Positions 1-64,000 of a DNA stretch of 64,000 bases are shown here, in pieces. The position numbers and the translations under genes were made by a program. This stretch comes from Alcanivorax sp. DSM 26293 (GTDB lineage Bacteria > Pseudomonadota > Gammaproteobacteria > Pseudomonadales > Alcanivoracaceae): contig NZ_FNUM01000009.1 in the NCBI RefSeq assembly GCF_900107995.1, positions 1 through 64,000 on the forward strand, given 5' to 3'. The notes under the pieces were generated by a model. The model saw only the letters and a program-made list of their open reading frames with translations, ran no database searches and was not told where the DNA came from. Position 1 is the first letter of the stretch. Each line of letters opens with the position of its first letter.

Positions 1-273
1 AGCAGTAGCCTTTTTTAGAATGTTCTTCTCCCGTTCCAGGCGCTCACACCGAGCCTCAAGCTCCTGTATTCGGCGCTGTTCCGGGGTAAGAGCCTTGCCT
101 TTGGGGGTAACACCTTGGCGTTCAGCCTCAAGCTGCTTAACCCAGCGCCGCAGCGCGCTCTCGACTACACCAAGCGATGTGCTGGCTTGGGGAACGGTGT
201 AGCCTTGGTCCAGCACCAAGCTGGCGGCTTCCTGCTTGAATTCAGGTGTAAAGGATCGTCGTTTTCTGGTCAT
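1..273 (-). CDS. IS3-family transposase OrfA (partial)
   Basis: The reverse strand reads from ATG at 273 to the window edge without a stop, giving about 91 residues. It starts MTRKRRSFTPEFKQEA, followed by an HTH region (roughly residues 10-50, ending in LRRWVKQLEAER) and a leucine-zipper-like segment containing QELEARCERLEREKNILKKA. That order is typical of IS3 OrfA, the DNA-binding half of the transposase. An A6G run at 10-16 lies in the zipper-end codons (CTA AAA AAG) where IS3 elements carry a -1 slippery site that fuses OrfA to the DDE-containing OrfB. OrfB would lie beyond position 1. Family assignment is firm; the subgroup is not determined. Confidence 0.8.
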   Translation of the reverse strand, partial: MTRKRRSFTPEFKQEAASLVLDQGYTVPQASTSLGVVESALRRWVKQLEAERQGVTPKGKALTPEQRRIQELEARCERLEREKNILKKATA

Positions 274-341
274 ATGACACCTCGCTTAAGGTGGTGATTT
301 TACCACCCTACGTTGGTGTCCGGATTCATTAGACCACTACA
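1..341 (-). mobile_element. IS3-family insertion sequence, one end
   Basis: This is the upstream end of an IS that runs off the left edge of the window. It contains the OrfA start (reverse strand) and about 68 bp of terminal sequence. On the reverse strand the outer end appears to begin near 341 with TGTAGTGGTCTAATGAATCC, which resembles an IS3-family terminal repeat. The other end lies outside the window, so the exact boundary and target duplication cannot be confirmed. The element lies about 65 bp before the acyl-CoA synthetase start codon. Confidence 0.7.
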
Positions 342-405
342 CCCACAGGTATGGGCGCTTTCAGCCCCGCCCTTATCGGCAGAATAACAAGGTAACGGAG
401 CCACT

Positions 406-2037
406 ATGAGCAGTAATCTCACTATCCAGCGCACCCCCTCCGCCGTGGAGCCGCCGCTGGTAATCAACCGCATTCTCGAAGCCGGCGTGGGCAAGGCGCC
501 GGAGCAGACCATCACCTACGGTGATCGGGATTTTACCTACCGGGAATTTGAAGAGCGGGTACACCGTCTGGCCGGCGCCCTGGCAGCCCAGGGCATCAAG
601 CCCGGCGACACCGTGGCGGTGATGGACTGGGACACCAACCGTTACCTGGAGGCGTTTTTCGCCATTCCCATGATGGGGGCGGTACTGCACACCGTGAATG
701 TGCGGCTCAGCCCGGAACAGGTGCTCTACACCATCAACCACGCCCAGGATGACGCCATCCTGGTGAACAGCGAATTCCTGCCGATCCTGGAAGCGGTGAA
801 GGACCGCATCGAGCCGGTGAAGACCTACATTCTGCTCGACGACGACGGCGTGAAAAGCAGCGATGCGCTGCCCATCGCCGGTGAGTACGAGGACCTGCTG
901 GCCAAGGCGCCGGCCCGTTATGATTTCCCCGAGCTGGATGAAAACACCCGCGCCACCACCTTTTACACCACCGGTACCACCGGGTTGCCCAAGGGCGTGT
1001 ACTTCTCCCACCGTCAGCTGGTTCTGCATACCTTTGCCGGTCGCAACACCATGTCCGGGATCGGTCAGGGTCGCTTCAATGAAGACGATGTCTACATGCC
1101 GATTACCCCCATGTTCCACGTGCATGCCTGGGGCATTCCCTACATGGCCACCCTGATGGGTGTGAAGCAGGTGTACCCGGGTCGTTATGAGCCGGCCAGT
1201 TTGCTGAAATTGCTGGTCACCAAAAAGGTCACCTTCTCCCACTGTGTACCCACCATCATCCAGATGCTGTTGCAGGCGGAAGCGGCCAAGAGCATCGACC
1301 TGAGTGGCTGGAAAGTGATCATTGGTGGTTCCGCCCTGCCCAAGGCCCTGGCCATGGGCGCGCTGGAGCGCGGCATCGACATCTATACCGGCTACGGCAT
1401 GAGCGAGACCTGTCCGCTGTTGACCCTGGCACAACTGACCCCGGAACTGGAAAAGGCCGACCTGGAAACCCAGGCGGACTACCGCACCCGCACCGGCCGT
1501 CCGGTGGCCATGGTGCAGTTGCGTATCGTCGATGGGGAAATGAACGATGTGCCCCACGATGGCAAGAGCCAGGGTGAAGTGGTGGTTCGCGCGCCCTGGC
1601 TGACCCAGGGGTACCTGCACGACACGGAGAAATCCGAGGAACTGTGGGCCGGCGGTTGGCTGCACACCGGAGATGTGGCGGTGATGAGCGAAGACGGCTG
1701 GTTGAAGATCGTTGACCGCATCAAGGACGTGATCAAGACCGGTGGCGAATGGGTCTCCTCCATCGACCTGGAAGGCATGATCCTGCAGCATGCGGGCGTG
1801 GGTGAGTGTGCCGTGGTCGGCGTACCCGATGAAAAATGGGGCGAGCGCCCGGTGGCCCTGGTGGTCAAGAACGGCGATGCGGATGAGGAAGGCATCAAGG
1901 CCCTGATGGCGGATTACGCTGAAAAGGGCATCATCAGCCGCTATGGCATTCCCGATCGCGTCATCTTCGTGGATGAGCTGCCGCGCACCTCCGTGGGCAA
2001 GCTCGACAAGAAGAAGATGCGTGCCGAAATGGTGTAA
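406..2037 (+). CDS. fatty-acyl-CoA synthetase, AlkK-like
   Basis: This adenylate-forming ligase of 543 residues would activate fatty acids to acyl-CoA with ATP for beta-oxidation or storage-lipid synthesis. The AMP-binding motif TFYTTGTTGLPKG is at residues 185-197, YGMSETCP forms the later adenylate pocket, the hinge region contains GWLHTGDVAVMSEDGWLK, and the C-terminal catalytic Lys is in PRTSVGKLDKKK at about residue 532. Length and motif spacing match medium/long-chain ligases of the AlkK type. The ATG at 406 follows CGGAG with suitable spacing. The gene stands alone between an IS end and a strong terminator, so its native promoter may have been displaced by the IS. Chain-length preference cannot be read from the sequence. 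Confidence 0.88.
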   Translation: MSSNLTIQRTPSAVEPPLVINRILEAGVGKAPEQTITYGDRDFTYREFEERVHRLAGALAAQGIKPGDTVAVMDWDTNRYLEAFFAIPMMGAVLHTVNVRLSPEQVLYTINHAQDDAILVNSEFLPILEAVKDRIEPVKTYILLDDDGVKSSDALPIAGEYEDLLAKAPARYDFPELDENTRATTFYTTGTTGLPKGVYFSHRQLVLHTFAGRNTMSGIGQGRFNEDDVYMPITPMFHVHAWGIPYMATLMGVKQVYPGRYEPASLLKLLVTKKVTFSHCVPTIIQMLLQAEAAKSIDLSGWKVIIGGSALPKALAMGALERGIDIYTGYGMSETCPLLTLAQLTPELEKADLETQADYRTRTGRPVAMVQLRIVDGEMNDVPHDGKSQGEVVVRAPWLTQGYLHDTEKSEELWAGGWLHTGDVAVMSEDGWLKIVDRIKDVIKTGGEWVSSIDLEGMILQHAGVGECAVVGVPDEKWGERPVALVVKNGDADEEGIKALMADYAEKGIISRYGIPDRVIFVDELPRTSVGKLDKKKMRAEMV

Positions 2038-2060
2038 CGCCTGAAGGCGTCACGCTACCG

Positions 2061-2090
2061 AAAAGCCCGCCACTCGGCGGGCTTTTTATT
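2061..2090 (+). terminator. rho-independent terminator after the acyl-CoA synthetase
   Basis: AAGCCCGCC and GGCGGGCTT pair around ACTC and are followed by TTTTATT, 23 bp after the stop codon. Confidence 0.85.
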
Positions 2091-2114
2091 GGCTGGTCGT
2101 CGTGCCTCCTTACT

Positions 2115-2267
2115 GTAGGAGCGTCGCTGGCGGCGCGATTACCTGAGTCTCGAGTTGCGAGAAGCGAGTGACGAAAATCAAAACCGGAACACCGGGAAAG
2201 GCAGATTTTCGCTTCTCGCAACTCGTACCTCGCGGTTCTTTCATCGCGCCGCCAGCGACGTTCCTGT
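2115..2267. repeat. REP pair, GCGCGAT class, with long interior
   Basis: The left end is GTAGGAGCGTCGCTGGCGGC and the right end is its inverse with two changes in the last bases. The interior holds a second inverted pair (TCGAGTTGCGAGAAGCGAG and CGCTTCTCGCAACTCG) around AAAATCAAAACC. With the upstream terminator it fills most of the 364-bp gap before the efflux operon. Confidence 0.85.
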
Positions 2268-2401
2268 GGCAACAATCTGCGCTAAAACTGAATTTCCTTC
2301 ATAATTACCTGTCACTTTAACGCTCCCTCTACAAATTGCTTGCATAATTGGGCGCTAAGCTTCCTTTTCGGTTTGTTGCAAATCATCGTTTGGAGACGTT
2401 C

Positions 2402-3523
2402 ATGAAGCGGATTATCGCCGCCCTGATATTGGTGGTGCTGGTAGGTGCTGGCCTGTGGTGGCTCCTCGCACCAGCGCCGGCCCCCATGGGGCAGCGTCCG
2501 CCCACGGTGGTCAATCTGGCGCCGAGCATCGAACGTTCCCTGTTTGACCGGGTGGAGGCGGTGGGGACGGCGCGGGCCGCCCAGGCAGTGATGATCCTCA
2601 CCGAAGTCCCCGGTCGGGTGGCGCAGATCCACTTCCGTCAGGGCCAGAAGGTGGAACAGGGTAAGGTGCTGGTCACCCTGGATGATCGCAATGCCCGCGC
2701 CGAGCTGGCGCGCAGCGAAGCGGAATATCAGCGCGCGCTGAACGATTTCCAGCGCGGCCAGAAACTGGTGAAGAGCCGCGCCATTTCCCAGTCTGAAGTG
2801 GATACCTTCCGCACCACCCTGGATGGGGCCAAGGCCAGTCGCGACGCCGCCCGGGCGAATCTGAATGACCATACCATCCGCGCGCCCTTCGCCGGTGTGG
2901 TGGGCTTGCGACAGGTGGATGCGGGCGGTTACCTGCAAACCGGCGATGCCATCACCACCCTGGATAACCTGGGCTATATCGAAGTGGATTTCCAGGTGCC
3001 GGAACGCTATCTGGCACGGCTGGTTTCCGGGCTGCCGGTGCAGGCCCGCAATGAAGCGTTTCCGGATCAGGTGTTCGAAGGCACTATCACCGACCTGGAT
3101 TCCCGGGTGAGCACGGCGAGTCGCAGCCTGACCGCCCGGGCCCGGCTGGAAAACCCCCAGGACCGGATTCGTCCGGGGCAGTTTCTGCGTGTGTCGGTGC
3201 AACTGGCCGAGCGTGATGCGCTGCTGGTACCCGAGCAGTCGATCATTACCCAGGGGGCACAGAGCTATGTGTTCACCGTTACGGGCGACAACACAGCCGA
3301 ACGCCATCCGGTCACCCTGGGTGGCCGTCGTGATGGCTGGGTGGAAATTACCAGCGGCCTGACCGGCCAGCCGGATGTGGTGGTCAACGGCCATTCCCGG
3401 CTGGGTAGCGGTCAGGCGGTGCAGGTGCTGGATAACCCGGAAGCCTTGCTGCCGGGCCAGCGGGCCCTGCTGGAACCCGCCTCGCCGGACGCCGATCAGG
3501 CGGACAGCGAGGCCGCTGCATGA
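2402..3523 (+). CDS. RND efflux periplasmic adaptor subunit
   Basis: This is a membrane fusion protein of 373 residues that links an inner-membrane RND pump to an outer-membrane channel. ATG 2402 follows TTTGGAGACGTTC; an earlier in-frame start at 2348 would put non-signal-like residues in front. The N-terminus MKRIIAALILVVLVGAGLWW is a membrane anchor. It is followed by a first lipoyl half (QGQKVEQGKVLVTLDD), an alpha-hairpin of about 60 residues, a second lipoyl half (TIRAPFAGVVG) and beta-barrel sequence. It overlaps the permease gene by ATGA, so the two are translationally coupled. No outer-membrane factor or regulator gene is adjacent, so a TolC-like partner must be encoded elsewhere. 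Confidence 0.92.
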   Translation: MKRIIAALILVVLVGAGLWWLLAPAPAPMGQRPPTVVNLAPSIERSLFDRVEAVGTARAAQAVMILTEVPGRVAQIHFRQGQKVEQGKVLVTLDDRNARAELARSEAEYQRALNDFQRGQKLVKSRAISQSEVDTFRTTLDGAKASRDAARANLNDHTIRAPFAGVVGLRQVDAGGYLQTGDAITTLDNLGYIEVDFQVPERYLARLVSGLPVQARNEAFPDQVFEGTITDLDSRVSTASRSLTARARLENPQDRIRPGQFLRVSVQLAERDALLVPEQSIITQGAQSYVFTVTGDNTAERHPVTLGGRRDGWVEITSGLTGQPDVVVNGHSRLGSGQAVQVLDNPEALLPGQRALLEPASPDADQADSEAAA

Positions 3524-6500
3524 TTCTTTCCGATATCTCCATCAAGCGACCGGTCTTCGCCACCGTGATCAGCTTGCTGATCGTGGTGTTCGGTATCAGC
3601 GCCTTGATGAAACTGTCGGTGCGTGAATACCCGGACATCGATCCGCCGGAAGTGTCCATCTCGGTGGACTACGCCGGCGCCGCCCCGGAAGTGATCGATA
3701 CCCAGATTATCCAGGTCATCGAAGGGGCCGTGGCCGGGGTGGAAGGGGTGCGCAAGATCGAGTCGCGCAGCCGCCTGGGCTCCGCCCGTACCAGTGTGGA
3801 ATTCAACCTGGACCGGGATGTGGACGTGGCCGCCAACGACCTGCGCGATGCGGTGTCGCGGGTGCTCAACCGGCTGCCGGAAGAAGCGGAGACTCCGGTG
3901 ATCGCCAAGTCCGACGCGGATGCCCGGCCCATTATCTGGGTCACCCTGACCAGCAGTACCCTGGCCCCCCAGGAACTCACCGACTTTGCCGAGCGTTCCC
4001 TGGTGGACCGTTTTGCGGTGCTGGATGGGGTATCGGAAGTCTTCATTGGCGGGGAACGCCGCTATGCCATGCGCGTCTGGCTGGACCGTCAGAGCATGGC
4101 CGCCAACCAGGTGACGGTCACCGATATCGAACAGGCCCTGCGCAGCAACAACGTGGAGTTGCCCGCCGGGCGGCTGGAATCCCAGTCCCGTGCCTTTACC
4201 GTGCGGGCCGACAACCGCCTGTCCTCGGTGAACGAATTCGAGGATCTGGTGGTGCGTCGCCAGGGCGATTACCTGCTGCGGGTGGGGGATGTGGCCAGGG
4301 TGGAACTGGGCGTGGAAAGCGATGACACCGTGCTACGTGCCAACGGCGAAACCGCCATCGGCCTGGGTATCATCCGCCAGTCCAAGGCCAATACCGTGGC
4401 AGTCTCCGACAACGTGCAGGCGGAAATCGAAGCGGTGCGCACCAGCCTGCCAGCGGATATCAGCCTGGATGTGAACTACGACGAATCCCTGTTTATCCGC
4501 GCCTCCATCAAGGAAGTGCTGGTCACCCTGGGCATTTCCGTGGTGCTGGTGATCGCGGTGATCTTCGCCTTTCTGGGCAACCTGCGCGCCACCCTGATTC
4601 CGGCAGTGACCATTCCGGTATCCATCATCGGGGCCTTTATCGGCCTGGGCATCATGGATTTCTCCATCAACGTGCTCACCCTGCTGGCGCTGATCCTGGC
4701 CATTGGCCTGGTGGTGGACGATGCCATCGTCATGCTGGAAAACATCCAGCGCCGCATCGATGAGGGGGAAACCCGTCTGGTGGCCGCCTACCAGGGGGCC
4801 CGCCAGGTTGCCTTTGCCGTGGTGGCCACCACCCTGACCCTGGTGGCGGTGTTCGTACCGATCTCCTTTATGGGTGGCGACGTGGGCCGACTGTTTGGCG
4901 AGTTCGGTTTTACCCTGGCGTCGGCGGTGATCATTTCCAGCATCGTCGCATTGAGTCTGGCCCCCATGCTCTGTTCCCGCTGGTTGCACCGGCACAGCGT
5001 CAAGGAGCTGCAAGGGGAGGGCAATGCTTTTGAGCGTTCCCTGCAAAAACTCAACAGCGGTTATGCCCGAAGTCTGGCGGCGGCCCTGGGCAAACCCTGG
5101 CCGCTGGTGGTGGGCTGTGTGGCCCTGTGCGTGGTGGCACTGCTGGTGTTCCGGGGGTTGCCCCAGGAGCTGGCGCCCACGGAAGACCGGGGCGTCTTTA
5201 TTATCCCCGCGTCGGCGCCCCAGGGTTCCACCGCGGAGTACAGCCTGCACCATGTGAAGGAAGTGGAAAACATCATGGCGCCGCTGGTGGAAAGCGGCGA
5301 GGCGGAGCGGGCCCTGTCCATCGTCGGTTTCCGCGGTGTCACCGAGCGGGCCTTCAGTATTGTGCGACTCAAGGACTGGGGCGAGCGGGATCGCTCCCAG
5401 CAGGAAATCGTCAATGAAGTGCGCGGCAAATTATCCCAGGTGGCCGGGCTGCGGGCCTTCGCGGTAAACCCGCCCGGGCTGGGGCAGAGCGCCTTCGATC
5501 AGGCCCTGGAAGTGGTGGTGGCCGGGCCGGATTACGACCAGGTGCTGGCCTGGAGCGAAACGCTCATGGAGGCCATGGAAGAGAACCCGGGGCTGACCAG
5601 CATTGATACGGATTTCGAACAGACCCAACCCCAACTGGACGTGAAGCTGGACCGGGAGCGGGCGGCGGATCTGGGGATCACCGCCACGGATGTGGGCCAG
5701 ACCCTGCAGGCCATGTTCGCCACCCTGACCGCCTCCACCTACGTGGACCGGGGCCGGGAATACGATGTGCTGCTGGAAGCGGAAAAACGCAACAGCCAGG
5801 GCCCGGATGATGTGCTGCCGATCTATCTGCGCGCCGCCAACGGTGAGCTGGTGCCGTTCTCCAGTGTGGTGGAACTGACCACCACCGGCGATGCCCCGGA
5901 GCTGCGCCGGGTGGACCGGCTGCCGGCCATTACCCTGTCGGCCAACCTGGCCGACGGCTACGACCTGGCGGCGGCCATGACCTATGTGGAAGAACAGGCC
6001 CGGGAACGACTGCCGCTGGAAGCACGTATCGGTTACAAGGGCATGGCGGAAGAGCTGCAGGAATCCGCCGCCGCCATCCTGATCACCTTTGTGTTGGCGC
6101 TGGTGATCGTGTTCCTGGTACTGGCCGCCCAGTTTGAAAGCTGGATACACCCGCTGATCATCATGCTCACCGTGCCCCTGGCCCTGGCGGGGGCGGTGCT
6201 GGCCATCCGTGTTACCGGCGACAGCCTCAACATCTACAGCCAGATCGGCATGATCATGCTGCTGGGGTTGATGGCCAAGAACGGTATCCTGATCGTGGAA
6301 TTCGCCAACCAGTTACGTGATCAGGGGCTGGCGGTGAAAGAGGCCATTTACCAGGGGGCCATCGTGCGCTTCCGCCCGGTATTGATGACCGGCGTCTCCA
6401 CCATCTTCGGTGCCATTCCACTGGTACTGGCCACCGGCGCCGGCGCAGAAAGCCGCTTCACCATTGGCGTGGTGATCCTCGGTGGTCTGCTCTTTGCCAC

Positions 6501-6615
6501 CGTGCTGACACTCTTTATCATCCCGGTGTTGTACCAGTGGCTGGCACCCTATGCCTCGCCGGCGGATGCGGTGAAGCAGCAGCTGGAAAAAGAGATGGGT
6601 CAACCGCAGGAGTAG
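3520..6615 (+). CDS. RND efflux permease (HAE1-like)
   Basis: This 1031-residue pump has the standard AcrB-family length and uses the proton gradient to expel hydrophobic compounds from the periplasm or inner membrane. It opens with the RND start ISIKRPVFATVISLLIVVFG (TM1). The TM4 proton-relay aspartates are D400 and D401 in GLVVDDAIVMLEN, and the TM10 lysine is K920 in LMAKNGILIVEF. Two large periplasmic loops follow TM1 and TM7, as expected. It starts within the last codon of the adaptor gene. The TAG stop lies inside a GTAGGAGC repeat, so the annotated C-terminus may have been set by repeat insertion. Substrates cannot be inferred; solvent or drug efflux is usual for the family. Confidence 0.93.
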   Translation: MILSDISIKRPVFATVISLLIVVFGISALMKLSVREYPDIDPPEVSISVDYAGAAPEVIDTQIIQVIEGAVAGVEGVRKIESRSRLGSARTSVEFNLDRDVDVAANDLRDAVSRVLNRLPEEAETPVIAKSDADARPIIWVTLTSSTLAPQELTDFAERSLVDRFAVLDGVSEVFIGGERRYAMRVWLDRQSMAANQVTVTDIEQALRSNNVELPAGRLESQSRAFTVRADNRLSSVNEFEDLVVRRQGDYLLRVGDVARVELGVESDDTVLRANGETAIGLGIIRQSKANTVAVSDNVQAEIEAVRTSLPADISLDVNYDESLFIRASIKEVLVTLGISVVLVIAVIFAFLGNLRATLIPAVTIPVSIIGAFIGLGIMDFSINVLTLLALILAIGLVVDDAIVMLENIQRRIDEGETRLVAAYQGARQVAFAVVATTLTLVAVFVPISFMGGDVGRLFGEFGFTLASAVIISSIVALSLAPMLCSRWLHRHSVKELQGEGNAFERSLQKLNSGYARSLAAALGKPWPLVVGCVALCVVALLVFRGLPQELAPTEDRGVFIIPASAPQGSTAEYSLHHVKEVENIMAPLVESGEAERALSIVGFRGVTERAFSIVRLKDWGERDRSQQEIVNEVRGKLSQVAGLRAFAVNPPGLGQSAFDQALEVVVAGPDYDQVLAWSETLMEAMEENPGLTSIDTDFEQTQPQLDVKLDRERAADLGITATDVGQTLQAMFATLTASTYVDRGREYDVLLEAEKRNSQGPDDVLPIYLRAANGELVPFSSVVELTTTGDAPELRRVDRLPAITLSANLADGYDLAAAMTYVEEQARERLPLEARIGYKGMAEELQESAAAILITFVLALVIVFLVLAAQFESWIHPLIIMLTVPLALAGAVLAIRVTGDSLNIYSQIGMIMLLGLMAKNGILIVEFANQLRDQGLAVKEAIYQGAIVRFRPVLMTGVSTIFGAIPLVLATGAGAESRFTIGVVILGGLLFATVLTLFIIPVLYQWLAPYASPADAVKQQLEKEMGQPQE

Positions 6616-6636
6616 GAGCGTCGCTGGCGGCGCGAT
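6612..6636 (+). repeat. solitary REP, GCGCGAT class
   Basis: A single copy of GTAGGAGCGTCGCTGGCGGC plus the GCGAT tail, without an inverted partner nearby. Its TAG at 6613-6615 is the stop codon of the RND permease. Confidence 0.8.
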
Positions 6637-6666
6637 CCAGATGCCGTGCTACTAGAGGGGACGGAG

Positions 6667-6820
6667 TTGCAAGCTACAAGCTTCAAGCTACAAGGCGCGA
6701 GAAAGGGTAGGACTGTATTACAGGCTGTGCCCGCGACCATAAAGTGTGGGGCGCGGAATCCATTCTCTTCAGTTTGGCTACGCGGCAGTTTCGCGTTGCA
6801 GCTTGAAGCTTGAAGCTTGC
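6667..6820. repeat. imperfect inverted repeat with AAGCTT-rich arms
   Basis: The left arm near 6667-6693 (TTGCAAGCTACAAGCTTCAA) and the right arm near 6796-6820 (TTGCAGCTTGAAGCTTGAAG) are imperfect inverses, and each arm is itself partly palindromic. It fills the gap between the RND permease and the YgjP-like gene and ends 10 bp before the latter's ATG. It lacks the GTAG head of the REP elements. Confidence 0.6.
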
Positions 6821-6830
6821 CGCTGTATTC

Positions 6831-7496
6831 ATGACTGACTACGAACTGATCCGCAGCAAACGCCGCAGCCTGGAGCTGCGCGTGCTGGACGATGGCCGGG
6901 TGCAGGTGCGGGCGCCGCAGCGGGCGTCGTTGCGGATGGTGCAGACGTTCGTGGATAGCCGCCGCCAGTGGATTGCCGATCAGCAACAGCGCCAGGCCAG
7001 TCGGCCCCGGCAGCGTTGGCAGGATGGGGCGGCCTTTCCGTTCCGCGGGCAATCGCTGACCATGGATGTGTCCGCCGGGCGCAATGCGGTGGTGGTGTCT
7101 GGCGGTTACCTGCAGATCCGGGTGCCGGAACCGGACAGCGAGCCAGCGGTAAGGCAGGCGGTGGAAAACTGGCTGCGCAAGCAGGCGCGGCCGCTGTTCG
7201 AAGACAGCATTGCCCGGCAGTTCCCCTGGTTTGCCAGCCAGGGTTATTCACAGCCGGTGTTGCGGGTGAAAAAAATGCGCACCCGCTGGGGGTCGCTGTC
7301 AGCCAGGGGCTACATCAACCTGAACATGGCCCTGCTGCACTATCCACCGACGGCGCTGGATTACGTGGTCATGCACGAGCTGTGTCACCTGCAACACATG
7401 GATCACGGCCCCGGCTTCCACGCCCTCATGGACGCCCGCATGCCCGACTGGCGCCAACGCAAACAACTCCTCGACCAGCCGCTTTTTCAACCCTGA
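6831..7496 (+). CDS. YgjP-like metal-dependent hydrolase (DUF45/M48-like)
   Basis: A 221-residue protein of the YgjP/WLM group. The zinc-binding signature is H182-E183-L-C-H186 in VVMHELCHLQHMDHGPGFH, with the third metal ligand likely in the downstream GPGFH. The preceding MRTRWGSLSARGYINLN is characteristic of this family. ATG 6831 was chosen because the in-frame TTG at 6810 lies inside the AAGCTT repeat; no strong Shine-Dalgarno is visible for either. The cellular substrate of the family is not well defined. It is a stand-alone gene between repeats. Confidence 0.8.
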   Translation: MTDYELIRSKRRSLELRVLDDGRVQVRAPQRASLRMVQTFVDSRRQWIADQQQRQASRPRQRWQDGAAFPFRGQSLTMDVSAGRNAVVVSGGYLQIRVPEPDSEPAVRQAVENWLRKQARPLFEDSIARQFPWFASQGYSQPVLRVKKMRTRWGSLSARGYINLNMALLHYPPTALDYVVMHELCHLQHMDHGPGFHALMDARMPDWRQRKQLLDQPLFQP

Positions 7497-7518
7497 ATAA
7501 AACCACCGCATCCCCCTC

Positions 7519-7583
7519 GTAGGAGCGTCGCTGGCGGCGCGATAGCCCAACGTATGGAATCGCGCCGCGAGCGACGCTCCTAC
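7519..7583. repeat. REP pair, GCGCGAT class, 3' side of the RAYT gene
   Basis: GTAGGAGCGTCGCTGGCGGC and its inverse face each other across a 14-bp spacer. The right half reads GCGAG where the left has GCTGG, so the stems differ slightly. It lies 15 bp past the RAYT stop codon. Confidence 0.92.
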
Positions 7584-7598
7584 GGTTAAAATGTGATC

Positions 7599-8042
7599 CT
7601 ACAGCCAGATGGCATACCAATAGGGATAATCTTTGACGCTTTTTACCAAACCGGCTCGGAGCGGATTAGCGACGATATAGCGGGCAATTTGCAGGGCATC
7701 CTCTTCCTGTCGGAGCGCGTGGTCATGGAACCCCCGCTGCCAGATGGATTGCCCAATGGCTCGGGCAGTCTGGCTCTTTAGCATGCCTACTGTTTGCGAA
7801 AGGGAATGCTTATCGGACAGCTCCAACAACCAGTGAAAATGGTCCGGCATCACCACAAAGCATAGAGACATGCAGGCCCCTTGCTGGTCCAGGTTGAGGA
7901 AATTGCGCGAAAGCAGTCGTGCCCTGTCGGTATTCTCAAACCAGGGTATTCGGTTTCGGATAACTCCGGTGATCAGATAGTGCTGATGTGGTTGTGAGCA
8001 ACGCCCTTGCCTCAATCTGTATCCATGATGTAGCGAGTCCAT
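7599..8042 (-). CDS. REP-associated tyrosine transposase (RAYT, TnpA_REP)
   Basis: This 147-residue protein is a Y1 HUH single-strand nuclease of the IS200/IS605-related RAYT group, which recognises GTAG plus a hairpin and is thought to spread REP sequences. The HUH pair is H68-F69-H70 in VVMPDHFHWLLEL. The catalytic tyrosine is Y122 in ARYIVANPLRAGLV, the conserved Y-x3-N-P context of RAYTs. WQRGFHDHALR before it is also typical. The length is normal and no frameshift is seen, so it may be functional. The gene is a single-copy passenger between two inverted REP pairs whose sequence recurs across the window. ATG 8042 gives a normal RAYT N-terminus although its Shine-Dalgarno is weak. Confidence 0.92.
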   Translation of the reverse strand: MDSLHHGYRLRQGRCSQPHQHYLITGVIRNRIPWFENTDRARLLSRNFLNLDQQGACMSLCFVVMPDHFHWLLELSDKHSLSQTVGMLKSQTARAIGQSIWQRGFHDHALRQEEDALQIARYIVANPLRAGLVKSVKDYPYWYAIWL

Positions 8043-8122
8043 GGATTCAAGGGTGATGAGAGAGAGCTCGGGGAAAAAGCGTTAGCGGCTGAAAAGCCTG
8101 TAGGTAATGATCAAGCTTTTCC

Positions 8123-8185
8123 GTAGGAGCGTCGCTTGCGGCGCGATAGGCCAACCTAGGATCGCGCCGCGAGCGACGCTCCTAC
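8123..8185. repeat. REP pair, GCGCGAT class, 5' side of the RAYT gene
   Basis: GTAGGAGCGTCGCTTGCGGC and its inverse are separated by about 13 bp. The stems match the copy at 7519 apart from single-base changes. It lies 80 bp upstream of the RAYT start. Confidence 0.92.
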
Positions 8186-8221
8186 GGAGAGGGGGGGAGC
8201 TGCCTTGTTTTCGCCAGACAT

Positions 8222-8250
8222 AAAAAAAGCCCGCCGAAGCGGGCTTTTTT
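8222..8250 (-). terminator. terminator of the cold-shock gene
   Basis: AAGCCCGC and GCGGGCTT form a stem with A7 on one side and T6 on the other, so it can end transcripts from both directions. It lies 16 bp after the cold-shock stop codon. Confidence 0.88.
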
Positions 8251-8266
8251 CTGCTAATGCAATCGC

Positions 8267-8470
8267 TTATTCAGCAACTACGTTAGCGGCCTGCGGACCT
8301 TTGGGGCCCTGCTGGATCTCGAAGGAAACCTTCTGACCCTCGGCCAGGGTTTTGAAGCCTGAGCCGGTAATTGCGCTGAAATGAACGAAAACGTCCGCAC
8401 CACCATCGTCCTGGGAAATGAAACCAAAACCCTTGGACTCGTTAAACCACTTCACAGTACCAGTAGCCAT
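8267..8470 (-). CDS. cold-shock protein, CspA family
   Basis: A 67-residue single cold-shock domain that binds single-stranded RNA and DNA and melts RNA structure. RNP1 is KGFGFIS (residues 13-19) and RNP2 is VFVHFSAI (residues 27-34). The start [16 protein letters not shown] is canonical. Upstream on the same strand lies about 190 bp without a gene, consistent with the long untranslated leader typical of csp mRNAs, and GAGG sits before the ATG. Whether it is cold-inducible cannot be decided from sequence. Confidence 0.95.
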
Positions 8471-8665
8471 GTGAATCTATACCTCGAAACTATTACTTAG
8501 GGTGTTGCTTGCAAACCATGTTGGGCGGTGTTCGGAGACAACTTCAGCTTCACGCAGGGAAGACAACTACCAAAACAATCCACGGCCATAATTCGCAGCC
8601 ACTTCCGACTTTACCCTCCTTTTTCGGCGAGCACCACCCCTTTTTATAGGCGCTTAAACCGGCAG

Positions 8666-9553
8666 TTATAATGCCGTTGTCACAAAGCGGACGCTCATTT
8701 GGTGGCGTTCGTCCGGGCCCAGAAACAGGGCATCTTCCAGCACCCGGGCGGTCTCGATACAGAGCATTCTCTGCCAGGCATCGTCAGCGAACTGGCTCAG
8801 ACGTTGGCTTTTGTCTATCCAGGGATTCCATACCACCGCCGACCGGCTGCCAGTGCTCGTCAGCGTCAGCCGCCGCTGCCAGCCGGGGTCGTCGATATGC
8901 AGGGTGTCGGGCAGTTGCAGATAGAGCCGGTCGGTTTCCCCCCGGAATGTCAGCGGGCCTTGCTGCCGGTGGCGTTGCCAGTTATCCAGGGCATCCACAT
9001 AGGGGCAGGTGTCCAGGCCGTGAATCTCGAACTGACGGCAGTCGGATACGGCAAAGTAACTGTGCAGGGCCTGGCTGATCCATACCGGTTCATCACCGTG
9101 GTTATGGTTGATCAGAGACAGGGTCAGGCCGTCGTCCAGTCGCACGGTCAGAGTGGGGGTCACCGCGGGCAGAAATTGCCGGTCAGCATGGGGGGAGAGG
9201 GCGAAGCTCAGGGTGATGTGTTCATCATCCTGGTGCGAATGACTCAGGGTCCAGGGCTGCTGGCGCACCAGGCCATGGGCCGGTGGCTGTGCCAGCGTAT
9301 ATTGCTGGCGGATTTCAGTGGGATTGAAATCCAGGCCGCCAAACCAGGGCCAACACACCGGCACCCCGCCACGGACACCCTGACCGTTGTGATAGGCCGC
9401 GTCTTCACTGAGCCAGATCAGCGGTGGCTCGTCATCCCGTTGGTACTCCAGCACCTGTGCACCCTGTTCGGCGATCACCAGGGTCTGGTTGCGATGGCGA
9501 ACTTCCCAGCAGGCCAGCTCGCCGCGGGTAATCTGTTTGATGGTTGCTGTCAT
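8666..9553 (-). CDS. D-hexose-6-phosphate mutarotase (YeaD-like)
   Basis: A 295-residue galactose-mutarotase-fold enzyme that interconverts alpha and beta anomers of glucose-6-phosphate and similar sugars. The motif VRGGVPVCWPWFG at about residues 70-82 is the hallmark of the YeaD subgroup, and the conserved histidine region HSYFAVSD lies further on. ATG 9553 (MTATIKQITRGEL) was preferred to an upstream start at 9637 because the added residues would be encoded inside a REP element. It is monocistronic, flanked by the cold-shock gene and the repeat. Confidence 0.85.
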   Translation of the reverse strand: MTATIKQITRGELACWEVRHRNQTLVIAEQGAQVLEYQRDDEPPLIWLSEDAAYHNGQGVRGGVPVCWPWFGGLDFNPTEIRQQYTLAQPPAHGLVRQQPWTLSHSHQDDEHITLSFALSPHADRQFLPAVTPTLTVRLDDGLTLSLINHNHGDEPVWISQALHSYFAVSDCRQFEIHGLDTCPYVDALDNWQRHRQQGPLTFRGETDRLYLQLPDTLHIDDPGWQRRLTLTSTGSRSAVVWNPWIDKSQRLSQFADDAWQRMLCIETARVLEDALFLGPDERHQMSVRFVTTAL

Positions 9554-9570
9554 ACCCTCTCCACGCAAAT

Positions 9571-9729
9571 GTAGGAGCGTCGCTCGCGGCGCGATAATCA
9601 GGGTTTCGAGTTGCGAGAAGCAAGTTTCGAAAGGCAAACCCCTATAAAGTCGCTCCCGGGATATGCTTTCCGAAACTCGCGTCTCGTGTCTCGTTACGGT
9701 TTCAATTGCCCCGCGAGCGACGCTCCTGC
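9571..9729. repeat. REP pair, GCGCGAT class, with long interior
   Basis: The left end is GTAGGAGCGTCGCTCGCGGC and the right end CCGCGAGCGACGCTCCTGC, with one base altered in the final CTAC. The interior again carries the inverted TCGAGTTGCGAGAAGC / GAAACTCGCGTCTCG arms seen at 2115 and 13296. Confidence 0.85.
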
Positions 9730-9754
9730 CACGAGGAGGCGTTTGTTGCGGCGG

Positions 9755-11128
9755 TTATTTAATCCCCGCCGCAATCTCCAGTTCGCGGATGGACTGCTCC
9801 AGGTAATCCAGCAGACGCTGCATGGAAGGCAGGGTACGCCGGCAGGCGATCAGGCCGAATTCCAGTTGGTCCTGGTAGCTGGTCAGGGTGATATTCAGGG
9901 CGATGCGGTCCAGCACGATGGACACCGGGTACATGCCTTTCAGTTTGGCGCCGTTCCAGTACAGGGGCTCTTTCGGCCCCGGCACATTGGAGATCACCAC
10001 ATTAAAGGCCCGCCATTTCGGTGCCAGCCCGGTGAGCAGGTTGAGACCGGTGGGGGCCATGGTGAGGGCGGTGAAATTGAGAATTTCCTCCGGGCTCATC
10101 TGAGAGAAGCGTTCCTTGGCTTCCTGTACCGAATCATTGACCACCCGCAGCCGGTTGGCCGGGTCGCAGATATGGGTGCCCAGATTGGCCAGGATCATGC
10201 CGATCTGGTTGCCGCCGGCGCTGTCATCCTGGCGCAGGCTCATGGGCACCATGGCAATCAGCGGCTCATCCGGCAGGGCGTTCTGGCTGATCATGTATTC
10301 GCGCAAGGCATGGCCGCACATGGCCAGCACCACGGTATTGATGGTGCAGTTGAATGCCTTGGCGATTACTTTCAGACGTGACAGGGAATAACTCTGGGCG
10401 GCAAAGCGCCGGGAACCGGTGACCGTCTGGTTGAGAACGGTGTCCGGGGCCTGAAAGATGGACACATAGTTCTCGTCCTTCTTGGCCTTCTGGCTCACCT
10501 TGTAGATTTCCCGGGCCAGGCCCGGCACCGTGGCGGCCTGCTTGCTGATACCGGCACCCAGGCGCGCCAGGCTGGAGGCCACATCCACCGGGTTGCTGGG
10601 CAGGGAGCGGCTGCGTTTTTTCGGCTCGTAGGCCCACACCGGCGGCAGGTCCCGTTCGTCCGGGTCGGTGGACAGGGCGCGCATGCCCATGCGCATGGCG
10701 GAAATGCCGTCCACCACGGAATGGTGGATCTTGGTATAGAGCGCGAACTGGCGCCCGCGGATGCCTTCGATCAGGTGGGCTTCCCACAGGGGGCGTTCCC
10801 GGTCCAGCAGGTTGGAGTGCTCGGCGGAGACCAGGGACAACAGCTCACGGATACGGCCGGGCTTGGGCAGGGCCTCGTGGCGGAAGTGATGGTCGATATC
10901 GAAGTGCTTGTCCTCGGTCCAGTAATACTGGCCCAGCCGGCGCGTCAGGCGTTGGTTGAAGGGCGCCACCGGGCAGCAGTAGTCACGCATGTGCTGAGCC
11001 AGTTCACTGACATACTTGGGGCCCGCGTCCTCCGGGAAGGAAAATAGTTGCAGTCCGGCCACGTGCATGGGCTGTTGTCGTTTTTCCAGCCACAGAAAAA
11101 GTTGATCCACCGGGCTAAGCGCTTTCAT
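9755..11128 (-). CDS. atfA1: wax ester synthase/acyl-CoA:diacylglycerol acyltransferase
   Basis: WS/DGAT makes wax esters and triacylglycerols from acyl-CoA plus fatty alcohol or diacylglycerol, forming storage lipid droplets. The active site HHSVVDG is at residues 135-141 of 457. The start MKALSPVDQLFLWLEKRQQP, the C-terminal NVVISNVPGPKEPLYWNGA and the length match my recollection of A. borkumensis AtfA1 very closely. ATG 11128 follows GAAGGGGAATCT, so the longer upstream ORF start is not needed. It is divergent from isocitrate lyase across 492 bp, placing a storage gene back to back with the glyoxylate shunt. Confidence 0.95.
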   Translation of the reverse strand: MKALSPVDQLFLWLEKRQQPMHVAGLQLFSFPEDAGPKYVSELAQHMRDYCCPVAPFNQRLTRRLGQYYWTEDKHFDIDHHFRHEALPKPGRIRELLSLVSAEHSNLLDRERPLWEAHLIEGIRGRQFALYTKIHHSVVDGISAMRMGMRALSTDPDERDLPPVWAYEPKKRSRSLPSNPVDVASSLARLGAGISKQAATVPGLAREIYKVSQKAKKDENYVSIFQAPDTVLNQTVTGSRRFAAQSYSLSRLKVIAKAFNCTINTVVLAMCGHALREYMISQNALPDEPLIAMVPMSLRQDDSAGGNQIGMILANLGTHICDPANRLRVVNDSVQEAKERFSQMSPEEILNFTALTMAPTGLNLLTGLAPKWRAFNVVISNVPGPKEPLYWNGAKLKGMYPVSIVLDRIALNITLTSYQDQLEFGLIACRRTLPSMQRLLDYLEQSIRELEIAAGIK

Positions 11129-11620
11129 AGATTCCCCTTCGTCATTTTTATATCCCTGAACACAACCAAAACGATTACCTGAAAACGGCAATGCACTCTC
11201 CATGCCAAGGGAAGATCATAGTAGCAAAGCTGCCTGCGGGTCACTGTGTGCAAGGTGTAAATCGGCGGGCGATGCGGTAACTGCCGCCGGATGGAACATT
11301 GATGAATGGCAGTGTGTGCAGAAAAAAACGCATCTTCCTCCACCCTGAACATCGGCTCGCCGATTGGCAAGTCGGGCCGCCGGTTGTTGGTCATGGCACC
11401 CGCGGCGAGCCGGTTGCGGCAGGCCAGAGGGGCGGAGCCAACTACGAATTACCCCTTATATTCATCAGAAAAATACCGAACATAGACCATATTGATTATG
11501 TTTATGGGTCGACTGGCTCTAGAATGCGCCGCATCGGTAGACCGGCATGTGTTCTGTCTGGCATGAGCAGGGTTGCCCCTCCCGGTATCGATAAACCAAT
11601 TTGTTAATCAGAGGTTCACC
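11129..11620. promoter_or_regulatory. shared upstream region of atfA1 and aceA
   Basis: This 492-bp divergent region has no credible gene. It must carry both promoters. TATAAA on the reverse strand (11148-11153) could be a -10 for atfA1, and an AT-rich patch at 11450-11510 precedes aceA, but neither has a convincing -35. No clear dyad operator was found by eye. Confidence 0.5.
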
Positions 11621-13219
11621 ATGTCATACACCAAAGACATCGAAGCACTTAGCTCCGTGATTGGTGCCAACAGCACCTGGAAAGACATCAATCCGGAATC
11701 TGCTGTTCGCATGCGTCTGCAAAACCGTTTCAACACGCATCTGGACATCGCCAAGTACAACGCCAAGATCATGCGTGAAGACATGGCGGCCTATGACGCT
11801 GACAACTCCAAGTACACCCAGTCCCTGGGTTGCTGGCACGGCTTCATCGGCCAGCAGAAGATGATCTCCATCAAGAAGTACTTCGGTGGCACCAAGCGTC
11901 GTTACCTGTACCTGTCTGGCTGGATGGTTGCTGCTCTGCGTTCCGAGTTCGGTCCGCTGCCTGACCAGTCCATGCACGAGAAGACTGCTGTCGCTGACCT
12001 GATCCGCGAACTGTACACCTTCCTGAAGCAGGCGGATGCCTGGGAACTGAACCACCTGTTCCGTGCTCTGGACGATGCCAAAGACGCTGGCGACGCGGCC
12101 AAGCAGAAAGAAATCATCGAAAAGATCGACAACTTCGAAACTCACGTTGTGCCGATCATTGCTGACATCGATGCGGGTTTCGGTAACCCGGAAGCCACCT
12201 ACCTGATGGCCAAGCAGATGATCGAAGCAGGTGCTTGCTGCATCCAGATCGAGAACCAGGTTTCCGACGAGAAGCAGTGTGGCCACCAGGACGGTAAAGT
12301 GACCGTTCCCCACGCCGACTTCCTGGCCAAGATCAATGCCGTTCGTTACGCCTTCCTCGAGCTGGGCGTTGATGATGGTGTGATCGTTGCCCGTACCGAC
12401 TCCGAAGGTGCTGGCCTGACCAAGCAGATCGCCGTGACCAACGAGCCGGGCGACCTGGGCGACCAGTACAACTCCTTCCTGGAAGGTGAGTACATCGAGT
12501 CCGCCGACGAAATCAACAACGGCGACGTTGTGATCAAGTCCAACGGCAAGCTGCTCAAGCCGACCCGTCTGGCTTCCGGCCTGTTCCAGTTCCGTCGTGA
12601 TTCCAACATCGACCGTGTGGTTCTGGACTGTGTTACCAGCCTGCAGAACGGCGCTGACCTGCTGTGGATCGAGACTCCGACCCCGAATGTCGAGCACATC
12701 AAACTGATGGTTGATCGCATCAAGGAACAAGAGCCGAACGCCAAGCTGGTTTACAACAACAGCCCGTCCTTCAACTGGACCCTGAACTTCCGTCAGCAGG
12801 TATTCGATGCCTGGGAGAAGGAAGGCAAGGATCTGTCCGCCTACGACCGCGCTGGTCTGATGAGCGTGAAGTACGACGACACCGAACTGGCAGCTGTTGC
12901 TGACGAGTGGGCGAAAGAGTTCCAGGCCAAGGCGTCCCGTGAAGCGGGTGTATTCCACCACCTGATCACTCTGCCGACCTACCACACCGCTGCTCTGTCC
13001 ACCGACCAGCTGGTAGAAGGCTACTTCGGCGAAGAAGGCATGCTGGCCTACGCCAAAGGTGTTCAGCGTCAGGAAATCCGTCGCAACATCGCTACCGTGA
13101 AGCACCAGGACATGGCCGGTTCCAACATCGGTGATGACCACAAAGAGTACTTCTCCGGTGAAGCTGCGCTGAAAGCCGGCGGTAAAGACAACACCATGAA
13201 CCAGTTCGAGAACAACTAA
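11621..13219 (+). CDS. aceA: isocitrate lyase
   Basis: Cleaves isocitrate to glyoxylate and succinate, the entry to the glyoxylate shunt needed for growth on alkanes, fatty acids and acetate. The catalytic loop is KQCGHQDGKVTVPH with Cys at residue 220, the variant found in the 531-residue Pseudomonas-type enzyme rather than the shorter E. coli form; this protein has 532 residues. ATG 11621 follows CAGAGGTTCACC. Codon choice is visibly strongly biased (for example AAG, CTG, GGT), suggesting high expression. A terminator follows 29 bp after the stop. Confidence 0.96.
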   Translation: MSYTKDIEALSSVIGANSTWKDINPESAVRMRLQNRFNTHLDIAKYNAKIMREDMAAYDADNSKYTQSLGCWHGFIGQQKMISIKKYFGGTKRRYLYLSGWMVAALRSEFGPLPDQSMHEKTAVADLIRELYTFLKQADAWELNHLFRALDDAKDAGDAAKQKEIIEKIDNFETHVVPIIADIDAGFGNPEATYLMAKQMIEAGACCIQIENQVSDEKQCGHQDGKVTVPHADFLAKINAVRYAFLELGVDDGVIVARTDSEGAGLTKQIAVTNEPGDLGDQYNSFLEGEYIESADEINNGDVVIKSNGKLLKPTRLASGLFQFRRDSNIDRVVLDCVTSLQNGADLLWIETPTPNVEHIKLMVDRIKEQEPNAKLVYNNSPSFNWTLNFRQQVFDAWEKEGKDLSAYDRAGLMSVKYDDTELAAVADEWAKEFQAKASREAGVFHHLITLPTYHTAALSTDQLVEGYFGEEGMLAYAKGVQRQEIRRNIATVKHQDMAGSNIGDDHKEYFSGEAALKAGGKDNTMNQFENN

Positions 13220-13248
13220 GTTCCGATCTGTTCAAGGTAAGTCTTGAA

Positions 13249-13280
13249 GAAGCGGCCTCCGAAAGGGGGCCGCTTTTTTT
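13249..13280 (+). terminator. aceA terminator
   Basis: AAGCGGCCTCC pairs with GGGGGCCGCTT around GAAA and is followed by a T run. Confidence 0.88.
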
Positions 13281-13295
13281 GTGCCTAATTTTTCC

Positions 13296-13410
13296 GTAGG
13301 AGCGTCGCTGGCGGCGCGATTTCGTAAGGTTCGAGAAACGAGAAGCGAGTTTCGAAAATCAAAACCTTCACGTAAAGGCTTGGTTATCGCGCCGCCAGCG
13401 ACGCTCCTAC
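13296..13410. repeat. REP pair, GCGCGAT class, with interior
   Basis: GTAGGAGCGTCGCTGGCGGC at the left and its exact inverse at the right. The interior includes GAGAAACGAGAAGCGAG and CGAAAATCAAAACC, which also occur in the elements at 2115 and 57139. Confidence 0.92.
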
Positions 13411-13549
13411 GGAGAGGAAAGTGTGGGATAGGAAAGGGGGATTGGCCCCGGTGTTCCTGCAGGGAGACTAAGGGGTAAGGGGGCAGACGGGCTTTCCTTT
13501 CGGATGACAGAACCGCAACGCCGAATTCCTCACCGCCGCCACAGATTGT

Positions 13550-13630
13550 GTAGGGTGCACTGAGCCCAAGGCGAACTGCACCATCAAACGCCATATCGGT
13601 GCAGTTCGCCTTGGGCTCAGTGCACCCTAC
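13550..13630. repeat. 81-bp palindrome, TGCAC class, copy 1
   Basis: GTAGGGTGCACTGAGCCCAA and its exact inverse flank a short centre (CCATCAAACGCCATATCGG). Each arm can also fold on itself through GGTGCA and TGCACC. A near-identical element lies at 63449-63529. Confidence 0.92.
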
Positions 13631-13663
13631 GTTCTTGGGAAACCGCGCGGGTTTTGTGACAAC

Positions 13664-13700
13664 AAAAAAAGGGGCGGCCCGAAGGCCGCCCCTTTTTTAG
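13664..13700 (-). terminator. terminator of the acyl-CoA dehydrogenase gene
   Basis: GGGGCGGCC and GGCCGCCCC form a strong stem; on the reverse strand it is followed by a T7 run. It lies 36 bp beyond the dehydrogenase stop. Confidence 0.88.
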
Positions 13701-13736
13701 TGTCCGACGTCAGACACCCGACGTCGGACCTTCCCC

Positions 13737-15551
13737 TTACTCGTAATCGAAGGAGAAGTGTTCCGGCTTCAGCTGCATGGTGCTCTTGGTGGGCTTCAGC
13801 GCGGCATCCGCGTGGGCCTTGGCAGAGGGCAGCATGCGATCGAAGTAGAACTCGGCGGTGGCCAGCTTGGCCTGGTAGAACTCCGCCGGCTCGTTGCCGC
13901 CGTTTTCCAGCTTGTCCTTGGCAACACCCGCCTGCAGGGCCCAGAAGTAGGCCATCATGGCGTAGCCGCTGTACATCAGGAAGTCGTAGCTGGCGGTGGA
14001 AACGATATCGCGGTCCTTGGCGGCCACCAGCATGATGCGGGTGGTCAGGTAGTTCCACTCGGCGGCGATCTTCAGCAGCTTCCAGGCGAACGGACGCAGC
14101 TTGGGATCACGCAGGTTCTTGGTGCCGAAATCCACCAGCTTCTTGCTGAAGTCACGAACACACTTGCCCTTGGTCAGCAGCAGCACTTTACGGCCCAGCA
14201 GATCCAGCGCCTGGATGCCGGTGGTGCCTTCGTACAGGGTGGAGATGCGCGCGTCACGGACGATCTGTTCCATGCCGTGCTCTTTGATGTAGCCGTGGCC
14301 ACCGAATACCTGCATGCCGTCGTTGGCCACTTCCAGACCTTTCTCGGTGAGGAAGCCCTTCAGGATCGGCGTCAGGAAGCCCAGCTCGTCATCCCACTTC
14401 TGGTATTCCTCATCGTTGTCAGCCTGGGCGGCGCTGATCATCTTGTCCGCGTACTGGGCGGCGAAGTAGATCATGGCACGACCGCCTTCGGCGATGGCCT
14501 TCTGCTTGAGCAGCATGCGGCGCACGTCGCCGTGGTGGATCAGGCTGTCGGCGATGGCATCCGGCTCTTTCTTGCCAGACAGGGCGCGCATGGACTTACG
14601 CTCCTTGGCGTAGGTCAGGGCGCCCTGGTAGGACAGCTCGGCGTGGGCCAGACCCTGGATGGAGGTACCGATACGCGCGGTGTTCATGAAGGTGAACATG
14701 CACTCCAGGCCCTTGTTCTCCGGGCCGATCAGGAAACCGGTGGCTTCATCAAAGTTCATCACGCAGGTGGCGGAGGCCTTGATGCCCATTTTCTTTTCCA
14801 GGGAACCACAGTGTACGCCGTTGTCTTCACCGATCTTGCCCGGCAGGTACTTGGGCACGATGAACAGGGAGATACCGCGGGTGCCTTTCGGCGCATCGGG
14901 CAGGCGAGCCAGCACGATGTGGACAATGTTCTCGGTCAGGTCGTGCTCACCGGAAGAAATGAAGATCTTGGTGCCGGAAATCTTGTAGGAGCCGTCTTTC
15001 TGCGGCTCGGCCTTGGTTTTCACCTGGCCCAGGTCGGTACCGCACTGCGGCTCGGTGAGACACATGGTGCCGCCCCAGCGACCTTCGGTCAGGGGAACCA
15101 GGTAATCCTGGAGCTGCTGGTCGGAGCCGTGCATCTGGATGGTGTTCATGGCACCCATGGACAGGCCCGGGTACATGGTGAAAGACCAGTTGGCGGTGGC
15201 CATCATTTCGGACTTGATCAGGCCCAGGGACGCGGGCAGACCCTGGCCGCCGAACTCTACCGGGTGGCTGAGACCCTGCCAGCCGCCGGCCACGAACTCG
15301 TCGTAGGCTTCCTTGTAGCCTTTCGGCGTGGTCACCACACCGTTTTCAAACTTGCAGCCTTCCTCGTCACCGCTCTGGTACAGCGGCGCCAGGGTGTTTT
15401 CACACAGTTTGGCCATTTCACCAATGATGGCTTCGACCATATCCGGCGTGGCTTCTTCACCTTCCGGGAAGGTTTTGTAGTGGCTCTCGAAGTCCAGGAC
15501 TTCGTTCATCAGAAAGCGCATATCGCGCACGGGGGCCTTATAAGTCGGCAT
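13737..15551 (-). CDS. acyl-CoA dehydrogenase, 600-residue type
   Basis: This FAD enzyme would introduce the trans-2 double bond in beta-oxidation. At 604 residues it belongs to the long bacterial group with an added N-terminal segment and C-terminal helical domain (P. aeruginosa PA0506/PA0508-like). The start MPTYKAPVRDMRFLMNEVLD is typical. LTEPQCGTDLGQ forms the flavin/substrate pocket and the catalytic base is E441 in STLYEGTTGIQALDLLGRK. Relatives also include DmdC, which acts on methylmercaptopropionyl-CoA, but in this lipid-oriented context long-chain acyl-CoA is the likelier substrate. It is monocistronic with its own terminator. Confidence 0.92.
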   Translation of the reverse strand: MPTYKAPVRDMRFLMNEVLDFESHYKTFPEGEEATPDMVEAIIGEMAKLCENTLAPLYQSGDEEGCKFENGVVTTPKGYKEAYDEFVAGGWQGLSHPVEFGGQGLPASLGLIKSEMMATANWSFTMYPGLSMGAMNTIQMHGSDQQLQDYLVPLTEGRWGGTMCLTEPQCGTDLGQVKTKAEPQKDGSYKISGTKIFISSGEHDLTENIVHIVLARLPDAPKGTRGISLFIVPKYLPGKIGEDNGVHCGSLEKKMGIKASATCVMNFDEATGFLIGPENKGLECMFTFMNTARIGTSIQGLAHAELSYQGALTYAKERKSMRALSGKKEPDAIADSLIHHGDVRRMLLKQKAIAEGGRAMIYFAAQYADKMISAAQADNDEEYQKWDDELGFLTPILKGFLTEKGLEVANDGMQVFGGHGYIKEHGMEQIVRDARISTLYEGTTGIQALDLLGRKVLLLTKGKCVRDFSKKLVDFGTKNLRDPKLRPFAWKLLKIAAEWNYLTTRIMLVAAKDRDIVSTASYDFLMYSGYAMMAYFWALQAGVAKDKLENGGNEPAEFYQAKLATAEFYFDRMLPSAKAHADAALKPTKSTMQLKPEHFSFDYE

Positions 15552-15737
15552 AACAGTTACCCTCGTCAGGCAGAAATCGATTCAACTGTCAGGAACGGAC
15601 AGCGCAACAGGGCGGGCATTGTTGGGGAATTCCAGCGTAAACACATTGACTGTCAAGGCGGGCGCGGACGGGCGTTAGGGTGAATGGGCGTTCACGGGAC
15701 ATTGAGTGGCAAGCAACGGGATTGCTACGGAGCCACT

Positions 15738-15898
15738 GTAGGAGTTCCCTTCCAGGGGACGAACCGCACGCAGTGCGGAATCGACCGCAGGGCGATCAGG
15801 GGGTTCGGGTTTCTGGAACGACTTTCTGGGAGCGGGGCGAGAAGCCCCACCGATTTCCTCGCTGCCGCTCGGTTCGTCCCCTGGAAGGGAACTCCTAC
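15738..15898. repeat. REP-like pair, TTCCCTTCC class
   Basis: The left end GTAGGAGTTCCCTTCCAGGG and the right end (its inverse) each form a GTTCCCT/AGGGGAC hairpin after GTAGGA. The interior holds AATCGACCGCAGGGCGATCA, also present in the elements at 18796 and 42885. It fills most of the 368-bp gap upstream of the dehydrogenase. Confidence 0.88.
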
Positions 15899-15919
15899 GA
15901 CAGACGACAGATCCTGCTC

Positions 15920-16729
15920 CTACTTCTTCCCTTTCCAGCTGTACATGGACGTGGACACGCCGGTGCGCCGGGCGACTTCGTCCCAGATGCCTTGAGGCAG
16001 AATGGCCTTCATCAGTTCCACGGACTTGGCCATGGGCGGTTCGATGACGAAGGCGTCTTTTTTCTGCATGCCCCGGATGATGCTTTTCACCACCTTCTTC
16101 GGGGTCAGCATGGGCGAGAACAGCGGGGTTTTTACCCCGTCGAACATGCCGGTGGAAATATAGCTGGGGCAGACGCTGGTCACGTGCACGTGCTTGATCT
16201 TGCGCACCGCCAGTTCCAGGCGAAGGGATTCCGAGAACCCCACCACTGCCCATTTGCTGGCCGCATAGGTGCTGCCGTAGGGCAGGCCGATAAAGGCGGA
16301 GGCACTGGCGATATTGACCAGAAAGCCCTCGTAGGCCTGGATCAGATCCTCCAGAAAGGCATGGGTGGTAGCCATCAACCCCTCCGTATTGACCCGGAAG
16401 GTGTTCAGGTGCTGTTCCAGCTCCACGGTCTCGAATTCACCGCCAAACACCACCCCGGCGTTATTGATCAGCGTGGTGATCGGGCCCACTTCGGTGTGCA
16501 ACTTGTCGCGGAATTTGGCGATGGAGGCAATCTTGCTCACATCCAGCACATAGGGGTGGGCCTTGCCGCCGGCGGCCTTGATGCGGTCGGTCACCTCGCG
16601 GGCAGCGCTGATGCGCCGGGCGGTGACGATGACTTCGGCGCCCTGTTTGGCAAATTCCTCCGCCATCAGGGCGCCAATGCCGGCACCGGCGCCGGTGATC
16701 AGAATGCGATGGTTGTCAAAACGGGCCAT
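15920..16729 (-). CDS. SDR family oxidoreductase
   Basis: A classical short-chain dehydrogenase of 269 residues. The cofactor motif TGAGAGIG is at residues 12-19, NNAG at 89-92, and the catalytic Ser/Tyr/Lys are near S142-S144, Y155 and K159 (YAASK). RR at 38-39 after the second strand suggests NADP preference. The substrate is unknown; homologues near lipid genes often act on hydroxyacyl or alcohol groups. It is in the same orientation as the acyl-CoA dehydrogenase but a 160-bp repeat separates them, so co-transcription is doubtful. Confidence 0.85.
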   Translation of the reverse strand: MARFDNHRILITGAGAGIGALMAEEFAKQGAEVIVTARRISAAREVTDRIKAAGGKAHPYVLDVSKIASIAKFRDKLHTEVGPITTLINNAGVVFGGEFETVELEQHLNTFRVNTEGLMATTHAFLEDLIQAYEGFLVNIASASAFIGLPYGSTYAASKWAVVGFSESLRLELAVRKIKHVHVTSVCPSYISTGMFDGVKTPLFSPMLTPKKVVKSIIRGMQKKDAFVIEPPMAKSVELMKAILPQGIWDEVARRTGVSTSMYSWKGKK

Positions 16730-16746
16730 GAGTCGTCCTTGGGTTA

Positions 16747-16879
16747 AGTTGAAAGTTCAAAAGCGCGGGATATGCCCCTGGTTTTGAGAGGTCGTACCCG
16801 CGTCCTTACCGTTAATCGCGGGCATGGCGTTGCAAGACAGCGTAGCCTGGTTCGCGTTTCAACTTTAAACTTTCAACTC
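16747..16879. repeat. imperfect inverted repeat, GTTGAAAGTT arms
   Basis: AGTTGAAAGTTCAAAAGCGCG and CGCGTTTCAACTTTAAACTT are imperfect inverses around an inner CCCGCG/CGCGGG region. It lies between two reverse-strand genes and has the same layout as the AAGCTT element at 6667: no GTAG head and self-complementary arms. Confidence 0.6.
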
Positions 16880-16888
16880 GTAACTGAA

Positions 16889-18589
16889 TTATCCCGGCAG
16901 CTTCAAACCGACCAGCACCACCTTGCCGTCTTCCACTGATCGCGCCCGCAAACGCAGGCCGCTAACGCGGACTGTATCACCTACCACAGTTTGCTTGCCG
17001 ACCTGTTTGGTAAACAGTTCGGCCACGGTCAGACCTTGCCATAGCGGTGGTGGCGGTTCCACGCCATAGATGGCGATTAACTGGGCCAGCGGTGTCTGGC
17101 CCAGGACAGTGAAATCGCCGTAATAGCGTTTCTCGTCGTGGCTCATCTTGTGGCACAGGTCGGACAGGGCGGACTTGTGGGACAGGGGCGCCAGCCAGGC
17201 GATCAGGTCGCCCGCTTCGATATCCGGGTTGTCACTCAGGCTGAGTACCTGTTGATTGCGGTAGAGAACCAGCGGTGTCCGTTTGTCTTCACTGAGCTCA
17301 GCCAGCGGTTTACCCACTGCCCGGGCACCGGCTTCCACTTCGAACTGCATCAGATAGCGGTCCCGCGGTGCGGCCAGCGGCACGGTCTGTTTCGGCTCGG
17401 TGGTGGGTGGCACCGACACTTTCAGTTTACGGGCGACGAATCGCAGGCTGGCACCCTGACCGAGCAGGGAAATCAGCACTACCACCAGGGTGATATCAAA
17501 CAGCAGATAGGTCTGCTCCACGCCGGCCAGCAACGGGAATACCGCCAGAACAATGGGCACCGCCCCGCGCAGGCCGGTCCAGGCGATAAAGGTTTCCTCC
17601 CGCCAGGTGAAACGGAACGGCAGCAGGCTCACCCACACGGCGATGGGACGCGCCAGCAGCATCAGGAAAGCGGCCACGGCCAGGGCCCAGGGCAGGTTTT
17701 CGGTAAGCCGGGACGGCGTCACCAGCAGGCCGAGGATCAGGAACATGCCGGACTGGGCCAGCCAGGCCATGGAATCCATGGCCTTGAGCACGTTATCGCC
17801 GGTGCCGCCACGGCGGTTGCCGGCCACCAGACCGGTCAGGTAGATGGCCAGAAAACCGGAGCCGCCCACCAGGTTGGTCAGTGCAAACACCATGGCGCCA
17901 CCACTGCACAGCAGCAAGGCATGCAACCCTTCGTTACTGCGTACCCGCAACAGCAATTCACTGATCACCGCCCCCAGCAGTAGGCCCAGCAGGGCGCCCA
18001 GGCCGAACTGTTGCAGCAGGGTCCACAGCATGCCCACACCCCAGTCCGCCGCCGGGTCCACCAGCAGACCGACCAGCATCAGGGTAATAAAGATGGCCAT
18101 GGGGTCGTTGAGACCGGATTCGATTTCCAGGGTGCTGGCCACCCGTTCGTTGAGGGTGACCCCGGCGCCCTTGATGACGCTGAATACCGCTGCCGCATCC
18201 GTGGAGCCAATAATGCCGCCCAGCAGCAGGCCCACCCGCCAGTCCACGCCCATCAGCCAGGTGGCAAAGGCCCCCACCAAGGCGGCGGAAATGGCCACCC
18301 CCAGGGTGGCCAGGCTGAGCGCCGGCTTCAGCCCCATGCGGAAGGTGCTAAGCCGGGTGCGCAGGCCGCCGTCCAGTAGAATCACCGCCAAGGCGATATT
18401 GCCGATCACATAGGCGGTGGAAAAATCGTCAAACTGGATGCCGCCGATGCCGTCTTCGCCGGCCAGCATCCCCACCACCAGGAAAATCAGCAACGATGGC
18501 ACCCCGAACCGGGCACTCAGCGAGCCCAGCAGCAGGCCGGTAAACATCAGGCCGGTGCCGATAAGAAGAAACAGGTTCAGAGAGTCCAA
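16889..18589 (-). CDS. nhaP2: K+/H+ antiporter, NhaP2/CvrA type
   Basis: A CPA1 transporter of 566 residues for potassium or sodium/proton exchange in cell-volume and pH control. About twelve hydrophobic helices cover residues 1-390, including the core motifs GNIALAVILLDGGLRT and ESGLNDPMAIF, where the Asp is the expected ion-binding residue. A cytoplasmic RCK-C-like domain (about 400-480) and a short C-terminal domain follow, as in CvrA. The only in-frame start fitting the family N-terminus (MDSLNLFLLIGTG) is TTG at 18589; the nearby ATG at 18600 is out of frame. A TTG start suggests modest translation. Confidence 0.9.
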   Translation of the reverse strand: MDSLNLFLLIGTGLMFTGLLLGSLSARFGVPSLLIFLVVGMLAGEDGIGGIQFDDFSTAYVIGNIALAVILLDGGLRTRLSTFRMGLKPALSLATLGVAISAALVGAFATWLMGVDWRVGLLLGGIIGSTDAAAVFSVIKGAGVTLNERVASTLEIESGLNDPMAIFITLMLVGLLVDPAADWGVGMLWTLLQQFGLGALLGLLLGAVISELLLRVRSNEGLHALLLCSGGAMVFALTNLVGGSGFLAIYLTGLVAGNRRGGTGDNVLKAMDSMAWLAQSGMFLILGLLVTPSRLTENLPWALAVAAFLMLLARPIAVWVSLLPFRFTWREETFIAWTGLRGAVPIVLAVFPLLAGVEQTYLLFDITLVVVLISLLGQGASLRFVARKLKVSVPPTTEPKQTVPLAAPRDRYLMQFEVEAGARAVGKPLAELSEDKRTPLVLYRNQQVLSLSDNPDIEAGDLIAWLAPLSHKSALSDLCHKMSHDEKRYYGDFTVLGQTPLAQLIAIYGVEPPPPLWQGLTVAELFTKQVGKQTVVGDTVRVSGLRLRARSVEDGKVVLVGLKLPG

Positions 18590-18795
18590 GCCGAATCCAT
18601 GCCAAGAGAGTCAGGGTTCTATAGTAGACTAGCTTACACGCAACTTGCTGCACGCTGCATGAAAGAGGTTTTCATCTTTAGCCGTAGGCGTGAGACGAAG
18701 CCGCGCCCCATGATATCTACAATGTCGCTGTAGGAACGGAGCGTAGCGAAGTAACGCACGTAGCGCAGTGCGGCCGAAAGGGTGAGCGAAGCGAA

Positions 18796-18945
18796 TAACT
18801 CCTCTTGAGGGACGAATCCGAGCTTGGGCGAGGAGGCAGGCCGTGCGGGTGCACCAATCACTCTGGTGATGCCGGGTATTGCTGATCGCCCTATCGGTCG
18901 ATTTCCACGCTGACGCGTGGTTCGTCCCTCAAGAGGAACTCCTAC
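18796..18945. repeat. REP-like pair, TTCCTCTTG class, in a compound repeat region
   Basis: AACTCCTCTTGAGGGACGAA at the left pairs with TTCGTCCCTCAAGAGGAACT before CCTAC at the right. Read on the reverse strand the right end is GTAGGAGTTCCTCTTGAGGG with a GTTCCTC/GAGGGAC hairpin. The interior holds GATCGCCCTATCGGTCGATT, the inverse of the core in 15738 and 42885. A further partial head GTAGGAACGGAGCG lies at 18730. Confidence 0.75.
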
Positions 18946-18985
18946 GGTGGCCTTGTGATGATCGCGAAGTGAATTTAGCTGTTGT

Positions 18986-19011
18986 GATCGCGCCGCCAGC
19001 GGCGCTCCTAC
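18986..19011 (-). repeat. solitary REP, GCGCGAT class, reverse orientation
   Basis: ATCGCGCCGCCAGCGGCGCT followed by CCTAC is a single half-element. It ends 24 bp before the -35 of the mnmG promoter. With the compound element upstream it fills most of the 530-bp gap between nhaP2 and mnmG. Confidence 0.8.
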
Positions 19012-19034
19012 AGTAAGGCGGGGTTGCACGGAGC

Positions 19035-19062
19035 TTGCAGCGTGAAGCATTGCCATTATACT
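19035..19062 (+). promoter_or_regulatory. sigma-70-like promoter for mnmG
   Basis: TTGCAG (19035-19040), a 16-bp spacer and TATACT (19057-19062). The expected start of transcription is near 19069, about 50 nt before the mnmG ATG. Confidence 0.5.
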
Positions 19063-19119
19063 AGCGCGCCCTTCTGGCTATATTTTGAACAGCAGGCCCC
19101 CTGCAAGGCGAGTGTTGAG

Positions 19120-21011
<1,892 letters not shown>

Positions 21012-21015
<4 letters not shown>

Positions 21016-21644
21016 CCCTTTCCACAACCTTATCCGACACCCTGGCCCGGGGTGTTGAGGCCCTGGGCCTGTCCCTCAGTGATGACCAGCAGCGCCAGCT
21101 GCTCGCGTACGTGGACCTGCTGGTGAAATGGAACCAGGCCTACAACCTCACTGCCATTCGTGATCCGGCAGAAATGGTGACCCGCCATCTGCTTGATTCC
21201 CTGGCCGTGCTGCCTTACCTGGCGGACACTGACACCCTGGACGTGGGCACCGGCGCCGGCATTCCCGGCATTATTCTGGCGGTGTCCCGTCCGCAGCAGG
21301 CATTTACCCTGCTGGATTCCAACGGCAAGAAAACCCGCTTCGTGCGTCAGGCCCGCCGTGAATTGGGGCTGGATAACGTGGAGGTTGTGCACGCCCGCGT
21401 GGAACAGTACGGTAAGAGCCCATCACAGATAATTTGCCGTGCCTTTGCCTCCTTGTCGGACATGCTGGCACTCATGGCGCCGATAATTACCGATAATACC
21501 CGGGTACTGGCCATGAAAGCGGCCAGCACAGAGCGGGAATTGGCGACCATGCCGCCGCACTGGCAAGGCAACCACCATAGTCTGACCATTCCCGGGCTCG
21601 ATGAACCCAGGACACTGGTGGTGGTACAACAGCGCAGCGATTGA
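21012..21644 (+). CDS. rsmG: 16S rRNA G527 N7-methyltransferase RsmG
   Basis: SAM-dependent methyltransferase of 210 residues acting on 16S rRNA G527. The SAM motif is [18 protein letters not shown] at about residues 74-91 and is preceded by [20 protein letters not shown], a family hallmark. It starts in the mnmG stop codon, so the two are translationally coupled. Confidence 0.96.
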
Positions 21645-21678
21645 AGGCCACCGGGGTGGCCTCCATAAGGAGACAGCA

Positions 21679-22476
21679 GTGACCACCGTATTTGCCGTAG
21701 CGAATCAGAAAGGCGGCGTGGGGAAGACCACCAGCAGTGTGAATCTGGCGGCGTCGCTGGCAGCCACCCGCAAGAAAGTGCTGTTGGTGGATATCGACCC
21801 CCAGGGCAATGCCACCACCGGCTCCGGGGTGGACAAGTTCGAGACGGATTACACCATCTACGATGTGCTCTGCGATGACGTGCCCATTGAGCAGGCGGTG
21901 ACCGGTACCCCGGAAGACTCCGGCTTTTCCCTGATCGCCGCCAATGGCGACCTGACCGCCGCGGAAGTCCAGCTGCTGGATCTGAAGTCCAAGGAATTCC
22001 GTCTGCGTAATGCCCTGGCGCGGATCCGTGACAACTATGATTACATCCTCATCGACTGCCCGCCGTCACTGAACATGCTGACTGTGAATGCGTTGACGGC
22101 GGCGGACTCGGTGATCGTGCCGATCCAGTGCGAGTACTACGCCCTGGAAGGCCTGACCGCGCTGATGAATACCATCGAAAAGATCCGCTCGGTCCTCAAT
22201 CCCAAGCTGCACATCGGCGGCCTGCTGCGCACCATGTACGACCCGCGCAACAGCCTGTCCAACGATGTGTCCAACCAGCTGATCAGCCACTTCGGCGACA
22301 AGGTGTATCGCACCATCATTCCGCGCAACGTGCGGCTGGCGGAAGCGCCCAGCCATGGTGCGCCGGTGATCACCTATGACCCCAAATCCCGTGGCGCAGT
22401 CAGTTATCTGGCCCTGGCCGGTGAGATCCTGCGTCGTGAGCAGGCCCTCAAGGCCCAGCCTGCAGCAGCTTCATAA
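21679..22476 (+). CDS. parA: chromosome-partitioning ATPase ParA (Soj)
   Basis: A 265-residue deviant Walker ATPase that binds nucleoid DNA and moves ParB-bound origins. KGGVGKTT occupies residues 11-18, with VDIDPQGNATTGSG as the Walker A' region and IDCPPSLNMLT as Walker B. GTG 21679 follows AAGGAGACAGCA; the longer frame opens inside rsmG and was rejected. It is followed after 13 bp by parB. Confidence 0.96.
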   Translation: MTTVFAVANQKGGVGKTTSSVNLAASLAATRKKVLLVDIDPQGNATTGSGVDKFETDYTIYDVLCDDVPIEQAVTGTPEDSGFSLIAANGDLTAAEVQLLDLKSKEFRLRNALARIRDNYDYILIDCPPSLNMLTVNALTAADSVIVPIQCEYYALEGLTALMNTIEKIRSVLNPKLHIGGLLRTMYDPRNSLSNDVSNQLISHFGDKVYRTIIPRNVRLAEAPSHGAPVITYDPKSRGAVSYLALAGEILRREQALKAQPAAAS

Positions 22477-22489
22477 GGAAAGAAAGATC

Positions 22490-23410
22490 ATGGCGGCAAA
22501 GCGTAAACGCGGTCTCAGCAAGGGCCTGGATGCCCTGCTCAGCAGCAGCGAGTCCTACCAGCAGCACCAGGACGAAGTGCGGATTCAGCAGCAGGCGGAA
22601 GACCGGGCCAGTGGCGTGGAGCATCCGCCCCGCGACGGCGAACTGCGCCACCTGCCGGTGGAATGCATGGAGCGCGGTCGCTACCAGCCGCGCCGGGACA
22701 TGTCCCCGGATGCCCTGGAAGAGTTGGCCGAGTCCATTCGTGCCCAGGGGGTCATGCAGCCCATCGTGGTGCGCCCCCTCGGTGAAAAGCGCTACGAGAT
22801 CATTGCCGGTGAACGCCGCTGGCGCGCCGCCAAGATGGCCGAGCTGGAGACCATCCCGGCGGTAATCCGCGAGGTGCCCGACGAAGCCGCCATTGCCATG
22901 GCGCTGATCGAGAATATCCAGCGGGAAAACCTCAATCCCATGGAAGAGGCCATCGCCCTGGGTCGCTTGAAGGAAGAATTCGGGCTCACCCACCAGCAGG
23001 TCGCTGACGCGGTGGGGAAATCCCGCGCCATGGTCACCAACCTGCTGCGCTTGATGAGCCTGGAATCCGACGTCAAGAAGCTGCTCGAACACGGTGACCT
23101 GGAAATGGGCCATGCCCGAGCGCTGTTGGCCCTCACGGGTAACAAGCAAGTGGAAGCGGCTCGCACCGTGGTGGCCAAGGGCCTGTCCGTGCGCCAGACC
23201 GAAGAACTGGTCCGGGATTTCGAAAAAGCCAAGCCCGCCAAGCCGGCACCGGTGAAGGAAGACCCCAACGTGAAAGCGTTGATCACCGACCTGTCCGACC
23301 GTCTGGGCGCGCCGGTGCAGATCCAGCAAGGCCAGGGCAACAAGGGCAAGCTGGTGATCAGCTACAACAACCTGGATGAACTGGACGGCATCCTGGCCCA
23401 CATCAAGTAA
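22490..23410 (+). CDS. parB: chromosome-partitioning protein ParB (Spo0J)
   Basis: A 306-residue CTP-dependent parS-binding clamp. The N-terminal KRGLSKGLDALLSSS region contacts ParA. The ParB/Sulfiredoxin motif GERRWRAAKMA and ENIQRENLNPMEEA lie in the first half, an HTH (GLTHQQVADAVGKSRAMVTNLLRL) in the middle and a dimerisation segment at the C-terminus. ATG 22490 follows AAGGAAAGAAAG. No parS site was found by eye near the operon. Confidence 0.96.
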   Translation: MAAKRKRGLSKGLDALLSSSESYQQHQDEVRIQQQAEDRASGVEHPPRDGELRHLPVECMERGRYQPRRDMSPDALEELAESIRAQGVMQPIVVRPLGEKRYEIIAGERRWRAAKMAELETIPAVIREVPDEAAIAMALIENIQRENLNPMEEAIALGRLKEEFGLTHQQVADAVGKSRAMVTNLLRLMSLESDVKKLLEHGDLEMGHARALLALTGNKQVEAARTVVAKGLSVRQTEELVRDFEKAKPAKPAPVKEDPNVKALITDLSDRLGAPVQIQQGQGNKGKLVISYNNLDELDGILAHIK

Positions 23411-23437
23411 TACGCCCGGAATCTCCAGGGAGGGGCA

Positions 23438-24565
23438 GTGGCACGCTTTCTTTACCGGGCCGAGGCCGATGGCCAGCCGGTATCCGGTATTCAGGATGCG
23501 AACAGCGCCGCCGAGGCGATGGCTTTGCTCAAGGCGCAGGGCCTGCAGTCCGTGCGTCTGCAAAATGATGCCATGAGTGCCGCCATGCCCCTGGATACCC
23601 GGGGTCTGGCAGACCGGGACTACGCCGAACTGCGCCACTCCTTTCAGGCCCGTCACGGGCTGCGCCCCTTTCTGTTGATGCTGTTCAGGCAAACCGGCTT
23701 GCTCTGGTTGTTGGCCGTGCCCGGGGCGGTGCTGCTGTGGCTGGTCGATTATCGACTCTGGGCCGGTCTGCTATTGCTGGTCCCTCTGACGGTGGCGGCC
23801 ATCGCCCTGTGGAAATACCGCGACGCCCGGGATTTTGATGCCATGCTGTCCGCCATTGCCCTGGGGCACTGGCAAAAAGCCACCTCCCTGGGGGACCGCC
23901 TGGGTCGCCGTATCCGCGATGAATCCGTGGCCATGGAATTGACGGTGCAGCGCGCCTGTGTGCAGGCGAGGGTCGGGGATACCGATGAGGCACTCGCCAC
24001 CCTGGCCCCCTGGCAGCCGGTCATGGATATGTTGATGCCGGGCATGTATGCCGCCCAGCAGGCCCGCGTCTACCTGGCGGCCCGGGAGCATGACGCCCAG
24101 CTATGCTGCCACCGCGAGGCCGTGGCGGCCTCGCAGCAGGACCCCGGCCAGACTCTGGATTATGCGCTGATGGAGGCCCGCTACGGATCCGCTGCCCGCG
24201 CCCACTGTCTGCTGCTGGAGGTGGACCCGGCGTTATTGCCGGAATACGGTGATGCCTTTGTGCCCTGGGTGGCGGGGATCGTGGCGTTACGCCAGGGTCG
24301 CAACGAAGCTGCCGCCGCCAGCCTTCGTCTGGCCCTGGACAAGCTGCAGCCACTGGCCGGTAATCCGGCGATATGGCCTGTCCTGGCCATGGTGGGGGGT
24401 GATGCTGCCCATGCGCTGCTGCGGCTTGAGCAGAGCCATGAGGCGGCGGCAATAGCGACAGCGGTATGGCCGGTGCTGGCGGTCCATGGGGACCAGGATC
24501 AGCTTGCGGCGTTGGCGCCGGTTTTGCCCGCCAACGGGTCGCGGGAGCCCCTGGCAAAAGGGTAA
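23438..24565 (+). CDS. conserved membrane protein with TPR-like C-terminus, function unknown
   Basis: A 375-residue protein, probably starting with GTG 23438 after AGGGAGGGGCA. The first 40 residues (RFLYRAEADGQPVSG, then an A-x-A-LL-QGL pattern) resemble the N-terminus of GspF-like type II secretion proteins, but the GspF domain itself is absent. Two hydrophobic helices at about residues 88-130 anchor it in the membrane. The remainder is Ala/Leu-rich helix pairs reminiscent of tetratricopeptide repeats. It lies 27 bp after parB, in the same direction, and is probably the last gene of the mnmG operon. Function cannot be assigned. Confidence 0.7.
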   Translation: MARFLYRAEADGQPVSGIQDANSAAEAMALLKAQGLQSVRLQNDAMSAAMPLDTRGLADRDYAELRHSFQARHGLRPFLLMLFRQTGLLWLLAVPGAVLLWLVDYRLWAGLLLLVPLTVAAIALWKYRDARDFDAMLSAIALGHWQKATSLGDRLGRRIRDESVAMELTVQRACVQARVGDTDEALATLAPWQPVMDMLMPGMYAAQQARVYLAAREHDAQLCCHREAVAASQQDPGQTLDYALMEARYGSAARAHCLLLEVDPALLPEYGDAFVPWVAGIVALRQGRNEAAAASLRLALDKLQPLAGNPAIWPVLAMVGGDAAHALLRLEQSHEAAAIATAVWPVLAVHGDQDQLAALAPVLPANGSREPLAKG

Positions 24566-24589
24566 ACAAAAAAAATTTAAAGTTTACCC
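24560..24589. repeat. perfect 8-bp inverted repeat over the stop codon
   Basis: GGGTAAAC and GTTTACCC flank an A/T-only 14-bp centre (A8 T3 A3). It covers the stop codon of the gene upstream and lies about 100 bp before the atp promoter. Without a clear T tract it is either a weak terminator or a protein-binding dyad. Confidence 0.5.
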
Positions 24590-24687
24590 AATTAACTGAA
24601 TCAAATTCATGATGGGCGTGGCCCCGCTCTCATTCTATTTGCCTTGCGCAATTGCTCTGACATTGACTAACAATCCGTCCAGTACGG

Positions 24688-24716
24688 TTGCCACATGGGT
24701 GCCAACTCCATATACT
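24688..24716 (+). promoter_or_regulatory. sigma-70-like promoter of the atp operon
   Basis: TTGCCA (24688-24693), a 17-bp spacer and TATACT (24711-24716). Spacing is optimal and each hexamer differs from consensus by one base. The expected leader to the atpI start is about 73 nt. Confidence 0.6.
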
Positions 24717-24795
24717 TCGCCGCGCTAAAGATCAGGGGTGCCCATGACCTTGCGCCTGGTGCGGCATCAACTTGCATCAGCCCAGAGGCTTCACG

Positions 24796-26149
<1,354 letters not shown>

Positions 26150-26175
26150 GATTTTTTAAACCGGTTTTTAATTAA

Positions 26176-26427
<252 letters not shown>

Positions 26428-26491
26428 ATCGCGCTTTACTTTTTAAGCCCCGATTTTGGGAAATCTAAGCAACGCGGATTGAGGTGTTGGC

Positions 26492-26962
26492 ATGAATATG
26501 AATGCGACACTAATTGGCCAGGCCATTTGGTTTGCCCTGTTTGTGTTCTTCTGCATGAAGTTCGTTTGGCCCCCGATTTCTCGGGCGCTCGATGAGCGTA
26601 AGCAGAAGATTGCCGAGGGCCTGAGTGCCGCGGATCGGGCAGAGCGTGATCTGGAACTGGCGCAGGAAAAGGCGACCGCCAATCTCAAAGAAGCGAAAGA
26701 GAAGGCGGCCGAAATTATTGATCAGGCCAATCGCCGGGCTAATCAGATTGTGGAAGAGGCTAAAGATGCAGCGCGCACCGAAGGTGAGCGTCTGGTAGCC
26801 AAAGCCCACTCTGAGATTGACCAAGAGGTTAATCAGGCTCGTGAGCAACTGCGGAAAGAAGTGGCAGCCCTGGCGCTGAGCGGTGCCGAAAAGGTACTGG
26901 CTGGCGAAGTTAACCAGGATGCGCACAAGCAGATGCTTGAGCAGCTGGCGGCTGAACTCTGA
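26492..26962 (+). CDS. atpF: F0F1 ATP synthase subunit b
   Basis: A 156-residue peripheral-stalk subunit: one N-terminal membrane helix ([18 protein letters not shown]) and a long charged coiled coil rich in Ala, Glu and Lys. Length equals the E. coli subunit. Confidence 0.96.
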
Positions 26963-26977
26963 GACTACGGGTAACTC

Positions 26978-27514
26978 ATGGCTGAACTGACCACCATCGC
27001 ACGCCCCTACGCCAAGGCCGCCTTTGTTTTTGCAAAGGAACAAGGTGACCTGGGCAAGTGGGAAAAGATGCTGGGCTTGGCAGCGGCAGTGGCAGGTGAT
27101 GCCACCATGCGTGCCTACCTTGACCAGCCGGAACTGGATGACGCTGCCAAGGTTTCTGCTTTTGCAGAAGTCTGTGGCGATGAACTCGACGAAAGTGGGC
27201 GTAATTTCATCGCCCAGCTGACGCAAAACAAGCGTCTGCCGCTTTTGCCGATCATCCTGCAACTGTTCCACGAGCTTCTGGCCCAGGAGCAGCGGTTCAC
27301 CGATGTGGAGCTTATCTCCGCATTCGATCTGGATGACGCTGCAACCGAGAAGCTGGTAACAGCGCTGAAGAAACGCCTTGGCACTGACGTGAATGTCACC
27401 ACGTCTGTGGACCAGTCCCTGATTGGAGGCGTGCTGGTGCGAGCCGGCGATACCGTAATTGATGGCAGTGTGCGTGGCCGACTAAACCGTCTGGCAGAGC
27501 AACTGAACTCTTGA
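26978..27514 (+). CDS. atpH: F0F1 ATP synthase subunit delta
   Basis: A 178-residue protein joining the peripheral stalk to the top of F1. [12 protein letters not shown] at the N-terminus and [20 protein letters not shown] near the C-terminus are family signatures. Spacing to atpF is 15 bp. Confidence 0.96.
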
Positions 27515-27530
27515 GTTTGAGGGATTAGAG

Positions 27531-29075
27531 ATGCAGCAACTCAACCCGTCCGAAATCAGCGAGATTATCAAGTCGCGCATCGCGAAACTTGATACCTCCA
27601 CCGAAGCACGCAACGAGGGTACGGTGGTATCCGTATCCGATGGTATTGTGCGTATTCATGGTCTGGCCGACGTGATGTTCGGCGAGATGATCGAGTTTGA
27701 GGGCGGCATCTACGGCATGGCCCTTAACCTGGAGCAAGACTCTGTGGGTGCCGTGGTCCTGGGTGATTACCTGGGTCTGGCCGAAGGTCAAAAGGTACGT
27801 TGTACCGGCCGCATCCTGGAAGTACCGGTAGGTCCGGAACTGCTGGGTCGTGTGGTTGACGCCCTGGGTAACCCCATCGACGGCAAAGGCCCGGTCGACG
27901 CCAAGCAGACCGATGCGGTCGAGAAGGTAGCGCCCGGCGTTATCTGGCGTCGTGAAGTTAACGAGCCCGTCCAGACCGGCTACAAGTCTATCGATGCCAT
28001 GGTGCCGATCGGCCGTGGTCAGCGTGAGCTGATCATTGGTGACCGTCAGATTGGTAAGACGGCGGTCGCGGTTGATGCCATCATCAACCAGAAGAACTCC
28101 GGCATTAAGTGTGTCTACGTCGCCATCGGCCAGAAGCAGTCCACCATCGCTAACGTGGTGCGCAAGCTGGAAGAACACGGTGCCATGGACAACACCATCA
28201 TCGTTGCGGCTTCCGCTTCCGATCCGGCCTCCATGCAGTTCCTGGCAGCCTTTGCCGGTTGCACCATGGGCGAGTACTTCCGTGATCGCGGTGAAGATGC
28301 ACTGATCGTTTATGATGACCTGACCAAGCAAGCCTGGGCCTATCGTCAGATTTCCCTGCTGCTGCGTCGTCCTCCGGGTCGTGAAGCTTATCCTGGTGAC
28401 GTGTTCTACCTGCACTCCCGTCTGCTGGAGCGCGCCGCCAAGGTAAACGAAGAATACGTTGAGCAGTTCACCAACGGTGAAGTGAAAGGCAAGACCGGTT
28501 CCCTGACCGCACTGCCGATCATTGAAACCCAGGGTGGTGACGTGTCTGCCTTCGTACCGACCAACGTAATCTCCATTACTGATGGTCAGATCTTCCTGGA
28601 AACCGACCTGTTCAACTCCGGGATTCGTCCGGCGATGAACGCGGGTGTATCCGTATCCCGTGTGGGTGGTTCCGCGCAGACCAAGATCGTCAAGAAGCTC
28701 GGCGGTGGTATTCGTCTGGCACTGGCTCAGTACCGCGAACTGGCGGCCTTTGCCCAGTTCGCCTCTGACCTGGATGACTCCACTCGCGAACAGCTGGAGC
28801 ACGGTCAGGCCGTTACCGAGCTGATGAAACAGAAGCAGTACAGCCCCATGAGCGTTGCCGAGATGGGCGTTGTTCTGTACGCAGCGAACGAAGGCTACCT
28901 GAAAGGGATGGAAGTCGAGAAAATCGGCGCCTTCGAAGCGGCTCTGCTGGACTACATGAACAGCGAAAAGAAAGCGTTGATGGACAAAATCAACGAGAAG
29001 GGTGACTACAACGGCGAGATCGAAGCCGAGATCAAAGAATCTCTCGATCAGTTCAAAGCCACCCAGACCTGGTAA
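27531..29075 (+). CDS. atpA: F0F1 ATP synthase subunit alpha
   Basis: A 514-residue non-catalytic nucleotide-binding subunit of F1. The P-loop is GDRQIGKTA near residues 169-177; the family signature [17 protein letters not shown] lies near residue 370. [17 protein letters not shown] is the canonical start. Confidence 0.97.
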
Positions 29076-29098
29076 TTCGCTGAAAAAGGGTACTTCCT

Positions 29099-29959
29099 AT
29101 GGCCAGCGGTAAAGAGATCAAAGGCAAAATTGCCAGCGTCCAGAGCACGAAGAAAATTACCCGTGCAATGGAAATGGTGGCAGCCTCCAAGATGCGTAAA
29201 GCGCAGGATCGTATGGCGGCAAGCAAGCCCTACGCGACTCGCATGCGTCAGGTGGTTGCACATCTGGCCAATGCCGATCTGGAATACCGGCACATTTACC
29301 TGCAAGAGCGGGAAGTGAAGAACGTTGGCTACATCGTGGTGACCTCCGACCGGGGTCTCTGCGGTGGCCTCAACGTGAATCTGCTCAAGAATGTCGTCAA
29401 AAGCGCGCGAGAGTGGGAAGAGCAAGGCGCCAAAGCCCAGTACTGTGTAGTGGGCTCCAAGGGTGTCAGCTTCTTCAAGAGCGTTGGCGGCAATGTGGAA
29501 GCGACAGTGTCCGGTCTGGGGGATACCCCGCACCTGAACGACCTGATCGGTTCCATCAAGGTAATGCTGGATGCCTACGAAAATGGTGAGATCGATCGCC
29601 TGTACATCGTGTACAACGAGTTCGTGAACACCATGACCCAGGCGCCCAAGAACATTCAGATGCTGCCGCTGGAACCGGCAGAAGATGAAGAGTTCAAGCG
29701 TCACTGGGACTACATTTACGAGCCTGCTCCGAAAGCACTGCTCGACGAGCTGCTGGTGCGGTTCATTGAGTCCCAGGTGTATCAGGGTGTGGTTGAAAAC
29801 AATGCCTGTGAGCAGGCAGCGCGAATGGTAGCGATGAAAGCGGCCAGTGATAACGCCGGCGACATCATTCGTGATCTGCAGCTGGTGTACAACAAGGCAC
29901 GCCAGGCTGCAATTACGCAGGAAATCTCCGAAATCGTTGGTGGTGCTGCTGCGGTCTGA
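29099..29959 (+). CDS. atpG: F0F1 ATP synthase subunit gamma
   Basis: The 286-residue central rotor shaft. The N-terminal helix [20 protein letters not shown] and the C-terminal helix containing [14 protein letters not shown] form the coiled coil inside F1; [10 protein letters not shown] is the usual middle motif. Confidence 0.97.
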
Positions 29960-30005
29960 TTTGTCAGCAGGCTGGTAGAAAGAACGCGGCAAAAACGCAA
30001 GTTAA

Positions 30006-31400
<1,395 letters not shown>

Positions 31401-31421
31401 CCTGCACCGGGAGACAAGCAA

Positions 31422-31844
31422 ATGGCGATGACCGTGCATTGCGACATTGTTAGTGCAGAACGCCAGCTGTTCTCCGGTCTGGTTGAGATCGTGGTGGCCT
31501 CCGGTGTGGAAGGCGATCTCGGTATCATGCCGGGCCACGCCCCGCTGCTGACCCGGCTCAAGCCGGGTCCGGTACGGGTGAAGAAGCAGAATGGTGACGA
31601 AGAAGTGTTCTACGTATCCGGCGGTTTCCTGGAAGTGCAGCCGAAGCTGGTGACAGTGCTGGCAGATACCGCAGATCGCGCCGACAACATGGACGAAGCC
31701 GCTGCCGAGCAGGCCAAACAGCGTGCCAAAGAAGCGCTGGAAGGGAAGAATTCCGAAATGGATTACTCCCGTGCCGCCGCTACCCTGGCCGAGGCCGTGG
31801 CCCAGTTGCGCGCAATCCAACAGTTGAAGAAAAAAGGCCGGTAA
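31422..31844 (+). CDS. atpC: F0F1 ATP synthase subunit epsilon
   Basis: A 140-residue rotor subunit and ATPase inhibitor: N-terminal beta-sandwich ([14 protein letters not shown]-like region) and a C-terminal helical hairpin ending in [10 protein letters not shown]. It is the last gene of the operon, with a terminator 28 bp after the stop. Confidence 0.96.
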
Positions 31845-31872
31845 GCACCTTTTGCAAATCTTCAACACAGAG

Positions 31873-31899
31873 GGGGTAGCCAAGTGCTACCCTTTTTTG
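31873..31899 (+). terminator. atp operon terminator
   Basis: GGGTAGC and GCTACCC pair around CAAGT and are followed by T6. Confidence 0.88.
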
Positions 31900-32048
31900 T
31901 TTCTGTCATAGGTCCTCGTCGGCAAAGGCTTATGCCATGTGACGACGCTGGCGCCATGGATTCGGGTTAAAGAGACAGAAATGTCACGATGTGATGCTAC
32001 AAAGCCGCACAGCGAATCGCGACAAGGGTAAAACGATAAGGACAGGGT

Positions 32049-33407
32049 ATGAGTCTCGCAGTAGTCATTCTGGCCGCCGGTAAAGGCACACGCATGAAAA
32101 GTGCCTTGCCCAAGGTACTGCATCAAGTGGCCGGCAAGGCCATGGTCCAGCACGTGGTGGATGCCGCCACCAGCCTGGCCGCCGATAATACGGTCATCGT
32201 GTATGGGCACGGTGGCGACAAGGTAAAGAGCGTCGTCAACGGCGATCACCTGCAATGGGCCGAGCAGGCCGAGCAACTGGGCACCGGCCATGCGGTGGCC
32301 CAGGCCATGCCGCTGGTGAAGGAAGATACCGTCCTGGTGTTGTACGGCGACGTGCCCCTGATCCGTCCGGAAACCCTGCGAGAATTTGTTCAGTGCGTGG
32401 ATGACCAGACCCTGGCACTGATGACCCTGACCCTGGACGACCCCAGCGGCTATGGCCGTATCGTTCGCGATGGCCAGAACAATGTGCAGCGTATCGTCGA
32501 ACAGAAAGATGCCAGTGAAGCGGAACTGGGTATCCCGGAAATCAACACCGGCATCCTGGCCTGCACCCGCAGCTTCCTGGCAGATTGCCTGCCGAAACTG
32601 TCCAGCAACAACGCCCAGGGCGAATACTACCTGACCGACGTCATCGCCATGGCGGTACAGTCCGGGCTCTCCGTGGAAACCCTGCAGCCGGAATTCGCCT
32701 GGGAAGTGGATGGCATCAACGATCGCGTACAGTTGTCCCGCCTGGAGCGACTCTACCAGCTGGCCCAGGCCGAATCCCTGATGCGCGACGGGGTCACCCT
32801 CCGTGACCCGAACCGTCTGGACGTGCGCGGCAGCGTGCAGATCGCTAGCGACGTGATCATCGACGTGAACGTGGTGCTGGAAGGCGACGTGACCATTGAG
32901 GAAGGCGTGGTCATCGGCCCCAACTGCATAATCCGCGATACCAATATCGGTGCGGGCTCCGTCATAGAAGCCAACAGTTTGCTGGACGGCGCCATCATTG
33001 GCGAGCATTGCACCATCGGTCCCTACGCTCGCCTGCGTCCGGGTACCGAGCTGGCCGACAAGGCCAAGATCGGCAACTTTGTGGAAACCAAGAAGTCCTA
33101 CGTGGGCGAGGGATCCAAGGTGAACCACCTTACCTACATCGGCGACAGCCAGATCGGCAAGGGCGTCAATGTGGGTGCCGGCACCATCACCTGCAATTAC
33201 GATGGCGCCAACAAGTTCCAGACGGTAATGAAAGACGGTGCCTTCATCGGTTCCAATTCTTCACTGGTGGCCCCGGTCACCATCGGCGAAAATGCCACCG
33301 TGGGCGCCGGCAGCACCATCACCAAAGACGTGGACGACAATGGCCTGGCGGTTGCCCGTGGCCAGCAGCGCAATGTGAGCGACTGGAAACGTCCGCAAAA
33401 GAAATAA
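32049..33407 (+). CDS. glmU: bifunctional GlcNAc-1-P uridylyltransferase/GlcN-1-P acetyltransferase
   Basis: Makes UDP-GlcNAc for peptidoglycan and LPS. The N-terminal nucleotidyltransferase motif [11 protein letters not shown] is at residues 8-18, and from about residue 250 the protein is a left-handed beta-helix of hexapeptide repeats, with the acetyltransferase pocket motif [19 protein letters not shown]. Length is 452. It precedes glmS, which makes its upstream precursor, giving a compact amino-sugar locus next to atp, as in Pseudomonas. Confidence 0.97.
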
Positions 33408-33417
33408 CCGAATCCGT

Positions 33418-33441
33418 TGGAGCCATGCTCGCATGGCGAAT
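33418..33441 (+). repeat. degenerate half-element, ATGCTTGCAT class
   Basis: GGAGCCATGCTCGCATGGCG matches the REP-like heads at 53802 and 42892 but has lost the leading GTA and its partner. It lies in the 90-bp glmU-glmS gap. Confidence 0.65.
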
Positions 33442-33497
33442 AGATACGGCAGTGAACCTGTAGACACGGCCGGCAAGCAATATTCAAGGAAACCAAC

Positions 33498-35327
33498 ATG
33501 TGTGGAATCGTCGGGGCCATTGCCCAGCGTAATGTGACCAATATCCTGATCACTGGCCTCAAGCGCCTGGAATACCGCGGCTACGACAGCGCCGGCGTGG
33601 CGCTGCTCAATGATTCCGGTATTACCCGGGTGCGCCGTCAGGGCAAGGTGGCCGGTCTGGAAAGCGCCACCGTGGATGAGCAGACCACCGGTTTCACCGG
33701 CATTGCGCACACCCGCTGGGCCACCCACGGCAAGCCCTCGGAAGCCAATGCCCACCCGCACATGTCCGGCAGCGATCTGGCCCTGGTACACAACGGCATC
33801 ATCGAAAACTTCCAGGAACTGAAAGACGAACTGGAAGCTGCCGGTTACGCCTTCCAGTCGCAAACCGACACCGAAGTCATCGTGCACCTGCTGCATCAGG
33901 TGCTGGCCACCGGTGTGGATCTGTTTACCGCCGTCCAGCAAGTGGTGAAAAAACTCGACGGCGCCTACGCCCTGGGCGTGATCCACAAGGATGAGCCCCA
34001 CAAGCTGGTAGCTGTACGTTCCGGTAGCCCCCTGGTCATTGGTCTGGGTATCGACGAGAACTACATCGCCTCCGACCAGCTGGCGCTGCTGCCGGTGACC
34101 AACCGCTTCATCTTCCTGGAAGAGGGCGACCAGGCGGAAATCAGCACCGACAGCATCCGCATTGTGGATGCGCAAGGCCAACCGGCCAGCCGCGACACCC
34201 ACGAATTTGATGGCACCCACGAAGACGCAGAAAAAGGCGAATACCGCCACTACATGCAGAAGGAAATCTTCGAGCAGCCGGCGGCCATCCAGAAAACCCT
34301 CGAGGATCGCATCAACAGCCCGGAGACCCTGATCGACGCCTTCGGCGAAAAGGCGCCGGCCATCTTCGAGAAGGTGAAAACCGTACAGATCGTGGCCTGC
34401 GGTACCAGCTACCACGCCGGTATGGTGGCCCGTTACTGGCTGGAAGACATTGCCGGTATCCCCTGCCAGGTGGAAGTGGCCAGTGAGTTCCGTTACCGCA
34501 AGCATGTGGTCCCGGAAGGCACCCTGTTCGTCACCATTTCCCAGAGCGGTGAAACCGCCGATACCCTGGCCGCCCTGCGCGACACCCAGTCACCCAACTA
34601 CGTTGGTCGCCTGGCGGTATGCAACGTGGACAGTTCCTCCCTGGTACGTGAATCCGAGCTGGTATTCCTCACCAAGGCGGGTCCGGAGATCGGTGTGGCT
34701 TCCACCAAGGCCTTCACCACCCAGTTGGCGGGCCTGTTGATGCTGGTATTGGCCCTTGGGCGTCAAAAAGGCCTGGCCGACGACGAGATTGAAAAGGTCC
34801 TGGAAGAACTGCGCCAGCTACCCAACCTGATTGAACAAGCCGCCGCTCTGGATAAATCCATCGAGAAACTGTCAGAAGCCTTCGTGGAAAAACACCACGC
34901 CCTGTTCCTGGGCCGTGGCGTGCATTTCCCGGTGGCCCTGGAGGGTGCGCTCAAGCTCAAGGAAATTTCCTACATCCATGCGGAAGCCTACGCCGCCGGG
35001 GAATTGAAGCATGGCCCCCTGGCGCTGGTGGACAGCGAAATGCCGGTGGTGTCCGTGGCACCCAACGACGAACTGCTGGAAAAACTGAAATCCAACCTGC
35101 AGGAAGTCCGTGCCCGCGGTGGTGAACTCTACGTGTTCGCCGACAAGCACGCCCATGTGAAGGAAGGCGAAGGCATCCACGTGCTGAACATGCCCGCCGT
35201 GCCGGAAACCATTGCGCCGATCGTCTATACCGTGCCGTTGCAGTTGCTTAGTTACCACGTGGCTGTGCTGCGCGGTACCGATGTGGATCAGCCGAGGAAT
35301 TTGGCGAAGTCGGTGACGGTTGAATAA
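33498..35327 (+). CDS. glmS: glutamine-fructose-6-phosphate aminotransferase
   Basis: A 609-residue enzyme that makes glucosamine-6-phosphate. The N-terminal glutaminase nucleophile is Cys2 ([12 protein letters not shown]), and two SIS sugar-isomerase domains follow (for example CGTSYHAG and SQSGETADT). The C-terminus ends LAKSVTVE as usual. ATG 33498 follows AAGGAAACCAAC. The region just downstream of glmS is a known Tn7 attachment site in other bacteria; no Tn7 is seen here. Confidence 0.97.
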
Positions 35328-35332
35328 AAACA

Positions 35333-35359
35333 GTTAACAGTTAATAGTGAATAGTTAAC
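35333..35359. repeat. short GTTAA repeat cluster
   Basis: GTTAACAGTTAATAGTGAAT then AGTTAAC: three imperfect copies of a GTTAAyAG unit that also form an inverted repeat through the outer GTTAAC. It lies between the glmS stop and its terminator. Confidence 0.45.
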
Positions 35360-35362
35360 AAC

Positions 35363-35389
35363 GAGCCCGGCGTCGCCGGGCTTTTTATT
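35363..35389 (+). terminator. glmS terminator
   Basis: GAGCCCGGC and GCCGGGCTT pair around GTC and are followed by TTTATT. Confidence 0.88.
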
Positions 35390-35421
35390 GTCTTGAACAA
35401 AGAATAAAAAGGAATCGGCAT

Positions 35422-35841
35422 ATGGAAATGAAGACAGCGCTGCTCAGGATCCCGGCATTCATCATTGATTTGGTGCTGGTTGCAGGCGTGATCATGCTAG
35501 GCAATAAAATCGCCGTGGACGCCGGGCTAGTGGCAGGTTTCATGCCTGCTGAAGCCCTGATGCTGCTGGCTATACCCCTGGGCTTCTTTGTGTGCTGGTT
35601 GACAGGTCTGCATCTGGGGAAACGGCTATTTGGCTTGAAGGTTGTGGATGCGCAAACCGGCCAGCCTCCATCCGGCTTTCAATGGTTCCGCCGCTGCTTG
35701 CTGTTCTCGCTGGTGGTATCCCTGAATGTCTTCCTCTTTATTCCCGTGCTTGTTTCCCGGGAGCAGAAAGGGTTTCATGACATGATCGCTGGGACACGGG
35801 TTGTCTGCGCGGGGGAACCCGCCGATAAAAAGAAAGAATAG
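35422..35841 (+). CDS. RDD family membrane protein
   Basis: A 139-residue protein with three hydrophobic helices. RIPAFIIDLVLV near the N-terminus replaces the usual R-x-x-A-x-x-D-D core in part, GLHLGKRLFGLKVVDAQTGQ follows helix 2, and KGFHDMIAGTRVV after helix 3 is the characteristic RDD ending. Some RDD proteins take part in ion transport, but no function can be given here. It ends in lysine- and glutamate-rich residues. Confidence 0.8.
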   Translation: MEMKTALLRIPAFIIDLVLVAGVIMLGNKIAVDAGLVAGFMPAEALMLLAIPLGFFVCWLTGLHLGKRLFGLKVVDAQTGQPPSGFQWFRRCLLFSLVVSLNVFLFIPVLVSREQKGFHDMIAGTRVVCAGEPADKKKE

Positions 35842-35849
35842 TAATCGGG

Positions 35850-35863
35850 GACACGCATGAATT
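35850..35863. repeat. 14-bp direct repeat, left copy
   Basis: GACACGCATGAATT, identical to 36514-36527. The two copies bracket the AT-rich lipoprotein gene. Confidence 0.7.
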
Positions 35864-35873
35864 GGGGGATATC

Positions 35874-36497
35874 TTGCGAAAGTTAATTTATCTGGTTTCT
35901 TTTACGCTTATGCTTCTGTCCGGATGCGCGACAAAGTCTGTTTATTTCAAAGATGGAACTGAGAAAAGCGTTAACAGCGCACGATATAAGGTAATGGCTC
36001 CGGGCCTTTATGCTGCTACACAACAGAATTTTCTATGGTTTGGTGATGCTGCAACAACTGATTCAGAGTTTGGCGGACTCTTTATGTTCTGGCTCCCATT
36101 CAATCTTGTAGATGTTCCAATAAGCCTTGTTTCAGATTCTTTCGCGCTGGCTATTCCAGGAACATGGATAAATCAAAGTCGGAAAGAGACTGAGGGGGGA
36201 TGGGGACCATATATCACGTATGTTAACCCGAACTATGAAGCTCGCTTCGAGTCATTGGCGGAGTTTAATGAATTTATCAGAGCTGTTAATGACACTAGTG
36301 GGAAAGGAGGAATGGGTGGTGCTGCGGAGCTGTTGTTTCATGGTTTTGAGTGTGTTGATTGTAGCGATCATACAGACGTCAAATTCATACGTTATGTAGG
36401 CCATGGAAGGTGTTCACAGAAGCAAACTATTTATGTTAGTAAGCAGTATTATTCAGGATTTGAATATGAGATCTCGATGAATGAAATCTGTCAGTGA
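35874..36497 (+). CDS. putative lipoprotein in AT-rich DNA, function unknown
   Basis: A 207-residue protein. I chose TTG 35874 because GGGGGAT precedes it at good spacing; a TTG at 35862 is also in frame. The signal MRKLIYLVSFTLMLLSGCATK ends in the lipobox LLSGC, so the mature protein would be lipid-anchored. A second hydrophobic stretch (LFMFWLPFNLVDVPISLVSD) resembles the YceK-type small lipoprotein pattern of a membrane-proximal segment with a conserved P-x-S-x-x-x-D. The C-terminal half carries two or three cysteines (CVDCSD, GRCSQ, NEICQ), compatible with disulfides. The gene uses ATA, AGA and TTA codons rarely seen in neighbours, and lies between 14-bp direct repeats, pointing to horizontal acquisition. 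Confidence 0.72.
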   Translation: MRKLIYLVSFTLMLLSGCATKSVYFKDGTEKSVNSARYKVMAPGLYAATQQNFLWFGDAATTDSEFGGLFMFWLPFNLVDVPISLVSDSFALAIPGTWINQSRKETEGGWGPYITYVNPNYEARFESLAEFNEFIRAVNDTSGKGGMGGAAELLFHGFECVDCSDHTDVKFIRYVGHGRCSQKQTIYVSKQYYSGFEYEISMNEICQ

Positions 36498-36513
36498 AAT
36501 GGCAGAAACCAAC

Positions 36514-36527
36514 GACACGCATGAATT
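36514..36527. repeat. 14-bp direct repeat, right copy
   Basis: GACACGCATGAATT, 17 bp after the lipoprotein stop codon and 664 bp from the left copy. Confidence 0.7.
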
Positions 36528-36705
36528 ACCAAGGATCACGGTGGTCAGGTCTTCCCTCGTATCCAACAGCACAACCGTCCATCCCAACCCCCCCCATCAT
36601 CCACACAGTGAAACACCAAACAATTAGCTGTTTAACCCACCTTGCACACCACCCCATCGAGGCTTAGAAAGGGAGCTCTGACAAGAAAAATGCAGGGGTT
36701 ATCCC

Positions 36706-38190
36706 ATGACGGCAGAAGTGAGTTCGCTACGGACGTCTCCCGGTAAGCCGGTAACGCACCACGGTGGTTTTGAAGCGCTCAACGAAGAGCTGGATTACCT
36801 TGTTCCTCTCAACGCAGTAAAGGGCACGATCCCGGATGCCGTCAGCGGCACCTTTTTCCGTATCGGCCCGGGGCGCAACCAGATCGGTGGGCAGGAGTTC
36901 GGTCACTGGTTTGATGGCGATGGCATGCTGCATTCCGTGTCTTTCACGAGTGACGGTGTGGTCTACCGCAACCGTTATGTGCGCACTCCCAAGTACCTGG
37001 CGGAAACCAGGGCCAACAAAATCGTCATGCGCAGCTTCGGCCACAATGCGCCGGGCGGCATCCGCAAGAACATCGGCCGGCTGCCGGCCAACTGCGCCAA
37101 TACCAATCTGGTTTACCACGGCGGAAAGTTGCTGGCGCTGTGGGAGGGCGGTCGTCCCTGGCAGCTGGACCCGGCCACCCTGGATACCATTGGCGAGCAC
37201 GATTACGACGGCAAGCTGGGCAAGTTCAATACCTTCAGTGCCCACGGCAAGGTGAATCCACGCACCGGGATTTATTACAACTTCGGCATTCGTCCGTCGT
37301 TCAACCCGAAAGGCGCACTCACCGGCAAGGGCGCCATTGATCTCTACAAGATCGCGCCCTCCGGGCATTTGGTTGAGAAGGGCTCCTTTGAGGTGGATTT
37401 CCTCAGTTTCTGTCACGACTTCGCGCTGACGGAAAACTACATGATCTTCTTCCAGTCCCCCATTGCCATGAAGTCACCGGTGCCCTGGCTGGCCGGGTTG
37501 ATTCCCTTCGATCAGGCCATTGCCTGGCGCCCGGAACTGGGCATGAAAATCTATGTGTTGCGCACGGCGGATTTCCAGGTGGAAAAGGTGTTCACCGTGG
37601 ACGATCCCTTCGTGGCCATTCATTTCTCCAATGCCTGGGAAGCGGACGATGGCAACATCGAGGTGGACCTGACCCGCTACGAAGATTTTTCCGTGAACGA
37701 GCAGCTGCGAAATGTGCTCCACAGCAAGGGCGATACCTCTGCCGGGCGATTCATGCGTTACCGCCTGGATCTCCACAGTGACACGATTGAGGCGAACGAA
37801 TACAAGGAGGCCCTGGGCGGCGAGTTCCCCCAGTGGGATCACCGCTACACCACCCAGCCCACCTCGGTGATGTATGCCGCCTGCATGATGGGCGATGACT
37901 CCACCTTCTTCGATGGCGTGGAACGGATTGATCTGCAAACCGGCAAGGTAAAAACCCACGCACTGGGTGAAGGCCGTTATACCTCTGAAGCCATGCATGT
38001 GCCATCGGGTGAGGAAGACGACAACCAGGAAGGCTGGCTGGTGAGCATGGTCTACGATGCCCGTGATCACAGCAGCGAAGTGGTCATCTTCGATGCCCGC
38101 ACCCTGGACGAGGTGGCCGTGGTGCCGCTGAAAAACCACGTGCCCTTCGGTTTTCACTGCGGTTACAGCCCCAGGTCGTTTATAGGTTAG
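36706..38190 (+). CDS. carotenoid oxygenase family protein
   Basis: A 494-residue non-haem iron dioxygenase of the RPE65/CCD family, which cleaves double bonds in carotenoids, stilbenes or related compounds. The family start motif GTFFRIGPGRN...FDGDGMLHSV is at residues 44-80. The four expected iron histidines can be placed in FSAHGKVN, SFCHDFALTENY, IHFSNAWE and the C-terminal PFGFHCGY. Length is normal. ATG 36706 has CAGGGG upstream. It is monocistronic; no carotenoid biosynthesis gene is present in the window, so the substrate may be an aromatic or environmental compound. Confidence 0.88.
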   Translation: MTAEVSSLRTSPGKPVTHHGGFEALNEELDYLVPLNAVKGTIPDAVSGTFFRIGPGRNQIGGQEFGHWFDGDGMLHSVSFTSDGVVYRNRYVRTPKYLAETRANKIVMRSFGHNAPGGIRKNIGRLPANCANTNLVYHGGKLLALWEGGRPWQLDPATLDTIGEHDYDGKLGKFNTFSAHGKVNPRTGIYYNFGIRPSFNPKGALTGKGAIDLYKIAPSGHLVEKGSFEVDFLSFCHDFALTENYMIFFQSPIAMKSPVPWLAGLIPFDQAIAWRPELGMKIYVLRTADFQVEKVFTVDDPFVAIHFSNAWEADDGNIEVDLTRYEDFSVNEQLRNVLHSKGDTSAGRFMRYRLDLHSDTIEANEYKEALGGEFPQWDHRYTTQPTSVMYAACMMGDDSTFFDGVERIDLQTGKVKTHALGEGRYTSEAMHVPSGEEDDNQEGWLVSMVYDARDHSSEVVIFDARTLDEVAVVPLKNHVPFGFHCGYSPRSFIG

Positions 38191-38227
38191 GAGGGATGTG
38201 GGGCAGGGTTGACCCCTTGCTGTCTGG

Positions 38228-38851
38228 TTAGCTGATAAATTCAGACATTGCCGATTCACGCTCAGAACCCTGTGCGAGCCCTGCCTTTACGCCAGCCCGA
38301 TTTCGCGCTGGATGATTCTGGCTGGCTTTCACTTGTCCTGTCAGAGTGTCGATGCGGATCTCGATACCGACAATCGCGTTCACCAGGCGACCGGTGAAAT
38401 CGGAAGGCGCATCCTCCACCGACCAGGGATTCTCTCTGCTCGACTCATGAAAATCGGTTAACTGATGAAGATGCGTTTTTAGCCAAACGTGATCCTGGAA
38501 GATAGTGCCTTTGCCTTGCGCATGAACCGACACATAGTTCCATGTGGGCACCACCCGTCCGGTCTCTGCCTTTGTTTCATACCACGACGGAGACACATAG
38601 GCATCTGGCCCCTGAAAAATCGCCAGCACAGAGGCGCCGTTCTCAATGCGTTGCCAAACCGGATTCACTCGCGCCACATGGCAGCGCAGCGTGCCAAGCG
38701 GATGTTCTTCACTGGCACTGAAATGGAAAGGCAGATGGTTGGCGTCGATACCATCACTATCAGCGACCACCAGCACACCAAAACTGTACTCCTTGATGTA
38801 CTGCTGAAGTGTTTTCTGGTTCTCTTCTTTGAAATGACTCGGGACTAACAT
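38228..38851 (-). CDS. PaiB-like FMN-binding protein
   Basis: A 207-residue member of the PaiB family (annotated as FMN-binding negative transcriptional regulators, with a split-barrel flavin fold). MLVPSHFKEEN at the N-terminus, DGIDANHLPF, YVSPSWYETK and VPTWNYVSVHAQGK are the family motifs. Its partner PaiA, a polyamine acetyltransferase, is not adjacent. Convergent with the carotenoid oxygenase gene. Confidence 0.88.
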   Translation of the reverse strand: MLVPSHFKEENQKTLQQYIKEYSFGVLVVADSDGIDANHLPFHFSASEEHPLGTLRCHVARVNPVWQRIENGASVLAIFQGPDAYVSPSWYETKAETGRVVPTWNYVSVHAQGKGTIFQDHVWLKTHLHQLTDFHESSRENPWSVEDAPSDFTGRLVNAIVGIEIRIDTLTGQVKASQNHPARNRAGVKAGLAQGSERESAMSEFIS

Positions 38852-38898
38852 TCTGGTGACACTCTATGGGTTAATTTTGATCTGCCTGCCGCCGTCAA

Positions 38899-39159
38899 TT
38901 ATATGAGACCCGCATAGTGAAAGCAGGCCATAGAAGCCAGAACAAAGACCAGTACACCAATACTACTAACCCAAACACCTTCATGACTTTCTATTTTCCA
39001 GCCATATCTATCTGCACCCCTGGGGTAAGCTCCCAAGGTGAACAGTTTCACTACGGGCCAGCCTAGATAGTAAAAGAAGAATTCAAAGAGGATATTTACA
39101 AGTAAATACCCAAGAGCCCTTCCGAACCCTCGAAGGAAGCCTTCAGCCAAATCTTCCAT
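38899..39159 (-). CDS. small two-helix membrane protein, function unknown
   Basis: An 86-residue protein with hydrophobic helices at about 17-42 (LGYLLVNILFEFFFYYLGW) and 66-84 (IGVLVFVLASMACFHYAG), separated by a polar loop. The DNA is AT-richer than its neighbours. I do not recognise the family. It may be in the same transcription unit as the PaiB-like gene (48-bp gap). Confidence 0.55.
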   Translation of the reverse strand: MEDLAEGFLRGFGRALGYLLVNILFEFFFYYLGWPVVKLFTLGAYPRGADRYGWKIESHEGVWVSSIGVLVFVLASMACFHYAGLI

Positions 39160-39562
39160 GATTTACCCCTATATGACAGCGTATTGAGTAGAGCGCTCCG
39201 TATAACTCTGGAGCCGCCCCTTGTCCTCTTTCTCTTGAGCTAAATCCTGCCATAGCAAGACGCTAGAAAGTAATGGCGCACACCCTGCACGGAGTGTAGA
39301 GGAAGGTACCTGTGAACGCCGTGCCAGATACCTCATTCGACAGACTTCGACGACCCGTTAATACAGTGGTTGATCAACGTCTTTTCAGGATAACCGGAAG
39401 GGCCCGTTGAGAATGGGAGTGTCCGCTCCATGAGCAGGACTTGCCCGTGCTGACCAGCATTAACCCACTGCATGATGCCCCATGCATCCCGATCAATGTC
39501 ATCGCTATGGCCGACTGGCTACACTGTGGTCTTTGCCGTCGAATCAAAGACTGGAGTCCGCC
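39160..39562. other. 403-bp intergenic region without recognisable features
   Basis: Divergent promoter region for the small membrane protein and the acyl-CoA carboxylase. I see no gene, terminator, REP element or clear promoter. The reading frame of the carboxylase extends back to 39482 but without family-like sequence. Confidence 0.4.
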
Positions 39563-42500
39563 GTGCCCGTGCCGTTTTCTGCCATCCTGATTGCCAACCG
39601 TGGCGAGATTGCCATTCGTATTGCCAATGCCTGTGCGGATCTGGGGCTTCGTTCCGTGGGGGTGTTTGCGCAGGATGATCAGGCGTCCCTGCACACCCGT
39701 CAGGTGGATACGGCGGTAGCGCTGCCCGGGCGGGGGGTGCCGGCCTACCTGGACGGGGCGCAGCTGATTGCGGTTGCCAGGGAGCAGGGTTGCGAGGCGA
39801 TTCATCCCGGTTATGGCTTTCTGGCCGAGAATGCGGACTTTGCCGACCAGTGTGCCGAGGCGGGCATCACTCTGATCGGGCCGGGGGCGGACACCTTGCG
39901 ACTGTTTGGCGACAAGGCGGCGGCCCGGGCGTTGGCTGCCCGCTGCCAGGTGCCGCTGGTGCAGGGCACGGCGCAGGCGGTGTCGCTGGAAGAGGCGAGG
40001 GCGTTCATGGCGTCGCTGCAGGGCAGCGGGGTGATGATCAAGGCCCTCAGCGGTGGCGGCGGGCGAGGTATGCGAGCGGTCACTGATTCGGCAGCGCTCG
40101 ACGCGGCTTATGCCCGTTGTCAGTCGGAAGCCAAGGCTGCCTTTGGTAACGACGCCGTTTACGTGGAGCAACTGGTCGAGGCTGCCCGGCATATCGAAGT
40201 GCAGGTATTGGGGGACGGCAGCGGGGCGGTGAGCCATTTGTGGGAGCGGGACTGCACCCTGCAGCGCCGTCATCAAAAGCTGGTGGAATTCGCGCCGGCG
40301 CCGGGCCTGGACCCGGCCCTGCGTGATCGCATTATCGACAGTGCCCTGACCCTGGCGGCAGAAGTGAACTATCAGGGCATCGGCACCTTCGAGTTTCTGG
40401 TGGAGCCGGATCAGGACCGTTTCTATTTCATGGAAGCCAACCCCCGGGTGCAGGTGGAGCACACCGTCACCGAGCAGGTCACCGGGGTGGATCTGGTGCA
40501 GAGTCAGATCTGGCTGGCGGCGGGGGCCAGTCTCGCCGACCTGAACCTGGAAACCGCCCCGGCCTGTGAGGGCATGGCGGTACAGCTGCGTCTCAATCTG
40601 GAAACCCTCAAGGCCGATGGCAGTACCGCGCCGGCGGCGGGCACCCTCACCGCTTATGAGCCGGCCAGCGGCCCGGGCATCCGCGTGGACGGTTATGGCT
40701 ACGCCGGGTACCCGGTAAGCCCGGCCTACGATTCCCTGCTGGCCAAGCTGATCGTCACCGGCACGGATTACGGGTCGGTATTGCAGCGGGCCCGTCGCGC
40801 CCTGACGCAGACCCGTATCGAGGGGGTACCAAACAACCGAGATTTGCTACAGGCACTGCTGGCCAGTGACCACGTGGCAGCCAACACGGTCACCACCCGA
40901 TATGTGGAAAGCCATCTCGACGCCTTGCTGGCGGCCATACCGGTGGTGCCGGCAGGGGATCGTCCTGCCGTGGCCAGCGCCCCTCAGAGTGAAACGTCGG
41001 CGACCCCCGCCGGGTGCGAGGCGCTGCTGAGCCCCACCACCGGGGTGCTGGTGTCCCTGCTTGTCCAGGAAGGAGATACCGTGCAGGTGGGACAGATGGT
41101 GGCGGTGCTGGAGGCCATGAAGATGGAATTCGAAGTGCTCGCCAGCACGGCTGGCAGCGTGCACAGCCTGGCCGCCGGGGAGGGCGATGCCCTGAACGAA
41201 TCCGCGCCGCTGCTGTTTGTGGAACCCGGTGAGGTGGCGGGCGATGCCATCGCCACGGAAGAAAGCGTGGACCTGGACCATATCCGCAAGGACCTGGCGG
41301 AGGTGCTGGATCGCCACCAGGCCATCAGCGACGAAGGCCGGCCCCAGGCGGTGGCAAAACGCCACGGCAAGGGCAAGCGCACCGCCCGGGAAAATCTTGA
41401 CGATCTGCTCGACGCGGGCAGCTTCCAGGAATATGGCGCCATGGCCCTGGCCGCCCAGCGCCGCCGTCGCAGTGCCGAGGAACTGCAAGCCATGAGCCCG
41501 GCGGACGGATTGATTGGTGGTACCGGCACGGTCAACGCGGATCAGGTGGGCGAGCAGAGCGCGCGGGTGATGGCCATGAGCTACGACTACACCGTGTTCG
41601 CCGGTACCCAGGGAATGATGAACCACAAGAAGACCGACCGCCTGCTGCAGCTGGCCGGCCAGTGGAAAATGCCACTGGTGCTGTTTGCGGAAGGGGGCGG
41701 CGGTCGTCCGGGGGATACGGATTTTGTCGGCGTGGCGGGGCTGGATTGCCATACCTTTGCTGCCATGGCGAAATTGTCCGGCCAGGTGCCACTGGTGGGC
41801 ATCGGTTCGGGTCGCTGCTTTGCCGGTAACGCCGCCTTGCTGGGTTGTTGCGATGTGATCATTGCCACAGAAGATGCCTCCATTGGTATGGCCGGGCCGG
41901 CCATGATCGAAGGCGGTGGCCTGGGGCGCTTTACGCCGGAAGAGGTGGGGCCGGTCAGTGTGCAGGCGGCCAACGGGGTGGTGGATGTGCGAGTCCGCGA
42001 TGAAGCCGAGGCGGTGGCCGTGGCCAAACAGTACCTGTCCTATTTCCAGGGCTCGGTGGCGGACTGGCAGGCGACGGACCCGCGGGAGCTGCGTCACCGC
42101 ATTCCGGAAAAACGCACCCGCGTCTATGACATGCGCCGGGTCATCGAGACACTGGCCGATACCGGTTCGGTGCTGGAACTGCGGCGGGCGTTTGCCCCCG
42201 GCATGATCACCGCCCTGGTGCGCATTGAAGGCAAGCCGTTCGGCCTGATCGCCAACGATCCCCAGCACCTGGGGGGCGCCATCGATGCGGTGGGCGGCGA
42301 CAAGGCGGCGCGCTTTATGCAGCTGTGCGAAGCGTTCGGGTTGCCCATGGTGTCCCTTTGCGACACCCCCGGTTTCATGGTGGGGCCGGAATCGGAAAAG
42401 CAGGGTACCGTGCGCCATGTGTCACGCATGTTCGTCACCGCCGCCAGCCTCACCGTGCCGTTCTTCACCCTGGTGCTGCGCAAGGGTTACGGCCTGGGTG

Positions 42501-42835
42501 CCCAGGCCATGGCGGCGGGCAGTTTCCATTCGCCGCTGTTCACCGCCGCCTGGCCCAGTGCCGAGTTCGGCGCCATGGGGCTGGAAGGGGCGGTGCGGCT
42601 CGGCTTTGCCAAGGAACTGGCGGCCCAGCCCAGCGCGGAGAAACAGCAGCGCCTTTTCGACAAGCTGGTGGCCAAGGCCTACCAGCAGGGCAAGGCCCTG
42701 AACATGGCCAGCTTCCTGGAGATCGATGCGGTGATTGATCCGCAGGAGAGCCGCCAGTGGATTCTGCGTGGATTGAATGCGTCCGGGTTCAACACCGGCC
42801 GGCACGGCGGTCGACCGTTTGTGGATACGTTTTGA
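39563..42835 (+). CDS. single-chain multidomain acyl-CoA carboxylase (LCC-like)
   Basis: A 1090-residue biotin enzyme that carboxylates an acyl-CoA. Domains in order: biotin carboxylase (about 1-450; ILIANRGEIAIRIANA, GGGGRGMRAV, FMEANPRVQVEHTVTE), a linker, a biotin carrier with biotinyl Lys at about residue 520 (VLEAMKMEFEV), then carboxyltransferase halves (about 590-1090; GTQGMMNHKKTDR, GRCFAGNAALLG, DTPGFMVGPESEKQG). GTG 39563 follows TGGAGTCCGCC. Most bacteria split these activities among subunits; the order and length match the single-chain long-chain acyl-CoA carboxylase described structurally from Mycobacterium avium. In a wax-ester producer it may act on long-chain acyl-CoA. It is monocistronic. 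Confidence 0.88.
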   Translation: MPVPFSAILIANRGEIAIRIANACADLGLRSVGVFAQDDQASLHTRQVDTAVALPGRGVPAYLDGAQLIAVAREQGCEAIHPGYGFLAENADFADQCAEAGITLIGPGADTLRLFGDKAAARALAARCQVPLVQGTAQAVSLEEARAFMASLQGSGVMIKALSGGGGRGMRAVTDSAALDAAYARCQSEAKAAFGNDAVYVEQLVEAARHIEVQVLGDGSGAVSHLWERDCTLQRRHQKLVEFAPAPGLDPALRDRIIDSALTLAAEVNYQGIGTFEFLVEPDQDRFYFMEANPRVQVEHTVTEQVTGVDLVQSQIWLAAGASLADLNLETAPACEGMAVQLRLNLETLKADGSTAPAAGTLTAYEPASGPGIRVDGYGYAGYPVSPAYDSLLAKLIVTGTDYGSVLQRARRALTQTRIEGVPNNRDLLQALLASDHVAANTVTTRYVESHLDALLAAIPVVPAGDRPAVASAPQSETSATPAGCEALLSPTTGVLVSLLVQEGDTVQVGQMVAVLEAMKMEFEVLASTAGSVHSLAAGEGDALNESAPLLFVEPGEVAGDAIATEESVDLDHIRKDLAEVLDRHQAISDEGRPQAVAKRHGKGKRTARENLDDLLDAGSFQEYGAMALAAQRRRRSAEELQAMSPADGLIGGTGTVNADQVGEQSARVMAMSYDYTVFAGTQGMMNHKKTDRLLQLAGQWKMPLVLFAEGGGGRPGDTDFVGVAGLDCHTFAAMAKLSGQVPLVGIGSGRCFAGNAALLGCCDVIIATEDASIGMAGPAMIEGGGLGRFTPEEVGPVSVQAANGVVDVRVRDEAEAVAVAKQYLSYFQGSVADWQATDPRELRHRIPEKRTRVYDMRRVIETLADTGSVLELRRAFAPGMITALVRIEGKPFGLIANDPQHLGGAIDAVGGDKAARFMQLCEAFGLPMVSLCDTPGFMVGPESEKQGTVRHVSRMFVTAASLTVPFFTLVLRKGYGLGAQAMAAGSFHSPLFTAAWPSAEFGAMGLEGAVRLGFAKELAAQPSAEKQQRLFDKLVAKAYQQGKALNMASFLEIDAVIDPQESRQWILRGLNASGFNTGRHGGRPFVDTF

Positions 42836-42884
42836 AAAGCCTGGTGCGAGGTACGAGTTTCGAGTTGCGAAAACCCAGGCACGA

Positions 42885-43057
42885 AGCCGCTGTAGGAGCC
42901 CATGCTTGCATGGCGAACCGCGCCTGCGCGGAAATCGACCGTAGGGCGATCAGGGTTTTCAGAGCTCGACAGGTTTCAAAAAAGATTGCTGCCGCTCGAA
43001 CCTCTGTCGCCTCGCTACGCTCGGTTCGCCATGCAAGCATGGGCTCCTACAGCGGCT
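42885..43057. repeat. REP-like pair, ATGCTTGCAT class, with interior
   Basis: AGCCGCTGTAGGAGCCCATG and its inverse bound the element; the ends form a CCATGC/GCATGG hairpin. The interior includes GGAAATCGACCGTAGGGCGA and TGCCGCTCG, both also found in the 15738 element. An orphan CGAGTTTCGAGTTGCGAAAA just upstream (42853-42872) matches the interior arms of the GCGCGAT class. It occupies most of the 305-bp gap after the carboxylase. Confidence 0.88.
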
Positions 43058-43140
43058 AGGGAAGGAAGGCGGCGCCGGTACCGTCCCCGGCCGGGAATCT
43101 CTACACTGTGCGGAAATTCACCGCTGATCCGGACGGATCC

Positions 43141-44466
43141 ATGACTCAAGCCCCTGCCCGCGCCTTGCCTTTGTTGCCACTGCTGTTTTTTATGGCGGTG
43201 TTCTTCGGTAGCGGGATCTATTACAGCCTGCAGGGTACCGAGTTCGCTTTCTACCAGATCAAGGCGCCGGTGGTGGCCATGGCGGCCATTGTGCTGGCCT
43301 GTGTGCTGGCGCGGCAGGCGCTGGGCCGCAGTGTGGAGCGCCTGCTGGCGGGGATCGGCCACCCCAATATCATCCTCATGTGTCTGGTGTTCCTGCTGGC
43401 CGGGGCCTTTGCCAGTGTCAGCGAGAGCATCGGCAGTGTGGATGCCACCGTACAGTTTGGCCTGCGCATTATTCCCTCTGACTGGGTATTGCCGGCCCTG
43501 TTTCTGATCGCTGCCTTTATCGCCACGGCCATGGGCACCTCCATGGGCACCATCGCCGCCACTGCGCCCATTGCCGCCGGCTTTGCCCAGGCTACCGGGC
43601 TGCCCTTGCCGCTGGCGGTGGGGGCCGTGGTGGGCGGCGCCATGTTCGGCGATAACCTGTCGATGATTTCCGATACCACCATTGCGTCGACTCGCAGCCA
43701 GGGCGTGTCGCTGAAGGACAAGTTCCGGGTGAATATCTGGGTTGCCCTGCCGGCGGCGCTGGTGACCGTGATGGTGCTGGTGATGCTGGGCGGCGGTGAC
43801 CATCAGGTGCAGGCGGAGCCGTTGCAGCCCTGGTTGGTGCTGCCTTACCTGCTGGTCTTTGCTTTGGCCCTGAGCGGGTTGCACGTGTTGGCGGTGTTGA
43901 TCATCGGTATCGCCGTGGCCGGGGCCACCGGCATGGTGCAGGGGGCGGACTATGGGCTGGCCCAGGTGAATGGGGCGGTCTACAGCGGTTTTGAAAGCAT
44001 GTTCGAGATCATGCTGCTGTCCATGCTGATCGGTGGGCTGTCACAACTGATGACCGACCAGGGTGGCACCCGCTGGTTGATCGAACGGATTCACGGCCTG
44101 ACCCGCTGGCTGAAACTGCCCCTGCAACGGGCCGGGGAAGTGGGCATTGCCCTGCTGGTGGTGGTGGCCAATGTGTTCGTGGCCAACAACACCGTGGCCA
44201 TTGTGCTGACCGGGGAGATGGCCCGGGACATCGCCGAAGACCATGGTGTGGACCTGCGCCGTTCCGCCAGTGTGCTGGATATCTTTTCCTGCGTGGTGCA
44301 GGGGCTGATTCCCTATGGCGCCCAGGTGTTGCTGGCCTGTTCCATCGCCGGGCTGTCACCGCTGGCGCTGATCGGTGCTATCCATTACTGCTGGGCACTG
44401 GCGGTGGCCGGGGTGATCGCCATTGTCATCAACCGGCCACGGTTGGTGTCACTCAAACAGGGATAG
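43141..44466 (+). CDS. Na+/H+ antiporter, NhaC family
   Basis: A 441-residue membrane protein with about eleven hydrophobic helices. [21 protein letters not shown] and [18 protein letters not shown] are characteristic of NhaC-type carriers; the polar [10 protein letters not shown] stretch lies in the membrane core and probably binds the cation. ATG 43141 was chosen; an in-frame GTG at 43108 adds 11 polar residues. The 3' end overlaps the convergent msrAB gene by 18 bp. Specificity could instead be for organic acids such as malate with Na+, as in MleN. Confidence 0.82.
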
Positions 44467-45510
44467 ATACTCCCCGTAACCCTGTTCGGCCATCTCGTCC
44501 TTGGGCACAAAGCGCATCGCCGCGGAGTTCATGCACCAGCGCTGGCCGGTGGGCGCGGGGCCATCGCTGAACACATGACCCAGGTGGGAGTCCGCGTAGC
44601 GGCTGCGCACTTCCGTGCGGGTGGCCCACAGCTTGTTGTCTTCGTGCAGGGTGACGAATTCCTTGTCGATGGGCTTGGTAAAGCTGGGCCAGCCGGTGCC
44701 GGACTTGTACTTGTCTGTGGAGGAAAACAACGGCTCGCCGCTGATCACGTCCACATAGATACCCTCGGCCTTGTTGTCGAAGTATTCATTCTGGAAAGCC
44801 CGCTCGGTGGCGTCTTCCCGGGTCACCTGGTAGACCAGCTTGGGCAGGGCTTTTTTCAGTACCTCATCGCTGGGTCGTTGGAACTGGTCCGGACCCTGCC
44901 AGCGTTGCGTCACCTGTTCAGTGAGCCAGGGGCGATGTTTCGGGTCGTCCCAGTGTTCTTCCAGAAACTGGTCACGGCCGGAGCGATAGCGGTAGTACTT
45001 GTACTTGAGGCTGTGGGTCTTGTAGTAATCCTGGTGGTAATCCTCCGCCGGGTAGAAGGCCTTCAGTTCGGTGATTTCGGTGACCACCGGCTTGTCGAAG
45101 CGGCCGCTTTCATCCAGTGCTTTCCGGGAGGCCAGGGCTGCCGTTTTCTCTGCCTCGGTCTGGTAGAAAATGGCGCTGCGATACTGCTGGCCGCGATCCA
45201 CGAACTGGCCGTTGGGGTCGGTGGGGTCGATATGCTGCCAGAACCAGGTGAGCAGGTTGTCATAGCTCACCACCGCCGGGTCGTAGATCACCTTGACGGT
45301 TTCCGTATGGCCGGTGCGGCCATGGGCCACATCCTCGTAGCTGGGATTCTTTTCGTCTCCCCCGGCAAAGCCGCTGATGGCATCGCTGACCCCATCCAGC
45401 TCTTCAAAATCCGATTCGGTACACCAGAAACAGCCGCCGGCGAAGTAGGCCTCGGCGGCCAACAGTGGGCTGCTCACGGTGAGAGCAGCCAGAAACAACA
45501 AAGTACGCAT
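44449..45510 (-). CDS. msrAB: exported methionine sulfoxide reductase MsrA-MsrB fusion
   Basis: A 353-residue fusion repairing both methionine sulfoxide epimers. The signal peptide [18 protein letters not shown] directs it to the periplasm. MsrA follows with nucleophile C27 in GGCFWCTE, then MsrB from about residue 215 with catalytic C326 in [11 protein letters not shown]. The MsrB part lacks the CxxC zinc ligands and has Thr in SGTGWPSF where many relatives have the resolving Cys; the Neisseria PilB MsrB domain also lacks the zinc site. No thioredoxin-like domain is fused, so an external reductant is needed. ATG 45510 has a perfect AGGAGG. Confidence 0.92.
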
Positions 45511-45661
45511 GATTGATACCTCCTGACGCTTGGATGCCCGACCGGCGGATTTGTTGCAAAACCGGTGATTTCTTACGCGCTGTCGCTGCGAAGGCGGACA
45601 GAGCCGGGCCTCTCCTTCCGTCACAGTCTGGGGCTGTGAGCGAGAATAAAGGGAGAAGACC

Positions 45662-46552
45662 GTGACGATACCGGTACGACAAGGCGGTCTGCGGCTTGGC
45701 CTGGTGGTGGCTATGTGGTTGCTGGCGGCCGTGGCCCGGGCCGGAGAGCCCCCCTTGCAGCTGGCCAGGGTGTATCAGCCGGGCATGGACCTGCAGGGCT
45801 ATTGGGTCAGCGAAAAGCTGGACGGGGTGCGCGCCTACTGGGACGGGCAGCAGTTGCTGTCCCGGGGAGGCAATGTGATTGCGGCGCCGGAGTGGTTCCT
45901 GCGGGATTTCCCGGATCAGCCTCTGGATGGCGAACTGTGGATGGGGCGGGGCCGCTTTGCCCAGGTGTCCGCGGCCATCCGCCGGTTGCAGCCGAAGGCG
46001 GAAGAGTGGCGGCAAATCCGTTTCATGCTGTTCGACCTGCCGGCCTCCGGTGTGCCGTTCAGCGAGCGCATTATCCGAATGCGTCAGCTGACCAGAGATA
46101 CCGGCTCCTACCATCTGGCCATGGTGGAACAGCGGCCGGCCACGGACCATGAGGCCCTGCTGGCCGATCTGGACCGGGTGCTGGCGGCGGGGGGCGAAGG
46201 CTTGATGCTGCACCATGGCGACAGCATCTACCAAACCGGCCGCACGGCAGCATTGTTGAAGGTAAAAACCTTCCAGGATGCGGAAGCAACGGTGGTGGAT
46301 TACACCACGGGGAAAGGCAAATACCAGGGCCAGGTTGGCGCATTGGTGGTGGAAACCGAAGCGGGCCGGCGCTTCAAGCTGGGCAGTGGTCTTAGCGATA
46401 GCGAGCGCGCGAACCCGCCACCGCTGGGCAGCACGGTGACCTATAAATTCTACGGTCTCACGTCCACGGGGTTGCCCCGCTTTGCCAGCTTTTTGCGAAT
46501 ACGAAACGACGAGCCGGCGGCGCCGACTCGTCAGGTGTTGCAGTCCGATTGA
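45662..46552 (+). CDS. exported ATP-dependent DNA ligase (LigE type)
   Basis: A 296-residue minimal ATP-dependent DNA ligase. Residues 1-28 ([17 protein letters not shown]) form a signal peptide, so the mature enzyme is periplasmic. Motif I is K52-L-D-G-V-R, followed by motif III-like FMLFDLPAS, motif [10 protein letters not shown] and motif [13 protein letters not shown], then a short OB domain. No zinc-finger, BRCT or other accessory domain. Lig E proteins in Neisseria and Haemophilus relatives are linked to extracellular DNA or competence. GTG 45662 follows AAGGGAGAAGACC. It is divergent from msrAB. Confidence 0.88.
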
Positions 46553-48553
46553 TCAGGGCTGCAGCTTCAACTCGTAGATAGCTTCGTTGCCGCTGTCATC
46601 CAGCAGGGTGGCCATGAAGCTGCCACCGGCACCGGCCACCGCGTCGGCCACGAAGTTTTTGGCGCGGTCGGTGTTGGGTACCCGGAAGACGATTTGCAGA
46701 TCACTGCTGTAACCCAGGATCGGGGCGAAGGACCAGTTGTTGTCGGCGGTAGGGGTTACCGGGCTGTTGGCCTGGATGTAGTTGCCGACCACCTGGCGGT
46801 TTTCGTCCGGAGATTCGATCACCACATGATCGCCACCGGTGCCGGCAAAGTGGCCGCCGGTAGCACGGTAGTTGTTGCTGGCGATCAGGAACTCCTGGGC
46901 TGGGTCGATGGCGGCACCTTCGAACTGCAGGTTGACGATACGGCTGCCGTCGCTGACCTTGGCACAGTCCCGGTCGTAGCGGGCCGGTTCGGTCACATCG
47001 ATCTGGTAGCTGACCCCGTCGATGACATCGAAGTTGTAGGTGGGGAAGCCACTGAAATCCACCAATTCCTGGCGGTCGGCGGTGTCGGTGATCTGGAAGA
47101 ACTGGGAAGCGGAACATTCCAGCCATTGTTCCAGTTCTGCCCCGGTCACTTTCACGGCCATCAGGGTATTGGGGTAGAGGTAGAGATCGGCGATGTTCTT
47201 CACTTGCAGCTCGCCAGCGGGAACCACGGTGAAGCTGCTTTCCTCGGCGCAGACCCCGTCACGGTCACAGGCCTTGAACGGGGCGGCGGCGGACAATACA
47301 GGTAAGCCATCCAGCTCGGTGCCGACAATGGCGTCTTCCACATAGGCTTTCTGGGCATCGCTGACGATCTGGATGGAAGGGTCATCCTTCACCACTGCCA
47401 GGAAGCTGAAGATGTCGTCAGTGGACTCGCCGATCACCTGACCCATGTAGTTCAGGGTGGCGTCGTGGTCGGGCTTTACCAGGGCGGTGAGGGCGGCATC
47501 GGCTTCACCTTCCGGGTCCAGGGCGCGGGCTTCCACCTTGCTGTTCACCACGGTCCAGCTTTCGCCGTCCTCATTGAGTGCCAGGGTCAGGTCGATGATG
47601 CCCAGGTGGCTGCCCCAGTAGCCGGGCATGACCGAGGGCACGCCCTTGATGGTGCCTTTTTCCAGATCCACGTTGGCGGTGTTGGCAAAGCTGTCCGAGG
47701 GGAAAGTCAGGTGGCTGTGGCCGAACATGATGGCATCGATGCCATCCACGTCCGCCAGGTACCAGCTGCTGTTTTCTGCCTTGGCCTCTTCCGAGTAGGC
47801 GGTGGTGTTGATGCCGGAGTGGGGAATGGCAACGATGATGTCTGCGCCTTCTGCCTTCATCTGCGGCACCAGCAACTCCGCGGTGGCCTTGATGTCCTTG
47901 GCGGTGACCTTGCCTTCCAGGTTCTTCTTGTCCCACTGCATGATTTGCGGTGGCAGGAAGCCGATAAAGCCCAGGGTCAGGTCGTGGGGGTTGCCGTCCC
48001 GGTCGTAGACTGTCTTGGTGATCAGTTTGTACTGATCAAAATACGGGGTGCTGCCGTCGGCGCTGAACACGTTGGCGCTAATGTAGGGAAAGGCGGCGTC
48101 GTCCACGCTTTCGGCGAGGAAATCCAGGCCGTAGTTGAATTCGTGGTTGCCGTAGTTGCCCACGTCGTAGGCCATTTCATTCATCACCTTGTAGACCGGG
48201 TGCACCTCGCCGCTGGTGAGCCCCTGCGCCTGGCGCCAGTCGCCCATGGGGCTGCCCTGGATCAGGTCGCCGTTGTCGACCAGTGCAGAATTTTCCGGGT
48301 AGGTGATTTCGGCGCGGGCCTGTTTGACCAGCATGGCGGTGCGCACCAGGCCATGGCCGTTGTCCACGCTGTCACTGTAGTAGTTGTAGTCCATCACGTT
48401 GGCGTGGATGTCGGTGGTTTCCATCAGACGCAGATCCACTCGGGGGCCGGTGTTCTGCTCTGCGGCGTTGTTGTCATTATCGCCGCCGCAGCCACTGAGC
48501 AGGGCGCCGCCGGCCAGCGACAGGGCGAGCAGGAATCGCAGTGAAGCTTTCAT
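46553..48553 (-). CDS. cpdB: 2',3'-cyclic nucleotide phosphodiesterase/3'-nucleotidase, lipoprotein
   Basis: A 666-residue calcineurin-like metallophosphoesterase that degrades cyclic nucleotides and nucleotides outside the cytoplasm to release nucleoside and phosphate. The lipobox LLSGCGGD follows a signal peptide (start ATG 48553, AGGA upstream). Metal motifs: ETTDIHANVMDYNYY, VDNGDLIQG, YGNHEFNYG and GHSHLTF. The C-terminal nucleotide-binding domain is complete but has an internal insert with two cysteine pairs (ACDRDGVCAEE). CpdB is preferred over 5'-nucleotidase UshA because of the DYNYYSD context. It follows the secreted OB-fold protein gene in the same direction, 66 bp downstream of its stop. 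Confidence 0.85.
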   Translation of the reverse strand: MKASLRFLLALSLAGGALLSGCGGDNDNNAAEQNTGPRVDLRLMETTDIHANVMDYNYYSDSVDNGHGLVRTAMLVKQARAEITYPENSALVDNGDLIQGSPMGDWRQAQGLTSGEVHPVYKVMNEMAYDVGNYGNHEFNYGLDFLAESVDDAAFPYISANVFSADGSTPYFDQYKLITKTVYDRDGNPHDLTLGFIGFLPPQIMQWDKKNLEGKVTAKDIKATAELLVPQMKAEGADIIVAIPHSGINTTAYSEEAKAENSSWYLADVDGIDAIMFGHSHLTFPSDSFANTANVDLEKGTIKGVPSVMPGYWGSHLGIIDLTLALNEDGESWTVVNSKVEARALDPEGEADAALTALVKPDHDATLNYMGQVIGESTDDIFSFLAVVKDDPSIQIVSDAQKAYVEDAIVGTELDGLPVLSAAAPFKACDRDGVCAEESSFTVVPAGELQVKNIADLYLYPNTLMAVKVTGAELEQWLECSASQFFQITDTADRQELVDFSGFPTYNFDVIDGVSYQIDVTEPARYDRDCAKVSDGSRIVNLQFEGAAIDPAQEFLIASNNYRATGGHFAGTGGDHVVIESPDENRQVVGNYIQANSPVTPTADNNWSFAPILGYSSDLQIVFRVPNTDRAKNFVADAVAGAGGSFMATLLDDSGNEAIYELKLQP

Positions 48554-48619
48554 GATGTGTCCTGTGTGTCGGGTTGGGAAAGGCGGCGCGAACGCCGCCA
48601 GGCAAGGGTTCAAAAAGAG

Positions 48620-50479
48620 TCAGGGGCAGTTGCTGATCACGGTGAGTGAGCTCACCGATTCCAGGCTGGGGTAACTCATGTAGAGGTCGCGCACGCCGTC
48701 CACTTCCAGGGTCTGGCCGATCATGGCGGGGTTGTTGGCGGGGCTGTATTCGGCGCGCTGGTCGGATTCCAGCTTTACGTAAATGGTGGTGCTGTTGTTC
48801 AGGTCGCCCAGCTCCAGGGCGTAGGGGTCGTTGACGCCGCTGATGACTTCGCCGATTACGGTGAGCGGGGTGCCCTGGCTGCTGGCGTAGGCGTCGCTTA
48901 CCGACACCGCGCCGCTGCTGCCACAACTGCCGCCGCCGGTACTGCCATCCACCAGCTGCATGTCGGTGACGTACTCGATGCTGGGCTCACCCATGTAGAC
49001 ATCACGCTCGCCGCTCACCTGCAGGGTTTCACCGATCACTGCCGGGTTGTTCTGCGGGCTGAAGTCGTTGCGGTACTGGCTTTCCAGTTTCACGTAGAGG
49101 GTGGCGCTGCCGGCACTGTCCTCTATTTCCAGGGCGTACTCGCCGTTGATGGCCTGGGTAATCACGCCTTCCACGGTGACGGAGGTGCCAGTGGGTTCGG
49201 CCAGGGCCTCGCTGACGGACAGCACCTCCCCGCCGCTAGAGCTGCCACCGGGGCCGTTCGGGGCACCGTAGGCGCCATAGTCGAAGGTGCTGGCATCCCA
49301 GGGGTTATAGCCGCCGGAGGGGGTATTCCAGGGCTGGCCGTTGTCCGGGTCGTCCAGCTCTTCGCTGGCCATGGGGGTGGGTGTGGCGGTGCCGGCCGGG
49401 TGGGCGCTGCTGTTGAACTGGGTGTAGCTTTCCGGGGTGGCCAGCCAGTCGATCAGGTTAATGCTGAGCTGGGCGGCGTTGCCGGCATCGGTCCAACCCG
49501 GGTAGGTGCTCTTGGTGTTGCCATTGTCCTGGCGCTTGTACTTGGGTGAGGCATCTTCGATGGGGCTGGAGTCGCCGATAAAGGCGGCCTTGCCGGCACC
49601 GGACTTGGCGATGGCCACGTAGGGGCCCTCGGCGGTGCCGCCGAAGTAGAGCCCGGAATCCACAGCATGGCTCCAGCGGCTGGGGCTGTCGCTGGTGGAG
49701 AAATACACCAGGCCCTTGGCCCGGTTCGGGTCGGTGATGGCCAGGGTGGCGCCGCCGGCCATCAGTACCGGGCCTACGCCGGTGGTAAGCCCCTCTACCT
49801 GGCTGGCCGGCTCGATACCGCTGGCGCCGCTGTGCCAGTCGATGGCGTTGAAACGAAAGCGAATGCCGAATTCCTGCGCCAGCCAGCCGCTGGCGGTACC
49901 GGGATTGCGCAGGTCGCCATAGCTGCCGCCCACATTGAACTGGGACAGGGTGGAACGGTTATAGCCGTTGAACACCTCGGTGCTGTCCCAGGTGTTCAGG
50001 TTGCGGTCCGCGTTGTAATGGTCGGCCACAAAGAAAATGCCCTTGCCGTCGGCCACAAAATCTTCCAGGGCTTGCTGTTCGGCCAGGGTGAAGGGACGGT
50101 TGCTTTCCGCCAGTACCAGCACATCCGCGTGACTGATGGCGGTGTAAGTGATGACCGCTTCGTTGGCGTTGCTGTTGGCGATGGTTGGGGTGGTGTAGTC
50201 GTCCACAAACTGGATAACGCCGTCACTGTTCTTGTCCACACCCCGGTATTCCTGCACCGTATAGCCTTCGGCCACCAGCGCATCGGCGAAGTCGGAAAAG
50301 GCGCCGTCGATCACCCAGTCCGCGTTGCCTTCGGTGCCCCCGTGGGACACGTCGAACAGCACCACCTTGCCGTTGTCGTTGGCGCCGGGGGTCTTGATGG
50401 GGGCGGGGTAGTTCCACTGGTAGGCATGGGCCGACCCCAGTGAGGCGGCCAGCAGGCCGGCGAAAAGAATGTGCTTCAT
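48620..50479 (-). CDS. secreted protein with amidotransferase-like N-domain and two OB-fold repeats
   Basis: A 619-residue protein with signal peptide MKHILFAGLLAASLGSAHA. Residues about 35-330 look like a class-I glutamine-amidotransferase-like (ThuA/DUF4350-like) fold: VVLFDVSHGG, DVLVLAESNRPF, GKGIFFVADHYNAD. A Gly/Pro/Ser-rich linker follows, then two tandem copies of about 90 residues, each with V-E-G-V-I-T or V-I-G-E-V-I, a YALE-x-x-D block, YVKLES and a C-terminal RD-YM. These resemble nucleic-acid-binding OB domains found in secreted nucleases. It precedes cpdB, so a role around extracellular DNA or nucleotides is likely, but no nuclease catalytic motif is seen. Confidence 0.7.
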   Translation of the reverse strand: MKHILFAGLLAASLGSAHAYQWNYPAPIKTPGANDNGKVVLFDVSHGGTEGNADWVIDGAFSDFADALVAEGYTVQEYRGVDKNSDGVIQFVDDYTTPTIANSNANEAVITYTAISHADVLVLAESNRPFTLAEQQALEDFVADGKGIFFVADHYNADRNLNTWDSTEVFNGYNRSTLSQFNVGGSYGDLRNPGTASGWLAQEFGIRFRFNAIDWHSGASGIEPASQVEGLTTGVGPVLMAGGATLAITDPNRAKGLVYFSTSDSPSRWSHAVDSGLYFGGTAEGPYVAIAKSGAGKAAFIGDSSPIEDASPKYKRQDNGNTKSTYPGWTDAGNAAQLSINLIDWLATPESYTQFNSSAHPAGTATPTPMASEELDDPDNGQPWNTPSGGYNPWDASTFDYGAYGAPNGPGGSSSGGEVLSVSEALAEPTGTSVTVEGVITQAINGEYALEIEDSAGSATLYVKLESQYRNDFSPQNNPAVIGETLQVSGERDVYMGEPSIEYVTDMQLVDGSTGGGSCGSSGAVSVSDAYASSQGTPLTVIGEVISGVNDPYALELGDLNNSTTIYVKLESDQRAEYSPANNPAMIGQTLEVDGVRDLYMSYPSLESVSSLTVISNCP

Positions 50480-50629
50480 GAGTGTTCATCCCTGAGCAGA
50501 AAATGGAGTGCCCAGAGGGTGGCGGCGTGACAAGTCCCGGCCGTAAAAAACCTGTGAATTTTAGGTGAATGCCGTTCGTTTTATGGCAGGGTAGGCATTA
50601 CCGACGAAAACAGGACAATCATCATGGCC

Positions 50630-50647
50630 CGGTCATGAGCGGGTCAT
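50630..50647 (+). promoter_or_regulatory. possible Pho box
   Basis: CGGTCAT, a 4-bp spacer (GAGC) and GGGTCAT match the 7-4-7 layout of PhoB sites (6 of 7 and 5 of 7 against CTGTCAT). It lies 45 bp before the phospholipase D-like gene and 151 bp from the divergent secreted-protein gene. Confidence 0.4.
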
Positions 50648-50691
50648 AACAACGGCAATGGAGCGGTGTGGGTGAATGGAGAGGGAACATT

Positions 50692-52086
50692 ATGAGTGCG
50701 CAGGCCAGCCCGACGGCACTGTCCTCCCTGTCGCTGGTGTCTGACAGCGACCAGGCGTTCACCCTGCGTGTCACCCTGGTCCGTCTGGCCCGGCGAACCC
50801 TGGATGTGCAGTATTACATCTGGGATGACGACACCACCGGCAAGCTGCTGATCTACCGGGTGCTGGAAGCGGCGCGCCGGGGGGTGAAAGTGCGCATGCT
50901 GCTGGATCACGCCAATCAATTGGGCCGGGATGTGAAGTGGGCGGCACTGGACGCGCACCCCAATATCGAGGTGCGTCTTTTCAACGCCTTCCATGGTCGC
51001 TACAAGCACTTCCTGCAATGGTTGCACCATGCGCCGCTGCTGAATCACCGCATGCATAACAAGGCCTGGATCGTGGATGGCGAACGGGCAATCGTGGGCG
51101 GTCGTAATATTGCCGATCATTATTTTGGCGTGAATGCGTCCACCAATTTTCGTGATCTGGACCTGTACGCCCGCGGCCCCATCGTTGCCGATACCCAGGC
51201 CGCCTTTGACTGCTACTGGGACAGCCCGCTGGCCATGCCCATGAAGACCCTGCGTCGTTACCGGGAAACGGCGGCGGATCGAGTCTGGCAGTGGTTGCGG
51301 CAATGGCGCCGCTCTCTCAAGAACTACCCCTACCTGTTTCCCCAGCACGAAGCGTTCTTCAACGAATACCTGGCGGCCCAGGATCGCCAGTGTGTGCAGG
51401 CCCATGCGGTGTTGCTGTTCGACAGCCCGGACAAGGCCGCCGGGGTCAAGCAGACGTTGATGGGCGATCAACTCGCCCACCTGCTGGCCCGGGACGACCA
51501 TCAGGAGCTGCTGATGGAGGCCAGCTACTTTATTCCCGGCGATGCCTTTGTGGCGGAGCTGGCGGAGATGAAACAACGGGGTGGCCGCGCGGCGGTGCTC
51601 ACCAACAGCCTGGCCACCAATGATGTGATTGCCGCCCACGGTGCCTATGCCCGGTACCGGAATGGCTTGCTGGAGGCTGGTGTGGAGCTGCACGAATTGA
51701 AAGCCAACGCCCGTGCCCTGCACCGTCAGGTACGGTTGTTCAAGGGGCGCTCCCGGGCCAGCCTGCATACCAAGGCCATGGTGCTGGACCGGCGCGAAGT
51801 GTTCGTGGGCTCGTTCAATATTGATCCGCGCTCGGTACATCTGAACACGGAGATGGGCTACTACGTGGCGTCTGCGGAACTGGGCCAGCAGGTCGCGGCG
51901 TTCATCGAAGAAGGCCTGGCGCCGGAAAACAGTTATCGGGTCGATAAAGAGCAGGGAGCACTGGCCTGGGCCGGGGATGGCCATGACGGTCGGCCGGAGG
52001 TGCACCATAACGAACCCGACGTGACCGTATGGCGACGCATGCTGGCGTGGTTGCTGTCGCTATTGCCCATTGAGCGGATGTTGTAA
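50692..52086 (+). CDS. phospholipase D family protein, ClsC-like
   Basis: A 464-residue protein with two HKD motifs: HNKAWIVD (H122) with GGRNIADHYF, and HTKAMVLD (H359) with GSFNIDPRS. The spacing and lack of N-terminal membrane helices fit cardiolipin synthase C/YmdC-like enzymes, which transfer phosphatidyl groups; hydrolysis is possible. ATG 50692 follows GAGAGGGAACATT, and the frame start at 50668 is not needed. A hydrophobic C-terminal WLLSLLPIERML may attach it to the membrane. A possible Pho box lies upstream. Confidence 0.87.
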   Translation: MSAQASPTALSSLSLVSDSDQAFTLRVTLVRLARRTLDVQYYIWDDDTTGKLLIYRVLEAARRGVKVRMLLDHANQLGRDVKWAALDAHPNIEVRLFNAFHGRYKHFLQWLHHAPLLNHRMHNKAWIVDGERAIVGGRNIADHYFGVNASTNFRDLDLYARGPIVADTQAAFDCYWDSPLAMPMKTLRRYRETAADRVWQWLRQWRRSLKNYPYLFPQHEAFFNEYLAAQDRQCVQAHAVLLFDSPDKAAGVKQTLMGDQLAHLLARDDHQELLMEASYFIPGDAFVAELAEMKQRGGRAAVLTNSLATNDVIAAHGAYARYRNGLLEAGVELHELKANARALHRQVRLFKGRSRASLHTKAMVLDRREVFVGSFNIDPRSVHLNTEMGYYVASAELGQQVAAFIEEGLAPENSYRVDKEQGALAWAGDGHDGRPEVHHNEPDVTVWRRMLAWLLSLLPIERML

Positions 52087-52128
52087 GCGCGGCAAGCTCT
52101 GGCAATGCTCAAAACCATCTTATTTCTG

Positions 52129-52192
52129 CTGTTGGAGCTATGCTTGCATGGCGAACAATGCTCCATTCGCCATGCAGGCATAGCTCCAACAG
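52129..52192. repeat. REP-like pair, ATGCTTGCAT class, variant head
   Basis: CTGTTGGAGCTATGCTTGCA and its inverse face each other across a short loop. The head is GTTGGAGC instead of GTAGGAGC at both ends, so the change is matched symmetrically. It could act as a terminator between the two plus-strand genes. Confidence 0.85.
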
Positions 52193-52229
52193 TTGCTTCG
52201 TAGAGTATTGATAAGTTTTGGAGAATGTC

Positions 52230-52670
52230 ATGCCCCAGCCGTTCTGTTTCCGCTTTCGGGTTCGTTACAACGAATGCGACGCCCAGCAAGTGGTTTTCAA
52301 TGCCCGTTACGGGGATTACGTGGATCTCGCCATGACCGAGTTTATGCGCGCCATGGGCTGTGACTACAACCAGCTGCTGGCCCAGGGGCTGGATAACCAG
52401 GTGGTGAAGCTGACCACGGAATGGCAATCCTCGGCACGCTTTGATGACGTGCTGGAGGTGTTCGTATCCCTCACACATCTGGGCAACACCTCCTTCACTC
52501 TGGAAGCGGATATTCGCCATGCGGATGAAGGGCGCGCCATCGCTCGCGCGGAAGCGGTGTACGTGATGATGACCACGGAACCGTTTGCGAAAACACCGGT
52601 GCCGGAGGGCCTGCGCGAACTGCTACAGACCGGGGCACCGGGTGTGGTGATTGACCAGAGTGGGCGTTAA
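52230..52670 (+). CDS. acyl-CoA thioesterase, 4-hydroxybenzoyl-CoA thioesterase family
   Basis: A 146-residue single-hotdog protein. The active-site region RVRYNECDAQQVVFNARYGDY holds D17, the usual catalytic Asp; the following Gly-His or similar is replaced by QQ. The rest (EWQSSARFDDVLEVFV, SFTLEADIR) is typical. ATG 52230 has GGAG 8 bp upstream. It may hydrolyse short- or medium-chain acyl-CoA. Confidence 0.85.
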   Translation: MPQPFCFRFRVRYNECDAQQVVFNARYGDYVDLAMTEFMRAMGCDYNQLLAQGLDNQVVKLTTEWQSSARFDDVLEVFVSLTHLGNTSFTLEADIRHADEGRAIARAEAVYVMMTTEPFAKTPVPEGLRELLQTGAPGVVIDQSGR

Positions 52671-52706
52671 AAACTGCAAGGCGTCTTACAGCTTGCGATT
52701 TGCGAC

Positions 52707-53687
52707 TCAGTCGCCTGCCACATCCAGCACCACTTTGCCCTTGGCGGTACGTGAGGTGAGCGCGGCGAGCGCCTGTTCGTAGTCCTCGAACTTGAACACC
52801 TGGCTGATGCGCGGGTTGATCTTGCCCTGATTGAAGAGCTGCATCAGTTCCATGATGTTCTGGATGTTGGTCTGTGGCTCCTTCTGGGTGAAGGCGCCCC
52901 AGAACACGCCGACGATGGAGCAGCCTTTCAGCAGTGCCAGGTTGGCGGGGATTTTCGGAATGTCGCCGGCGGCGAAGCCGACGATCAGCAGGCGGCCGTT
53001 CCAGGCCATGTTGCGGATGGCGGCTTCGGTGAACTTGTCGCCCAACGGGTCGTAGATCACGTCCACGCCTTTCGGATAACGCTGTTTGAGCGCGTCCTTC
53101 AGGTCTTCCTCGGCGTAGTTGATCAGGTCATCGGCGCCGGCCTCTTTGGCCACCGCCAGTTTCTCTTCACTGCTGGCACAGGCGATCACGGTGGCGCCCA
53201 TGGCCTTGCCCAGCTCCACGGCCGCCAGGCCCACCCCGCCGCTGGCACCCAGCACCAGCAGGGTTTCCCCGGGCTGGATGTTGGCGCGCTGCTTGAGGGC
53301 GTGGTAGCTGGTGCCGTAGACCATGGAGAAGGCGGCGGCGGTGTGGTCGTTCATGCCGTCCGGCACCGGGATCAGCTGGTTTTCCGGCACCAGGATTTCT
53401 TCCGCAAAGGCACCGTAGCCGGTCAGGCCCATGACCCGCTGACCGGGTTTGAAACGCTGAACGCCTTCGCCCACAGCAAGTACTTCACCGGCCATTTCGC
53501 CACCCGGTGAAAACGGCAGCTCCGGCTTGATCTGGTACTTGCCTTCGATGATCAGGGTGTCGGGGAAATTCAGCCCGGCGGCCTTTACCCGTACCTTCAC
53601 CTGACCCTTGCCCGGCTCGGGGGAAGGGATGTCGTCGATGACCAGCGTATTCGCCGGTCCCAGTTCCTTACACAAAATCGCGCGCAT
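52707..53687 (-). CDS. NADPH:quinone oxidoreductase, zinc-free MDR family
   Basis: A 326-residue medium-chain dehydrogenase without the zinc ligands of alcohol dehydrogenases. AAGLNFPDTLIIEGKY near residue 37, the nucleotide motif LGASGGVGLAAVELGKA near residue 145 and YGTSYHALKQRA are typical of the QOR/crotonyl-reductase-like group. It may reduce quinones or enoyl-thioesters. Convergent with the thioesterase gene. Confidence 0.88.
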   Translation of the reverse strand: MRAILCKELGPANTLVIDDIPSPEPGKGQVKVRVKAAGLNFPDTLIIEGKYQIKPELPFSPGGEMAGEVLAVGEGVQRFKPGQRVMGLTGYGAFAEEILVPENQLIPVPDGMNDHTAAAFSMVYGTSYHALKQRANIQPGETLLVLGASGGVGLAAVELGKAMGATVIACASSEEKLAVAKEAGADDLINYAEEDLKDALKQRYPKGVDVIYDPLGDKFTEAAIRNMAWNGRLLIVGFAAGDIPKIPANLALLKGCSIVGVFWGAFTQKEPQTNIQNIMELMQLFNQGKINPRISQVFKFEDYEQALAALTSRTAKGKVVLDVAGD

Positions 53688-53801
53688 GCGTTGCTCTCCC
53701 GGAATTCCGTTTTTTATGTGTAGCAGACGCTAACGCCGATGGGGGGATTAGACAAATGCATGGGGTGGATGGGGGGGAATAAAGGCGGCTTATAAAGAAG
53801 G

Positions 53802-53881
53802 GTAGGAGCCATGCTCGCATGGCGAATAGCCCTGAGGATGGGCTATCGCGAGCCGGTTCGCCATGCAAGCATGGCTCCTAC
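53802..53881. repeat. REP-like pair, ATGCTTGCAT class
   Basis: GTAGGAGCCATGCTCGCATG and its near-exact inverse with an inner inverted AGCCC/GGGCT. The ends fold as GCCATGC/GCATGGC. It lies 10 bp past the acylase gene stop. Confidence 0.9.
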
Positions 53882-53890
53882 AGAGGGGGC

Positions 53891-56800
53891 TTACCGATGC
53901 CCGGTGAACTCCACCACCTGCTGGAAGGTGGGGCGGTTCTGCCAGTGGATGGCAGGCACGCTGGCCAGGCCGATGGCGCGATGCTGGATCTGGTCCTGGG
54001 TTTCGTCCACGTTCCAGCTGTCCATGCTGGCGATGCCGCCCAGTTCTGCTATGGCCTGGTTGAGGCTGTTGGCCAGGGCGCTGCGGCAGGTGGCCAGGTC
54101 ATTGCTGCCGGCGCAGCGCAGGGCCCGGTAGGGGCTGGCGCTGGTGCCCGCGGCCTGTTCCAGCACCCGCTCCAGATAGCCGTAGTAGCCATTGTTATAG
54201 GCCGAGCCCATGGCGCCAGGTTTGTTGTCACGCCCCATCAGGGACAGGTTCTGGCCATCCACGTCTTCCACAGCGGTAATCTGCGGCAGCAGGGTGTCGA
54301 TCATCAGCGGGTACCAGGCATCCATCAGGGCCACGGCGGCTTCCTCGTCGTAGTTGCCGTCACCGTCCCGGTCCCGGCGCAGGGCGCCGTTGGCGACCCA
54401 GTCCTGCATCAGGCGGATGGCGCTGTCCTGATCGCCGGTGACCGGCGCGCTTTCCAGCAACGCCAGGGCGGCGGGGACGATTTCCTGGCCGCGCAGATCC
54501 ACGGTGGCGGCGTCGCCCATGGCTTCCACCATGCGCGCCCGGGTTACGCTGCCTTCCTCAACCAGTTGCTGCAGACGCACATCGAGGATGTCGTTGCGAT
54601 GGGCGGAACCATAGGGCGCATGGGCGTCGGCGGCCCACCAGTCCCGGGCCGGGCGGTTGTTCCAGCTGGCCAGGTAGCCGCGCGGCGGGTTGCTCTCCTG
54701 CGGGTGTGCCTGTTGCGGGATAAAGCCGTTCCAGTCGTACTGGCCATTGCCCCAGCTGGGCAACTCCGGATGGATGCCGTTGGCCCGTTGCGGGTAGTCG
54801 CCGGAATGGAAGAAGGCGATATCCCGATCATCGATATAGAACCAGTTAAAGCTGCCGGTGGTGTTGTGGAACACGTCGTAGAAACTCTGCACGTCGTGCA
54901 CATCGTTGCGGCTGGCCTGCAGGAACGGCAGGGCGGTATCCAGCTCCGCGAAGTAGGTGCTGCGCTGGCGGGTGACCGCCACGGGCATGCCGGACACGGT
55001 GGCAAAGCCGATCACCGGGCCGTATTCCTCGGTGCGGATCACCCGGCGAGTGACCGCTTCGTTCTGACCCACTGCTTCCGGATCGGTGGAAGAGGCCAGA
55101 TTCCAGCGGGCCACCCATTGCTCGTCGATCACATCGAAGGGTTTGCACTGGCCGTTGACCTGGTAACCACCCTCACCATGGGCCGGCGACTCCGCCGGTT
55201 CACAGCGCTGCACGACGCGCACGTCGGTCAGGTCGGAGCTGCCGGAGGTGGCGCTCCAGGCGAAGTCCGGGCCGCGCCCGATGACCACATAGGGCAGTCC
55301 GGTGAAGGTCATGCCGCGGGTGTTGATGTCGCCACCATGGACGGCCATTTCCAGCAGCAGCTGGGGCACGAAATAGCTGGTCTGCGGACCGAACACGGCC
55401 AGTGGCTGGCCGCTGGCGGAATGCTCCGCATTGAGCAGCAGGGCATTGGACATGACGCTGGGGAAGCCGTCACGCAGACCCTGAATGCCGGTTTCGATGG
55501 CGGCGATGCGCTGCATGGCCTGTTGCTGCTGTTGCTCGCTGAGGCTGTGCTCCCGGGTCCAGAGTGCGGGCAACTGGCGTGTGAGACTGGCCCACTGCTG
55601 TGACAGGGCCTGGCCGCCATCGTCCAGGAAGGACAGGGACAGGATGCCGCCGAGCAGGTCACCCACGGTATCCAGCAGACCACCGACCACACCGGTGCCG
55701 GGCAGGGCGGGAACATTGCCCAGGGCTTCCGGACACTCGGGCTGGCCGGGGCGGCCACAGGGTGCATGGCTGAGCGGGTCATAGCTCTGGAAGGAACCGG
55801 CATCGAACATTACCGCGCCGGGGAACTGGCCAGCCAGCTCACCACTGAGCGGACAGATGTCCGGTAGCGTGGGGGGGGACTGGGTGGCGAAGGATTTCGT
55901 GGTGGTCACGGAGGATTCCGGATCGGTGCCATGACGCAGGTCCTTCCACAGGTCGCAGGCGATGTCCTTGCTGCCGGTCTGGGCCTCCAGGGCCTGGAGC
56001 AGCAGCACATTGTTGTGTTCGTTGCCGCCGCCGCCGGCGAAGATGCCCTGGATCAGGGTGGCGATGGCGACCACGTCTTCAATCACGAACGGTTCCAGTT
56101 GCACCCCCAGGGCCACGTATTCCACGGGCACTTGCAGCAGCCCGCTACGGGCGTCGGCCACGTACTGGTTGAGGCCGGCCACATAGTTGGTGGCATCATC
56201 GAACACCTGGGCGCCATCGTCGCCGAAGCGGGCGATGGTATTGGCGATCATGGTGGTGCGATCCTCCTCCCGGTAGGGAGCGTTGACGGCGATATCCTTG
56301 TCGAAGGAGAAGTCGGCTGGCCCCAGGAAGCGGGACAACTCACCGCGTCCGGCGCGGCGCAGCACGTCGAGCAGGAACAGGCGGTCGGCAGCGGTCACAT
56401 AGCCCACGCCAAACAGGGCATCGCGACGGGAGTCACCGAAAATGTGGGGCACCCCGAAATTGTCGCGCTTGATATCCACTTGATAGCCGGCCGCATCCAG
56501 GCTCAGCTCGCTTTCCCAGTTGCCCGCGTCCGGCGCCAGCAGTGGGGCGGCCTTGAAGTAGTCGCCGAGCTGGTCATCGGTCAGCCCGGGTTCGCTGCGC
56601 ACCAGGGCATCGTAGAGACCGAGCTGGTCGTCGAAATGGGGCTCCTTGCTGAGGGCCGGTACCAGGCCGGTTTCCGCCACCAGGTCGTCGAACAGGGTGC
56701 TGAGCAGATCGCCCAGGCCGGGAATGTCGGCAGCCAGGTTGGCCACCCCGCCGATATCATCCTGACCCGGGGGCAGGATATTGAGAACAGTGCCGTAATC

Positions 56801-56980
56801 CGCAAAGGGGGCGGTGACATTGGAAGGACGCGGTTCCGGGCCCGTGGGCGTTTCCGGCGTCGATGGATTGCTGGGTGTGGGGGTGTTGCTGGCTGGTGCC
56901 GGGTTGCTGGAACCGCCGCCGCCACAGGCGGCAAGCAGGCTGGCGCTCAGCAGGGTACTGAGTAACAGGCCGGGTTTCAT
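53891..56980 (-). CDS. penicillin acylase family Ntn-hydrolase lipoprotein
   Basis: A 1029-residue precursor that should be cleaved autocatalytically into two subunits to expose an N-terminal serine. The lipobox LLAACGGGG is followed by a Pro/Thr linker. The alpha part contains VDIKRDNFGVPHIFGDSRRDALFGVGY. The predicted nucleophile is S511 in VMSNALLLNAEHSASG. The beta part has ATSGSSDLTDVRVV and a binding-site Asn in NNRPARDWW. ATG 56980 has GAGGAG upstream. Substrates of relatives include beta-lactams and N-acyl-homoserine lactones; about 200 extra residues sit in the alpha region with cysteine-rich loops. Monocistronic. Confidence 0.87.
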   Translation of the reverse strand: MKPGLLLSTLLSASLLAACGGGGSSNPAPASNTPTPSNPSTPETPTGPEPRPSNVTAPFADYGTVLNILPPGQDDIGGVANLAADIPGLGDLLSTLFDDLVAETGLVPALSKEPHFDDQLGLYDALVRSEPGLTDDQLGDYFKAAPLLAPDAGNWESELSLDAAGYQVDIKRDNFGVPHIFGDSRRDALFGVGYVTAADRLFLLDVLRRAGRGELSRFLGPADFSFDKDIAVNAPYREEDRTTMIANTIARFGDDGAQVFDDATNYVAGLNQYVADARSGLLQVPVEYVALGVQLEPFVIEDVVAIATLIQGIFAGGGGNEHNNVLLLQALEAQTGSKDIACDLWKDLRHGTDPESSVTTTKSFATQSPPTLPDICPLSGELAGQFPGAVMFDAGSFQSYDPLSHAPCGRPGQPECPEALGNVPALPGTGVVGGLLDTVGDLLGGILSLSFLDDGGQALSQQWASLTRQLPALWTREHSLSEQQQQQAMQRIAAIETGIQGLRDGFPSVMSNALLLNAEHSASGQPLAVFGPQTSYFVPQLLLEMAVHGGDINTRGMTFTGLPYVVIGRGPDFAWSATSGSSDLTDVRVVQRCEPAESPAHGEGGYQVNGQCKPFDVIDEQWVARWNLASSTDPEAVGQNEAVTRRVIRTEEYGPVIGFATVSGMPVAVTRQRSTYFAELDTALPFLQASRNDVHDVQSFYDVFHNTTGSFNWFYIDDRDIAFFHSGDYPQRANGIHPELPSWGNGQYDWNGFIPQQAHPQESNPPRGYLASWNNRPARDWWAADAHAPYGSAHRNDILDVRLQQLVEEGSVTRARMVEAMGDAATVDLRGQEIVPAALALLESAPVTGDQDSAIRLMQDWVANGALRRDRDGDGNYDEEAAVALMDAWYPLMIDTLLPQITAVEDVDGQNLSLMGRDNKPGAMGSAYNNGYYGYLERVLEQAAGTSASPYRALRCAGSNDLATCRSALANSLNQAIAELGGIASMDSWNVDETQDQIQHRAIGLASVPAIHWQNRPTFQQVVEFTGHR

Positions 56981-57138
56981 GGGGCTCTCCTCGGGACATT
57001 ATTATTTTGGCAGGGCGAACAAGATTCGCACTAACGTCCCAAGATTGGCATTCCCGCGGGTATGAAGGGAGCCCCGGCAACAAAACAGCAAGAAAAGCCA
57101 ACCGGCGGCTAATCATGTATCGGTGTGTAAAGGAGGGG

Positions 57139-57293
57139 GTAGGAGCGTTGCTCGCGGCGTGATTTTGTGAGGTGCGAGTTACGAGATGCGAGTGTCGAAA
57201 ATCAAACCCTATCGCTTGAGGACCGGGTTTTCGCTCCCCGTGACTCGTACCTCGAAGCTGGGGGTATGATCGCGCCGCCAGCGACGCGCCTAC
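57139..57293. repeat. REP pair, GCGCGAT class, with long interior
   Basis: GTAGGAGCGTTGCTCGCGGC and a diverged inverse end with CGCGCCTAC. The interior carries GTGCGAGTTACGAGATGCGA, CGAAAATCAAACCC and CGTGACTCGTACCTCG, matching the 2115 element in order. It fills half of the 330-bp gap upstream of the acylase gene. Confidence 0.85.
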
Positions 57294-57310
57294 GTAGAGG
57301 CGCGGTGTGT

Positions 57311-58156
57311 TCAGATATTCTTTTCGATATGCGCCAGCACGTTGGCCAGGCGGTCGACCAGAATCTTGTTGATGCTCTTTTCCAGGACCCGGCCCAGCTC
57401 GTCGCTGACCACCGCGTCGGCCAGCGGGCGGATGCGGGTGATGAAGTCGGCCAGTTTGGGCACGTCTTCGCCTTCCGGCAGGCCTTCGTCGCCGTACTTC
57501 TCGTCCACCAGGTAGTGAATGATCATGCCGATAAAACGCTCGGCCAGCTTGTCCACTTCCTCGCGCACCAGGGTTACCTGGGTGAGCACCGCGTCCAGGG
57601 GCACACCGGCCTCGCTGAGTTCCTTGCCGGCGTTGTAAATGCGCGGGTAGGGAATGCGCAGGCGCATACCTTCGGGGATGATGTAACCCAGCTTCACCGC
57701 CTTGGTCATTACTTCCGGGGTGATTTCTTCGCCGAAGTCATCCAGCAGGTCCTGGTAATCCAGGTAGGAGGGCACGCTGGGGGTCTGCCAGGAGGTGACC
57801 GCCACTTCCAGGCCGAGAATATCGTTGAGCTCGCGGCCCTGTTCCCAGGCGCTGAGCAGGTCGCGGATATTGTTCAGGGTGTAGCCGCGCTCCAGCAGAG
57901 CACCAATGATCTTCAGGCGCGCCAGATGCACATCGGTATAGATACCGGTACGTCCGCGTTTTTCCGGGGGCGGCAGAATGCCCCGATCCTGATAAGCCCG
58001 TACGTTACGCACCGTGGAGCTGGCCTCACGGGCCAGTTCGTCGATGGTAAATTCCTTGTGGTTGCCGGCTTCAGCCTGAAGCGCTCCGGTCACAGGCTGG
58101 GTGTATTTCTTCAGGCTGCGCAGGATAGCGGCGGGATTGCGGTCACTGGTTTTCAT
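57311..58156 (-). CDS. MerR family transcriptional regulator
   Basis: A 281-residue regulator. The MerR winged helix is at about residues 36-90 (FTIDELAREASSTVRNVRAY, GRTGIYTDVHLARL), followed by a long helical effector domain without obvious metal cysteines. ATG 58156 (MKTSDRNPAAILRS) gives a normal N-terminus; an in-frame ATG at 58231 would add 25 basic, signal-unlike residues. It lies downstream of the hydrolase-SDR gene in the same orientation and may regulate it. Its ligand is unknown. Confidence 0.83.
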   Translation of the reverse strand: MKTSDRNPAAILRSLKKYTQPVTGALQAEAGNHKEFTIDELAREASSTVRNVRAYQDRGILPPPEKRGRTGIYTDVHLARLKIIGALLERGYTLNNIRDLLSAWEQGRELNDILGLEVAVTSWQTPSVPSYLDYQDLLDDFGEEITPEVMTKAVKLGYIIPEGMRLRIPYPRIYNAGKELSEAGVPLDAVLTQVTLVREEVDKLAERFIGMIIHYLVDEKYGDEGLPEGEDVPKLADFITRIRPLADAVVSDELGRVLEKSINKILVDRLANVLAHIEKNI

Positions 58157-58330
58157 GCCCGCGATGATAGCCCGCTTTTTGCACAGGCGCCACAGCTTGC
58201 GGCGTTCACAGGATGGCATTTCGCGCCACAAATGTGACTGCTTTCACTCAACGGTGTGCAGATCGCGGGGAAGGCGGCGCGTTTGCAGGAAGCGATGTCC
58301 GTATCACCGCCTGCAAACGGGTGGCCGGTG

Positions 58331-60076
58331 TCAGGGGCTGATTTCCACCTGGGCCAGATTGCGGGCCAGGGACGGGGTGAAGCGCCCCAGCCATTGCATG
58401 CCACGGGCTTCCGGACTGACGGGGACCACCGCGCGGTTTTTCTCCACCGCCTCGACAATGGCCTGGGCCACCCGGTCCGGGGTGAAGGCACGGCGCTGGT
58501 AGAGCTTGTGGGCGTGCTGGCGACGGCGGTCCTGCTCGTCGTTGTCCACGCCCACAAAACGGGTGTTGCGGGTGATGGGGGTATCGATGATGCCCGGGCA
58601 GATGGCGCTGACGCCGATGTTATGGTCGCCCAGTTCGGCGCGCAGACATTCGCTGAACATCAGCACGGCACTTTTGCTGGTGGCGTAGGCGGGCAGCATG
58701 CGCGAGGGCATGAAGGCGGCGGCGGAGGCCACGTTGACGATGTGGCCGGCGCGGCCCTGATCAACCATCTGGCGAGCGAACAGGCGAGAGCCATGAATAA
58801 CGCCCCACAGATTCACGCCCAGCACCTGTTGCCAATCCTTCACGCTGGTATCCAGCAGCGAGCCGGACAGGCCGATGCCGGCGTTGTTGACCACGATATC
58901 CGGTGCGCCCAGTTCCTTTTCCACCCAGTTGGCCAAGGCTTCCATGGAGCGGGTACTGCTCACGTCGCACTTGCGGCTGAGGGCACTGCCCCCTTCGGCG
59001 GTAATGACGCGGGCCGTAGCGGCGGCAGCTTCGGTGTTGATATCGGTGCATACCACCAGGGCGCCACGGCGGGCAAAGGCCAGGGCGGTTTCCCGGCCGA
59101 TGCCGGAGCCGGCACCGGTGATCACCACTCGCTTGCCGCTGTCCGGGCCTTTCAGCTGCTTGCCGGTGACCTCACTGCGTTGCAGCGGGCCGGACGCGGG
59201 GGCCCCGTCAATGTGCTGAATAAAGTCACGGATCCAGTCGGCGGTCACGTCCGGGTGTTGCAGTAATGGGCCCCAGTGGCCGCAATCCAGCTCCCGGCGC
59301 CACAGCCGGTCGGTCCACTGGGACAGGTCTTCCAGCATGGCCGGGCGCACGTAGTTGTCGTCACGGGCGACGATCAGTTGCACCGGCACTTTGGTGTACC
59401 GCTCACGGGGCTTGAGCAGGCAGGGCAGCATGTTGGCCCGATACAGTTCGATGCCATGGGTGCCGTCCTGCAGTTGGGTGGCACTGGGTTCGCTGTCCAG
59501 GTTCTCGGTGCGACGCAGCACCTGTGGCCAGGCCTTGGCCAGCCCGGCTTTCCACAGGGCCGGGGCCAGGACCGGTAGCTGGAAGGCGCCGATGTACCAG
59601 GAATGGGAAAGCTGGTTGAGCACAACGCCGATTTTCTGTTCGCGCAGCCGGGCCTTCATCCACTGGCCCACATGGTCCAGACAGGGGCCGGACAGGGTGG
59701 TGTAGGAGGCAATGCGCTGCTCGGCCCCCGGGTCGGTGACCGATTCCCAGGTCTGGATGGAGCCCCAGTCGTGGCCCACCAGATGGACCTTTTCATTCGG
59801 GCTGACCGCATCCATGACCGCATGCAGATCGTCACGCAGCTCGCGCAGCTTGTAGGCTGCCCGGCCTTTTGGCACGGAAGAATTGCCGGCACCGCGCACG
59901 TCGTAGGCGACCACCTTGAAATGCCGGCTGAGCCGTTCGGCCACCTTTTCCCAGACGTGGTTGGCGTCCGGATAACCGTGCACCAGGATTACGGTGGGGC
60001 TCTTGTCCGCACTCCAGGTACGCACAGCCAGGTTCACGCCATCACGGCTTACGGTTGTATCGCGCCACTGCACCAT
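58331..60076 (-). CDS. alpha/beta hydrolase-SDR fusion protein (EphD-like)
   Basis: A 581-residue fusion. Residues 1-290 are an epoxide-hydrolase-like alpha/beta hydrolase: oxyanion motif HGYPDANHVW, nucleophile D103 in GHDWGS and catalytic H267 in CGHWGP. Residues 315-581 are a classical SDR: TGAGSGIG (320-327), NNAG (397-400), S451, Y464 and K468. The architecture matches mycobacterial EphD, tied there to mycolic-acid metabolism. An epoxide opened to a diol or alcohol and then oxidised is a plausible two-step reaction. Its ATG overlaps the stop of the gene upstream by one base (TGATG), so both are co-translated. Confidence 0.87.
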   Translation of the reverse strand: MVQWRDTTVSRDGVNLAVRTWSADKSPTVILVHGYPDANHVWEKVAERLSRHFKVVAYDVRGAGNSSVPKGRAAYKLRELRDDLHAVMDAVSPNEKVHLVGHDWGSIQTWESVTDPGAEQRIASYTTLSGPCLDHVGQWMKARLREQKIGVVLNQLSHSWYIGAFQLPVLAPALWKAGLAKAWPQVLRRTENLDSEPSATQLQDGTHGIELYRANMLPCLLKPRERYTKVPVQLIVARDDNYVRPAMLEDLSQWTDRLWRRELDCGHWGPLLQHPDVTADWIRDFIQHIDGAPASGPLQRSEVTGKQLKGPDSGKRVVITGAGSGIGRETALAFARRGALVVCTDINTEAAAATARVITAEGGSALSRKCDVSSTRSMEALANWVEKELGAPDIVVNNAGIGLSGSLLDTSVKDWQQVLGVNLWGVIHGSRLFARQMVDQGRAGHIVNVASAAAFMPSRMLPAYATSKSAVLMFSECLRAELGDHNIGVSAICPGIIDTPITRNTRFVGVDNDEQDRRRQHAHKLYQRRAFTPDRVAQAIVEAVEKNRAVVPVSPEARGMQWLGRFTPSLARNLAQVEISP

Positions 60077-60762
60077 CAGGCTGCTTCCTCTTGATTGTCG
60101 TTATGGCTGGTGTCGAGCAGGTGGGCCGGGGTGGCGGTCAGCCAGCGCGGGCCCTGGTCATCCATCAGCAAAAATTCACTGCACGCAACGCTGTACGGGC
60201 CATCGCTGAGGGTCAGTTGCCACTGCCACAGCCCCTGGATCAGAGGTGCGTCATCGATGCGGTTGCCCTCCGGCAGGGTGCCGGTGAGCGGTGCCAGCCG
60301 GTAATGCTGGCGCAGGCCGGGGAAGCGGCTGGCCAGTTGCTGCGGGGTGACACCCTCACGCAGGGCCGTCGGCAGTTGCTCGCGGAACTGGCGCAGGCGG
60401 CTATGCAGGGGGGCCAGCTCGGCACTGGCGGGGCCGCTCAGGCTGGCCTTGGCGGCATGGCCGTTCTGCACCGCATCGCAACGCAGTATATAGCGCATCC
60501 CGATCCGATAGCGGCGCTTTCCCGGTCTGTTCAGGCCAAAGCGACGGCGGGTCGGCTGGCCGGCAAAGCGCACCTTCGGCGGGCGGGCCGGATCAAACAC
60601 CTGATGGGCGCGCAGCCAATCGCGGATCAGCAGTTCGCAGTCCTGTTCGCTCATCCCCGGTTGCAGGGACGCAGCAATAATCTGCAGGCACTTGTTGGCC
60701 AGCGCCTGGCTATGGAGATAGGGAGCCAGAGCCTGGGAGTCCGGGGTCCAGAATGCGCTCAT
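60076..60762 (-). CDS. pita-bread-like protein, possibly degenerate M24 family
   Basis: A 228-residue protein starting at ATG 60762 (GGAGG upstream). The N-terminal 60 residues (ANKCLQIIAASLQPGMSEQD, then LLIRDWLRAHQVF) follow the pattern of M24 aminopeptidase-fold proteins, but I cannot find the five metal ligands, so peptidase activity is doubtful. The C-terminal half is unassigned. It is translationally coupled to the hydrolase-SDR fusion and probably shares its pathway. Confidence 0.55.
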   Translation of the reverse strand: MSAFWTPDSQALAPYLHSQALANKCLQIIAASLQPGMSEQDCELLIRDWLRAHQVFDPARPPKVRFAGQPTRRRFGLNRPGKRRYRIGMRYILRCDAVQNGHAAKASLSGPASAELAPLHSRLRQFREQLPTALREGVTPQQLASRFPGLRQHYRLAPLTGTLPEGNRIDDAPLIQGLWQWQLTLSDGPYSVACSEFLLMDDQGPRWLTATPAHLLDTSHNDNQEEAA

Positions 60763-61013
60763 GAGCACCTCCGCCGAATATTGTTATGAAATGGAGACTG
60801 ATCATTACAGTGGGCAATGTCACGGTCAACCGGTGTGATTGGCATTCCTGCAGCGGCCCGGCTTCATTTGGGTCAATGCCGCGTGACAATTCCGGTACAG
60901 GATTTTCGCGCGATCTTCACATTTTTCCTGACGCCAATTGTTAGGGTATGCGTCTGAATATGCTTCAAACATAGCGGTTGATCCGGCAAAAAGCCGGCAC
61001 TAAGGAGATGAGA

Positions 61014-63305
61014 GTGCGCCATCAAGCCCGTCATTTACGGGGCCTGACAGCCCTTTTTGCCCTGTTGTTAGTGATGTTGACGACGGCATTGCCCGCCCAG
61101 GAAGCCCCTTCTGGAACCCAGGAGTACGGGGAGCTGGCGGAATTGCTGGAGAACGAGACCACGCGCCAGCAGCTGATTGACCAGCTACGGGGTTTACAGG
61201 CGGCCGCCAACCCGGCGCCGCTGGGCGTGGCCGGGGAAGTGCCCCCCTCGGAAATTGCCGCCCAGGCTCCCAGCGGGCAGACCGCCGACCAGGTGTCCCT
61301 GGCTCGCCGTATGGCTTCGGCCACCGGCAACCTGGCCGGGGATATGGGGCGGCAGTTCGCGGCCTTGAGCGGCCTGGTCACTGGCTGGTTTGTCAGCGAT
61401 GACAGCGCCGGTGAGGCGGCTGTCAGCACCACGGTCAACATGAAAGCGGTCACCGCCGCGTTACTGAATCTGGCCATTCTGGTAGTGGTCACCTTTGTGG
61501 TGTTCTGGGTGTTGCGTACCCTGGCGGGTTCGGCCTTTGGCCGCCTCAGCCACTGGGCCCGGGCCGGGTCGGAGAAGTTGGCGATTCTGCGCACCACGGT
61601 GGCGGTGGCAGTCGGTGCCCTGCTGGATGTCATTGTGGTGGCGCTGGCCTATCTGGCCGGGACCTTTGTGGCGCCTGTGCTCACCGAGCAGTTGGGCGCG
61701 GATGCCACACGACTGGCCCTGTTCCTGAATGCCTTCCTGATCGTGGAACTGGCCAAGGCCGGGCTGCGGATGTTCTTTTCGTCCCGCTACGAGGGCCTGC
61801 GGCTGCTTCCAGTGGCGGCGGACCAGGCCAGTTACTGCAACCGCTTCCTGGCCCGTGAGGCCGGGCTGATCGGCTACGGCATGCTGGTGCTGGTGCCGGT
61901 GCTGAACTTCAACGTGTCCCCTGCGGTGGGCAGTGGTGCCGGCACCCTGATCATGCTGGTGGCGCTGATCTATGCCGCCGGGGTGATTTTGCGCAAGCGT
62001 CCGGTGTTGCGTGAGGCACTGACCCAACGAGCCAATGCCAGCTATGGGCCGATCCGTCTGTCGTTGTTGCTGTTGGCGCGCACCTGGCACTGGCTGGCGC
62101 TGGCCTATGCGTTGCTGGTGTTTGCCGTCACCGTACTGAATCCGGAGACCGCCTTGCCCTATGTGGCCATGGCGACCCTGGAAACCCTGATCTATGTGGG
62201 CGTGGGGCTGCTGGTGTCAGTGGCGCTTGGGCAACTGATCGGCAAGGAAATCCAGTTTTCCGAGCGCCTCAATGCCAGCATGCCGCGGCTGCAGGCGCGG
62301 GTGAATACCTATGTTCCCACGGCCTTGAAACTGATCCGCGCGCTGATTCTGGCGCTGGTGGTAGTGCTGTCGCTGGATGCCTGGGAGCTTTATGATCTGG
62401 CCGCCTGGTATGCCACCACGGCCGGTGCCCAGACGGTGTCTGCGCTGATCGATATCCTGATCATCCTGGGGCTGGCGGCGGCCCTGTGGATTGCGCTGGC
62501 AAGCCTGGTGGAGCACAAGTTCAGCCCGGGAGAAAACAGCACCGCAGCCCAGGCTGCCCGCGGGGAAACCCTGCTCGGACTGTTCCATACCACCTTGGCC
62601 ATCACCATCATCATCATGACCACCATGATCGTTCTGTCCGAGATCGGTATTGATATCGGCCCGCTGATTGCCGGTGCCGGTGTGCTGGGTCTGGCCATTG
62701 GTTTCGGTGCTCAGAAGCTGGTCCAGGACGTGATCACCGGGGTGTTCATCCAGCTGGAAAATGCCATGAACACCGGCGATTTTGTCAGCGTCGGCGGCAA
62801 CTCCGGGACCGTGGACCGGGTGGGTATCCGCTCCGTGGCCCTGCGGGATCTGTATGGTACCTACCACATCGTGCCGTTCTCCTCGGTGGATGCGGTGTCC
62901 AACTTTACCCGTGAATTCGGTAACCACGTGGGTGAATACGGGATTGCTTACCGCGAAAGCATCGATGATGCCATCGTTCAGCTGGAAGCGGCCTTTGAAG
63001 AACTGAAGGAAGGCGATCACAAGGATAATATCCTGGCACCCATGACCGTGGCCGGGGTCACCGCCCTGGCGGACAGCTCGGTGAACATCCGCGTGGTGAT
63101 CAAGACCACGCCGGGCAACCAGTGGGCGGTGGGTCGTGCCTTCAACCGTCTGGTGAAGATCTACTTCGACAAGGCCGGCATCGAAATCCCGTTCCCCCAT
63201 ACCACCCTGTATTTCGGGGAGGACCGGGACGGCAAGGCGCCGGCAGGCAACATCCGCCTCACCGACGACCGGGTGGTGTCCACCCAGGGAGGCAACGACG
63301 GGTAA
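61014..63305 (+). CDS. MscS family mechanosensitive channel
   Basis: A 763-residue protein. GTG 61014 was chosen because AAGGAG lies six bases upstream; ATG 61008 touches the Shine-Dalgarno. A signal peptide (GLTALFALLLVMLTTALPAQ) leads to a periplasmic region of about 120 residues, then about eleven membrane helices. The pore helix and beta domain are IAGAGVLGLAIGFGAQKLVQDVITGVF and NTGDFVSVGGNSGTVDRVGI, followed by the cytoplasmic alpha/beta domain. Size and layout resemble YbiO. It would release solutes on hypo-osmotic shock. The leader contains a small CCGGC/GCCGG hairpin at 60982-60996. Confidence 0.92.
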   Translation: MRHQARHLRGLTALFALLLVMLTTALPAQEAPSGTQEYGELAELLENETTRQQLIDQLRGLQAAANPAPLGVAGEVPPSEIAAQAPSGQTADQVSLARRMASATGNLAGDMGRQFAALSGLVTGWFVSDDSAGEAAVSTTVNMKAVTAALLNLAILVVVTFVVFWVLRTLAGSAFGRLSHWARAGSEKLAILRTTVAVAVGALLDVIVVALAYLAGTFVAPVLTEQLGADATRLALFLNAFLIVELAKAGLRMFFSSRYEGLRLLPVAADQASYCNRFLAREAGLIGYGMLVLVPVLNFNVSPAVGSGAGTLIMLVALIYAAGVILRKRPVLREALTQRANASYGPIRLSLLLLARTWHWLALAYALLVFAVTVLNPETALPYVAMATLETLIYVGVGLLVSVALGQLIGKEIQFSERLNASMPRLQARVNTYVPTALKLIRALILALVVVLSLDAWELYDLAAWYATTAGAQTVSALIDILIILGLAAALWIALASLVEHKFSPGENSTAAQAARGETLLGLFHTTLAITIIIMTTMIVLSEIGIDIGPLIAGAGVLGLAIGFGAQKLVQDVITGVFIQLENAMNTGDFVSVGGNSGTVDRVGIRSVALRDLYGTYHIVPFSSVDAVSNFTREFGNHVGEYGIAYRESIDDAIVQLEAAFEELKEGDHKDNILAPMTVAGVTALADSSVNIRVVIKTTPGNQWAVGRAFNRLVKIYFDKAGIEIPFPHTTLYFGEDRDGKAPAGNIRLTDDRVVSTQGGNDG

Positions 63306-63358
63306 GGCCGGTGCCTGCCACGGCAGGCGTTGTTGAACATCAATGTTTCACCACAGAG

Positions 63359-63409
63359 GGCACAGAGCTCACGGGGAAAACTTTTCTCTGTTTGCTCTGT
63401 GCCTTTTTT
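63359..63409 (+). terminator. possible terminator after the MscS-type gene
   Basis: GGCACAGAG (63359-63367) and CTCTGTGCC (63395-63403) form a 9-bp stem with a 27-nt loop and T6 after it. A shorter GCCTGCC/GGCAGGC hairpin lies at 63313-63328 without a T tract. Confidence 0.5.
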
Positions 63410-63448
63410 GATGATGCTGCTGAATTCTGGAGCGCCGCCAGGGATTGC

Positions 63449-63529
63449 GTAGGGTGCACTGAGCCTAAGGCGAACTGCACCATCAAACGCCGGATCGGTG
63501 CAGTTCGCCTTAGGCTCAGTGCACCCTAC
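63449..63529. repeat. 81-bp palindrome, TGCAC class, copy 2
   Basis: GTAGGGTGCACTGAGCCTAA and its exact inverse. Both arms differ from the 13550 copy by the same base (C to T), so the palindrome has stayed self-matching. The flanks also resemble those of copy 1. Confidence 0.92.
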
Positions 63530-63557
63530 GTTTGCAACGTTGCGGGGTTTTTGCGCC

Positions 63558-63588
63558 AAAAAAAAGGGCCGGCATGAATGCCGACCCT
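63558..63588 (-). terminator. terminator of the PF10118 gene
   Basis: Read on the reverse strand, AGGGTCGGCAT and ATGCCGGCCCT pair and are followed by T8. Confidence 0.8.
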
Positions 63589-63628
63589 GAGAGTCACCGG
63601 AAAAGGGAGAGCTCGGTGATGGAAAGAG

Positions 63629-64000
63629 TCAGGCGGCCTCCTCCTTGAGGAGGTCGCCCAGCAAGGCGTCAAAGTTTTTCAACTGTTCACTGTTGTCGTG
63701 GTCCCAGGGATGGAAACCGGGCTTGAACCAGTCGAACCAGGGCTTGGTGATATTGCGGAAAATGCCCTTCTTGCCCCAGGTGTGCTTGGCCACGGCGCGC
63801 CAGCCTTTCAGGTCGGTCAGGCCGCCCTTGATGCGCACGTTGTGCAGATAGAAGGGGATCATCAGGGCGAAGAAGACGCCGGTGGCGGCGACCAGGGTGC
63901 TGCTGCGCAGGGCATAGGCGCCCAGGTTGCTGTCGTCACCGATGGCTACCTGGTAGACATCGAAGGCCACCGCCTTGTGTTCGGTTTCTTCCAGGGCATG
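63629..64000 (-). CDS. PF10118-type metal-dependent hydrolase, C-terminal part
   Basis: The reading frame runs off the right edge of the window; 123 codons are visible. The first residues HALEETEHKAVAFDVYQVAIG contain the E-E-x-x-H-K motif of predicted metal-dependent hydrolases of the PF10118 family, so the true start is upstream of 64000, not at GTG 63970. One hydrophobic helix (STLVAATGVFFALMIPFYLH) follows. The C-terminal WFDWFKPGFHPWDHDN is typical of the family, which in related bacteria is often found near lipid or alkane genes. The reaction is not established. Confidence 0.78.
   Translation of the reverse strand, partial: HALEETEHKAVAFDVYQVAIGDDSNLGAYALRSSTLVAATGVFFALMIPFYLHNVRIKGGLTDLKGWRAVAKHTWGKKGIFRNITKPWFDWFKPGFHPWDHDNSEQLKNFDALLGDLLKEEAA

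Follow-up and report, generated by a model that had tools for sequence, protein, structure and literature searches.

Alcanivorax is an oil-degrading genus, and the window analysed here, a stretch of 64,000 nucleotides from one of its members, holds the gene of a REP-associated tyrosine transposase (RAYT) between two inverted pairs of REP repeats. Such a locus raises the question of whether the RAYT and its flanking repeats jump as a unit, or whether the RAYT stays in place and serves as the source of the REPs scattered elsewhere in the genome. A sequence-only reading had called the arrangement an intact cassette of 667 bp and suggested that it is a functional source of the dispersed repeats. 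The boxed arrangement was found as described, 667 bp being the outer span (7519-8185) of the RAYT and both flanking pairs, and the 147-residue protein has H68, H70 and Y122 at the numbers given. The recurrences of the REP class were also all present (2115, 6612, 9571, 13296, 18987 and 57139); four of these six dispersed sites are REP pairs, and 6612 and 18987 are lone REPs. The features are collected in Table 1. A wax ester synthase gene lies next to the locus, and among named relatives of the RAYT the closest are Alcanivorax records. RAYTs flanked by inverted REPs are already in print (Nunvar 2010, PMC2817692).

Table 1 Features of the RAYT locus and of related repeats in the window.
Feature	Position	Strand	Description
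REPIN, same class	2115-2267; partner REP 2243		103-nt spacer, heptad palindrome core
Single REP	6612-6636	+	GTAG head (6612-6615) overlaps the stop codon of an RND transporter gene and supplies its TAG
Long palindrome	6669-6820		arms of 7-nt period, (CAAGCTN)n; follows the 6612 REP
YgjP-like metallopeptidase gene (ygjP)	6831-7496	+	left neighbour, marks the conserved site
Left REP pair (REPIN)	7519-7583	7519-7543(+)/7559-7583(-)	15-nt spacer, downstream of the RAYT
RAYT gene	7599-8042	minus	REP-associated tyrosine transposase, 147 aa; ORF with HUH (H68, H70) and Y122
Right REP pair (REPIN)	8123-8185	8123-8147(+)/8161-8185(-)	13-nt spacer, upstream of the RAYT
Cold-shock protein gene (cspA)	8267-8470	minus	right neighbour, marks the conserved site
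REPIN, same class	9571-9729; partner REP 9705		109-nt spacer, heptad palindrome core; also in G004 at the same site
REPIN, same class	13296-13410; partner REP 13386		65-nt spacer, one heptad arm
Single REP	18987-19011	minus	1 mismatch to core
REPIN	57139-57293; partner REP 57269		2 + 1 mismatches; 105-nt spacer, heptad palindrome core
Heptad palindromes	2144-2239, 9607-9693, 13332-13357, 57168-57254		

The window protein belongs, by its sequence and its modelled fold, to the RAYT branch of the HUH-superfamily Y1_Tnp proteins and not to IS200. It matched PF01797 (Y1_Tnp) with 34.8 bits and passed the cut-off of 80 of the NCBIfam model NF047646 (REP_Tyr_transpos) with 142.5 bits, and its score of 25.8 bits against the IS200 model NF033573 was below the cut-off of 55. 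The sole PDB sequence match was 4er8, a TnpA-REP of the E. coli type with a bound REP hairpin. The same structure was the top fold match (E 1.4e-10, TMq 0.76, 27% identity) of the AlphaFold model of the RAYT (mean pLDDT 91.8, 40 sequences), followed by IS200/IS605 transposases. Among 40 RAYTs, Y122 and H70 were invariant and H68 was present in at least 90%. Purifying selection keeps the gene: the six pairs whose dS is below 1 gave a pairwise dN/dS of 0.085-0.185, the remaining pairs, which are near saturation, gave 0.06-0.13, and four pairs gave no dS estimate. Such strong coding constraint would suit any host function. One alternative is accordingly that the RAYT serves some other function in the host and no longer moves REPs, the REPs being relics that an ancestor and recombination had spread.

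A RAYT between inverted repeats also resembles an insertion sequence, and the 667-bp cassette could be read as an autonomous, IS200-like transposon that jumps whole. However, this RAYT is present as one copy in its own genome, where the other three Y1 proteins are each 51-54% identical to it, and in all eight RAYT-positive genomes of the genus it lies at the same site, between ygjP and cspA. Two identical coding sequences in G004 would suit a jumping unit, but they form a tandem duplicate together with part of ygjP (G004:C1:2722999-2724450). This duplication is also unlike a simple REP-REP recombination, because one of its junctions lies inside ygjP. An autonomous IS200/IS605 element was rejected on the single copy in the genome and the site fixed in the genus, and we regard a transposon that jumps whole as very improbable. 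The cassette is inherited at a fixed locus, and the name should not be taken to mean that the RAYT unit moves.

The other Y1 genes of this genome have repeats of their own. REPs of other classes adjoin two of them, GCGCCACTTGAGGCGCGAA at one and GCCTTGCTCGCAAGGCGAA with a tandem array at another, and beside the third a REP variant missed by the search pattern was spotted by eye. An additional observation was that another RAYT of this genome adjoins a tandem array of GTTGGAGC-class REP pairs, which has a 118-bp period over part of its length.

Inheritance of the locus was followed across 17 Alcanivorax genomes, 8 of which hold this RAYT with 72-100% identity. For G008, no ygjP was detected, more likely owing to an assembly gap, as a run of N adjoins the RAYT there. 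When a tree was built from the adjacent RND and ygjP genes (15 genomes, G008 and G010 being absent), both main clades contained RAYT-positive genomes, interspersed with RAYT-negative ones. Loss of the RAYT is the simpler reading since the two kinds of genome are mixed in both clades, and these comparisons suggest that the RAYT is vertically inherited at a fixed site and has been lost in some genomes.

Several RAYT-negative genomes were informative at this site. G006 and G009 are ~96% identical over 35 kb and differ by the RAYT. In G006, the left flank and left REP are joined to AAACAACG, which in G009 comes after the right pair's first REP; beyond AAACAACG comes the right flank, as if a second deletion had occurred. 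G003 has one REP pair, whose spacer, read by eye, is like that of the left pair and whose outer flank is like that of the right pair. The REP scars in G006 and G003 are consistent with RAYT deletion, and the flanking REP pairs may destabilise the locus, as recombination between them could delete the RAYT. No deletion scar was seen in G016 and G013, for which we only infer RAYT loss. The site was also rearranged or occupied in other ways. The orientation of the cassette in G011 is inverted with respect to G005 and G015, the site in G002 holds a different RAYT (57%) with its own, different REP class, that in G014 holds a pair of another REP class, and those in G016 and G001 have a different palindrome and no REP. 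In G013, another RAYT lies ~1.3 kb from ygjP.

We searched the whole genome of 3,706,254 bp for the 25-nt REP core GTAGGAGCGTCGCTNGCGGCGCGAT and found 161 copies with at most 3 mismatches (83 forward, 78 reverse). The reversed pattern gave 0 copies in the same genome, and the class is therefore not a product of chance. All 4 RAYT-adjacent REPs match the core exactly, as do 96 of the 161 copies overall; at the variable base they have G, C, T and C, so that the majority base G (65 G, 25 C and 6 T among the 96) is not enriched next to the RAYT. Closeness to the consensus, proposed as a check in the sequence-only reading, therefore does not tell the RAYT-adjacent copies from the others. On the GTAG strand, the palindrome after the GTAG head forms a 6-bp stem with a 4-nt loop. 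Folding of a lone 25-nt REP on this strand was no better than that of shuffles (z -0.40 and 0.24), and the flanking REP pairs fold into long hairpins (z -9.96 and -10.46). Neighbouring REPs were paired head-out in 57 of 59 cases, examined in 70 stretches of the genome and the window, which take in 127 of the 161 copies. Crude gene calls placed 5 of 14 REPs within ORFs, which look over-long, and no Rfam family reached its gathering score in the window.

The interiors of the 57 head-out pairs, or REPINs, were of several kinds: 22 were short (22 nt or less), 15 had a heptad palindrome (type A), 11 had a CACAGAG nonad palindrome (type B) and 9 were other. The mean number of mismatches per REP pair was 0.82 in short and type B REPINs and 3.0 in type A and other ones, both means being biased low as the sampled stretches were picked by near-perfect copies.

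The pairing of RAYTs with REP classes was then considered across the genus, where 68 strong and weak RAYT matches were found in the 17 genomes. The cognate study used 45 RAYT rows, namely 44 of the 45 strong matches (the second identical G004 copy was omitted) and one weak fragment, and left out the other 22 weak matches; the test itself covered 41 of the 45, with the fragment and three RAYTs without a pattern-found REP being dropped. RAYT distance and REP distance were correlated with a Spearman rho of 0.64, and 0 of 5000 permutations were as high in this Mantel test, which uses the nearest REPs of each RAYT pair. The REP distance was 0 or 1 in 57 of the 60 RAYT pairs with at least 68% identity, and for the 760 more distant pairs the median distance was 7, while 7% had a distance of no more than 2. 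In the tree, the eight RAYTs with the window REP class formed one clade with support 99/99. On these sequence comparisons, REP class appears to track RAYT lineage in Alcanivorax. As a separate observation, G003 has a second REP class, GCGCC(A/G)CTTGAGGCGCGAA, in which the RAYT-adjacent form (CCAC) is in the minority, with 3 exact among 64 copies at up to 2 mismatches; most copies listed are CCGC, the same as beside the RAYT of G013, which is another species.

REP number and quality differed with the presence of the RAYT. At up to 2 mismatches, there were 19-138 REP copies in the 8 RAYT-positive and 3-65 in the 9 RAYT-negative genomes (medians 74.5 vs 13, p 0.009), the medians of perfect copies were 48.5 vs 3 (p 0.003), and the share of perfect copies in this set was 56-97% vs 0-76% (p 0.002; p 0.03 without the RAYT-negative genomes having fewer than 13 copies), all p values being optimistic because the genomes are related and the dose test counts related genomes as independent. 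The sequence-only reading had held that relatives with this REP class but no RAYT of this group would speak against a source role. Such relatives were found, with 48 copies in G003, 65 in G006, 46 in G016 and 33 in G013 at up to 2 mismatches. A strict co-occurrence of class and RAYT is thus not seen; RAYT loss fits the scars in G006 and G003, and G013, with 25 perfect copies, goes against the trend.

REPs that persist without the RAYT, those of G013 among them, are what would be expected if the RAYT had some other host function and the REPs were a relic, and the degraded state of the heptad-core REPINs points the same way. However, the higher share of perfect copies in RAYT-positive genomes argues against it, and so does the comparison of G006 with G009, which have five REP sites in common in ~40 kb. 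The copies of the RAYT-positive G009 were cleaner at four of them; the fifth has an intact REPIN in G006 and a single REP in G009. We therefore consider it unlikely that the RAYT has ceased to move REPs. REP density near the RAYT was 3.4- to 21.6-fold the genome mean in regions of eight genomes, with the cassette counted. This regional enrichment gives no support for a source role, because the region of the RAYT-negative G006 also reaches 10.4-fold, and in G004 minus the cassette the enrichment is weak, with 5 REPs vs 1.4 expected within 50 kb, a number equalled by 535 of 10000 random points.

The earlier suggestion of a functional source of the dispersed repeats is supported by the cognate pairing, by the coding constraint and by the higher copy numbers where the RAYT is present. 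The locus is very probably a REPtron, composed of a domesticated, vertically inherited Y1/HUH RAYT and its cognate GTAG REPs, in which REPINs multiply and the RAYT stays between ygjP and cspA. The multiplying units would be REPINs, two head-out REPs around a spacer. By analogy with the published in vitro work on E. coli TnpA-REP, the RAYT would bind the hairpins of single-stranded REP DNA, use Y122 to cut close to GTAG and paste REPINs at other places. After deletion of the RAYT, the orphan REPs would decay, loss presumably preceding decay. At the six window sites, no precise pair of an empty and a filled REPIN site with clean junctions was found in the seven relatives compared, which had other repeats, a remnant or no usable anchor; no target duplication could therefore be read.

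The REPIN interiors were less ordinary. Every repeat of the heptad palindrome, (CGAGNNN)n, is made up of a constant tetramer and a variable trimer. At up to 2 mismatches, the type A pattern gave 316 arms in the window's own genome vs 3 in the control, which would correspond to ~160 hairpins given two arms per hairpin. Arms placed beside a class-1 REP were 57 of these 316 (at least 18%), and 20 of the 29 type B arms in the genome (at least 69%). Of 20 more type A sites away from listed REPs, inspected by eye, 4 were in other-class REPINs, 2 in degraded same-class pairs and ~10 alone. The CACAGAG nonad palindrome was also seen by eye inside REPINs flanking the RAYT of G005, G009, G011 and G015.

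At up to 1 mismatch, type A was present in 15 of the 17 genus genomes and absent in G001 and G002. Most relatives had 17 to 404 arms, with the maximum in G005, and the pattern was well above its reversed control (0 to 20 over the 17 genomes) in 14 of 17, G009 being at control level (13 vs 12). Exact matches in a sample of 293 genomes from the order were numerous only in Alcanivorax (4 of 5 sampled); there were none in 7 other family members, and 1 and 3 in two remote genomes. Many type A copies look by eye to be bounded by CAGT and ACTG. In 40 two-armed elements, compensatory pairing of the heptad trimers was not above shuffles (435/5000 at the best shift, 1210/5000 in register). The CAAGCTN palindromes at the 6612 site differ in length by exactly 7 nt between G000 and G004, and the heptad copies at the 9571 site seem one heptad apart between G005 and G015. 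It is possible, though we would not yet call it probable, that the RAYT reads only the REP ends and that REPINs are open carriers whose interiors are swapped between lineages. The nonad would then travel mainly inside REPINs, and the CAGT-ACTG heptad would be an independent dispersed family, numerous only in this genus and with perhaps 200 hairpins per genome at most, which enters REPINs belonging to several REP classes and lengthens or shortens by entire heptads.

Intergenic regions of G012, G011, G016, G001 and G008 contained other long palindromes, whose arms repeat every 7 nt (CAAGCTN, CAAGTTN, AAAGTTN) around a longer inner part; several of them contain TGTGCCCGCGA. From one species to another, these gaps are occupied by different periodic palindromes. 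In the open-licence literature searched, no paper was found that names Alcanivorax REPs or heptad or other periodic palindromes, PMC4666352, searched for the genus name, being among those covered.

In the main, the system is of a known kind, and for Pseudomonas and Stenotrophomonas the same conclusions have already been published. As in the RAYT/REPtron outlined in PMC2817692, there is a Y1 HUH transposase with inverted REP flanks, a GT(A/G)G head and REPs scattered over the genome; unlike that REPtron, each Alcanivorax flank is a full REP pair and not a single REP. The pairs are like the REPINs of Pseudomonas fluorescens SBW25 (PMC3116915) in being hairpin-forming inverted REP doublets with a spacer, but the Alcanivorax spacers are mainly 13-16 nt or ~90-124 nt, the longer ones with two kinds of periodic palindromic core. 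Structured spacers within REP dimers are likewise in print (PMC3733652). REP recognition and REPtron biochemistry have been described in PMC8266576, and the window RAYT resembles TnpA-REP (PDB 4er8) in its fold, HUH motif, tyrosine and GTAG-tagged hairpin substrate, the substrate being predicted here. The Alcanivorax REP, with its 6-bp stem and 4-nt loop, is nearer the short REPs put in group 3 by that paper, a likeness of REP shape only. REP abundance depends on the cognate RAYT in Pseudomonas and Stenotrophomonas, where orphan classes were attributed to RAYT loss (PMC3686654), and E. coli without a RAYT has fewer REPINs (PMC8049555). The same dependence appears to hold in Alcanivorax, which, unlike the systems as presented in those two sources, shows deletion-fitting scars at a fixed site in two genomes. 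Less ordinary are the exchangeable palindromic cores in REPIN interiors and the heptad hairpin family, which was unmatched to anything described in the literature searched.

For domesticated transposases, this locus offers a clean natural experiment in which inheritance and loss have left unusually clear traces: one fixed site, eight gene-bearing genomes, and close relatives with deletion-fitting scars, an inversion, a duplication and matching differences in repeat state. It would allow a test, in a harmless genus, of whether REP populations are kept fresh by an active RAYT. Should the heptad palindromes prove to be a separate family, they would add a repeat design in which a constant tetramer is joined to a variable trimer.
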